Assembly: GCA_024654575.1 (NCBI GenBank)
Contig: JANLHG010000019.1
Coordinates: 1-44,807, forward strand
DNA length: 44,807 nucleotides
Source: Patescibacteria group bacterium
Lineage (GTDB): Bacteria > Patescibacteriota > Minisyncoccia > Phycocordibacterales > PALSA-1337
Reading direction: 5' to 3'
The notes beneath the pieces are model-generated. The model made no database searches, was not told the DNA's origin, and saw only the letters and a list, made by a program, of their open reading frames with translations. The stretch's first letter is position 1, and every line of letters begins with the position of its first letter. The position numbers were made by a program, and so were the translations under genes. This document shows positions 1 to 44,807 of this stretch, in pieces.

Positions 1-129
1 GTTCGCCACGAACAGAGGGTCGGTGTTGATCCGAGTTGCAACTTCGTCGGCGTTCTCACCGACTGCAACCCAGAGACGTTGGCTGGCGGCGTTGATGTCG
101 CCAGCGGGAACTTGAGTCCAATTTTTCAT
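1..129 (-). CDS. Hypothetical protein, N-terminal part only (truncated by window edge): MKNWTQVPAGDINAASQRLWVAVGENADEVATRINTDPLFVAN...
   Basis: Open minus-strand frame from ATG (cat at 127-129) to the window edge; preceded by a promoter module shared with the DGR target gene. Confidence 0.6.
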   Translation of the reverse strand, partial: MKNWTQVPAGDINAASQRLWVAVGENADEVATRINTDPLFVAN

Positions 130-223
130 ATACTACTTTTTTCTGTTAGCCTTTTTGAAATTATCTCGAAGGCGACTGGATTTGAACATACGATCTCAAG
201 ATTACGGTATTCTTATCAAAGAA

Positions 224-263
224 CTACATTTACTATTATATACCTAATGTAGATTTATGTCAA
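224..263 (-). promoter_or_regulatory. Sigma70-like promoter A (TTGACA-N17-TATAAT) with CTACAT/ATGTAG inverted hexamers flanking the -10
   Basis: tgtcaa 258-263 and attata 235-240, spacer 17; near-identical copy at 3207-3246. Confidence 0.75.
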
Positions 264-280
264 TATGTTTGTACATTAAT

Positions 281-1349
281 CTATTCTTTAAGCCAAAACC
301 AAAACTTATTGAGTATCTCTTGACTTAATTCATACTCATCCGCATGAGACAAAACACCTAAATAAGAATTAAGCGATGATTTAAGACTTAATTTGTTTAT
401 TTTTCCTTTTTTATATAGACAAACAGTTTTTTTTAGATTTTTAGGAATTCTTTGTTTTGTTTTTGTTCTTAGTTTTATATGTTTTGGTAAGATAACATAT
501 CCAAGAAAATCAATACCTTGATTATGTTTTCTTATAATTACTTTTTTAGGATGAAGTGTTAATTTTAATTTCTCTAATAAAAACAATTGCAATTTAGGAA
601 TTAATTCTATAAGATAATTCTTATTGTTTGATACGATGACAAAATCATCAGTGTATCGAACATAATGTTTAACTTTTAATATATGTTTAATAAATTGATC
701 AAACTCATTCATATAAATATTAGCAAAAATTTGCGAAGTCAAATTACCAATTGGTATACCTTTTCGGATAACAGAAGTACTCTCTCTCTCTCTCTCTCTC
801 GTAAGTGGTAAAATAACTAGAAATAATTTCACGAATAAGAAATCGAACTTTTTCGTCTTTAATCTTTCTTTCAATAATTGTAATCAAGATATCTTGATTA
901 ACAGAATCAAAGAATTTTCGTACATCACATTTCAAAGCAAAACATTGATGCATGTGGTTTTTACTTACTACACGAATCATATCAGCCACTTTTTTCATAC
1001 CTTTATGAGTTCCTTTGCCAATTCGACAGGAATACGAATCATTAATGAAGGTTGGTTCAAATATTTTATACAAAACACAAAATATAGCATGATGGAATAC
1101 TCTATCGCGTACTGTAGCCTTATGGATTCGTCGAAGCTTTGGATCGTGAATCCAAAATCCTCTGTATGGTCCATGCTTGTACATTTCATTTTTCAGATCT
1201 CTGTACAAATTAAAAATGTTTTGTTCAAGATTCAGCTCAAATTCAATGATATCAGGCTTGTTCCGCTTATCAGACTTAAATACCTCCCACGCATAAAAGA
1301 GTGTCTGTGGAGAAATTATCGACCAATATAAATCTTTATAAATTTTCAT
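281..1349 (-). CDS. DGR-type reverse transcriptase, interrupted by a frame break at a (TC)10 tract; N-terminal frame 744-1349, C-terminal frame 281-~800
   Basis: N-part MKIYKDLYWSI...KCDVRKFFDSVNQDIL; C-part GIPIGNLTSQIFANIYMNEFDQF (DGR-type GNLTSQ in place of QGxxxSP) and RYTDDFVIVS catalytic motif; frames differ by one register at the repeat. Confidence 0.9.
780..800. repeat. Dinucleotide microsatellite c(tc)10 inside the RT coding sequence
   Basis: Direct reading: tac|tctctctctctctctctctc|gtaag. Confidence 0.97.
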
Positions 1350-1351
1350 AT

Positions 1352-1702
1352 ATGAATGACCTAGATATACCAATCTTCAAAAAATCCTACGATCTGTACA
1401 AGGAGTTTTACACTCTCCGCCTCTCTGTACCCAAGCAAGATCGATATACGCTCTGGCAAAAATGCGAGAGTCTGTTAATCGAGGTGCTAGAAGGCATTCT
1501 TTTTGCAAGCCAGCAGTCTAAATCCGATAAATTACCAATCTTGGAAAAGACGAGTGTCAAACTCAATTTTCTGCGAGTCTGTGTTCGCCTCATGAAGGAT
1601 ATAAAAGCGATTAACGCTAAGAAATACACTATCATCGAGGCAAACCTCGACGAGATAGGAAGAATGCTTGGAGGTTGGATTAAATTCACGAAAGAACATT
1701 AA
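1352..1702 (+). CDS. avd: DGR accessory variability determinant, Avd-like four-helix-bundle protein
   Basis: MNDLDIPIFKKSYDLYKEFYTLRLSVPKQDRYTLWQKCESLLIEVLEGILFASQQSKSDKLPILEKTSVKLNFLRVCVRLMKDIKAINAKKYTIIEANLDEIGRMLGGWIKFTKEH resembles Avd proteins; lies between TR and RT. Confidence 0.85.
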   Translation: MNDLDIPIFKKSYDLYKEFYTLRLSVPKQDRYTLWQKCESLLIEVLEGILFASQQSKSDKLPILEKTSVKLNFLRVCVRLMKDIKAINAKKYTIIEANLDEIGRMLGGWIKFTKEH

Positions 1703-1705
1703 CAG

Positions 1706-1733
1706 AAACCCCCACTTTTATCGGTGGGAGTTT
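1706..1733. other. Hairpin between avd stop and TR (avd terminator or part of the TR-RNA)
   Basis: aaac-c-cccac / gtggg-a-gttt with 8-nt loop. Confidence 0.5.
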
Positions 1734-1754
1734 CCTTGGATAGAGCTATGACTG

Positions 1755-1870
1755 CCTGGCAGCCGACAAGCCGATGTTGTCATTGCGGTTGTCGTCGTTC
1801 CAGTTGTTGATGTTGAGACCCTTGGCATCGAAGTTGCCGACGTTGACGCGGTTACCGTCCGAGTCGAGAT
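1755..1870 (-). repeat. DGR template repeat (TR)
   Basis: 116 bp aligning without gaps to 2338-2453 (offset 583); 18 mismatches, all at T on + (A on the coding strand); many AAC codons in the corresponding frame. Confidence 0.96.
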
Positions 1871-2054
1871 ATTGCTCGTTCCCATCCATGTCACCGAGAA
1901 TCGAGGGTTACTACCTTTGCAGGTCTATGTCCTCCCATCCCTGAATTTTATTTGGGAGCAGTTTTTTCAAACACCTCTACAAGAAACGAGCAAGAAGTTC
2001 TCTCTATCCTTAATCGCACTCTACCGTGATCCGTAGACCAGTAGTATTCTGGCG

Positions 2055-2075
2055 ATATCTCAAGGTGAGATATCT
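2055..2075. other. Hairpin gatatctca-agg-tgagatatc between TR and VR
   Basis: 9-bp perfect inverted repeat, 3-nt loop. Confidence 0.5.
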
Positions 2076-2148
2076 CGCGAGGTTAAACCGTAATCTAACC
2101 TACATTAGCAAGATATAAATATATTAACTGATTATATATAAAATAGAA

Positions 2149-2219
2149 AGACCTCGAGAGAAGCAGAGCTTTCACGAGGTCTGACGAACCTCGTGGTTCG
2201 TACTTGTTTATTAAACAAG
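2149..2219. other. Three consecutive hairpins between TR and target gene
   Basis: agacctcg(2149-2156)/cgaggtct(2175-2182); acgaacc(2184-2190)/ggttcgt(2195-2201); cttgttt(2203-2209)/aaacaag(2213-2219). Confidence 0.5.
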
Positions 2220-2252
2220 ATTTGATATTCATATTAAGAATCACTTACCCCA

Positions 2253-2290
2253 GAGCCTCCGCGCCCCGCAAAAAATTGGCGCGGAGGCTC
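2253..2290. other. GC-rich 13-bp hairpin downstream of the target/VR (candidate DGR homing hairpin or terminator)
   Basis: gagcctccgcgcc (2253-2265) / ggcgcggaggctc (2278-2290), 12-nt loop; no U-tract on the minus-strand exit side. Confidence 0.6.
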
Positions 2291-2328
2291 AAGAAGTCAA
2301 GAGAGACAAGCCCTCAAGAGTTCAAGAA

Positions 2329-3132
2329 TCACTGCTTCCTGGCAGCCGACAAGCCGATGCTGTCATGGCGGTAGCCGTCGAGCCAGAAGCTGACGTAGAG
2401 ACCCTCGGCATCGAAGTCGCCGACGCCGACGCGGTGACCGCCCGAGTCGAGACTGGACGTCCGAACGTAGATGCTTGCAAAAAGTCTGATACCACGGACC
2501 TCAAAATAGGTCGTGATGAACCAACACATCTCGGTAATGTTCGGCACTTTCTCGATTGCGGACAGAAGCTTGTTCTGCTCGTTCCAGTTTTTGTTGGTCG
2601 AGTTCAAAACAGGCGTCTTCTTGATCAGGAGCCAACCGAAGGACGTCTTGTTCTCGCGGGCGAACTTCTGATCTGCATACCACCCACCCGTCTTCAAGTA
2701 GAAGTGGGCGGATTGAACCTCCCGAACGTCGAGCGTTGACATCGCTGTGGGCGGAGCAGGCATGACGGCGTAACCGTTGTCCTTGCACCACTTGAGCACG
2801 TCCTCCGACGGCAGACTTTCGGCGAGTGCCGTGATCTGTTCATCGGTGTAGATGATACTCGTGCGAGTCTTGCTGACTTCCTCCGGAGAGATGAAGTCCA
2901 CACCGAGAATTGATTGTGCCAGACCATAGTCGGGAGCTTTCGCTGAGAAACGGCTAATACCTTTTGCGAGATATTCGGCGAAGCCTGGATGCTCGTTCAG
3001 AATCTGTGCACTTTCGTCGTTGAGTCCCGCCTTGTTGTACTGAGCGCGGAACGTTTCGGTGGCTCTCTGTCCTTTCGGACTATCTGCAGTTACTAGTGCA
3101 GATGTGTTCAACTTTTTTTTCATCGACATCAT
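2329..3132 (-). CDS. DGR target protein with C-terminal variable region (C-type-lectin/FGE-like fold expected)
   Basis: ORF MMSMKKKLNTSALVTADSPKGQ...SLDSGGHRVGVGDFDAEGLYVSFWLDGYRHDSIGLSAARKQ; VR spans the last codons; start ATG chosen downstream of promoter B. Confidence 0.9.
   Translation of the reverse strand: MMSMKKKLNTSALVTADSPKGQRATETFRAQYNKAGLNDESAQILNEHPGFAEYLAKGISRFSAKAPDYGLAQSILGVDFISPEEVSKTRTSIIYTDEQITALAESLPSEDVLKWCKDNGYAVMPAPPTAMSTLDVREVQSAHFYLKTGGWYADQKFARENKTSFGWLLIKKTPVLNSTNKNWNEQNKLLSAIEKVPNITEMCWFITTYFEVRGIRLFASIYVRTSSLDSGGHRVGVGDFDAEGLYVSFWLDGYRHDSIGLSAARKQ
2338..2453 (-). repeat. DGR variable repeat (VR)
   Basis: Aligned base by base to TR 1755-1870; adenine-specific substitutions. 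Confidence 0.96.
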
Positions 3133-3206
3133 CTTTCTTCTATTGTTTTTTATCGAAAACGCTCGATGGCGACTTGTTTCTGATTGAAACAAGATTTATC
3201 AAAGAA

Positions 3207-3246
3207 CTACATTTATTATTATATACCTGATGTAGATTTATGTCAA
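3207..3246 (-). promoter_or_regulatory. Sigma70-like promoter B of DGR target gene (TTGACA-N17-TATAAT)
   Basis: tgtcaa 3241-3246, attata 3218-3223, spacer 17; inverted hexamers 3207-3212/3230-3235. Confidence 0.8.
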
Positions 3247-3251
3247 CAGGT

Positions 3252-5048
3252 TTACGCCTTAAGATTATGCATCTTATGAAAATAAGAGTTCGCATTTTTT
3301 AGAAGCAGATCAGGTGTTCCTTCTTCAATTATTTTTCCATCTTCAAGTGCAATAATTTTATCGGTGTTCATTATTGTAGACAAACGATGAGCAATAACAA
3401 TCACAGTCAACTTCCCTCTTAAATCTTCAATAACTTTTTGAATTCTAGTTTCCGATTCGTTATCAAGCGCACTAGTGGCTTCATCTAATACTAAAATTGA
3501 CGGCTTACGCACCAATATTCTAGCGATAATAATTCTCTGTCTTTGTCCTTGTGAAAGAGTCACTCCTCGTTCTCCCACTACCGTGTCATATCCATCAGGT
3601 AATTCTGAAATAAAATCATCAACATAAGCCTGTTGTGCTGATATTTTAATATCTTCTTTAGTAATTTTCTTATCATAAAAAGAAATATTGTTTGCGATGG
3701 TGTCATTTATAATAAAAATATCTTGAGGTACATAACCAATATTTTTACGCCATTGGATTAAATCAATATCATTAGCATTTTTACCATCAACAGTAACTAA
3801 TCCGTCAGTTGGAATAAAAAGACGTAACAACAAATCAACAATCGTAGTTTTTCCAGAACCAGATGGCCCAATAAGCCCGACCATCTCTCCTCTTTTTATA
3901 GAAAAACTAACATCTTTCAAGACCGAAACAGATGTACCGTATTCAAAACGAACATTTTTAAAACTAAGTTCATTTTTAAAAATAAAATTATCTCCTGAAC
4001 TAACATACTCATGCATTTTTTTTGCATCATCACTAAAATCTTGAACTGCCTTAAAATATGGATAAGAATCATTAATCACATGTAAATATCTTTGTAAATT
4101 TTGAACATAAATAAAAATTCTCTGAATGATATAGACAACTACTGCCAAAGCGGCGATATTAAATCCCGGCATTCTGTAAGTAAAACCAAATATAGTAAGT
4201 ACAAACATAAGCCCTAAAGGTTGCATCAAGGAAGGTGGAATGAGTTTAAAAAAAGCCGCTTTAATTCTATATACCTTCATAGTAGCGAAATAAGCAAAAC
4301 CTTTTTTAATCACTTCATCATCAACTGCCATAGCTTTTACGGTCTTCATACCCAACAGATTTTCATTTATATGGTGTGAAATGTCACGATTAACCGACTC
4401 AGCTTGTCTAGCAATTCTTCTAGTCCTTGATAAGAGCGGTTTAAATAAAAAAATAAAAAAGAAACCGGCTAAAATAGTAAGAATAGTAATAGGTAATGAT
4501 ATATTTATAGCAACTAAACTATACATAATCAAACTAGCGATCGCCACAATAAGCCCTCCGAAGTTATTTAAAAGCTGTTCGCTATAATCAACATTAGTTA
4601 AAACCGCAGTGTTTAAATGTCCAAGCTGTTGCTTGAGAAGATATGGCCAACTAGCTTCAATTGTATTTTTAAAAACCTTTCGGCGAGTTTTTTCCGAGTA
4701 ATCAGCTGTAATTTTAATAGAAAGATAATCGCCAACAATAACAGCAATAGTTTTGAATATAAATAATCCGATTACCAAAAAAAGTAAATATTTTAGTCTA
4801 AACTCTATATGAAAATAATTAAAACCTTGTGCTAAAGTTCTAGAAATTAAATCATCTCCATGATTTCCATTTCCAGTCACAAGAGCAAAAATAGGAATAA
4901 AAGCATTAATACCAATACCTTCCAAAAGAGCACTCAAAAAGCCAGTCCCCGCTAGAGCGATTATTTTCAATTTATATTCTCCAAAACCCTTATTAAAAGA
5001 CCTCAAAAAAGCTAGTAAATTGGTACGTTTAAGATATGAAATAAACAT
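3252..5048 (-). CDS. ABC transporter, fused TMD-NBD (MsbA/PglK-like lipid-linked glycan exporter)
   Basis: Walker A GPSGSGKTT, signature LSQGQRQRI, Walker B ILVLDEATSALD; N-terminal multi-TM. Confidence 0.9.
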   Translation of the reverse strand: MFISYLKRTNLLAFLRSFNKGFGEYKLKIIALAGTGFLSALLEGIGINAFIPIFALVTGNGNHGDDLISRTLAQGFNYFHIEFRLKYLLFLVIGLFIFKTIAVIVGDYLSIKITADYSEKTRRKVFKNTIEASWPYLLKQQLGHLNTAVLTNVDYSEQLLNNFGGLIVAIASLIMYSLVAINISLPITILTILAGFFFIFLFKPLLSRTRRIARQAESVNRDISHHINENLLGMKTVKAMAVDDEVIKKGFAYFATMKVYRIKAAFFKLIPPSLMQPLGLMFVLTIFGFTYRMPGFNIAALAVVVYIIQRIFIYVQNLQRYLHVINDSYPYFKAVQDFSDDAKKMHEYVSSGDNFIFKNELSFKNVRFEYGTSVSVLKDVSFSIKRGEMVGLIGPSGSGKTTIVDLLLRLFIPTDGLVTVDGKNANDIDLIQWRKNIGYVPQDIFIINDTIANNISFYDKKITKEDIKISAQQAYVDDFISELPDGYDTVVGERGVTLSQGQRQRIIIARILVRKPSILVLDEATSALDNESETRIQKVIEDLRGKLTVIVIAHRLSTIMNTDKIIALEDGKIIEEGTPDLLLKNANSYFHKMHNLKA

Positions 5049-5077
5049 ATAGTGATAATTGTAGTATAATACCGCTT

Positions 5078-5752
5078 ATGGTGCAAATTAAACGATTACT
5101 TGAGTTTATAGTCAATTTTTATGCAAAATTGACTAAATTCAGTTTTCCATCCAAATTTACGTGGCGATGGAAATCTGAAATGCTTTTTGGTTGGTACGAA
5201 AAAGAAACCGTAAAAGTATTCAAAAATATCATAAAACCAGAAATGACAATAATTGATATAGGTGCTCATATTGGATATTACACTCGCCTATTTTCAAAAC
5301 TTGTCGGGAAAAAAGGTAGAGTTTTTGCCTTTGAAGCGGATCCTGTAAATTTTGATTTTTTAAAAAAAAATACCAAACATCTTAATAATGTTGTTCTCAT
5401 AAACAAAGCTATTTCTGACCAAAATGGAAATATAGATTTTTATCATGTTGCCAATAGCACCGGTTGTCATAGTGTAATAAAACCCAATAAACCTGCAGAA
5501 AAAATAACCGTGCAAGCTACAACACTTGATTCAGTAATGAAAGAACATAATTTAATAAAAATAGATGTCATTAAAATGGATATAGAAGGTGGAGAATTAT
5601 TAGCATTAATAGGTATGCAAAATCTTCTAACTAATAATTCTCGTATGAAAATTATTACTGAATATAATCCTCTAGCGTTAGATAAATTAGAATCTTGTGA
5701 TTTCAAATTATTAAAAATACCAAATAGTATAAATATCTTGGCAGAAAAATAA
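5078..5752 (+). CDS. FkbM-family methyltransferase
   Basis: MTIIDIGAHIGYYTRLFSKLVGKKGRVFAFEADPVNFDFLKKN; IDVIKMDIEGGE. Confidence 0.88.
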   Translation: MVQIKRLLEFIVNFYAKLTKFSFPSKFTWRWKSEMLFGWYEKETVKVFKNIIKPEMTIIDIGAHIGYYTRLFSKLVGKKGRVFAFEADPVNFDFLKKNTKHLNNVVLINKAISDQNGNIDFYHVANSTGCHSVIKPNKPAEKITVQATTLDSVMKEHNLIKIDVIKMDIEGGELLALIGMQNLLTNNSRMKIITEYNPLALDKLESCDFKLLKIPNSINILAEK

Positions 5753-5753
5753 T

Positions 5754-6980
5754 ATGATTAAAAGTATACTAATTGTAGCGCCGTATGGTTTTAACGATAG
5801 AATGACCAATTTCATAGAGTTTGTAAGCGGACGACTTTTAGCAAAAAACAGTTGGAAAGTAACAGCAATCACTAGGTCAGAAAATAATAAAAATTCCATA
5901 GACAATATTTGTGGAATAAAAGTTTATCGCTATAAAAACATAATCTATGGATTTATAAATTTACTCTACGTATTAATATTTTCAAGACCAAAAATAATCC
6001 ACATACACAATTTAAGAAACAATCGACTTGGTATTATTACAGCTATTCTTGCTCGTGTTCTTTTTATACACTACATATTTACCGAATATGGTTTATTACA
6101 TGACCATTATTTAACAGATGATAGAGATGACCCATTAAATAATCCTATTCAAACCCAAAGAGTTATTGGTACAGTAATTCAGCTTATTAAAAATACAATA
6201 AAAAATCCTAGACGTTTTAAATATTATATATCTAGTTACATATTTCATTGGCCGATTACCCATGCAAATTCAATTGTTTTTGTATCAAAACACAACGTTC
6301 CAATTGCAAAAGAGTTAAAATTACCCCCAAACACCTATTTACCTTATATAGTTGACGATTATAGATGGACGGCAATTAACTCGTACGGGAAAGAAGTTTT
6401 AGAAAAAATAAAGAATTTAAATGGTAGTATCGTGTTATTTATTGGTCAGATGAAATTAAGAAAAGGGTGGGATGTGCTTTTAAAAGCCATACCTTACATA
6501 CCAAAAAACATAATAGAAAAATTTATTATAAAAACATCAACATCTGGCAATGAAAGTGATGAGTATAAAGATTTAGTAGAATCTTTAGGAATTAGAGAAA
6601 GAATTGTCTATTTAGATAAATTTTTTAGCAACGATGTATTGCAAAAAATATACGAGACCAGTTCAATCGTAGTAGTACCTTCTCGTTATGAAGGTTTTGG
6701 ATTAGTACCTCTTGAAGCTTTTGAAATGAACAAACCTGTTATCGCAAGTAAGGTTGACGCCCTCACAGATTTTCTTGTTGACGAAGAAAATTGTATTTTT
6801 GTACCACCCCAGAATCCAGAAGAATTAGCTAAAGCAATAGTAAAAGTTTCTAACGATTCTCAATTGCAAAAAAAGCTAATAGGAGGAGGATATGATACAC
6901 TTAATAGATTAAAATCAAAAGAGTATGAACAAAAATGGTTGGAATATTATAATTCTCTCATTAGCGATACTTGTCGGTAG
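5754..6980 (+). CDS. Glycosyltransferase family 4 (GT-B)
   Basis: IVVVPSRYEGFGLVPLEAFEMNKPVIASKV motif. Confidence 0.88.
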   Translation: MIKSILIVAPYGFNDRMTNFIEFVSGRLLAKNSWKVTAITRSENNKNSIDNICGIKVYRYKNIIYGFINLLYVLIFSRPKIIHIHNLRNNRLGIITAILARVLFIHYIFTEYGLLHDHYLTDDRDDPLNNPIQTQRVIGTVIQLIKNTIKNPRRFKYYISSYIFHWPITHANSIVFVSKHNVPIAKELKLPPNTYLPYIVDDYRWTAINSYGKEVLEKIKNLNGSIVLFIGQMKLRKGWDVLLKAIPYIPKNIIEKFIIKTSTSGNESDEYKDLVESLGIRERIVYLDKFFSNDVLQKIYETSSIVVVPSRYEGFGLVPLEAFEMNKPVIASKVDALTDFLVDEENCIFVPPQNPEELAKAIVKVSNDSQLQKKLIGGGYDTLNRLKSKEYEQKWLEYYNSLISDTCR

Positions 6981-8649
6981 TATAAGTGTCGCACCACATC
7001 TTTTAGCTGTTCAAAGTATTGGAACTGAATATAAGGGAATACCTTTTCTTTATTTAAATAATGAGTTTGGCTACGCTTCGCGAATCCAAGAAATATCAGA
7101 TGGACATTTTTTTATTGGCTCATCAAATTTTTTTGAATATAAAAATATAATTCCAGTTGTACCTCCTTCTGGTGAATATACTTATTATATATTACATTTA
7201 CTGACTGGGTTATCAGTATTAAACACGATTGTATTAGCCAAATTTCTTTTTCCAGCAATATTATTTCTTCTCATATATTTACTTGTATCAAAATTAATCA
7301 AAGACTCACCTAACAACATAAAAAAGATAGGAGCTATCACAGCAGGAATCTTCGTGACTCTTGGTTACGACTTAGTAGATTTTAGAACTGTATTAATGCG
7401 TCTTTTTACTGATACAGACCACAATACTTACCTATCGCTCTGGACTAGACCTGTCAATCCCATAGTCGGAGCAATTTTTTTGTTTTCTTTTCTTATTTTG
7501 ATATTGAATATAATTGAAAATAAAAATCGCAAAACTAATGAGATATTGACTGGTTTAACATTGGCTTTGACTGCTGGTTATTTTTTCTCATTTGCTTTAG
7601 CATGGATTATTCTTTTTTTGCTTACATTGCGATTTTTATGGAAACGTAATTATGCTGTGATTAAAGCATTTTCAGTATCAGCTCTTATTGCAATAATAAT
7701 AGATTTCTTTTATTGGTTAAACGCACTAAAAAGTGTAGCTGGAAATGCCTTAGCTGTAGCTAATCGCAACGGACTTCTTCATTTTCACACGCCAATTTTA
7801 AATAAAGTTTTAATTGTTGCGACTTTAATTTTTATTATTTTAATATGGAAAAAACCCAAAAATGAAACGATATGGTTTTGTGGAATTATGCTTGTATCTG
7901 GTTTTATCGCCTTCAATCAACAAATCATCACCGGACTAACAATCTGGCCATATCATTTTGTGCAATATACAATTCCTTTTTCAGTAATTATTGTCATAAC
8001 AATATGCGGAAACATTCTTGGCAATAAATATCAAAAATATTATATAATGTCTTGTATTGGAATCTCTTCTCTAGTATTTATATTCGCTTTATGGAATATT
8101 CCAACTTACAAAAACTCAATAGAAAATTTTAGAAACATACAACCGGTTGGTCAATTATTTTCATGGCTTAATAATAATGCCGAAAAAGATTGTGTAGTAC
8201 TTGTAGATGAACAAAACGAATACATAAATGAAATGCTACCTGCTGTAACGCATTGTAATGTTTATCGTTCTTTAGATATTAATAGTGGTATTCCAGTAGA
8301 AAGAACTATGTGGAGTTATCTGATAAAACTCAGGCAACAAGGTTTAACCTTGTCTGAGACTGATTCTTATTTAAACTCGCATAAAACTGAAGTTACTTCT
8401 TATTTTTTTACTGATTGGGATAATGTCTTTGGCAAAAAAGATAATCCTGAGTTAGAAAATATTATCAAAAAAGTATCAGAGCAATATAAATCGCTCCTAA
8501 AAAAAGATTTCTCTAACGCATTATCAAAATATAAATTAGATTATATAATCACTACGAAAAAACTTGATTCCTCTATCACACCTATTTTACAAGTCCATAA
8601 TGACTACGAAACATTTTCACTTTATAAATTTACTTCTGCCAAGCGGTAA
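6925..8649 (+). CDS. Multi-TM membrane protein, GT-C-like
   Basis: Repeated hydrophobic helices; overlaps upstream GT by 56 nt. Confidence 0.6.
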   Translation: MNKNGWNIIILSLAILVGSISVAPHLLAVQSIGTEYKGIPFLYLNNEFGYASRIQEISDGHFFIGSSNFFEYKNIIPVVPPSGEYTYYILHLLTGLSVLNTIVLAKFLFPAILFLLIYLLVSKLIKDSPNNIKKIGAITAGIFVTLGYDLVDFRTVLMRLFTDTDHNTYLSLWTRPVNPIVGAIFLFSFLILILNIIENKNRKTNEILTGLTLALTAGYFFSFALAWIILFLLTLRFLWKRNYAVIKAFSVSALIAIIIDFFYWLNALKSVAGNALAVANRNGLLHFHTPILNKVLIVATLIFIILIWKKPKNETIWFCGIMLVSGFIAFNQQIITGLTIWPYHFVQYTIPFSVIIVITICGNILGNKYQKYYIMSCIGISSLVFIFALWNIPTYKNSIENFRNIQPVGQLFSWLNNNAEKDCVVLVDEQNEYINEMLPAVTHCNVYRSLDINSGIPVERTMWSYLIKLRQQGLTLSETDSYLNSHKTEVTSYFFTDWDNVFGKKDNPELENIIKKVSEQYKSLLKKDFSNALSKYKLDYIITTKKLDSSITPILQVHNDYETFSLYKFTSAKR

Positions 8650-9301
8650 AATCTTTGAAAAACTGATCAACAGCTTCAGTAGTTTTAAAATGTTCCACCA
8701 TTGGAATAAAAAACTTCGGTGGAACTGTCACAATGTGTGCTCCGGCAATAAAGGCATCTCTAACATCCTCCACACTTCTTATAGAACCAGCGATAATTTC
8801 AGATTTTGATTTTCCTTCATCCAAAAGTTTACGAGTAGCTGAAACCACATCTTGCGGTTTATCAAGTGCCCCATCTCTAATTCTGCACCAAAATAAACTA
8901 ACGTATCTAGCACCTGCATTAGTAGCTAAAAGTGCCTGAGTAACATTCATACAAGCTGTGCAATTTACTGAAATACCCGCTTTTGACAAAGTATTTATAG
9001 CTTCAAGTTCATTCCAGCCGATTTGTACTTTAATACTTAAATTCTTATACTTGAAAATCTTTTTAAAACGTTTTGCTTGTTCAATAATTTCTTTTGGATC
9101 ACGAGAAAAAACTTCCACGCTCAAACTCAGTTTACTATCATATTTATTAAGCAACGTCACAATCTTTTTTATGTGTTTTTCAAATCCACTTTTTGGCTCT
9201 TTAGCTAAAAGTGAGGGATTCGTAGTTACTCCAGAAATAAAACCTTTTTTTAAAGCATTTTCTATTTCTAATAAATTAGCACTATCTATAAATATTTTCA
9301 T
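8630..9301 (-). CDS. Transaldolase / fructose-6-phosphate aldolase-like
   Basis: MKIFIDSANLLEIENALKKGFISGVTTNPSLLAKE; SIKV; NVTQALLATNAGARYVSLF. Confidence 0.85.
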   Translation of the reverse strand: MKIFIDSANLLEIENALKKGFISGVTTNPSLLAKEPKSGFEKHIKKIVTLLNKYDSKLSLSVEVFSRDPKEIIEQAKRFKKIFKYKNLSIKVQIGWNELEAINTLSKAGISVNCTACMNVTQALLATNAGARYVSLFWCRIRDGALDKPQDVVSATRKLLDEGKSKSEIIAGSIRSVEDVRDAFIAGAHIVTVPPKFFIPMVEHFKTTEAVDQFFKDFTAWQK

Positions 9302-9304
9302 TTT

Positions 9305-9922
9305 TTATTTTTTACTTGCTTTAGCTATTTTTTCTTTCAAACAAAAAGTAATAAGATGAAATAAGACAACATGAAATGACTCCACTAGAGGTGTAGAGTC
9401 CGCTGGAACAACCACAGAAATATCTGACATTTTTTTCATAACTCCTCCATCAAAACCAGAAATTCCAATAGCTTTTCCGCCATTATCTTTTGCAAATTGT
9501 AATGCTTTAATCAGATTTTGAGACCAAGCTCCAGCTTTATCCTTTCCTGCTCCGCCATGTACACTAAAAGCAATTACTACACTACCTTTAGTCCAATAAG
9601 TGTTTAACGCACCAGTATAGGCATCATGCCAACCCCAATCATTAGTAGCAGCACTTATCATAGGAATGTTATCAGCAAGAGCAATGGCACGAATACCTTT
9701 TTCGTGTGGATGTTCAATAGTAGTTTTTATCAAATCCCCTACAAAATGTGTAGCTGTACCTGCCGAACCACCATTACCTATCACAAATACCCATTTCCCT
9801 TTTTTCCAAGCATCAAAAAGTGTGTCTACAACAGCAGAAATAGCATTAGATTGCTTTTCAAGTTTTTTTGAAATCTCCTCACTATCCGTCAAGTACTTCT
9901 TAATATAATCCTTATTAGGCAT
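9305..9922 (-). CDS. gmhA: SIS-domain sugar isomerase, GmhA-like (sedoheptulose-7-phosphate isomerase)
   Basis: VFVIGNGGSAGTATHFVGDL; gene context with gmhB/hddA. Confidence 0.8.
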   Translation of the reverse strand: MPNKDYIKKYLTDSEEISKKLEKQSNAISAVVDTLFDAWKKGKWVFVIGNGGSAGTATHFVGDLIKTTIEHPHEKGIRAIALADNIPMISAATNDWGWHDAYTGALNTYWTKGSVVIAFSVHGGAGKDKAGAWSQNLIKALQFAKDNGGKAIGISGFDGGVMKKMSDISVVVPADSTPLVESFHVVLFHLITFCLKEKIAKASKK

Positions 9923-9969
9923 AGAAACTATTCTACTCTCTTGATTTATTTTTGCAACAAATTATTATA

Positions 9970-9998
9970 ATAAAAAATGCCCCGATTGAATCGGGACA
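9970..9998 (-). terminator. Rho-independent terminator downstream of the NUDIX-like gene
   Basis: Minus strand: cccgat-tca-atcggg followed by CATTTTTTATT. Confidence 0.7.
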
Positions 9999-10017
9999 CT
10001 ATGACCTAAATGAAACA

Positions 10018-10590
10018 TCACAGAATCAATTTTCCAGATTCATAAAGAAAATGGGCGAAGATTCCAGCGACTGTTGCGGTATCTTTAATCTCTCCAGATT
10101 TTATTTTTTGCCAAACTTCTTCTGGAGTAAGAATAATGATACCAACTCCCTGCTTTTCATCCTGTTCTTTAACTTCAGATGTCAGTTCACAATCGAAAGC
10201 CAGAAAAATATGGCAACGATTATCAATTCGGTCTGTTTGAGGAAAAAATCCGTATTCATTCAACCGGACAAGGCGTTTAGGTTTATACCCAATTTCCGCG
10301 ACCATCTCTTCAACAACCTGATTCTCGTGTGCGATATCATCAGGGCACCCACCCGCCACTGATTCAATACTCATACCAGAAACGGGTTTACACTGATGAG
10401 CGAAAAGAAAACTACCGTTCTTTGTGCGTGCACTCACAAGCACATGTCCATTCCCCTTCATTTCGACAAGCAAGAAGTTCTTGATAATCTTGCCGTTGTT
10501 GAAATGCACATCAACCTTAGTCGCTGTAACCCATTGGTCATCGTGGACCACCTTTTTTCTTTCTATCGTTCGATCTGTTGCAATTTTCAT
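10018..10590 (-). CDS. NUDIX-like hydrolase with a degenerate Nudix box
   Basis: AGGCPDDIAHENQVVEEMVAEIGY; overall NUDIX-like layout. Confidence 0.6.
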   Translation of the reverse strand: MKIATDRTIERKKVVHDDQWVTATKVDVHFNNGKIIKNFLLVEMKGNGHVLVSARTKNGSFLFAHQCKPVSGMSIESVAGGCPDDIAHENQVVEEMVAEIGYKPKRLVRLNEYGFFPQTDRIDNRCHIFLAFDCELTSEVKEQDEKQGVGIIILTPEEVWQKIKSGEIKDTATVAGIFAHFLYESGKLIL

Positions 10591-10630
10591 TGCAATTCCT
10601 TTCGTTGATTGTTCTCACTTTACTAAATAC

Positions 10631-10659
10631 AGTATAATATACTTAATCTAGTTTGTCAA
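10631..10659 (-). promoter_or_regulatory. Promoter of the NUDIX-like gene (TTGACA-N17-TATACT)
   Basis: tgtcaa 10654-10659, agtata 10631-10636; leader carries GAAAGGA 6 nt before ATG. Confidence 0.75.
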
Positions 10660-11193
10660 AATAGTAATTAAACCTTCATTATCTGTAAAATTTTTAATTC
10701 TATAATCTGCTTCTAAATCAGTATTATAAGAAGCTTCCATAAGGATACTTTTACAACCAGCTAATTTTGACGCTTCCGTATCATTTTCAGTATCGCCAAG
10801 AAAAAAAGATTTAGAAAGGTCAATATTCCATTTTCTTGAAGCAGATAAAAGCATTCCCGGTTTCGGTTTACGACAATCACAATTCTCGTTTGGATGATGA
10901 AAACAAATAAAAATATCATCAAAAGGCAACTTCGCCACTTTGGATTGCACATAGTCAAAATCTTCTTGACTGATGTTGCCGTATTTAATGTCTGGTTGAT
11001 TAGTTGCCAAGATTGCAAGATATCCAAGTTTTTTTACGGTTTCAATAGCTTCAACAACATTGGGTAAAAATCCCCCTTTTTCATCAAATTCTTTTTTACT
11101 ATATGCGGGTGTTGGTTTACCATTACGAATAATAGTTTTTAAAATAACTCCATCTCTATCAAAAAATACCGCTTTTGTTTTTAATTCAGACAT
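10648..11193 (-). CDS. gmhB: HAD phosphatase, D-glycero-D-manno-heptose 1,7-bisphosphate 7-phosphatase-like
   Basis: VFFDRDGVI; Cys-rich CFHHPNENCDCRKPKPGM; FLGDTENDTEAS. Confidence 0.85.
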   Translation of the reverse strand: MSELKTKAVFFDRDGVILKTIIRNGKPTPAYSKKEFDEKGGFLPNVVEAIETVKKLGYLAILATNQPDIKYGNISQEDFDYVQSKVAKLPFDDIFICFHHPNENCDCRKPKPGMLLSASRKWNIDLSKSFFLGDTENDTEASKLAGCKSILMEASYNTDLEADYRIKNFTDNEGLITILTN

Positions 11194-11200
11194 TTTAATT

Positions 11201-12184
11201 TTATGGTTTAATTACGTGAACTCTAGCACCTTGATTATCTAATTCAAAATCCATTTCACGCATTTTGAAAGATTTAAGAGCTTTTCTTACATTTTTTTTA
11301 ATTTTTGGAGAAGAACAGTAAAACATAAAATAACCTCCGCCACCTGCACCCATTATTTTTCCTCCAAGTGCCCCCGCTTTACAAGCTTCTTCATATATTT
11401 TATCAAATAAGTCACTACTCATTTTATTAGACATAGTTTTTTTAATTTCCCAGTGTTCATTCATAAGTTTACCAAAACTATCCAAATCTCCTTTCATAAA
11501 ACATTTTAAAATTTTTTTACCGATAGTTTTTGTCTTATGTTTTGATTCTAAAATTTTTGTCTGATCTTGTTCTGCAAGAATATGTTTACTTTCACGAACT
11601 ACTCCCGTGTAATAAAATAAACTATTTTTGAAAAACTTTTTAATAACTTTTGAGTCTATTTTCGGCTTCTTTATTTTTATGTTACCCTTCTTATCTATAT
11701 CCAAAACAACAAAACCTCCCAATGAACATACATACGGATCCTGTACCCCATCTGGTAATTTAAGGGCACGTGTTAATTCAAATGATTTTTCAGATGCTTT
11801 TTTATTACTAATTTTTTTACCACAGAAAGTTGATAGGCCTTTTATAACAGCAACAGCACAAGCTCCAGAAGAACCTAAACCTGTACCTGCAGGAGTATCA
11901 GCTTTAAAAGAAATGGCCACTTTATTTTTGATACCATGCATTATGAGTGCTTGCCGAGCTATTTCGTGACTAATATTTTTGACATCAGAAACAGATTCAA
12001 AATGTTTGTAATGAACATGAATAAAGTCGTCCGAACGAGGTTCTTTTATAAACACATCCATATAAAGATTGATTGTAACGCCAAATATAAACCCTCCATG
12101 TTTTTCATAATATGATGGTAAATCGGTAGAACCTCCACCTAAAGACAAACGAAAAGGTACCCGACTAATAATAATTTTTGACAT
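11201..12184 (-). CDS. hddA: GHMP kinase, D-glycero-D-manno-heptose 7-phosphate kinase-like
   Basis: RVPFRLSLGGGSTDLPSYYEKHGG; GTGLGSSGACAVAVIKGL; KIMGAGGGGYFMFY. Confidence 0.85.
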   Translation of the reverse strand: MSKIIISRVPFRLSLGGGSTDLPSYYEKHGGFIFGVTINLYMDVFIKEPRSDDFIHVHYKHFESVSDVKNISHEIARQALIMHGIKNKVAISFKADTPAGTGLGSSGACAVAVIKGLSTFCGKKISNKKASEKSFELTRALKLPDGVQDPYVCSLGGFVVLDIDKKGNIKIKKPKIDSKVIKKFFKNSLFYYTGVVRESKHILAEQDQTKILESKHKTKTIGKKILKCFMKGDLDSFGKLMNEHWEIKKTMSNKMSSDLFDKIYEEACKAGALGGKIMGAGGGGYFMFYCSSPKIKKNVRKALKSFKMREMDFELDNQGARVHVIKP

Positions 12185-12188
12185 ATTT

Positions 12189-14174
12189 TTACAGTATAAA
12201 CTTTTTTAATTTTTTGGCTATAGTCACCGAAGTTATAATTTTACCTTCAAGAACAGAAAAACATCCAAAACCATGATTAACCAAACTCGTAACCCTATCA
12301 TCATTCTTTTTAGAAGATTTATCTATAGTTAAAGCCACAAATATTGACTTCACATATGTAGCTTGTTTTAAAATAGGTAACCACTGCGAAGACCGTTTCA
12401 ACATTTTCAATATCCTAGGTTTAACATTTTTTTTCCATTTTTGAAAATCTTTATCAGAATATATTTTCTTTGAAGTATGAACCGAAAGAGGTACATCACC
12501 AAAAGTATAGAAATCAGTATTACCTAACGGAACAATAGTTGTAAATGGTCCATCTACCACCATAACAGCTTGAGGTTTTTGTTCTTTTATTTGGATAACT
12601 GAAAACTCTTTAAATCTATATTCCAATTCCCTTTTAGAAAAACCCAGCATATCAACAACTGTATTGTAATTAGCGTAAGTAGCATTAATTACATAATCAA
12701 ACGCTTCAGTTTTATAACCACTATTTGAACTAAAAGTTAGCACTTTTTTTCCATCTTTTGCTATCTTTATTTTTTTTACTTCAGATGAAAGTTTTAATGA
12801 TATATTTTTACTTCTTATTTTTTCTTTCATTATTTTTTTCAAAAGACCATAATCATAAACTGCTTCATTCGTCTTTATACAAGAAACTACTTCATCTTTA
12901 TTTAAAAAACCTTCAGTGGGATATTCTTCTTTATAATAAAGTTTGTTATCGTGACACATTTTTTCAAACCCCTCTTTTGTAATTTTTGAACCTTCACATG
13001 CCACTGCTATATAACTTGGAATGTTTACAATTGCCTTTCCATACATTTCTTCAAAATCAGTCGTAGATTCTTTTATTTGTTTTATTGTTTCTGGACTTCT
13101 AGGATAGTGGTAACCTTGATGATGGCGATACTGGTTAGCGTATGATGCTTCTGTTAAAATATCTTTATGTCTCTCAAAAATAGTCACTTTAAACTTTTCT
13201 CCGAGAATAGATGCTGTAGTCATTCCGAAAATTCCCGCTCCTATAATTGCAATATTTGGTTTTGTTTGATTTACGATTGACCGTTCTGCGATTGAGACAA
13301 TTCGTGCACCAATTTCTCCGTCCGGAAATATTATTTTTTTATCATTCATCACATCAATAAAACACTTAATTTCTTTCACAAGTGGTTCTTCCCCTTCGGC
13401 TTTTATTATTTTTTGATTACCATCTTTAAATACAATTTTTAATTCCCAATTTGCAAAATTTGCTTCAAAAAAATCTATGTTACCTTTCTTTAGATAAAAT
13501 TTAAGTACACGCTCTTTTTTATCACCCTCCCAGCCAATTCTACATAGAACATTCAATCCCTTTTCATATCTTAAATCAATATTAGTTATTCTTTCATTTT
13601 GTTTGGACCATATAGCTGATGGATTTTTTTTGTAAAGTGCGTCAATAATATCAAAAAGATGAAGTAATTCTAACGGAGCAGATAAACCAGTATCAGTTTC
13701 TATAGGACTCACAAAAAATCCCTCTACTTTTTCCAATACATTAGATTTTGGTATATGTTTTTTTAATAAATAAAGAAGTGAATGAAAACGGAAAATATGT
13801 CCCACCATAAGCTTTTTTTTATATTTTTTAGCTAAGCGAGAAAGCTTTACAGAGTCTTTATAATTAGAAGCAAGAGGTTTTTCTACAAAAACATCCACGA
13901 AAGGTAAACATTTTTTTACAATTTCAAAATGAGTATCAATGGGTGTAACAATATCAACCGCATCAACTTCACTCAAAAGAGTTTCCGTAATTTCTGTAAA
14001 AACAGGAACATTAAACTCTTTAGATATTTGTTCTCTTGATTTTTTTGATTTTACTACAACGCCATATAATGAAATTATATTTTCACTATCAAGCTGTTTA
14101 AGTACCCTTAGATGTTTTCTACCAAATCTTCCAGCACCTATCAATAAAATTTTTATTTTTTTATTATTACTCAT
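12189..14174 (-). CDS. Fusion: Gfo/Idh/MocA oxidoreductase (N) + FAD-dependent DAO-like oxidoreductase (C)
   Basis: N: ILLIGAGRFGRKHLRVL...VDVFVEKPLA; C: NIAIIGAGIFGMTTASILGEKFKVTIFER...VTSLVNHGFGCFSVLEGKI; one continuous ORF. Confidence 0.85.
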   Translation of the reverse strand: MSNNKKIKILLIGAGRFGRKHLRVLKQLDSENIISLYGVVVKSKKSREQISKEFNVPVFTEITETLLSEVDAVDIVTPIDTHFEIVKKCLPFVDVFVEKPLASNYKDSVKLSRLAKKYKKKLMVGHIFRFHSLLYLLKKHIPKSNVLEKVEGFFVSPIETDTGLSAPLELLHLFDIIDALYKKNPSAIWSKQNERITNIDLRYEKGLNVLCRIGWEGDKKERVLKFYLKKGNIDFFEANFANWELKIVFKDGNQKIIKAEGEEPLVKEIKCFIDVMNDKKIIFPDGEIGARIVSIAERSIVNQTKPNIAIIGAGIFGMTTASILGEKFKVTIFERHKDILTEASYANQYRHHQGYHYPRSPETIKQIKESTTDFEEMYGKAIVNIPSYIAVACEGSKITKEGFEKMCHDNKLYYKEEYPTEGFLNKDEVVSCIKTNEAVYDYGLLKKIMKEKIRSKNISLKLSSEVKKIKIAKDGKKVLTFSSNSGYKTEAFDYVINATYANYNTVVDMLGFSKRELEYRFKEFSVIQIKEQKPQAVMVVDGPFTTIVPLGNTDFYTFGDVPLSVHTSKKIYSDKDFQKWKKNVKPRILKMLKRSSQWLPILKQATYVKSIFVALTIDKSSKKNDDRVTSLVNHGFGCFSVLEGKIITSVTIAKKLKKFIL

Positions 14175-15093
14175 TTTCTATGATATTCCCGATCATATAA
14201 GGAGAACGATTAGGGTTATCATAATAAATAAGTAACATCATCTCGGCCAAAAGTCCTATCATAAAAAGTAAAACACCCAGAATAGCGAAAAGTGTGCCGA
14301 CAATTGGAAGTGGTGTTTCGGTAATATTCAAAATATGCATCAACCTTAATCCCACAGAAAAACCAAAAAATATTAACGACAAGATAATACAAACCAAACC
14401 CCAACCACCAAAAAAACGTAGAGGTTTTGAAAAGTATTTTACAAAAAATACCATACTCAAAAAATCAAAAACACCTTTAATCATCTTTGAAATACGAATC
14501 TTTGAAGTTCCAGCTTGTCGATAATGAAATGTGACAGGTACTTCTGTAATTCTTGCCCCTCGTTCTTTAGCCACCGCAACAAGAAATACCTGCGATTCTC
14601 CTCTTAAACGAAAATCTTTTATAAACTTACTTCTATAAACTTTTAAACCGCAACCAAAATCGTGAATTTTTACTCCAAGTATAAGTCTTGCGAAAAAATT
14701 AGCAAAAAAGGAAAAAATCATTCTACTTGTAGCATCTTTTCGTCCAACTCGTCTACCGATTACAACATCAAATCCTTCTTCCATTTTTTTTAAAAGAGTT
14801 ATTATTTCAGCCGGATCATTTTGTAAATCAGCATCAAGTAATGCTATTTTATCGCCACGCGAACTATAAATTCCAGTATCAATCGCAGCTGTTTGACCAT
14901 AATTTCTTTGAAGTGATATTAATCTCAGTGATTTAAACCTTGAAGCAATTTCTCTTGTCTTATCCTTTGAACCATCATTAACAAAAATAATCTCATAAGA
15001 TTCTTGTTGACTACTCATTACATCAAAAATACGCTTATAAAGCTCTGTAACGGTCTTTTCTTCGTTAAAAATGGGTACAATGACTGATATCAT
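14167..15093 (-). CDS. GT2 polyprenyl-phosphate glycosyltransferase with C-terminal TM helices (DPM1/ArnC-like)
   Basis: MISVIVPIFNEEKTVTELYKRI; ALLDADLQNDP; start placed at internal ATG because the ORF otherwise crosses a terminator. Confidence 0.88.
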   Translation of the reverse strand: MISVIVPIFNEEKTVTELYKRIFDVMSSQQESYEIIFVNDGSKDKTREIASRFKSLRLISLQRNYGQTAAIDTGIYSSRGDKIALLDADLQNDPAEIITLLKKMEEGFDVVIGRRVGRKDATSRMIFSFFANFFARLILGVKIHDFGCGLKVYRSKFIKDFRLRGESQVFLVAVAKERGARITEVPVTFHYRQAGTSKIRISKMIKGVFDFLSMVFFVKYFSKPLRFFGGWGLVCIILSLIFFGFSVGLRLMHILNITETPLPIVGTLFAILGVLLFMIGLLAEMMLLIYYDNPNRSPYMIGNIIENE

Positions 15094-15116
15094 AATCGGC
15101 TCATTATATAAAAAAA

Positions 15117-15137
15117 GCGGGGTTTTATCAACCCCGC
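15117..15137 (-). terminator. Rho-independent terminator of the radical SAM gene
   Basis: gcggggtt-ttatc-aaccccgc; minus-strand exit GCTTTTTTTATA. Confidence 0.85.
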
Positions 15138-15158
15138 CTTGTGTTTTTTGGACCAAAA

Positions 15159-16703
15159 TTAAGATGAAACTAATTTCGTTGCACTACTTGACCAGCGATG
15201 TCCAGCACTGGCTTCGATCCGTGAAGCAATATATTGCTTGGAATTTGCGTAATCCCATCCCCAATCCCTGAGTTCAACTATTCTTTCTGGAGCCACTGTG
15301 GTGTTTTTACACACCGCATGCTTCCAGTTAAATATGTCGGGGTTGAAATTAGAATCAAGATGACCATTTCTGATCGCGTAATCAAACAACTCTGATCCGG
15401 GAAACGGAATAGGAATGAAGAATGTGCAATACGGGGCGCCGGCTTCGACGATTCGCTTGCCCATTTCGATACTAGCCATGATTTCAGCTTCCGTTTCGTC
15501 CGGAAAACCAATCATCATATTAATCGGCGAAACAATGTTGAGTTCCGCCGCGATTTTTACCAACTCGTAAATGTCGAGTGTAGCGTGATTAAGCTTATTG
15601 GTCGCATATTTCTGGAGAATCCGCTGATTGGCAGACTCAACCGGAAACACGATCTGATCAAAACCACAATCACGCAAGAGTGTTAGGTATTCTTTATCAA
15701 TAACGAGACGACCTGCTTCCTTCTTTTGTAAATGAACCAGATTGACGCCGTTAATCGCACCAATTGAGAACCCCATTTCGCGCATACGGGTGAACATGTC
15801 CATTACCCGAGCTTTGTTGGCCAGAAGACTATCGTCTTCGAAGAAAAGTCTCGAAACGCCTAAATCCTTTAGACGATGAATCTCTTCCATGACTCTGTCC
15901 ACTGACTTGAGACGTAATGATCCAATACCGCCAGTCTCGTCCCCATGATCCTTCTCCTTAGAAATATGGCAATACCAACACTTAAACGGACAACCCGATG
16001 AAGTGTCGATTGGGCCATACCTGCCAGGTTTGATAGAGAGAACGGCATGACTTGAGGCAATTCCATCATAGTGTTTGAACGGTAGCTTCTCCCACGTAGG
16101 GAAAGGCAACTCATCCAAGTTTTGATAGACATCGTCCGGGGCAAGACATCTGCGAATGACCTTACCATCCCTCATTGTGATGGTGCCAGAAACTTCAGCG
16201 ATATCACTACCTTTTATCCACGCTCTTATCATATTGACTATGATTTTCTCTCCTTTAGTCGAGCAAATCGCGTCAACATTCCCTGTTTTCAAGAGTCGTT
16301 CGGGTAAACTTCGAGCGTTTACTCCGCCCATGAGTACTAGAATATCACGAGAGACAGCTTTCACTGCTGACGCAATTTCAAGTGCAATATTACTTTGTGG
16401 AGTAAAGTTTGAACTCACTCCCACAACACTGTAACTTCCGCGAGCAATATACTCTTGGATGTCTTCCGTCGTCATACCGATACGAACTAGACCATTGGCC
16501 TGCTTCACACTTCGGTAAAACGTGTCCTTCAAATTGGCACTTTCAGGCCCAACTGAAGCGTCAAGAATATCAACCTGATATCCCGCATTCTCAAGAGCCC
16601 CAGCTAAGTAAAGCGGTCCAAGTGAACCGTCAGGCCGAGGTGTCTCGATGTCCATAAGCTGAGTCGGTGGGTAGATCAGCAATACCTTTGGTTCTTTTTT
16701 CAT
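15159..16703 (-). CDS. B12-binding-type radical SAM protein
   Basis: N-terminal B12-binding-like KVLLIYPPTQ...GPLYLAGALENAGYQVDILDA; SSGCPFKCWYCHISK CxxxCxxC motif. Confidence 0.9.
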   Translation of the reverse strand: MKKEPKVLLIYPPTQLMDIETPRPDGSLGPLYLAGALENAGYQVDILDASVGPESANLKDTFYRSVKQANGLVRIGMTTEDIQEYIARGSYSVVGVSSNFTPQSNIALEIASAVKAVSRDILVLMGGVNARSLPERLLKTGNVDAICSTKGEKIIVNMIRAWIKGSDIAEVSGTITMRDGKVIRRCLAPDDVYQNLDELPFPTWEKLPFKHYDGIASSHAVLSIKPGRYGPIDTSSGCPFKCWYCHISKEKDHGDETGGIGSLRLKSVDRVMEEIHRLKDLGVSRLFFEDDSLLANKARVMDMFTRMREMGFSIGAINGVNLVHLQKKEAGRLVIDKEYLTLLRDCGFDQIVFPVESANQRILQKYATNKLNHATLDIYELVKIAAELNIVSPINMMIGFPDETEAEIMASIEMGKRIVEAGAPYCTFFIPIPFPGSELFDYAIRNGHLDSNFNPDIFNWKHAVCKNTTVAPERIVELRDWGWDYANSKQYIASRIEASAGHRWSSSATKLVSS

Positions 16704-16737
16704 TCAAAGACCTTTTTTCCTTTCTGAAATCATCCTA

Positions 16738-17415
16738 TCATAAAGCATTAAACTTGACGATATCTTCTGCAGTTGAAAGAGAAACATTTGGAATACCAAG
16801 TATTGAATAGACATCATTATCTTTTAAGAATTGTCCTAGCATTGAAGTTAAATAATATTCTCCTTTTTTATGAAGCCATGGTTTATATTTAAAAATACTA
16901 TCATTCACAAGCATTACACTACCAGCAGAAATAAATGGTGGTTTAGAACCCCCTCTTTTTTCCGCAACTTTTATTATTTTTCCTTTTTTATCAATTTTAA
17001 CAACACCAGTAGGAATAGAATAATTAAAGGAATGACAAACCCAACTATGTGAGTGTTTGAGACAGAGATTTATTTCTTTTTGTGTGGTAAAAGCATCACC
17101 GTAGATAATAAAAAAACGCTCTTTATTATTAGAAAAAAGATGTTTAGTTTTCAAAAACGCATCTGCTGTACCTAGTGGTTTTTCTTGTTCAACATAAGTA
17201 ATAGAATAATGTGGATATTTTTTTTTAAGATGATTTTTTATTTGCTCCCCTTTATGTCCAATAACGATAATAAATTCATTCACTACTTCATGTAATGCAT
17301 CAATAATATGTTCAATAAAAGGTTTACCTCTAACCAAAACAAGAGGTTTGGGGATTTCATTAGTGAGAGGAGCCATACGGACACCTTTTCCAGCAGCAAG
17401 TATTACAGCTTTCAT
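16738..17415 (-). CDS. hddC: Sugar-phosphate nucleotidyltransferase (HddC-like)
   Basis: MKAVILAAGKGVRMAPLTNEIPKPLVLVRGKPFIEHII. Confidence 0.75.
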   Translation of the reverse strand: MKAVILAAGKGVRMAPLTNEIPKPLVLVRGKPFIEHIIDALHEVVNEFIIVIGHKGEQIKNHLKKKYPHYSITYVEQEKPLGTADAFLKTKHLFSNNKERFFIIYGDAFTTQKEINLCLKHSHSWVCHSFNYSIPTGVVKIDKKGKIIKVAEKRGGSKPPFISAGSVMLVNDSIFKYKPWLHKKGEYYLTSMLGQFLKDNDVYSILGIPNVSLSTAEDIVKFNAL

Positions 17416-17461
17416 ATTGTAATACTACACAAACAACAATAAATATGCAACAATAAACCAT

Positions 17462-18250
17462 ATGCCCATAGGTTCATTTTTATCTAATTTTCGTAAAATA
17501 AAATTAAGCACTGCTGACGAAAAAGAGTACGATATGATTATCAGTCCAATTGTAAAGATTGGGCTTATGATTGTCGGTATTCCCCATATCGGACTAAGAA
17601 TGAGAGTACGAATTATCTCTCAAATTGTTAAAAAAATGCCCAAAAATGCCTCTGTTTTGGATGCAGGATGTGGTTATGGCATATTATCTTTTGAATTAGC
17701 AAAATACGGTTTACCTATTGAATCTATAGATTTTGACCCTGATAGAATTAAACAAGTGACTGATATGACTAGAGATTTTCCAAAATTAGGTAGATTCATA
17801 AAACCACAAATTGGATCAGTTTTAGAAATGAAATATCCAGATGATAGATTTAATATTTCTATATGTTCAGAAGTAATTGAACACCTAAAACAAGATTTTC
17901 AAGCTGTAAAAGAATTAGCTAGAGTTACTAAAAAAAATGGTTTAGTTATTATTTCTGTACCAACCGATTCAGTCCGTAACGCAGTAGAATTTCGTCGTTT
18001 AGGACACGAACGACCAGGTTATAGCCGAAAAATGCTTGAAAATCTAGCGACTGAAAATAATATAAAATTAATAAAATATATTCCTTACGAATTCACTATT
18101 GGTCGGATAATGGCACGCCTTAATCTATCATTAAAATACCCTTCGTTAATAGCTCTTTCCTTTTATTTATTCTACCTTATTTCTTTTTTGGATTTTTTAA
18201 TTCCTATAGGAGAAGCTAATGCTAGTGTCGCTGTATTTAGAAAAAACTAA
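17462..18250 (+). CDS. Class I SAM-dependent methyltransferase
   Basis: ASVLDAGCGYGILSFELAKYG; FNISICSEVIEHLKQ. Confidence 0.85.
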   Translation: MPIGSFLSNFRKIKLSTADEKEYDMIISPIVKIGLMIVGIPHIGLRMRVRIISQIVKKMPKNASVLDAGCGYGILSFELAKYGLPIESIDFDPDRIKQVTDMTRDFPKLGRFIKPQIGSVLEMKYPDDRFNISICSEVIEHLKQDFQAVKELARVTKKNGLVIISVPTDSVRNAVEFRRLGHERPGYSRKMLENLATENNIKLIKYIPYEFTIGRIMARLNLSLKYPSLIALSFYLFYLISFLDFLIPIGEANASVAVFRKN

Positions 18251-20007
18251 TTTAATTTATATACAATAAAATCCTCATTTTCGTAAACTTTTATAGAACG
18301 TGGAAGTGTATCTGGTCTGAAAGGTGAATCAAATTCTTTATCTTTAACGGCATAACTAACATTGTATTTTTTTAATTCAAAAGAAATATTATTTTTAATA
18401 TCATTACTATACCAATTATATAAATCAGTAAAATACGCCTCACCCTTGAAAGAAACATTATCTGTTAACTCGCCACAATTTATACCCCAAAAATCAAATT
18501 TCAAAATTTTACATAAAGTTACTTTTCGGTTGTATGTCTTATACTGATGTACGGCATTCCCCACTCCAGCAAAATCTCTATACCGTTCTTTTATATCTTC
18601 TAAACTTAAATCATTAAAATAACTATAAACTAGATATCTTTCTTCCAGTTCTTTATCGGATAAAAGATGTAGATGACTAGTACCGGGAGTAAATAAAAGA
18701 TAATGTTTAGTCATAATCGGTACATAACGAATAAGATAAGTGGAATCAGTCCAAACTACCGATTGTTCATTAACATTTTTTTCAAGCCAATTTAAAGGCG
18801 GAGCATATCTTTGAAGAATTAAACTCTGAGATTTTAATTCGTCTGTTACAGAAAAATAAATAAAATAATTATTAAAATATTTTACTGCTCCAAACAACGA
18901 TACTAAAAACAGTATCAATAAAACAAATTTATATTTTTTAGATAAATTATAAAAATTTTCTTTATATTTATAAATATAAAATAATATCGTACCAAGAGAA
19001 CCAATGAACCATACTATAATAAAACGCTCTATATGTTGTGAATTTTCTAATTCTTTACCAGTTATGAGATTACTAGTGGAAGCAACAAGCATCGCTAAAC
19101 CAGAAGCAACTACTAAAAAATAAGCATTATTGAATAAAACATCATTTATTTTTTTTATTTGTCGTTTTATTATGTACCAGAAAAACATTATCACCAAAAC
19201 CCAAAAACCTGAATAAAAAACGTTTGATGCAAGTAAATGAGTATTTACCAATCCTATGCGTTGCATGGATTCCCAATAAAATGGATTTTCTACTTGTTTT
19301 ATACCGTATATAAATACTGGTGATGCTAACAATAATGAAGAAAATATAATCAAACAAAGACGTTTTGCTTCTACTTTATGACCAATCACAAAAAATGCAA
19401 TAACACTTATAAATAAAACTACTGATGTTATTTGCCAAAGATAGGTATAAATATAAAAAGAAAAAGTTGTTGCCAAAATTAGAGTGAATGCACTTTTATG
19501 AACTTTAGATTTATTGAGCCAATAAGCAAAAGCGAAAAGGAAAAAAGCAAAAAATGGAAAAACAATCTGCATTGACACAGCTCGCATCATAAGAGAATAA
19601 ACAGAGAAATAAACCAACACTGAGACAACAGAACTGATTTCTTTAGTTAATCCTAATTGTTTTAGAAAAAGAAACAAAAATAGAACAAATATAATAGACC
19701 AAAATATCATATCAAAAACAACTGTTTGAGTGAAAGATAATCCCACAAAAAGAGGAGCGACAGCTACCCAATCTGCAACAAAAAATGCTGGAGCTAATTC
19801 TTTATTATGCTCAAGTAAAAAAGGATTACCAATGAATGGATTATCGTCTTTAACCTCGTGCATTCTAGAGTAATAATAAACACTATCATTATAACCAGGT
19901 GTCACACCTTGCCATGCTGTATTGACACTTAAATAAACTTCTAAAATAGGAAACAGTAACGCAATAAGAAATATAACTAAAGAAAGATATGGTATTATTT
20001 TTTTCAT
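18247..20007 (-). CDS. Multi-TM membrane protein, GT-C-like
   Basis: Many hydrophobic helices; resembles 6925-8649 in layout. Confidence 0.6.
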   Translation of the reverse strand: MKKIIPYLSLVIFLIALLFPILEVYLSVNTAWQGVTPGYNDSVYYYSRMHEVKDDNPFIGNPFLLEHNKELAPAFFVADWVAVAPLFVGLSFTQTVVFDMIFWSIIFVLFLFLFLKQLGLTKEISSVVSVLVYFSVYSLMMRAVSMQIVFPFFAFFLFAFAYWLNKSKVHKSAFTLILATTFSFYIYTYLWQITSVVLFISVIAFFVIGHKVEAKRLCLIIFSSLLLASPVFIYGIKQVENPFYWESMQRIGLVNTHLLASNVFYSGFWVLVIMFFWYIIKRQIKKINDVLFNNAYFLVVASGLAMLVASTSNLITGKELENSQHIERFIIVWFIGSLGTILFYIYKYKENFYNLSKKYKFVLLILFLVSLFGAVKYFNNYFIYFSVTDELKSQSLILQRYAPPLNWLEKNVNEQSVVWTDSTYLIRYVPIMTKHYLLFTPGTSHLHLLSDKELEERYLVYSYFNDLSLEDIKERYRDFAGVGNAVHQYKTYNRKVTLCKILKFDFWGINCGELTDNVSFKGEAYFTDLYNWYSNDIKNNISFELKKYNVSYAVKDKEFDSPFRPDTLPRSIKVYENEDFIVYKLN

Positions 20008-20858
20008 TTTTTTATAGCAATAATAAATATATTATCACGAGTATTAATTGATATTGAAATTTTTGAAAACATCTTCTTACTGAAAAAAAAGGAGAATTTT
20101 TTCCATAACCATAATTTTTGCCACATATACAACATTTTAAAAATATACTGAGGAGTAAAATGTTTACCAATTTTAGTTTTTTTAATTACTTTAAAACCTT
20201 TTTTTTCAAGCAAAGTAGAAAGGTTGGAAGAATTAAAATAATGAAGATGTTCTGGGGGAACTATAAGATGCCATTTTTTACCAAAAATTTTTGCCATAAA
20301 ACTTCCGGTATCTGGAGTATTTATAGCAAGAACTCCTCCTTTTTTCAAAATTCTTGACGCTATTTGTATTTCAGAAATCGGATCAGGAAAATGTTCTATA
20401 ACATCAAAAATAGTAACCACATCATATGATTCTGGTGAAAAATTACCAGAAGAAAGTGTGCCCGTTTTTACATCTAAACCTTTGTTTCTGGCTTTATTTG
20501 CGGCAAAATCAGATAATTCCACCCCTTCAACGACCCAACCTCTATTCTTTGCTATCTTAATAAAGAAACCCGTTGCCGCGCCAATATCAAGCAGTTTACC
20601 TTTATTAGGAATTATTTTTTCAATAATTTTTAAGTATTTTATAAAAGTGGAAATCATCGGCTCCTTATCAGAATCATAATCTATATAACCAAAAGTTTTT
20701 TTAGCTCCGTGAAAATAATCATCAGAGTATATTGATGATGTATCTGTTTTTATCGGATAAACAAATTTAAATTTACAATTATTACAACAAAAAATATCGC
20801 AATTATTCTTGCTCGTAAAAAAAGATATGTTGTTAGAATTACAGATTACACAAATCAT
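20004..20858 (-). CDS. Class I SAM methyltransferase with N-terminal Cys-rich (zinc-type) motif
   Basis: CVICNSNNISFFTSKNNCDIFCCNNC; GKLLDIGAATGFFIKIA. Confidence 0.85.
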   Translation of the reverse strand: MICVICNSNNISFFTSKNNCDIFCCNNCKFKFVYPIKTDTSSIYSDDYFHGAKKTFGYIDYDSDKEPMISTFIKYLKIIEKIIPNKGKLLDIGAATGFFIKIAKNRGWVVEGVELSDFAANKARNKGLDVKTGTLSSGNFSPESYDVVTIFDVIEHFPDPISEIQIASRILKKGGVLAINTPDTGSFMAKIFGKKWHLIVPPEHLHYFNSSNLSTLLEKKGFKVIKKTKIGKHFTPQYIFKMLYMWQKLWLWKKFSFFFSKKMFSKISISINTRDNIFIIAIKK

Positions 20859-20859
20859 A

Positions 20860-21567
20860 TTATTTTTTAAATCTCATTCTCCATGGCGCTATAATTCCTT
20901 CAGCGATAATATGACTAGATAACTTTGATTCACCCTGCCGTCTATTTTTAAATATAATAGGCACTTCTTTAAATCTAGATCCCTTTTTCCACAAAGTATA
21001 TTTCAACTCCATCATAAAAGCGTAACCTGACACATCAAAATCTTTAGCGTTTATTTCATCAAGTAATTCCTTGCGGATTAACATAAAACCAGCCGTAGAA
21101 TCTTTAACTGACATACCTGTAATAAATCTACAATATAAATTACCAAACTTGCTTAAAACTCTCCTCCATAATTCCCAACCTTCCGTACCAGAGTTTTCGC
21201 CACCAATGTACCTAGAACCAACCACAACATCATAATTTGGAGCCATTTTAAACATTTCGGGCAGATAAGAAGGACTATGAGAAAAATCAGCATCCATAAC
21301 CACCACGTAATCAATATCTGGATCCTTCGATAATTCACTAAAAGCATTTAAATAGGCCTTACCTAAACCCTCTTTACCAGCACGGGAAAGAAGCGATACA
21401 TTTTTATGTTCAATCATAATATTCTTAACTTCCAAAGCAGTACCGTCTGGAGAATTATCATCAATCACTAAAATATGAACATCTGGTACATATTTAAAAA
21501 TATCTTTTATAAGAGGTCTGATATTCTCTTTTTCATTATATGTCGGAACAATGATTACATTTTTCAT
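20860..21567 (-). CDS. Polyprenol monophosphomannose synthase-like GT2
   Basis: MKNVIIVPTYNEKENIRPLIKDIF; VVMDADFSHSPSYLPEM; VVGSRYIGGE. Confidence 0.9.
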   Translation of the reverse strand: MKNVIIVPTYNEKENIRPLIKDIFKYVPDVHILVIDDNSPDGTALEVKNIMIEHKNVSLLSRAGKEGLGKAYLNAFSELSKDPDIDYVVVMDADFSHSPSYLPEMFKMAPNYDVVVGSRYIGGENSGTEGWELWRRVLSKFGNLYCRFITGMSVKDSTAGFMLIRKELLDEINAKDFDVSGYAFMMELKYTLWKKGSRFKEVPIIFKNRRQGESKLSSHIIAEGIIAPWRMRFKK

Positions 21568-22649
21568 AAGACCATTTTATCATATATTTTTTTAGCTCTT
21601 TTGTCCCATGTGTATTTTTTTACATCTTCAAAAGCTTGCTTAGACAATTTATCCGCAAGTAACGGATTATCAATTAAATTCTTTATAACTTCAACAAAAG
21701 ATTTTTCATCATCTGATTTTACAAATATACAATTTTTTTCTGAAAGAATTTCCCTAAAAGAAGGTAAATCAGAAGCAACAATAGGCTTTCCACTGGCCAT
21801 ATATTCAAACATTTTAAGCGGTGATGTGTAATATTTTGAAATATCTTCTTTTGGATTTCCTGTAAGCATTAAAATATCAGCTGATTTTAACCATAAAGGA
21901 ATCTTTAGATAAGGTTGAAAACCTGCAAAAAATTCCTTGCTGTTATTTTCTCCTTTTATATTACCAACAAAGACTACATAACAATTTTCTGATAAATATT
22001 GACTTATGTTTCTTAAAACTGATAAACCTTTCCATTGAATATCAGAACCTGAATACATAACGATAGTTTTATCAATAGGTAAACTAAGCTTTTTTCTGGC
22101 TTCCTCTTTAGTAATAGAAATATTAAATGCTTCTAAAGGAACTCCATCTGGAGCTACCAAAATCTTTGCTTCTGAAATTCCAGATTCTATTAATTTATTT
22201 TTTAAAATATTTGTAATAACTACTAATTTTTTAGCTTTTCGCCATATTTTAATATACTTTTTACTAACAACTTTAGGTAAATTATGGAGCTCAAGCACAA
22301 ATGAATTAAAAAATAGAGACGACAATAACTCTCGTGTGTATAGCACATCTACATTTTTAAAAAAAAGATAAAACTTAGCTAAAACAAAAAAACTTACTAA
22401 TCTCAACCAATAAACAATAGCCTTATCACTACCTTTTCCAATATCAATACAAGGAATCTTTGTAATTTTAAAATTTTTTTGCACACCATAATAGACATAG
22501 GGGTCTTCATCAATTCCTGTATAACGATTTGGTACAACAAGTTCAACATCAAAACCTATAGACGCAAAAGCTTCACACATTTTCACCACCTGAATGGAGT
22601 GAGCCCATCCAATCGGAACGCCGATATTTGCTAAATAAACAAGTTTCAT
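21564..22649 (-). CDS. Glycosyltransferase family 4
   Basis: SPLKMFEYMASGKPIVASDLPSFREIL. Confidence 0.87.
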   Translation of the reverse strand: MKLVYLANIGVPIGWAHSIQVVKMCEAFASIGFDVELVVPNRYTGIDEDPYVYYGVQKNFKITKIPCIDIGKGSDKAIVYWLRLVSFFVLAKFYLFFKNVDVLYTRELLSSLFFNSFVLELHNLPKVVSKKYIKIWRKAKKLVVITNILKNKLIESGISEAKILVAPDGVPLEAFNISITKEEARKKLSLPIDKTIVMYSGSDIQWKGLSVLRNISQYLSENCYVVFVGNIKGENNSKEFFAGFQPYLKIPLWLKSADILMLTGNPKEDISKYYTSPLKMFEYMASGKPIVASDLPSFREILSEKNCIFVKSDDEKSFVEVIKNLIDNPLLADKLSKQAFEDVKKYTWDKRAKKIYDKMVL

Positions 22650-22652
22650 AAA

Positions 22653-23474
22653 TTATTTTTTACTATATGTTTTCTCAACCATATCTAATCCTTTTTCTTC
22701 TTCGGCAATATTACTTTTCTCGGTTTTAAAAATATATCCTCGCTCACCTTCCAAGCAATATTTGCTCATACGATAAAAAGGAGAAAGTGATTTTACTTTG
22801 CTCAAAAGATTATTTTTTATAATTAAATCACGAAGTGGTTTATCGTTTTGATTCCAATTACCCAATTCTGTCATATCTATTGTGGTAGTAAATTGACCTT
22901 CTCGTGTAAGTGTCGTTCTAGATAAATCAAAAGAACCTCCAAGTTTATTCATCATTTCTCTAGTAAAAAATTCAAAAGACCCACGAAGACCAAAAGGTTT
23001 AGATAACCTAAGCCACTGACGCAATCTTCTTTGAGCATTACCTGTTGAGTTTGTTAAAATGAGCCAATCTTCTTGAGGTAAAATATCTTCAAACATTTTA
23101 TCAGTCAAAATAAAATTGTCATCGTGAGTAATAAGTAATTTGTCATATTGTTTATAATCATTTTTTTCTAACCATTGATTAGTATTTCCAAAATCACCCA
23201 TAGTATTCGGCTCTAGTATATATTTCCAGCCCAACATTTCCATATCAGCAACAGTAGCAACTTTGCGATACATGATGCGGTCATAAAGTTCACGACGAGT
23301 ATAACCTAAATTAGCAAGAGTTTCTTTTTTTTCTTCAATAGCGTATGAAGGGTCCCTGTGAGAAACAACGAACATATCTACTTCCCACCCATTAGGAATC
23401 TTCTGTTTGGCAATTTGTTCAAAAAAATGTATAGGGAAATGCCATCCCCCTGCTATCACTGCAAGTTTTTTCAT
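22653..23474 (-). CDS. Conserved protein of unknown function, possible glycosyltransferase-like
   Basis: MKKLAVIAGGWHFPIHFFEQIA...LLITHDDNFILTDKM; embedded in GT operon. Confidence 0.5.
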   Translation of the reverse strand: MKKLAVIAGGWHFPIHFFEQIAKQKIPNGWEVDMFVVSHRDPSYAIEEKKETLANLGYTRRELYDRIMYRKVATVADMEMLGWKYILEPNTMGDFGNTNQWLEKNDYKQYDKLLITHDDNFILTDKMFEDILPQEDWLILTNSTGNAQRRLRQWLRLSKPFGLRGSFEFFTREMMNKLGGSFDLSRTTLTREGQFTTTIDMTELGNWNQNDKPLRDLIIKNNLLSKVKSLSPFYRMSKYCLEGERGYIFKTEKSNIAEEEKGLDMVEKTYSKK

Positions 23475-24508
23475 ATTTTTTCGTATTGCTTAATTAAATC
23501 GCAAATTCTTTCGGCATCAGCAAAACTAACCTTATGATGTAAAGGTAGAAGCATATAATGATTTTCTATTTCATCCATTTTTTTCAATACCTGTCTTCCG
23601 CCAAATAGAGTATACTGGTCATTTCTATAATGATGCACCCCAGTTTCAACACCCTTCTCTTTCAAAAATTTCATAAGTCCTTTTCTATCTTTAACCAACA
23701 TTGAACAAAACCAGACACCTGCAATAGCACCATGTTTTTTATAGATTTTCATTAAAGCTTTTCTGTGAGCAATTATTTTATCAATCACAGCGAGATTACC
23801 TAAACCAATTGCCGCACTTACATCATTCATATGATATTTATATCCTGCTTCTAAAAGATCTGTATCACCCATCTTTTGTTTCTGATCTCTATCATATCCA
23901 AACCACCGCAATCTCTTACCTTTATTATGCAATTCTTCATTTTTACAAATAAGTATCCCACCGTCACCACTAGTTAAAGTTTTAATCGCCTGAAGAGAGA
24001 CACAAGTAAAATCTGCTTTACCCCAATATTCAGAACCTACAACCTGTGCGGCATCTTCTATTAAAATAATATTTCTTTCTTTAGTAATCTGAATAAGTTC
24101 TTCTAAACCGCGATTATTTCCCCCATAATGAACAAACACAATAGCTTTTGTATTCAGAGTAATTTTTCTTTTAACATCTTCAATATCAACATTTAAATCA
24201 TAATCCGTATCGGCAAAAATAATTTTCGCTTTACGTCTAATAAGTGGAATATTCGTAGCTGTACAAGTGAGAACTGGAGTAATCACTTCATCACCCTCTT
24301 TAATACCAGCAAGTTCATAGGCAAGTTCAAGAGCAGATGTACCAGAATTCACCGCAAGTACTCGTTCAAATCCAAATTTACTAGCAAACTCCTGTTCAAA
24401 CTTTTTCACTTGTGGACCCTCGGCGAGTTGCCCACAACGAAGTACGCGAATAGTATTCCATATCGCTCGCCAACTAACATACGGTGTAAATAATTTTATT
24501 TTTCGCAT
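23471..24508 (-). CDS. DegT/DnrJ/EryC1/StrS sugar aminotransferase
   Basis: VLAVNSGTSALELAYELAGIKEGDEVITP; IEDAAQVVGSEY. Confidence 0.9.
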   Translation of the reverse strand: MRKIKLFTPYVSWRAIWNTIRVLRCGQLAEGPQVKKFEQEFASKFGFERVLAVNSGTSALELAYELAGIKEGDEVITPVLTCTATNIPLIRRKAKIIFADTDYDLNVDIEDVKRKITLNTKAIVFVHYGGNNRGLEELIQITKERNIILIEDAAQVVGSEYWGKADFTCVSLQAIKTLTSGDGGILICKNEELHNKGKRLRWFGYDRDQKQKMGDTDLLEAGYKYHMNDVSAAIGLGNLAVIDKIIAHRKALMKIYKKHGAIAGVWFCSMLVKDRKGLMKFLKEKGVETGVHHYRNDQYTLFGGRQVLKKMDEIENHYMLLPLHHKVSFADAERICDLIKQYEKI

Positions 24509-25404
24509 AAATATTCTTTTAATCCTTCTTCAAAAGTATAAATAGGTTTCCACCCAAGTTCCATAATTCTTGTGTTATCCATTTGGTATTTCATATCCAT
24601 ACCGGGACGATTGTTTGGATGAGTAATGGCTTTTTTCCCAGTAACACTCTCAGCTTTTTCAATCAATTGATGAACTGTCAAACCATCATTCAAAGTAACA
24701 TTATAAGTTTGATTACCTTTTTCTAAAATTAGTTCCATCGCTGGTGGAATATTTTTTACATAAATATATTCTCTATACCCAGTTCCTTCATTATGAAGCG
24801 GTATTGAATATCCATTTTCAATAGATTCTTTAATAGCTGGCATTATTTTTCTTTTATCCTGCCTTGGTCCAAATACATTACAAAATCTAGTTTCCGCTGT
24901 TTTATTTTTTAACTGTTCATATGTATTATCATAAGTAATACGCAATAAAGACCCTACTGCTTTTGAACAAGAATATGGATTTTTGGGAAAAATCATATCA
25001 TCTTCTTTTTTCTTATATTCACATTCTCCATAAACTTCATCTGTTGAAACATAAATAAATTTTTTTAAATTGGGTAAATGTCTACAAGCTTCAAAAATAT
25101 GAACATTACCTAATATATTTTTCTTTAATGTCCGATATGATTCACGGATAGAATAATCTACATCACTTATGGCGGCGGCATGAATTACATAATCAGGATT
25201 TTCATCCATTATTACGTCAATAATTTCTGGATCAGCTATATGCATATCAATATACTTAAAAGAATCATCTATAATCTCTGGATGACTACCAACTGATTTA
25301 TTATCAATAACCGTAACCTCATATCCTTTTTTAACGAAATATTCAGTAACGTGGGAAAAAATAAAGCCTAATCCCCCAGTTATAACTATTTTACCTTTAT
25401 TCAT
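24496..25404 (-). CDS. NAD-dependent epimerase/dehydratase (dTDP-glucose 4,6-dehydratase-like)
   Basis: IVITGGLGFIFSHVTEYF; VSTDEVYGE; NPYSCSKA. Confidence 0.88.
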   Translation of the reverse strand: MNKGKIVITGGLGFIFSHVTEYFVKKGYEVTVIDNKSVGSHPEIIDDSFKYIDMHIADPEIIDVIMDENPDYVIHAAAISDVDYSIRESYRTLKKNILGNVHIFEACRHLPNLKKFIYVSTDEVYGECEYKKKEDDMIFPKNPYSCSKAVGSLLRITYDNTYEQLKNKTAETRFCNVFGPRQDKRKIMPAIKESIENGYSIPLHNEGTGYREYIYVKNIPPAMELILEKGNQTYNVTLNDGLTVHQLIEKAESVTGKKAITHPNNRPGMDMKYQMDNTRIMELGWKPIYTFEEGLKEYLCEK

Positions 25405-25425
25405 ATTTAGCTATTATATCACTTT

Positions 25426-26115
25426 TTAAAGTTTAATCATCTCGTCTTTTTTTATTGTCTCTTTAAGTATAAAAGCTATACTGTCAGCAACATACATTCC
25501 TCGAATGTTATCATAAAATGACGGTTTTATCTGTAATGGTTTTATCTTATTTTTTACCTTATTAAACAACGAAGCTCGTGGACTTTGAATTGCCCATAAA
25601 TGAATTCCATCTATTATTTTCTTAATCAGACTTATAGCAGTATAAGAACGTCCTCTTTTACCACCAAATTCATACCAATAAGAAGTATGTAAATCTTCTA
25701 TCACATAGATACCACCTTCTTTTAATAAAGGGAAAAGGGTTTTGAAAGTTATAATTTGTTGCTTCATAGTATGACCACCATCATCAATTACGATATCAAA
25801 TGGTCCTTCATTTTTTTCCACCATCTTCAAAAAATCACCATCTTCCTGACTTCCAATATATATTTTTACATTTTCGCCTTCATATTGTTTGCAAGATTCA
25901 TCAATATCAATACCGATAATTTTGGCTTGTGGAAAAAATTCTTTCCATGTATACAGCGACCCACCACCTTGTATTCCTATTTCAAGTAACCGTAATTGAC
26001 GATTTTTATATTTTTCAAACATCAAATCATACTCGCCAAAATAATTAGCTAATTTACGAATTCTTCCTTTCTTTTTTTGTTTTACAGCATCAATCAGTTT
26101 CATAGATGTAATCAA
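25426..26115 (-). CDS. Class I SAM methyltransferase (macrocin O-methyltransferase-like)
   Basis: LLEIGIQGGGSLYTWKEFFPQAKIIGIDIDES; DIVIDDGGHTMKQQI. Confidence 0.8.
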   Translation of the reverse strand: MITSMKLIDAVKQKKKGRIRKLANYFGEYDLMFEKYKNRQLRLLEIGIQGGGSLYTWKEFFPQAKIIGIDIDESCKQYEGENVKIYIGSQEDGDFLKMVEKNEGPFDIVIDDGGHTMKQQIITFKTLFPLLKEGGIYVIEDLHTSYWYEFGGKRGRSYTAISLIKKIIDGIHLWAIQSPRASLFNKVKNKIKPLQIKPSFYDNIRGMYVADSIAFILKETIKKDEMIKL

Positions 26116-27415
26116 TTATATACCAAAAAGAATAAGAGAAGAGAATAAGAATAAAAGGTAGAGCCTGAATAGCATAACGAGCATTACCCGCAGGACCAGC
26201 GAGAAGCATCAAATAAACAGGTATCAGTAAAAACACCCAGCTATTCAAATTTCTTCTATTCTTCCAAAACCCAAACAACGCCAATGAATAAACAAAAAGC
26301 ATAAATATCCTCTCGACCATTTTCCACCAATCTTTAGTAATATTGTTAAAAAATAATTTCCATTCTTTATTAACCAAATAATATATAGCTCCAGGTTCAA
26401 AAGCGGTTCGTTTGTTCATAGAAGAACGGTATGTATTTAAAACCTCTTGTGTTGGAGAAGAAAATAAAAAAGGAATAGACGACTCCGTATGATAAATAAG
26501 ATACGAAAATGGATGAGCTAATATAACTTTTTGAGCAACATCTGAAATCTGTTTAGAATATCTTAAATTTTTCCATTCTTCTTGAGGTATTCTTATCTCC
26601 TTTTCTAAAATCATTCTTTCATCAACAACACTAGTGTGATTGATGTGAGACAAAAATAAAGGAACTGCATAATAAGCTAAATTAATGGCTTTAAATGAAG
26701 TGAAATCAGCTACTCCAGTTAATTTATAATTTCTTGCAATCCACGGTAAAACGATCATAAAAATAATAAAAATCATCACGACCACTGATTTTAATTTGTC
26801 CCTGATAGAAAGTTTTGAAATCAAAAGTGGAGCTAAAAAAATAGGTAAAGCAAACACCCCCATAGGTCTAACATATATAGCTAGACCAAACAACAAAGAA
26901 GCCATGACAATTCTATTAGAAGAAACAATCAAATAAAAACCTAGCAAAAAAAGAAACAAAAATAGAATGTCAGTAAGAATGACAAGCGATAAATAAACTA
27001 CGACTGGATTAAGTAAAAAAATTATCGCAGACACTTCTCCAACCTTTTTTGAGAAAAATAATTCACCGAGTTTTTTTATTAAAATTGATATTAAAAATAC
27101 TAAAATAATTTGAATGAAAGTAATAGTAAAATACCCTCCAAATGGCCTAAAAACAGCCAAGAATGAGGGGTACCCCGGGGCCCTTAATGTTTCTACTTTT
27201 CCATCAAGAACAAAACCGTTACCTGAGATTATAGATTCCGATAAACTAGCATATTCTTGGCTATCTTCTCTTAAAACAGGCAATATTGGGCTAATTCCTT
27301 GTTCTTTTTGAATAGTTGAAAGATATACGGTAAATATCCATAATGAAAAATAAATGGCAAAAATTGAGAAAAATAGTATTTTAAATAATTTAGACCAATT
27401 TTTGATTTCTTTCAT
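26090..27415 (-). CDS. GT-C family membrane glycosyltransferase (ArnT/PMT-like)
   Basis: TLRAPGYPSFLAVFRPFGG; LLFGLAIYVRPMGVFALP. Confidence 0.78.
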   Translation of the reverse strand: MKEIKNWSKLFKILFFSIFAIYFSLWIFTVYLSTIQKEQGISPILPVLREDSQEYASLSESIISGNGFVLDGKVETLRAPGYPSFLAVFRPFGGYFTITFIQIILVFLISILIKKLGELFFSKKVGEVSAIIFLLNPVVVYLSLVILTDILFLFLFLLGFYLIVSSNRIVMASLLFGLAIYVRPMGVFALPIFLAPLLISKLSIRDKLKSVVVMIFIIFMIVLPWIARNYKLTGVADFTSFKAINLAYYAVPLFLSHINHTSVVDERMILEKEIRIPQEEWKNLRYSKQISDVAQKVILAHPFSYLIYHTESSIPFLFSSPTQEVLNTYRSSMNKRTAFEPGAIYYLVNKEWKLFFNNITKDWWKMVERIFMLFVYSLALFGFWKNRRNLNSWVFLLIPVYLMLLAGPAGNARYAIQALPFILILFSYSFWYIIDYIYETD

Positions 27416-28656
27416 ATAAATTTTATTTTACGAGCGGCAAAAATTGTCATCTTTAATAAAAGCCAACCATGTTTCCATCTACTTATATTTGTCACTCCAT
27501 ATTTTCTTTCTTTATAATGTACCGGCATATCAATAATTTTTAAATTTTGTTTTACTGCACCAAGAAGTAAATCAAAATCACCAAAAGGATCAAAATCACC
27601 AAAAAATGCTCTGTTTTTTTTAATATTTTCATAATCTTTTTTCCATAAAACTTTTGTGCCACAAAGAGTATCTTTTATTGGTTGACCAAATATGGAACTA
27701 AAAGCAAATGAAAAAAATTTGTTTCCAAAAATATTCAAAATTCTCATTGACTCTTTTTCCATAGGGTATATCAATCTAGAACCATTTATAAAATCAGCTT
27801 TATTTGTACTTATGGCTTCATAAAACTTCGATACCTCTTCAACAGGTACCGTCATGTCTGCGTCATAAATAGCTAAAATATCTCCTTGTGCCATATCAAA
27901 ACCTTTTCTAACCGCATCTCCTTTACCTTTTCCATCTTGAACCGCATATTTTATTTTTCCACTAGTAGCATATTTTTTTATTTCTTCTAAAGTATTATCC
28001 GTAGAGTGTCCTTCTATAAATATAATCTCTGTAAATGACCCGAGTTTTGGCAATTCTTTTACTATCTTTTTGATAGTACCGGCTTCATTTCTAGCTGGCA
28101 CAATTATAGATATAGAAGGTGATTTTAAATTTAATAAACTTACTTTTTTTCTGAATACTAAATAATGAAAAATTCCTAACCTTGAAAAAGGAAAAATGTT
28201 AGAAACAAATCTATTTAAAAAAGCCGATATTACTGGAATATATTTAGGCATTAGCATTTTGGTTCCAGATTTCACCGCTTCCAATCCAGCTAAATAAGCA
28301 AAATTTATAATGTCTTGTTTAGAAAGCCAATTTTGGTCGGACATTGGTCTTCTTAATCTCAATTTTGATGCTAAAGCTAAAATTGGTTCCCATAAGGCAT
28401 TGTACTGAGTGATCACCACACGTCCGTCGTCAACTATAATATCTGAAACCTTTTCAAAAAATCTTTGCACATCAGCAACACCACCAAGAACATCAGACGC
28501 AACAACATAGTCAAAATTATTACTTATGTGCTTAAAATTTAAGTCATTAGATTTAACCTCAAAAATTTTCTTATCTTGTGATACAACAAAATCAACAAAC
28601 AAACGTATGTATTTATGATAATACCAATTCTTTTTTATCCAATAATCTTTGTTCAC
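27412..28656 (-). CDS. Methyltransferase-like N-terminus fused to GT2 glycosyltransferase
   Basis: N: YVVASDVLGGVADVQRFFEKVSDIIVDDGRVVI (no SAM motif I); C: SISIIVPARNEAGTIKKIVKELP...IYDADMTVP. Confidence 0.82.
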   Translation of the reverse strand: MNKDYWIKKNWYYHKYIRLFVDFVVSQDKKIFEVKSNDLNFKHISNNFDYVVASDVLGGVADVQRFFEKVSDIIVDDGRVVITQYNALWEPILALASKLRLRRPMSDQNWLSKQDIINFAYLAGLEAVKSGTKMLMPKYIPVISAFLNRFVSNIFPFSRLGIFHYLVFRKKVSLLNLKSPSISIIVPARNEAGTIKKIVKELPKLGSFTEIIFIEGHSTDNTLEEIKKYATSGKIKYAVQDGKGKGDAVRKGFDMAQGDILAIYDADMTVPVEEVSKFYEAISTNKADFINGSRLIYPMEKESMRILNIFGNKFFSFAFSSIFGQPIKDTLCGTKVLWKKDYENIKKNRAFFGDFDPFGDFDLLLGAVKQNLKIIDMPVHYKERKYGVTNISRWKHGWLLLKMTIFAARKIKFI

Positions 28657-30350
28657 TAGTTAAATATGTTTTTATCACCATTTTTACAATCAAAAATATA
28701 ACCTCTTATATTTTTATCCTGTGATTGAAATACTGTCTTACATGATTGTAAATATCTCCAATAAATAGATGTTGGGTCAATTAACGGAAAGCCCACCACC
28801 GAATAATACCCTGAATACCCAGTAAATTTACCGACATTACTTTGAGCAAACATTGGTGCAACATAAAATCTTCTAGCGTATTTTTTGGAATCATTTAATT
28901 CATAACCAGCAATATCGTAATATGTTACAACTTTATCAATTTCTGAATTACCAACAACCTCGTTTGTCACAGCAAAAGCTATTTTATTAACACTACCATA
29001 TATTTTCCCGAACAAAAATTCTTCATTTAATACCAAGTTATAAGCCAAAGATGAAAGTAGAAAAACAACTAAAACAATCTTTTTATGTGATTCTTTTTTA
29101 ATTAACCTGTATGTCAAAATACTTCCCAAAGAAATCATAAAAGCTACTACTACATAAGACACTAGCATATAAAAACCTATTGGTCCTGAACCACCAGTAA
29201 TCGGAATAAGAAAATCAAAATCAAGTGATTTAAGTTTTTCTATATAAGAACTTTTTGGGTAAAGAGGTAATATCGCATAACTATATAAAAATGGAATAAA
29301 AGTAATTATTACAAAGAAAGAAACTACTCCATAGAATCTAAATGACAAATCCTTAATTCTTATTCTCCATTTTTCTGCTAAAATCGAACCAGCTATTATA
29401 GATGACGGGATAATCAAGAACATCATATATCTTTCTATAGTTCTATTTGTAAAATCAAAAATGACGAAATAGAAAAGTACATTATACAAAAGAAAAATAA
29501 TCCAAAAACGATAACGCCGAATATATTCACGAGATGAAAAAACTAAAATATAAAGACCGAGTAAAAGTGGTGAAGCTAATACTAAAGATTTTGTGCCTAA
29601 AAATAACACTTGAAAATAATCTCTTGAAGAAAAATTTAGAAAACCAAATTTTGTAACATTTTGAATAAAACGAACAGCGTGTTCAATATTTAAAACATAC
29701 TTCATGATCAACACGATAATCGCCAAAATAGCTATTATACCTACAAAAATTCCAGTCGAAATTAACACTAATTTCTTGCTTGGTTTTTTTCTAATACAAT
29801 ATTCTGTAATTAATGCACCTAAAACAAGTGCAAAAGAAAGTTTAATAAGAAAACCAAAAATAATTGAAATTATAAAAGCAATAATCCATAATCGTTGCTT
29901 TTTATTTCTTATGTTAGAAAAATCTATCCTATAAAAACAATAAATAGCGATCACACTAGCTAAAGGTAAAAGTGCGCCATCAATATCAACCTGAGTACTA
30001 GCAATAAAATTGTAAGTACTTATAAATAATATACCGACTGTCCACCAAGCCGCTTTTTTACCATAAAGTTTTGATGCAAGAAAAAATACACCCAGTAATA
30101 ATAATGAACTAACAGCGATAGGTAAAAGTCGCAAATGGTCATATCCAGAAACAACACCTACAATATGATATAAAAGTCCTACAAGTGGAGGGTGATCACT
30201 TTCATAATTCAAACCGTAAGATGGGTCAACTATCATCACCCATTTATATTCATCTTGATGATACATTTGACCAAAAGCCAAAAAACGAGATAGAAAAAAT
30301 ATCAAGACAATCGCAATAATAAGCCAATTTTTTCGTAATTTCTCTTTCAT
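28656..30350 (-). CDS. GT-C/ArnT-like membrane glycosyltransferase
   Basis: YHQDEYKWVMIVDPSYGLNYESDHPPLVGLLYHI; start placed at internal ATG behind a -10 box. Confidence 0.75.
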   Translation of the reverse strand: MKEKLRKNWLIIAIVLIFFLSRFLAFGQMYHQDEYKWVMIVDPSYGLNYESDHPPLVGLLYHIVGVVSGYDHLRLLPIAVSSLLLLGVFFLASKLYGKKAAWWTVGILFISTYNFIASTQVDIDGALLPLASVIAIYCFYRIDFSNIRNKKQRLWIIAFIISIIFGFLIKLSFALVLGALITEYCIRKKPSKKLVLISTGIFVGIIAILAIIVLIMKYVLNIEHAVRFIQNVTKFGFLNFSSRDYFQVLFLGTKSLVLASPLLLGLYILVFSSREYIRRYRFWIIFLLYNVLFYFVIFDFTNRTIERYMMFLIIPSSIIAGSILAEKWRIRIKDLSFRFYGVVSFFVIITFIPFLYSYAILPLYPKSSYIEKLKSLDFDFLIPITGGSGPIGFYMLVSYVVVAFMISLGSILTYRLIKKESHKKIVLVVFLLSSLAYNLVLNEEFLFGKIYGSVNKIAFAVTNEVVGNSEIDKVVTYYDIAGYELNDSKKYARRFYVAPMFAQSNVGKFTGYSGYYSVVGFPLIDPTSIYWRYLQSCKTVFQSQDKNIRGYIFDCKNGDKNIFN

Positions 30351-30360
30351 TATCACTATT

Positions 30361-31197
30361 CTACAACATTCCGTATACTCCGCGCAATAAATCAATATCT
30401 TTGTTACTTTTCTTCAAAAGTTCTATATTTTTCTTTTCAAGACTTTTAAGGATAGAAAGACCTAGTGGATCATTCATTTTGTCCTCATAAATATTTGTAA
30501 AAGCTGAAAAATCTTTTATAAAACAATGCCCCCCTGCTCCACGACCACTTTTATGAACTGGATCCATATGAAAATTGCCTATACGTGGATCTGCAGACAT
30601 AGAATCACGAATAACTTTCCAATCACAATCAAATTTTTGTGAAAAATCATATAATAAATTCATAAACAATACTTTTGTATAACCAAGACAATTGCCACCA
30701 TATTTTATAATTTCAGCTTCACGCGAAGTACAAATACAAGAGTAAGGAGATTTTGGTAATATTTTAATTATATCTTTTGCTTTCTTATTATATAATTTAT
30801 TAGAAATAGGAATACCTATAATATTTCGTTTTGGGTGTTCTGCATCATAACTTGCCGTCACTTCATCGAGAAACTCCGGAGAATGAAATACAAAAATATC
30901 TGGATTATTTTTCTGTAATAATTCAGTCATTCCAGGTAAAATAGTTGACTTAATAAAGGCTATTTTACCCTTTCCGACGAGTTTTATTACTTTTTTAACA
31001 ATACTACTATCAAAACCCTTAGGTGTAGTGGGAGTAGGAACGGCTATAAATACAACGTCACATTTTTTTATTTTATCCTTATTTATTAAATATTCTGGTT
31101 CCATCGCATAACGAACAACAGAAAAACCACGTTTTTCAAAATCGTCTGCATAACTTTTTCCTATAAAACCTTGTCCGATAAATCCAATTTTTTTCAT
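30361..31197 (-). CDS. UDP-glucose/GDP-mannose dehydrogenase family protein
   Basis: MKKIGFIGQGFIGKSYA; VFIAVPTPTTPKGFD; GAGGHCFIKDF. Confidence 0.83.
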   Translation of the reverse strand: MKKIGFIGQGFIGKSYADDFEKRGFSVVRYAMEPEYLINKDKIKKCDVVFIAVPTPTTPKGFDSSIVKKVIKLVGKGKIAFIKSTILPGMTELLQKNNPDIFVFHSPEFLDEVTASYDAEHPKRNIIGIPISNKLYNKKAKDIIKILPKSPYSCICTSREAEIIKYGGNCLGYTKVLFMNLLYDFSQKFDCDWKVIRDSMSADPRIGNFHMDPVHKSGRGAGGHCFIKDFSAFTNIYEDKMNDPLGLSILKSLEKKNIELLKKSNKDIDLLRGVYGML

Positions 31198-31916
31198 AAA
31201 GATATTTTTTTCCGCATTTTGTAAATATTCTTTAGATTTCTTAAAACTTCAGACCAAACGGAAACCTTGCTGGCACGAAGTTCGTCCCGAACTTCGTGCC
31301 AAGTTACAGGCACTTCCAAAACTTTATAACCTCCGCGACAAGCCATAATCATCAACTCAGTATCCCAAAACCAACCATTATCTATTGTTTGAGGAATAAG
31401 TTCATGAACCATTTTCTTGCTCATGGCCTTAAAACCACACTGAGCATCTTTAAAATTTACTCCCAAAACAACTTGCAATAGTATATTATAAACTTTGGAA
31501 AGCAACTTACGTTTGAAACTGCGTTTAGCATTAGCAAACTTAATATATCTAGAACCAGTAACTAAATCATAACCTTCAACAATTTTAGAAATAATAAAAG
31601 AAAAATCTTTCAAATCCGTTGCTAAATCAGCATCCATATAAGTATAAACATCAAAATCTGGCTTGCGTGCCCAGGCTTTTCTCATAGCAATTCCCCTACC
31701 TGGCTCTGGAATTTGATCAATTAAAATAAATGGATATTTTTGTTTCAGACTTTGTGCAATATCCCAAGTTTTATCATCTGAATTATTATCTACTATTAAA
31801 ATATTCCAAGAAAAAGAAGTGAGATTATTTTTAGCATATTCAATAATAGTAAATACATTCTTCTCCAGAACTATTTCTTCATTATGGCAAGGTATAGTTA
31901 TAAGTAATTTAATCAT
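31194..31916 (-). CDS. GT2 glycosyltransferase (DPM1-like)
   Basis: ITIPCHNEEIVLEKNVFTI; YMDADLATDL. Confidence 0.88.
   Translation of the reverse strand: MIKLLITIPCHNEEIVLEKNVFTIIEYAKNNLTSFSWNILIVDNNSDDKTWDIAQSLKQKYPFILIDQIPEPGRGIAMRKAWARKPDFDVYTYMDADLATDLKDFSFIISKIVEGYDLVTGSRYIKFANAKRSFKRKLLSKVYNILLQVVLGVNFKDAQCGFKAMSKKMVHELIPQTIDNGWFWDTELMIMACRGGYKVLEVPVTWHEVRDELRASKVSVWSEVLRNLKNIYKMRKKISL
31272..31300. repeat. Perfect 13-bp inverted repeat inside a coding sequence
   Basis: ggcacgaagttcg-tcc-cgaacttcgtgcc. Confidence 0.95.
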
Positions 31917-32935
31917 ACTATTGAAAATAATTTTTTAGCTAAAATAGATAAACTATGGTTATCAACGACAATCTCACGGAGATACCTACCAATATCTAAA
32001 CTTTTTTCAGGAGATAAATTAATCGCTGATTTTATTTTTAAAGCCAAATCATCAGAATTCCCCTCTTCAAAAACTAATATATCACGATATTCTTCTTTTA
32101 TTATATTTTTAAAACCTTCGTTACTTGCAACCACAATTCTTTCACAAGCCATGGCTTCAAATATCGTCTTATCAAAACTTCCACTTTTAGTCATATTAAC
32201 AAAAATAGCATTATGATTGTACACAACAACACTATCCTTATTTGCTATCGCTTTTTCAAAATTAATATCTTGAGAATTATTTTTTAAATTTTCATAATAA
32301 TCATTATCTTTTTCAAGTACATTACCAACAAAAGTTGTATTTATCTTTAGTCCTCCCCTGTTAAGCTGATTCACCGCTTCAACGAGTAAATGAGTATTTT
32401 TAATCGGTGAAATACGTCCCAAAGAAAGTATGGAGTTCCTATCGCACTGTTCATTATTATTTTTAAAAAGAGTAGTATCAATTCCAACAGGCATTTGAAT
32501 AGCTTTTTTAATTTTAGAAAAATAAGATTGAGGTGAAGTATATAAAAGAACATCTGCAAATAAAGACGCTTTGAGAGCAAAAATATCAGCTAACGGATGA
32601 TTATACCAAAATAAAATCTTTTTTCTAAGAATTTTCCACAATAAAAAACCCAACAAAACATACTCCTTATTCATATGAACAAAAACTACATCATATTCAC
32701 TTCTTTCTTTCCAAATAATTTTTAAAAAATTTATTACATATCTAGAACGAGAAACTTTTTCTTCTTTGCCCAAAGAAAAAACCTTGATATTTTGTGGTAA
32801 ATCATACTCTCCTTTACCCAAACAAATAACCGTAATTTTTGAAAAATATTTAGAAAACTCTTTCAACCATCCATGAAAAAAACCCAAAACATCATCATTC
32901 ATGTCAACTTTCTGTGTCATGATTAATATTTTCAT
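31913..32935 (-). CDS. Glycosyltransferase family 4
   Basis: SGSFDKTIFEAMACERIVVASNEGFKNII. Confidence 0.82.
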   Translation of the reverse strand: MKILIMTQKVDMNDDVLGFFHGWLKEFSKYFSKITVICLGKGEYDLPQNIKVFSLGKEEKVSRSRYVINFLKIIWKERSEYDVVFVHMNKEYVLLGFLLWKILRKKILFWYNHPLADIFALKASLFADVLLYTSPQSYFSKIKKAIQMPVGIDTTLFKNNNEQCDRNSILSLGRISPIKNTHLLVEAVNQLNRGGLKINTTFVGNVLEKDNDYYENLKNNSQDINFEKAIANKDSVVVYNHNAIFVNMTKSGSFDKTIFEAMACERIVVASNEGFKNIIKEEYRDILVFEEGNSDDLALKIKSAINLSPEKSLDIGRYLREIVVDNHSLSILAKKLFSIV

Positions 32936-34359
32936 ATTTTATCGTATTTAAAAATTAGTTTTTTAGAAATAAAAAAAGAACAACATGCTACCAAACCTCC
33001 GGCAAAAATCTGTGATAAAAGAACAAATAAATGAAAATAATCAACAAAAATATACATCAGTAGAGTATTCAAACTCAAACCAAAAAGAGAGGACCCCAGA
33101 TACATAACAACTTGTTTATGTATATTTTCTTTAGAAAGATTTTTGAATGTCCAAAATTTTTGTAAAATGAAACTAACAAAAAATGCTACTATGAAAGCCA
33201 TTATTGAAGCATAAATATAATGAATATCAAAAACAGTATTAAAAATATACAATAAAACTAAATCAACAAAAGCCGCTGTTCCTCCAGAAATAATGTATCT
33301 AAATAATAAATGTTTTGTTAATTTATGTACAATAGTCATAATTTTACCCTTTTTAAAATCTAAACATCGTTCCCAACTTTCTTTATAAAGACTAAGTGTT
33401 TTCTCTTTCGATGGAAGTGACAATACTTTTGACCTAATAGCAGTCCCGAATTTTCTTCTCAAGTCTTCATCTTCTATAATTCTTTTCATATTTCTAATCA
33501 AAGATTTTTTATCTTCAACTGGAATAACTATTCCATTTTCTCCGTTTATCACAACCTCTCCAGCACAACCGACATCAGTCATAATAATAGGTAAACCGTA
33601 AGCCCCAGCTTCAATAATTACCAATCCCCAACCTTCACTTTTAGAGGTTAATAAAAAAGCATCTGCACTAGAGTAATAATGACTTAAATCATCTTGATTT
33701 CCAAAAAACTTAACTTTTTCATTAAATTCAAATCTATCTTTTTCTGGACCATCACCTACAACCCACAACTCACTATCTGGAAATTCATTCACAATTTCTT
33801 TGAAAGCTTTAATCTGCATTCCAATATTTTTTACTGGTACTAATCTACCAACAGTCAAAAAAATAAATTTTCTATTTATTTCATATTTTAATTTTGGACT
33901 TATAGCAGAAATGTCTGTGTAGATTGAAACTGTTGTGATTTTTCTTTCAGCAATTCCCATATTTTTAATCCTTTCCCTCAATCTATTACTAACCACCCGA
34001 ATACTATCAGCATTTTGCAACACAAAATAAGCGATTATTTTTCTAATACCTCTATACTTTTCAAAACCATGAACCTGTATTTCTATACCAACAGAATATT
34101 TTTTCGCCAAATATACACCCAACAAAGCTAAATAATAAGTATCTTGAACGGAAATAACATTAAAATTATTTTTAGTAATTTCTTCCTTAGCTTCTTTGTA
34201 TATTTTCCAAAATGCCAAAAATTTATTTTTATTTTTCGGATAAATAATTTTATAAAATTCTACCAAATGAGAATACTCTTTGACTCTAAAAGAAACTGCA
34301 CTATTTTGGTCAGCCAGATTTCTATCGAGACCCAAAGAAAGAATTTTAAGATTGTTCAT
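32932..34359 (-). CDS. Fusion: GT4 glycosyltransferase + C-terminal GtrA-like membrane domain
   Basis: N: LTSKSEGWGLVIIEAGAYGLPIIMTDVGC; C: LFRYIISGGTAAFVDLVLLYIF...FVSFILQKFWTF. Confidence 0.85.
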   Translation of the reverse strand: MNNLKILSLGLDRNLADQNSAVSFRVKEYSHLVEFYKIIYPKNKNKFLAFWKIYKEAKEEITKNNFNVISVQDTYYLALLGVYLAKKYSVGIEIQVHGFEKYRGIRKIIAYFVLQNADSIRVVSNRLRERIKNMGIAERKITTVSIYTDISAISPKLKYEINRKFIFLTVGRLVPVKNIGMQIKAFKEIVNEFPDSELWVVGDGPEKDRFEFNEKVKFFGNQDDLSHYYSSADAFLLTSKSEGWGLVIIEAGAYGLPIIMTDVGCAGEVVINGENGIVIPVEDKKSLIRNMKRIIEDEDLRRKFGTAIRSKVLSLPSKEKTLSLYKESWERCLDFKKGKIMTIVHKLTKHLLFRYIISGGTAAFVDLVLLYIFNTVFDIHYIYASIMAFIVAFFVSFILQKFWTFKNLSKENIHKQVVMYLGSSLFGLSLNTLLMYIFVDYFHLFVLLSQIFAGGLVACCSFFISKKLIFKYDKI

Positions 34360-35350
34360 AAATTTTTATTATTTCTCTACCAATCTCTTCCCAAGAATGA
34401 GTAAAATTAAATGTTTCTATTTTCTTTTTTTGTTCTTCGTAGTTTTTATTATCTGAAAGCCAGATGATTTTTTGAGTAATATCATCAATATTTTCTGGAT
34501 CAACAAACACTGCAATATCTTTCAATTTATCATAAAGCCCACATTCCATCGTTAAAATAAAAGGTTTATTACATCTTATAGCATCAAGTATTGTATTTGG
34601 ACTAATATCACTTAAAGAAGCCAAAATAACTGCATAAGAATTTTGTACTTTTTCTATAAATCTATTGTGAGATGTTGTTGTAAAATCATAAATAAGTTGT
34701 GAATTAATAACTTTTGCTTTTTCAAAAGCCATTTTTACTCTATCACTATTTTTTCCTTTCAATGAACGACCTCCAGCAATAAAATTCTTTTCTTTTGGTT
34801 CATATGAAAAAAGTTTTTCACCATAATAATTTTCAACTATCCGTGTTTTTGTTATATCAATCTGATATGCAGGCACAAAAATATCCCTCTGCCATGCTGT
34901 ACTAAATATCAATATATCAACATTACATAATATCCATTTTATAAATTTAAAAATAATTTTTTCTTTGATATTCCATTTTTCTCTTGAAAGGGAGTAAAAA
35001 TATTTCAAAAGAATTAAATCGCCTGTTCGTTCAACATATCCTTCCCATAAAAAATCCCCTCCGGTTCGGATAATCATTTTTTTACCCCAAACCTTCACAG
35101 CACAAAGTGCAGGCCAAGCTGTACTAAAAGTATCTAAACCAAAAACAAAATCAACATCTTTGAGAGAAAAAAGAGTTCTAAAAAAGAAAAGGGTGTGTCT
35201 AATTCCTATCGGTAACCATTTCTCAATCTTATAACTCAGCACCTTAACCTTTTTTCCATCTTTCCGCCATATTTCAGCCAAATTTTTAGCATACTGTGCT
35301 GGCCCACCGATATCTGGTGGATATATACCTGTAACAATTAGTATCTTCAT
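34346..35350 (-). CDS. Glycosyltransferase (GT4-like)
   Basis: MKILIVTGIYPPDIGGPAQYAKNLAEIWRKDGKKV. Confidence 0.82.
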   Translation of the reverse strand: MKILIVTGIYPPDIGGPAQYAKNLAEIWRKDGKKVKVLSYKIEKWLPIGIRHTLFFFRTLFSLKDVDFVFGLDTFSTAWPALCAVKVWGKKMIIRTGGDFLWEGYVERTGDLILLKYFYSLSREKWNIKEKIIFKFIKWILCNVDILIFSTAWQRDIFVPAYQIDITKTRIVENYYGEKLFSYEPKEKNFIAGGRSLKGKNSDRVKMAFEKAKVINSQLIYDFTTTSHNRFIEKVQNSYAVILASLSDISPNTILDAIRCNKPFILTMECGLYDKLKDIAVFVDPENIDDITQKIIWLSDNKNYEEQKKKIETFNFTHSWEEIGREIIKIYEQS

Positions 35351-35391
35351 AATCATCAAATTGTAGCGTAATTTTCCCTTTTTTGGAAGTA

Positions 35392-35416
35392 ACCCCATAG
35401 GTCTTGCCTATGGGGT
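35392..35416. other. 10-bp hairpin overlapping the stop codon of the upstream GT4 gene (weak terminator candidate)
   Basis: accccatagg-tcttg-cctatggggt; no U-run. Confidence 0.45.
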
Positions 35417-36532
35417 AATATCAAACACACGATCTTTGATATTTTGAGCAATTAGATTCCAATCATATTTTTCCAGTGCTAATTTTTGAGCGTTTTTAAC
35501 TATGTAATTACGAGATTCTTCATCTTTCATTAATTTTTCCACTTTTTGAGCTATACTCTTTGGGTTTTTGACCTCGCAAAAAAGTCCAGTTTCGCCATCT
35601 TTTATAAAATCAATAATACCTCCGACTGGTGTAGCGATCACTGGAATACCAGCCACCATCGCTTCTATAAAAGAATTACCCATACCTTCCGAAAGAGATG
35701 GGCGAATAAAAATATCGGAATAATGTAAGTATTTTGGTAATTCTTTATGCGGAACATATCCTAAAAATTGAACACGTTCATCAAGCGTTAAATCAGAAAC
35801 TTGAAGTTTTAATTTATTTTCTAATGGACCGCTACCTGCGATTATTAATGTCACATTTTCTGGTAAATATTTTAAAGCGTCAATAATATCTCCAACTGCA
35901 TTTTTTTCTACTAATCGTGATACTGTAATCAAAATAACATTTTCTGTTTTACGCTCCACACTCCATGTTTCATTTTTTAGGAATTTTTTCACATCTGCTC
36001 CATTCGGGATAATTTCAATATCTCCTTGATACCCCATATCTCGTGCGAAATTCGCTAAATAATTTGAAATAGTTTGAATAATTGATGCGTTTTTAAAAAC
36101 CTTTTTGTATAAAAAGTTTACAAACAAAATTCTCCATCGTTTAGTAATATGTTTAATCGTATCCCCTTCTTGAAGAGTCAAAACAAAAGGTATTCCAGTT
36201 CTCCATTTAAAAAATAAAGCTGGGAATCCCATATAGGACATAATAGCCCAAGAAATATCGTATTGTTTTTTACAATTTAAAATACAAGCTTTTCTAAAAG
36301 CTAAAAAAATATAAAAAATTTTGTTAAAATAACTTTTGATACCAAATCCGACCCTATAAACATTCACATTCCCCACTTTTTCATAACGTAGAGATGTGGA
36401 ATCCATTTTGAGAGTAATCATATCAAACTCAAAATCATTACCAAGACGGTCAGTGATTTCCTTTACGGCGATTTCTGCTCCACCCACAAAATTTGGATAA
36501 TAAGCTAAAGAAAATATTAAAATCTTTTTCAT
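35408..36532 (-). CDS. Glycosyltransferase family 4
   Basis: YPNFVGGAEIAVKEI; RPSLSEGMGNSFIEAMVAGIPVIATPVGG. Confidence 0.9.
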   Translation of the reverse strand: MKKILIFSLAYYPNFVGGAEIAVKEITDRLGNDFEFDMITLKMDSTSLRYEKVGNVNVYRVGFGIKSYFNKIFYIFLAFRKACILNCKKQYDISWAIMSYMGFPALFFKWRTGIPFVLTLQEGDTIKHITKRWRILFVNFLYKKVFKNASIIQTISNYLANFARDMGYQGDIEIIPNGADVKKFLKNETWSVERKTENVILITVSRLVEKNAVGDIIDALKYLPENVTLIIAGSGPLENKLKLQVSDLTLDERVQFLGYVPHKELPKYLHYSDIFIRPSLSEGMGNSFIEAMVAGIPVIATPVGGIIDFIKDGETGLFCEVKNPKSIAQKVEKLMKDEESRNYIVKNAQKLALEKYDWNLIAQNIKDRVFDITP

Positions 36533-38133
36533 TTTAGAATTTTTTTAAGAACATCCTCAGGGACTTCCTTAAGAACGTCTTTTGGCATTTCATCATCGAG
36601 TGGTTTTTTCATAACAGAAAATAGTGCCTTACGTAACTCTTCAACATTTTTTTTAGTTGGTTCTTTTTCTGTATTTATCGTGGAATTACTTTTTAGATTA
36701 TTTAGTGAAGCAAATTCTTGTTTTACAGGTTCCTGTTTTGGTGGTGATATTGGTTTTGGTGCAGGTACTGGTATTGGCGTAGGCGTTGGTATAGATACTG
36801 GTTTTGGTTTTGGCGGAGCCACCGATGGAGTAACTGGCTGATGCCAATCTTTTATTGCCCCTTCAACAAAGTCGCGAGATTTAGAAAATTGAGCTCTAGA
36901 TTCTTCTACAACATTATCTTTAATTGAAACTTCTGGTTCTTTAATTGGAGGTAAAGTAACAGCAGAAAAAGGTTGGGAACTTATACCATCAATCATTAAT
37001 TTCAAATAAATTTGAGCAAAACCCAAGTTAACAATATCTTCAGCTGTAAATTGAGGTGCAAATTCTTTCTCTAAAACTTCAGCATCATATGACCCAACTC
37101 TAAAAATAATCATCGTTCCCACGTTTCCAAAAACCGCTGCCCTCACTTCTTCTTCCATTTGTTCAATATACTGATGTGCCATAGTCAAATTCAGTTTATA
37201 TTTTCTTGCTTCAGAAAGAATATCCGCAAATGATTCATTAGCAAATGATTGAAATTCATCCACAAAAAGATAAAAATTAGGTAAAGTTTTAAGAATTTTA
37301 TCTGGTACATCGGCACGACTCATAGCAGCAAGATAAATTTTTGTAATAAGCATTCCACCCAAAAGATTAGCGTTTGATTCCCCTATTCTTCCTTTAGAAA
37401 GATTCACTATAATAATCTTTTTTTCATCCATAATTTTTCTAATATCAAAAGATGATTGTGGTTGTCCAATCATATTTCTTATTAAAGCGTTGGCTGTAAA
37501 CTGACCTACTTTGTTTTGTATTGCCGGTACTGATTCTGCAGCCATTCTTTCTGTATACTTTGCAAATTCATCTACCCAAAATGATTTAACTGAAGGGTCT
37601 TTCACATTTTCCACAACCTTTTTACGATATTCTTTATCAGATAACATTCTATTCACACCCAAAAGAGTAGCATCTGGATATTCTAAAAGAGCTAAAAGAG
37701 TATTATTGAGAATATATTCCATTCTAGCGGACCAAGCGTCCTGCCAAATTTTCTTAAAAGTAGACATTAATCCAGATACGACAAGATGTCTTTTATCAGC
37801 ATCCACATTTTCTAAAACATTAAAAGAAATAGGGTGTTCCAAATCAAACGGTGCAAAATAGAGCACATCTTTTTTACGATTTTCCGGAACATATTCAAGA
37901 AGAAGTTCTGCTGTTTTTCCATGTGGGTCAATAAAAGCTAACCCTTCACCATTTTGAATATCTTGCACTGCCATATTTTCAAGCAGAGTAGACTTCCCCA
38001 TTCCAGTTTTTCCAATAACATAAATATGACGAGTTCTGTCTTTTGATTTTATTCCAAAAGGAATTCGTTTATTACGCGAATCTGTCTCGGCAAAATATGT
38101 AATTTTATTTTCATCATCTTGAGGAATAGGCAT
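36529..38133 (-). CDS. VirD4/TraD-like (HerA/DUF87-type) ATPase with proline-rich C-terminus
   Basis: Walker A IGKTGMGKST; FYLFVDEFQSFANESFADILSEARKYKLNLTMAHQ; PPKPKPVSIPTPTPIPVPAPKP linker. Confidence 0.85.
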   Translation of the reverse strand: MPIPQDDENKITYFAETDSRNKRIPFGIKSKDRTRHIYVIGKTGMGKSTLLENMAVQDIQNGEGLAFIDPHGKTAELLLEYVPENRKKDVLYFAPFDLEHPISFNVLENVDADKRHLVVSGLMSTFKKIWQDAWSARMEYILNNTLLALLEYPDATLLGVNRMLSDKEYRKKVVENVKDPSVKSFWVDEFAKYTERMAAESVPAIQNKVGQFTANALIRNMIGQPQSSFDIRKIMDEKKIIIVNLSKGRIGESNANLLGGMLITKIYLAAMSRADVPDKILKTLPNFYLFVDEFQSFANESFADILSEARKYKLNLTMAHQYIEQMEEEVRAAVFGNVGTMIIFRVGSYDAEVLEKEFAPQFTAEDIVNLGFAQIYLKLMIDGISSQPFSAVTLPPIKEPEVSIKDNVVEESRAQFSKSRDFVEGAIKDWHQPVTPSVAPPKPKPVSIPTPTPIPVPAPKPISPPKQEPVKQEFASLNNLKSNSTINTEKEPTKKNVEELRKALFSVMKKPLDDEMPKDVLKEVPEDVLKKILK

Positions 38134-38157
38134 TTGATATTATTATACCATAATATA

Positions 38158-38187
38158 AAAAGCCCCCGCATACGAGATACAAGGGCT
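38158..38187 (-). terminator. Terminator downstream of 38216-38410 small gene
   Basis: Minus strand: AAGCCC...GGGCTT followed by TTTATAT. Confidence 0.55.
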
Positions 38188-38215
38188 TCTCTCATCGCGC
38201 GATGAGAACTGATGG

Positions 38216-38410
38216 CTACTGATTAAAAACCGGCCGGCCCATTTCAATGTCTTCTGCGACTTCCTTTGTCATTTGTGACGGAACGCTGGAACATCCAGCT
38301 ACGCCACCTCCGAATGCTTTCTTCCACTTTTCGTAGGCAAGGCGTACCCGTTTTTTGGGTGCAAGATTAAGAACATTGGCCGACGGTTTATTTGGACTAT
38401 ATTTAGCCAT
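38216..38410 (-). CDS. Small hypothetical protein (64 aa)
   Basis: MAKYSPNKPSANVLNLAPKKRVRLAYEKWKKAFGGG...; bracketed by promoter-like and terminator sequences. Confidence 0.55.
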   Translation of the reverse strand: MAKYSPNKPSANVLNLAPKKRVRLAYEKWKKAFGGGVAGCSSVPSQMTKEVAEDIEMGRPVFNQ

Positions 38411-38559
38411 AATAACTGTTATTACAATCCTGCATTTTATAATATTCGGTTAGTGTCATTCGACACAAGCTGAGACCAAATATTGTAACAGCAGGTCTGG
38501 ATATAAATAATACTCTTTTAAAAAAATTTGTCAACAGTACTTATCCACATAAACAAAAA

Positions 38560-38636
38560 GGGTCGGTGTCGCAGAAACTTTAGATAAAAATAGTCTCAGC
38601 TACTCTTTATCACAAAGCTCTACAAACACCGACCCC
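38560..38636 (-). ncRNA. Candidate small structured RNA closed by a 10-bp stem and ending in a U-tract
   Basis: gggtcggtgt (38560-38569)/acaccgaccc (38626-38635); minus-strand exit CCCTTTTTGTTT; upstream TTGCAA-N16-TATTAT. Confidence 0.5.
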
Positions 38637-38658
38637 ACATTAATAATAGCACAAATTA

Positions 38659-38871
38659 CTAATCTTGCAAGGGGGATACGACACTATTTCTATTATCTAC
38701 ATACGATTCGCTTCTTTTAGAAATTTCTTCTGGTTTATTGCGAATATAGATAATTATAAGAGTAACGCCTGTTATAAAAAACAAAAATGTTTTCCAAGAA
38801 CTCGGAAAACCTAAAAAAGGTAAAATTATTACCCAAATTCCTAATATCAATAATGACTGTTTTCTATGCAT
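38659..38871 (-). CDS. Small two-TM membrane protein
   Basis: MHRKQSLLILGIWVIILPFLGFPSSWKTFLFFITGVTLIIIYIRN; TATAAT 6 nt upstream of ATG. Confidence 0.55.
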   Translation of the reverse strand: MHRKQSLLILGIWVIILPFLGFPSSWKTFLFFITGVTLIIIYIRNKPEEISKRSESYVDNRNSVVSPLQD

Positions 38872-38929
38872 GCAATTATTATATCATAGTGTTATACTTC
38901 ATCCAGATCAAAAGAAAGGAGGAAAAGCT

Positions 38930-39253
38930 ATGAGCAAAAAAATTAACCTTACCGCTTTTAGAAGCGGAACGGTCGAGCTCAAAAGTAAACTACTTCATTG
39001 TCGCGGTGGTATAAAATCAATATCCAGTAAAAAAGGTATCGTGCTTATCACTCTATCTTGGTACGAAGAAAAAACAGAACATGGATCGTGGAATAGAAAA
39101 AATCGTTCTTTTCTAGAACTAGCGTCCGGTGTTTGGAAAGAATGGTCTTTTGATCAAGTAATGCGTCTTAATATCAAAGAGAGTGAGAATATTTCTGGAG
39201 TAATTTTGTTCAAAACTGCACACGATGAAAATGGTTGGCTTAGACCGAATTAA
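38930..39253 (+). CDS. Hypothetical protein with strong SD
   Basis: aaaggagg upstream of ATG; terminator downstream. Confidence 0.6.
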   Translation: MSKKINLTAFRSGTVELKSKLLHCRGGIKSISSKKGIVLITLSWYEEKTEHGSWNRKNRSFLELASGVWKEWSFDQVMRLNIKESENISGVILFKTAHDENGWLRPN

Positions 39254-39254
39254 C

Positions 39255-39285
39255 AACCCGTTATGCACAGAACGCATAACGGGTT
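39255..39285. terminator. Bidirectional terminator between 38930-39253(+) and rsmI(-)
   Basis: aacccgttatgc-acagaac-gcataacgggtt-ttata. Confidence 0.85.
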
Positions 39286-39966
39286 TTATACAATCACCAC
39301 AAATTCTCCCCTTACCTTTTCTGGATTATTTTTAAAAAATTCAAGAAGTTCAGTAGGAGTTCCATTTTTAACTTCTTCATGAATTTTTGTCAGTTCCCGG
39401 GCTATTGTCACTTTTTTTAAGGGTTTAACCCCTAAAAATTTTTCAAGCGATACTAACGCTTTCAAGATTCTATGTGGTGACTCATAAAAAATCATTGTTC
39501 GCTCAGAAACAGCGATTTCTTTAAACAAAGTTTCTCGTCCTTTTTTATGCGGTAAAAATCCAAGAAAAGAAAAGTCGTGAATTGGGACACCTGCAATTGA
39601 AAGTGCTGTAGTAAGTGCCGATGGTCCCGGCACTGATTCTATTTTAACTTTCGGATTTTTTTTTCTTACTTCTTCAACAAGTAAAGTGCCTGGGTCAGAA
39701 ATTCCAGGTGTTCCAGCATCAGAAACCATAGCTATTTTTTTATCGTCCTCTAATAATTCAATAATTTTTTCAAAACTAACTCCGCTTCGTTCTTCATTAT
39801 AAGTTAGTAATTGTTTACCTGTAATTTCATATTTATCAAGTAATCTTTTTGTTACCCTTGTATCCTCACATAAAATAACATCAACCTCTTTAAGCACTCT
39901 CAAAGCACGAATGGTTATATCCTCCAAATTTCCTATAGGTGTTCCAATAATATAAAGTGTTGACAT
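39286..39966 (-). CDS. rsmI: 16S rRNA (cytidine1402-2'-O)-methyltransferase RsmI
   Basis: TLYIIGTPIGNLEDITIRALRVLKEVDVILCEDTRVT; SDAGTPGISDPG. Confidence 0.95.
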   Translation of the reverse strand: MSTLYIIGTPIGNLEDITIRALRVLKEVDVILCEDTRVTKRLLDKYEITGKQLLTYNEERSGVSFEKIIELLEDDKKIAMVSDAGTPGISDPGTLLVEEVRKKNPKVKIESVPGPSALTTALSIAGVPIHDFSFLGFLPHKKGRETLFKEIAVSERTMIFYESPHRILKALVSLEKFLGVKPLKKVTIARELTKIHEEVKNGTPTELLEFFKNNPEKVRGEFVVIV

Positions 39967-39970
39967 ATAT

Positions 39971-41218
39971 TTATTTTACTAACGCATCCGCGACTTTATT
40001 GGTCTCCCCCGCTCCCATAGTTATTATTACATCATTTTTACCAACTAATTCTAAAGTTTTTTTTATTACATCCTCAAAAGTCTTACCGTAGTAGGCTGAC
40101 TGTCCATTTTTCTTGATTTCTTCTACAACCATTTCCGAATTAATATTGCCTGGATCTTTTTCTCTAGCTGGAAAAATAGGTAATAAAATAACATCATTTG
40201 CTTGTTTAAAACATTTTCCAAATTCAATAAAATGATCTACTGTGCGACTGTATAAATGTGGTTGAAATATAACAACGATTTTTTGAGATGGATATAATTC
40301 TCTAACACCTTGGAGTGTTGCCTCAATTTCATGCGGATGATGTCCATAATCATCATAAACAACTGTTTTACTTTTAGTCTTTCCACGATATTCAAAACGA
40401 CGCCAAGTACCAGAAAACTCAGAGAGTGATTTTAAAGATTTTTCATCTGGAATATTAAGAGCTCTAGCGACTGATAAAGCAGCTTTTGCGTTAGCTATAT
40501 TATGTCGTCCGGGTATTTTTAATTTAAAATCGACAGGTAATTGTATATCTATAAAATCATCTATCAAAAAACCATCTTTTGGTAATTTCGCTTTAAGTTC
40601 CGCAAAAGCACTTTTTATATCATCTAAATCTTTATAATAATCAAGATGGTCAGCATCAATATTGGTAATAACTAAAATATTCGGATTAAGATTTAAAAAC
40701 GCTCTTTTGTATTCACATGCTTCAACAACGAAAATATTACTTTTACCAGCAATAAAATTTGAATGACTATCGGACATCAAACTTCCCACAATAACTGTTG
40801 GGTCTTTCCCTGCATCTATCAATATTTTAGCGATCATAGCAGTTGTTGTAGTTTTCCCGTGTGTACCAGAAACCGCAATGGTATATTTATTTTTTGAAAT
40901 AACATTTAACGATTCTGGATAAGAAAGTGACGGAATTCCAGATACTCTTATTTTATCCATCAGTTCATGATCATACTGTTCAATAGCAGTAGTATAGATA
41001 ATAAGTTCTGTCTCTTTTGGAATAAAATTAAAATCTTGACCTATGTCTATTTTAGCTCCTGATTTTTCTAATTCATCAGTAATTCCAGATTTACTCATAT
41101 CAGACCCTCCAACTTGCGTACCATTTTGCAACATCATTTTAGCCACAGCAGAAATCCCAATTCCACCAATACCAACAAAATAAACTTTTTTAATTTTTGA
41201 TAAATCTATCTGTATCAT
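39971..41218 (-). CDS. murC: UDP-N-acetylmuramate--L-alanine ligase
   Basis: VYFVGIGGIGISAVAKMM; AVSGTHGKTTTTAMI; start overlaps the upstream stop (ATGA). Confidence 0.95.
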   Translation of the reverse strand: MIQIDLSKIKKVYFVGIGGIGISAVAKMMLQNGTQVGGSDMSKSGITDELEKSGAKIDIGQDFNFIPKETELIIYTTAIEQYDHELMDKIRVSGIPSLSYPESLNVISKNKYTIAVSGTHGKTTTTAMIAKILIDAGKDPTVIVGSLMSDSHSNFIAGKSNIFVVEACEYKRAFLNLNPNILVITNIDADHLDYYKDLDDIKSAFAELKAKLPKDGFLIDDFIDIQLPVDFKLKIPGRHNIANAKAALSVARALNIPDEKSLKSLSEFSGTWRRFEYRGKTKSKTVVYDDYGHHPHEIEATLQGVRELYPSQKIVVIFQPHLYSRTVDHFIEFGKCFKQANDVILLPIFPAREKDPGNINSEMVVEEIKKNGQSAYYGKTFEDVIKKTLELVGKNDVIITMGAGETNKVADALVK

Positions 41219-42231
41219 ATACATTTTAAAAATTCCTCTGACCGCTCTATTTCCGACTGACACCCCAAGGCTGGACTGAATAATAGCACATCACCCTCTC
41301 TAGTCATATCCATTCCTTTTTTTACCGCTTCGGTAATATTATCAGCATAATTATGAGAAATATTATTAATACTTAAAATATTTTTATGAAATGTAGATGT
41401 GCCTATTCCAGCTATTAAAACCACCCCCGAACAATATTGGTTTATATGAGAAAGTAAAAAACAAACATCAAAATCATTATCATTACCTCCTATAATTAAA
41501 ACCACATTTTTATTTTGTGCGAGTGTGCGGAGAGCAGACAACGTTGCTAAAGGTGTTCTCGCAAAAGAATCATTGTATATTTCAACTCCTTTTATTGTTT
41601 TAACATACTGTAATCTTCCAGAAAGTGGTTTTATTTCTTCAACAGCTTTTTTCATCATTTCTTCTGGTATTTTAAAAATTTCTGCAACACCCATAGCTAG
41701 TGCTATATTTTCTCTATTAAAATAACCTTTGAGATGAAAATTCCATTCTCTAGGTAAATCTTCCGCATGTTTAAAAATAACCTTGCTTTTGATACCAAAC
41801 CGAACAGATTTTTTTACACAAGCAAAAGTATCTTCGCCGATAACAAGAAAATTATTTGATGACTGTCTTTTAATAAGCGAAGTTTGTTCTTGAATATGAG
41901 ACTTCCCTTTTTTATGATTTTTTTCGTTAAAACTAGAACAAACAATTACATCTATATTTAATCCTAACTCATCAAATTCTTTGATATCTTTTTCTTCAAA
42001 TTCCATTATGACAATATCCTCACGTTCTATCTTTTTAAGTAATAAATTACAGTTTTTTTCTTCGTTTAATAAAAAAACAGAAATATTGTCATCTTTATCT
42101 TGAGGATACAATTCCTTAAGTAATCCGTATGTTATATATGCGACAGTTGTTTTTCCCTCATCACCAATAATTCCAATAATTTTAATTGGTGGAGCTTTTT
42201 TAATGAGCAATATTCGCTCTTCATTGTCCAT
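41215..42231 (-). CDS. Divergent MurD-like Mur ligase
   Basis: IGIIGDEGKTTVAYI; GVEIYNDSFARTPLATLSALRTL; GDVLLFSPALGCQS. Confidence 0.75.
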   Translation of the reverse strand: MDNEERILLIKKAPPIKIIGIIGDEGKTTVAYITYGLLKELYPQDKDDNISVFLLNEEKNCNLLLKKIEREDIVIMEFEEKDIKEFDELGLNIDVIVCSSFNEKNHKKGKSHIQEQTSLIKRQSSNNFLVIGEDTFACVKKSVRFGIKSKVIFKHAEDLPREWNFHLKGYFNRENIALAMGVAEIFKIPEEMMKKAVEEIKPLSGRLQYVKTIKGVEIYNDSFARTPLATLSALRTLAQNKNVVLIIGGNDNDFDVCFLLSHINQYCSGVVLIAGIGTSTFHKNILSINNISHNYADNITEAVKKGMDMTREGDVLLFSPALGCQSEIERSEEFLKCI

Positions 42232-42250
42232 CCATTAATTTTATCACAGT

Positions 42251-43687
42251 TTACAAAACATCCACCAACACCATATTAGTATCTAACGATTTACCAAATG
42301 GTATACCTGCAACAATAACAACACTATCACCTTTTTTAAAAATCTTTTTCGAAAGAAGAACTTCTCTGACAATAGGCATTACTTCATTAAGAGTATTCAT
42401 TTTTGAGATAAAAACTGGTTTGCAACCATAACTTATTAATAATTGATTAAAAGTTTTTTCTTCTTTTGTAAATGAAAGAATTTGTTGCATTGGTTTATAC
42501 CGAGAAATCATTCTGGCTGTTCTACCAGTATCAGTAAGTGCGACAATAACTTTTGCCTTTAATTTATGTGCTATGTCTACAGCCTCACTAGTTACCACAT
42601 CTACAAGCCTATGACTTGAAAATAAATCGTTACTAGATAATTTAGCATCATAAAATCGACTCTTGTATATTTCACTATTTTCTACTTTTTCAGCAATCTG
42701 ACTCATAACTTTCACTGCTTCAATTGGAAATTCACCAAGAGTAGTTTCTTCAGAAAGCATAACAGCGTCAGTACCATCAAAGATAGCATTGGCAACATCA
42801 GACACTTCTGCTCGAGTTGGTGTAGGATTTTTTATCATTGATTCAAGCATTTGTGTAGCGGTCACCACTGGTTTACCTGCTTTAATACATTTATCAATTA
42901 TCATTTTTTGAGTAACAGGAACATTTTCTTGACCCAATTCAACAGATAAATCCCCTCTAGCTACCATTATCATATCAGTTAGTTCAAGAATAGCATCGAA
43001 ATTTTCTACAGCTTCCACTGTCTCTATTTTTGCCATAATTCTAGCTTTCGATTTTTTATTTTTAAGAATTTTTCTAAGTTCCTCAACATCACTCGGTCTT
43101 CTTACAAAAGAAAAGGCGAATATATCAACATCATTATTTATGCCAAATTCTATATCTTTTTTATCCTTATCAGTTAGAGCGCTAATTTTTATAGACGAAT
43201 TAGGTAGATTTAAACCTCTTCTTCCTTTAATAAGACCTCCAATTAATATTTTACACTTTATTTCTCTTCCTTTTATTTCAACAACTTCAATTTTTTTCTT
43301 TCCATCGTCAATCATAATAATATTACCTACAGAAATTTCTTCATGTAGAGTTGAATAATTAACAGAAACCCTTTTTTCATCTCCGATTATGTCTTCAGTT
43401 GTAAGCGTAATATATTCTCCTATTTTCAATTCAACTTTTTCTTGATAAAAATCACCTATTCTAAACTTTGGACCAGATAAATCTTGTAGTGTTGCACACG
43501 AAATTCCAGTCTTTTCTATTGCCTTTTTTAAATTATCTACCTTCTCCTGATGTTCAGCAAAATCACCATGAGAAAAATTCATTCTTACTACGTTCATTCC
43601 GGCCTCCAAAAGTTTTATGAGTTGTTCTTCACTTTTTGTCGCTGGACCAATCGTACATACTATTTTTGTTTTTTTATCGAAAATCAT
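42251..43687 (-). CDS. pyk: Pyruvate kinase
   Basis: TKIVCTIGPATKSEEQLIKLLEAGMNVVRMNFSHG; RIMAKIETVEAVENF; VTATQMLESM; start corrected so as not to run into the tRNA. Confidence 0.95.
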   Translation of the reverse strand: MIFDKKTKIVCTIGPATKSEEQLIKLLEAGMNVVRMNFSHGDFAEHQEKVDNLKKAIEKTGISCATLQDLSGPKFRIGDFYQEKVELKIGEYITLTTEDIIGDEKRVSVNYSTLHEEISVGNIIMIDDGKKKIEVVEIKGREIKCKILIGGLIKGRRGLNLPNSSIKISALTDKDKKDIEFGINNDVDIFAFSFVRRPSDVEELRKILKNKKSKARIMAKIETVEAVENFDAILELTDMIMVARGDLSVELGQENVPVTQKMIIDKCIKAGKPVVTATQMLESMIKNPTPTRAEVSDVANAIFDGTDAVMLSEETTLGEFPIEAVKVMSQIAEKVENSEIYKSRFYDAKLSSNDLFSSHRLVDVVTSEAVDIAHKLKAKVIVALTDTGRTARMISRYKPMQQILSFTKEEKTFNQLLISYGCKPVFISKMNTLNEVMPIVREVLLSKKIFKKGDSVVIVAGIPFGKSLDTNMVLVDVL

Positions 43688-43725
43688 TTTATTATCAATT
43701 AAAAAATGACTTACGTCATTTAATG

Positions 43726-43798
43726 TGCGCGCACTAGGATTCGAACCTAGGACCCCACCAGTATCAGTGGTGTGCTCTACCAACTGAGCTATGCGCGC
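43726..43798 (-). tRNA. tRNA-Ile(GAT), no encoded CCA
   Basis: GCGCGCATAGCTCAGTTGGTAGAGCACACCACTGATACTGGTGGGGTCCTAGGTTCGAATCCTAGTGCGCGCA; anticodon loop CTGATAC. Confidence 0.95.
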
Positions 43799-43892
43799 AA
43801 AACATTTTGTATTAAAAATATAGCAAAGATAAGCTAAAAACACAAAGGCGCGTAGAGAAATATTCTCATGTTTGTCTATCTATATAAAAAGT

Positions 43893-43921
43893 CAATAGCC
43901 ACCCGCATTGGGTGGCTATTG
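43893..43921 (-). terminator. Strong 12-bp terminator between 16S and tRNA-Ile
   Basis: caatagccaccc-gcatt-gggtggctattg; minus-strand exit ACTTTTTATA. Confidence 0.85.
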
Positions 43922-44107
43922 AATATCATTCTTTGTTTTGTTCCGTTTCTTTGGCTCGCCGAAACTTTCGCATAGGCGGCTTTTATATTTGTCTTTCCAA
44001 AAGTCATAGTGTGTTTTAGGATTCCACCACATCCATCATATGCTCGATCGAGACACACGATATCGACACAATAAGTCTTTATTCCGAAGAATAAAAACAT
44101 TGTTCAA

Positions 44108-44807
<700 letters not shown>

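What the first reader, a model, noticed from the sequence alone, without database searches (positions are those of the whole stretch)
744..874. Putative phase-variable switch: (TC)10 microsatellite breaks the DGR reverse transcriptase
The RT is intact on both sides but changes frame exactly inside a 21-nt c(tc)10 tract. Upstream frame: ...IISSYFTTYEREREREYFCYPKRYTNW*. Downstream frame: ...ERERESTSVIRKGIPIGNLTSQ...RYTDDF. Adding one TC unit (11) or deleting two (8) joins the frames into one RT with an (ER)n linker just before the GxPIGNLTSQ motif. Slipped-strand mispairing at such tracts is an established ON/OFF mechanism for surface genes. Here it would gate the mutator itself, so diversification would be switched on only in a subpopulation. 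I know of no described SSR-switched DGR RT.
Basis: partly seen in the sequence, partly recalled or inferred. Interest (0 to 1): 0.9.

Follow-up and report, generated by a model that had tools for sequence, protein, structure and literature searches.

The report
Repeat-length switch gating a targeted mutator
In tiny Patescibacteria, the enzyme that rewrites a target gene (the reverse transcriptase of a diversity-generating retroelement) has a slippery two-letter repeat in its gene that puts it in or out of frame, so these bacteria appear to turn a gene-specific mutator on and off at random; the same design recurs across the phylum.

Summary
In detail: c(tc)10 at 780-800 splits an otherwise intact DGR reverse transcriptase (RT), the first half open in one frame and the second in another. 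It is not an assembly quirk or a pseudogene. The same (GA)n tract sits at the same site in 28 DGR RT alleles from Patescibacteria of many families (4-19 units; 4 in frame, 24 out, in both wrong phases). In a close ON/OFF pair (10 and 6 units) the half beyond the frame break has 31 synonymous and 1 nonsynonymous change (dN/dS 0.006). Template and variable repeats of currently OFF elements differ almost only at template adenines (398/684 A sites, 23/1982 others), so they diversified recently. All 14 tract genomes tested lack MutS. Other RT subclades carry (GA)n or poly-G near the start codon. In 277 related genomes, about half of all (GA)>=8 tracts lie in DGR genes; others lie in secreted proteins, prepilins and an HsdS. 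Best explanation: slipped-strand phase variation of the DGR RT, a contingency switch on a targeted mutator. No paper found describes it. Not shown: length variation within one population, or RT activity by state. Leaky expression from OFF alleles is the main open rival.

The parts
780..800 (-). (GA)10G dinucleotide tract in the RT gene (c(tc)10 on the + strand); the proposed slip-strand switch
   Evidence: same site in 27 other RT alleles
801..1349 (-). RT first half (ATG at 1349; open frame from 1373): N-terminus to motif A KCDVRKFFDSVNQ and ...EIISSYFTTY
744..779 (-). out-of-frame tail of the OFF product (YFCYPKRYTNW, stop at 744-746)
281..779 (-). RT second half in the other frame: GIPIGNLTSQ, catalytic RYTDDF and thumb; overlaps the OFF tail
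   Evidence: strong purifying selection on this half in relatives
1352..1702 (+). bAvd-like accessory protein (ORF from 1301; first ATG 1352), divergent from RT
   Evidence: Pfam bAvd 5.1e-17
1752..1869 (-). template repeat (TR), 118 nt, 32 adenines
2335..2452 (-). variable repeat VR1; 17 of 18 differences from TR are at TR adenines
2329..3192 (-). target protein 1, VR1 at its C-terminus
1..129 (-). 5' end of target protein 2, which continues on contig C18 (83-bp exact overlap); its VR2 (C18:180934-181051) has 15 of 16 differences at TR adenines

Best explanation
The tract is a simple-sequence contingency switch in the coding region of a DGR reverse transcriptase. Gain or loss of GA units by slipped-strand mispairing, unchecked because the cells lack MutS, moves the second half of the RT (GxPIGNLTSQ, the YTDD active site, the thumb) in and out of frame. 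In frame, a full-length RT is made with a disordered (ER)n loop, and adenine-directed rewriting of the target genes can proceed. Out of frame, a truncated protein without the active site is made and the targets are frozen. The state is heritable and reversible, so a population should contain mostly OFF cells with a minority of ON cells that diversify. Shown: tract, frames, recurrence, selection, past homing, loss of MutS. Inferred: slippage within populations, loss of activity when OFF, the benefit of gating.
For: (1) Same tract, same site, in 28 RT alleles of 4-19 units: 4 in frame, 24 out, wrong phases 14 and 10; reversed-pattern controls 0. (2) Tract-free close relatives: 10 of 10 in frame. 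(3) G034 (10 units, ON) and G437 (6 units, OFF), about 92% identical DNA: second half 31 synonymous, 1 nonsynonymous change, dN/dS 0.006; first half 0.036. (4) TR-VR differences in OFF elements: 398/684 A sites, 23/1982 non-A sites; ON elements 54/116 and 5/362. (5) G437 (OFF) carries in its VR a base change specific to its own TR, besides adenine changes, so homing occurred after it split from G034. (6) MutS found in 0 of 14 tract genomes; control 11 of 14. (7) Of (GA)>=8 tracts in 277 related genomes about half lie in DGR RT or Avd genes; others lie at starts of secreted proteins and prepilins and inside an HsdS. (8) The tract region is disordered in the model of an ON relative (residues 193-211 pLDDT<50, mean 84.9). 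(9) Tract codons are purely GAG/AGA, P 0.0025 down to 4e-8 under each gene's own codon usage, so the DNA repeat is what is kept.
Against: No reads: each assembly gives one consensus length, and no within-population length polymorphism was seen. G034 and G437 differ by about 8%, so the ON/OFF pair is between lineages. In-frame alleles (4/28) are fewer than the one third expected from free drift in length; this fits an OFF bias but the sample is small. OFF alleles could leak by transcriptional or ribosomal slippage on the tract. RT activity was not assayed.
Confidence: 0.87

Rival explanations
1. The tract is a recoding site: ribosomal frameshifting or transcriptional slippage on the GA run makes a constant low level of full-length RT whatever the length, so there is no true ON/OFF switch.
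For: GC-rich hairpins follow the tract in some alleles, e.g. G010, G167b, G126, G896a. OFF alleles dominate and yet show recent homing.
Against: Wrong phases are mixed (14 and 10), so one fixed -1 or +1 event cannot serve all. Hairpins are absent from many alleles (mean z -0.8 after the tract, -0.6 before it). Classical slippery heptamers are not dinucleotide runs (own knowledge). In-frame alleles exist.
Confidence: 0.07
2. A dying pseudogene: the RT was broken by chance slippage and is decaying.
For: The assembled allele is out of frame. DiGReF (PMC3521204) reported DGR RTs inactivated by frameshift, nonsense or insertion.
Against: No other lesion in either half; dN/dS 0.006 past the break in a related OFF allele; TR and VR almost free of non-adenine differences; the break is always in the tract.
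Confidence: 0.03
3. Assembly or sequencing error in the repeat; the gene is really in frame in all cells.
For: Repeat counts are error-prone, and these are metagenome assemblies.
Against: Two dozen out-of-frame alleles in independent assemblies, and the tract is kept at one site over deep divergence. An in-frame gene need not keep a pure repeat.
Confidence: 0.02
4. A split RT: the second half is translated separately from an internal start and joins the first half.
For: A GA run resembles a ribosome-binding site; both halves stay open.
Against: No start codon precedes the GxPIGNLTSQ motif in the second-half frame in 7 of 13 OFF alleles examined, and none is at a shared place. Four alleles encode one continuous protein.
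Confidence: 0.01

Closest known systems
Diversity-generating retroelements (Bordetella phage BPP-1 type; Patescibacteria 'DGR clade 2' of Roux et al. 2021, PMC8144416)
   Same: RT, bAvd, TR and C-terminal VR with adenine-directed differences; fold and sequence are nearest to the BPP-1 RT (8ub7)
   Different: The RT gene carries a frame-switching repeat tract; no such tract is mentioned in the passages found in the DGR papers searched
SSR phase variation / contingency loci (H. pylori oipA CT repeat; Neisseria and Haemophilus loci)
   Same: Coding-region repeat, ON/OFF by unit number, mixed phases among relatives; in this phylum it also hits secreted proteins, prepilins and HsdS
   Different: The switched gene is itself a targeted mutator rather than a surface structure or a methyltransferase; in the window's class the tract is mid-gene, in a disordered loop
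Repeat-switched mutL in Salmonella (Chen et al. 2010, PMC2955026)
   Same: Slipped-strand gain or loss of repeats toggles mutability
   Different: That switch changes genome-wide mutation rate through mismatch repair; this one would gate mutation confined to DGR variable repeats

Membership tests
Diversity-generating retroelement | RT of the DGR group with GxPxGNxTSQ and YxDD motifs | tested here: met
   motifs; nearest PDB 8ub7 BPP-1 DGR RT (6e-63 by profile; Foldseek rank 1), tested on the ON relative L055 and its alignment
Diversity-generating retroelement | TR/VR pair with differences at TR adenines | tested here: met
   window VR1 17/18, VR2 15/16
Diversity-generating retroelement | accessory Avd protein | tested here: met
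   Pfam bAvd 5.1e-17 at 1301-1702
Diversity-generating retroelement | mutagenic retrohoming activity | not testable with these tools
   only past activity is inferred, from TR/VR patterns
SSR phase-variable (contingency) gene | pure short tandem repeat in or near the gene, whose unit number changes the frame | tested here: met
SSR phase-variable (contingency) gene | ON and OFF lengths both occur in related genomes, gene otherwise intact | tested here: met
   4 ON and 24 OFF linker alleles; 2 ON and 7 OFF N-terminal alleles, one more unclear; close pair 10/6 units
SSR phase-variable (contingency) gene | reversible length changes at high rate within a clonal population | not testable with these tools
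   no reads or cultures; absence of MutS predicts it
Programmed frameshift gene | one fixed frame offset with a conserved slippery site and stimulator | tested here: not met
   both offsets occur, some alleles in frame, no consistent stem

The most novel reading that the evidence does not exclude
In much of Patescibacteria DGR mutagenesis is a two-tier hypermutation system: unstable repeats of several kinds (GA in the RT linker, GA or poly-G at the RT start, possibly a repeat in Avd) stochastically license a targeted mutator, which then rewrites its target genes; MutS loss keeps the first tier fast.
Probability: 0.65. Interest if true: 0.95.

Novelty: new variant of a known kind. Interest (0 to 1): 0.9.

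Why it matters
How cells limit the cost of a self-mutating element is an open question for DGRs. A heritable, random ON/OFF switch on the RT would let a small subpopulation diversify while the rest keep proven target variants. It gives a direct, read-level test (tract phase against VR diversity). It may also bear on the lower apparent activity of Patescibacteria DGRs reported by Roux et al. (PMC8144416), and it means 'truncated' RTs in surveys should not be discarded as dead.

Tried and rejected
Pseudogene, assembly error, fixed recoding and split RT: rejected or weakened as listed under rivals. A role for the encoded (ER)n peptide as such: rejected, since the codons are purely GAG/AGA. A conserved hairpin after the tract as the active part: only in a subset. 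A viral source: the pattern gave 0 hits in viral contigs. A single origin of the tract: not established; the tree needs 8 label changes, at least 2 forced by well supported branches, and two alleles (G123, G644) lie in a deeply separate RT clade. The tree labels some rows tract-free that carry N-terminal tracts (L150 = G092), so it speaks only of the linker tract. Ten literature searches found no SSR-switched DGR, but only open-access papers were searchable.

Full report
1. Observation. The (GA)10G tract lies at 780-800 on the minus strand, inside the only RT gene of the genome. The first RT half is open to the tract and runs into a stop at 744-746; the second half is open in another frame to 281. 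Each half matches its own part of RVT_1. The tract is the only dinucleotide run of six or more units in the window and the only (GA)>=6.5 tract in the genome.

2. Setting. The locus is a complete DGR. A bAvd-like gene is divergent from the RT. TR 1752-1869 and VR1 2335-2452 differ at 18 places, 17 of them TR adenines. A second target gene starts at 129 (minus) and continues on contig C18, whose end overlaps the window start by 83 bp exactly; its VR2 differs from TR at 16 places, 15 of them adenines. The single other difference, shared by both, is in the repeat's 3' end, where TR and VR usually differ (own knowledge of IMH/IMH*). The remaining non-adenine positions show no difference at all, so both targets were rewritten from this TR recently.

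3. Recurrence. Relatives from protein searches and from a pattern search (GA run, 8-38 nt, GxPIGNLT codons) carry the tract at the same site: G010, G034, G437, L035, G006, G145, G123, G167 (two loci), G275, G361, G126, G431 (read), then G644 and G580 in the class scan, 11 loci from 10 further genomes in the phylum scan, and G166. With the window that is 28 alleles. Four are in frame (G034 10 units, G167:C3 11, G431 11, G1091 13). Twenty-four are out of frame, 14 in one wrong phase and 10 in the other. Ten close relatives without a linker tract are all in frame. The reversed pattern gave no match in any scan. G223 carries a short interrupted tract in frame but has stops elsewhere and is not counted.

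4. Selection past the break. G034 (ON) and G437 (OFF) are about 92% identical in DNA. In the 160 codons after the break they differ by 31 synonymous and 1 nonsynonymous change (dN/dS 0.006); before it the ratio is 0.036. A dead gene would not look like this.

5. Recent activity in OFF elements. Over 22 TR/VR pairs of OFF elements, 398 of 684 template adenines are changed against 23 of 1982 other bases; over 4 pairs of ON elements, 54 of 116 and 5 of 362. OFF elements therefore look no older than ON ones. The G437 VR carries a base specific to its own TR, and its VR differs from that of G034 at 16 places, 15 at TR adenines. Its lineage homed after the split although its assembled RT is now out of frame.

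6. Mechanism. None of 14 tract genomes has a MutS ATPase domain, against 11 of 14 control genomes, so dinucleotide slippage should be fast (inference from mismatch-repair knowledge). In the predicted structure of an in-frame RT (mean pLDDT 84.9) the tract region, residues 193-211, is one of only two disordered segments; the loop lies between motif A and GxPIGNLTSQ, so unit number can probably vary without harming the fold (inference). Truncation removes GxPIGNLTSQ, YTDD and the thumb. Sequence and fold are nearest to the BPP-1 DGR RT, 8ub7. Mixed phases argue against a fixed recoding event; the lack of shared internal starts argues against a split enzyme.

7. A wider pattern. In 277 genomes of the order, (GA)>=8 tracts occur in 29. 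By my reading of about 34 tracts, 7 lie in the RT linker, 10 at the RT 5' end and 1 in Avd; the others include the start of secreted proteins, prepilins and an HsdS. Seven of the 5'-end RT tracts share an ATG 66-69 nt upstream and a leader like MRNN..QISLFD; two are in frame (G186, G076) and five are not. G043:C7 and G180:C11 (27 units) look OFF too; G215 is unclear. Most of these also have adenine-biased TR/VR pairs. Of 61 RT genes examined, 44 have some listed repeat in or just upstream of the RT, 31 of them a run of G8-G12 near the RT start. G/C runs of 8 or more are 39 in 84 kb of RT regions and 2 in 217 kb outside. Some poly-G tracts are coding and some lie before the likely start codon, where the mode of action is unclear. 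The first-pass 'intact' RTs include such genes.

8. Known or new. DGRs and repeat-based phase variation are both well known. mutL switching by repeats is a precedent for gating mutability (PMC2955026). Frameshifted DGR RTs were noted as inactivated elements (PMC3521204). Roux et al. found lower apparent activity in DGR clades 2 and 3, clade 2 being Patescibacteria (PMC8144416); random OFF states could contribute, which is speculation. I found no report of a repeat-switched DGR RT in the open-access library. I file it as a new variant of a known kind.

9. Limits. No reads, no cultures, no activity assay. Frame states are those of consensus assemblies. The count of tracts by gene class in paragraph 7 is a manual reading and several tracts remain unassigned. 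Leakiness of OFF alleles is untested.

Noticed in passing
L010-L031, L102-L153 (5' ends of RT genes): 31 of 61 DGR RT genes carry a G8-G12 run near the RT start, and one has (GT)16 there; strongly enriched over flanking DNA (39 G/C runs in 84 kb against 2 in 217 kb).
   Followed up: partly
L219, L222, L225, L232, L239-L242, L245: Second architecture: (GA)9-27 in an N-terminal leader of the DGR RT, with ON and OFF alleles.
   Followed up: partly
L235 / L259 (G016:C38): (GA)11 inside the N-terminus of the Avd gene, in frame, beside an RT of unusual open-frame length (977 aa).
   Followed up: partly
L072 (G010:C4:56645), L221, L224, L229, L236: (GA)7-15 tracts just before the signal peptide of secreted proteins, some out of frame with the start codon: probable phase-variable surface proteins.
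   Followed up: partly
L262 (G117:C30), L238 and L263 (G069): (GA)8 inside an HsdS-like specificity subunit (out of frame) and (GA)9 at the start of two prepilin genes.
   Followed up: no
L157, L159, L154, L213, L217, just after the tract: GC-rich hairpins (e.g. GGCGCTTCGCGCC) directly follow the tract in a subset of alleles; role unknown.
   Followed up: partly
L176 (G006:C2): Compound tract (GA)6 followed by G9 in the same RT linker: two unstable repeats in series.
   Followed up: no
L167 (G644:C2): The RT first half seems to hold an in-frame inserted stretch (FLCHSERVLESRNLP...GMTEMG) that looks like a small mobile palindromic repeat.
   Followed up: no
window 1347-1354: The RT and Avd genes are divergent, with candidate ATG codons only 2 bp apart, so each 5' control region would lie inside the other gene.
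   Followed up: no
window 213-279 and 3196-3262: A 67-bp repeat (88% alike) lies upstream of both DGR target genes, perhaps a shared promoter region.
   Followed up: no
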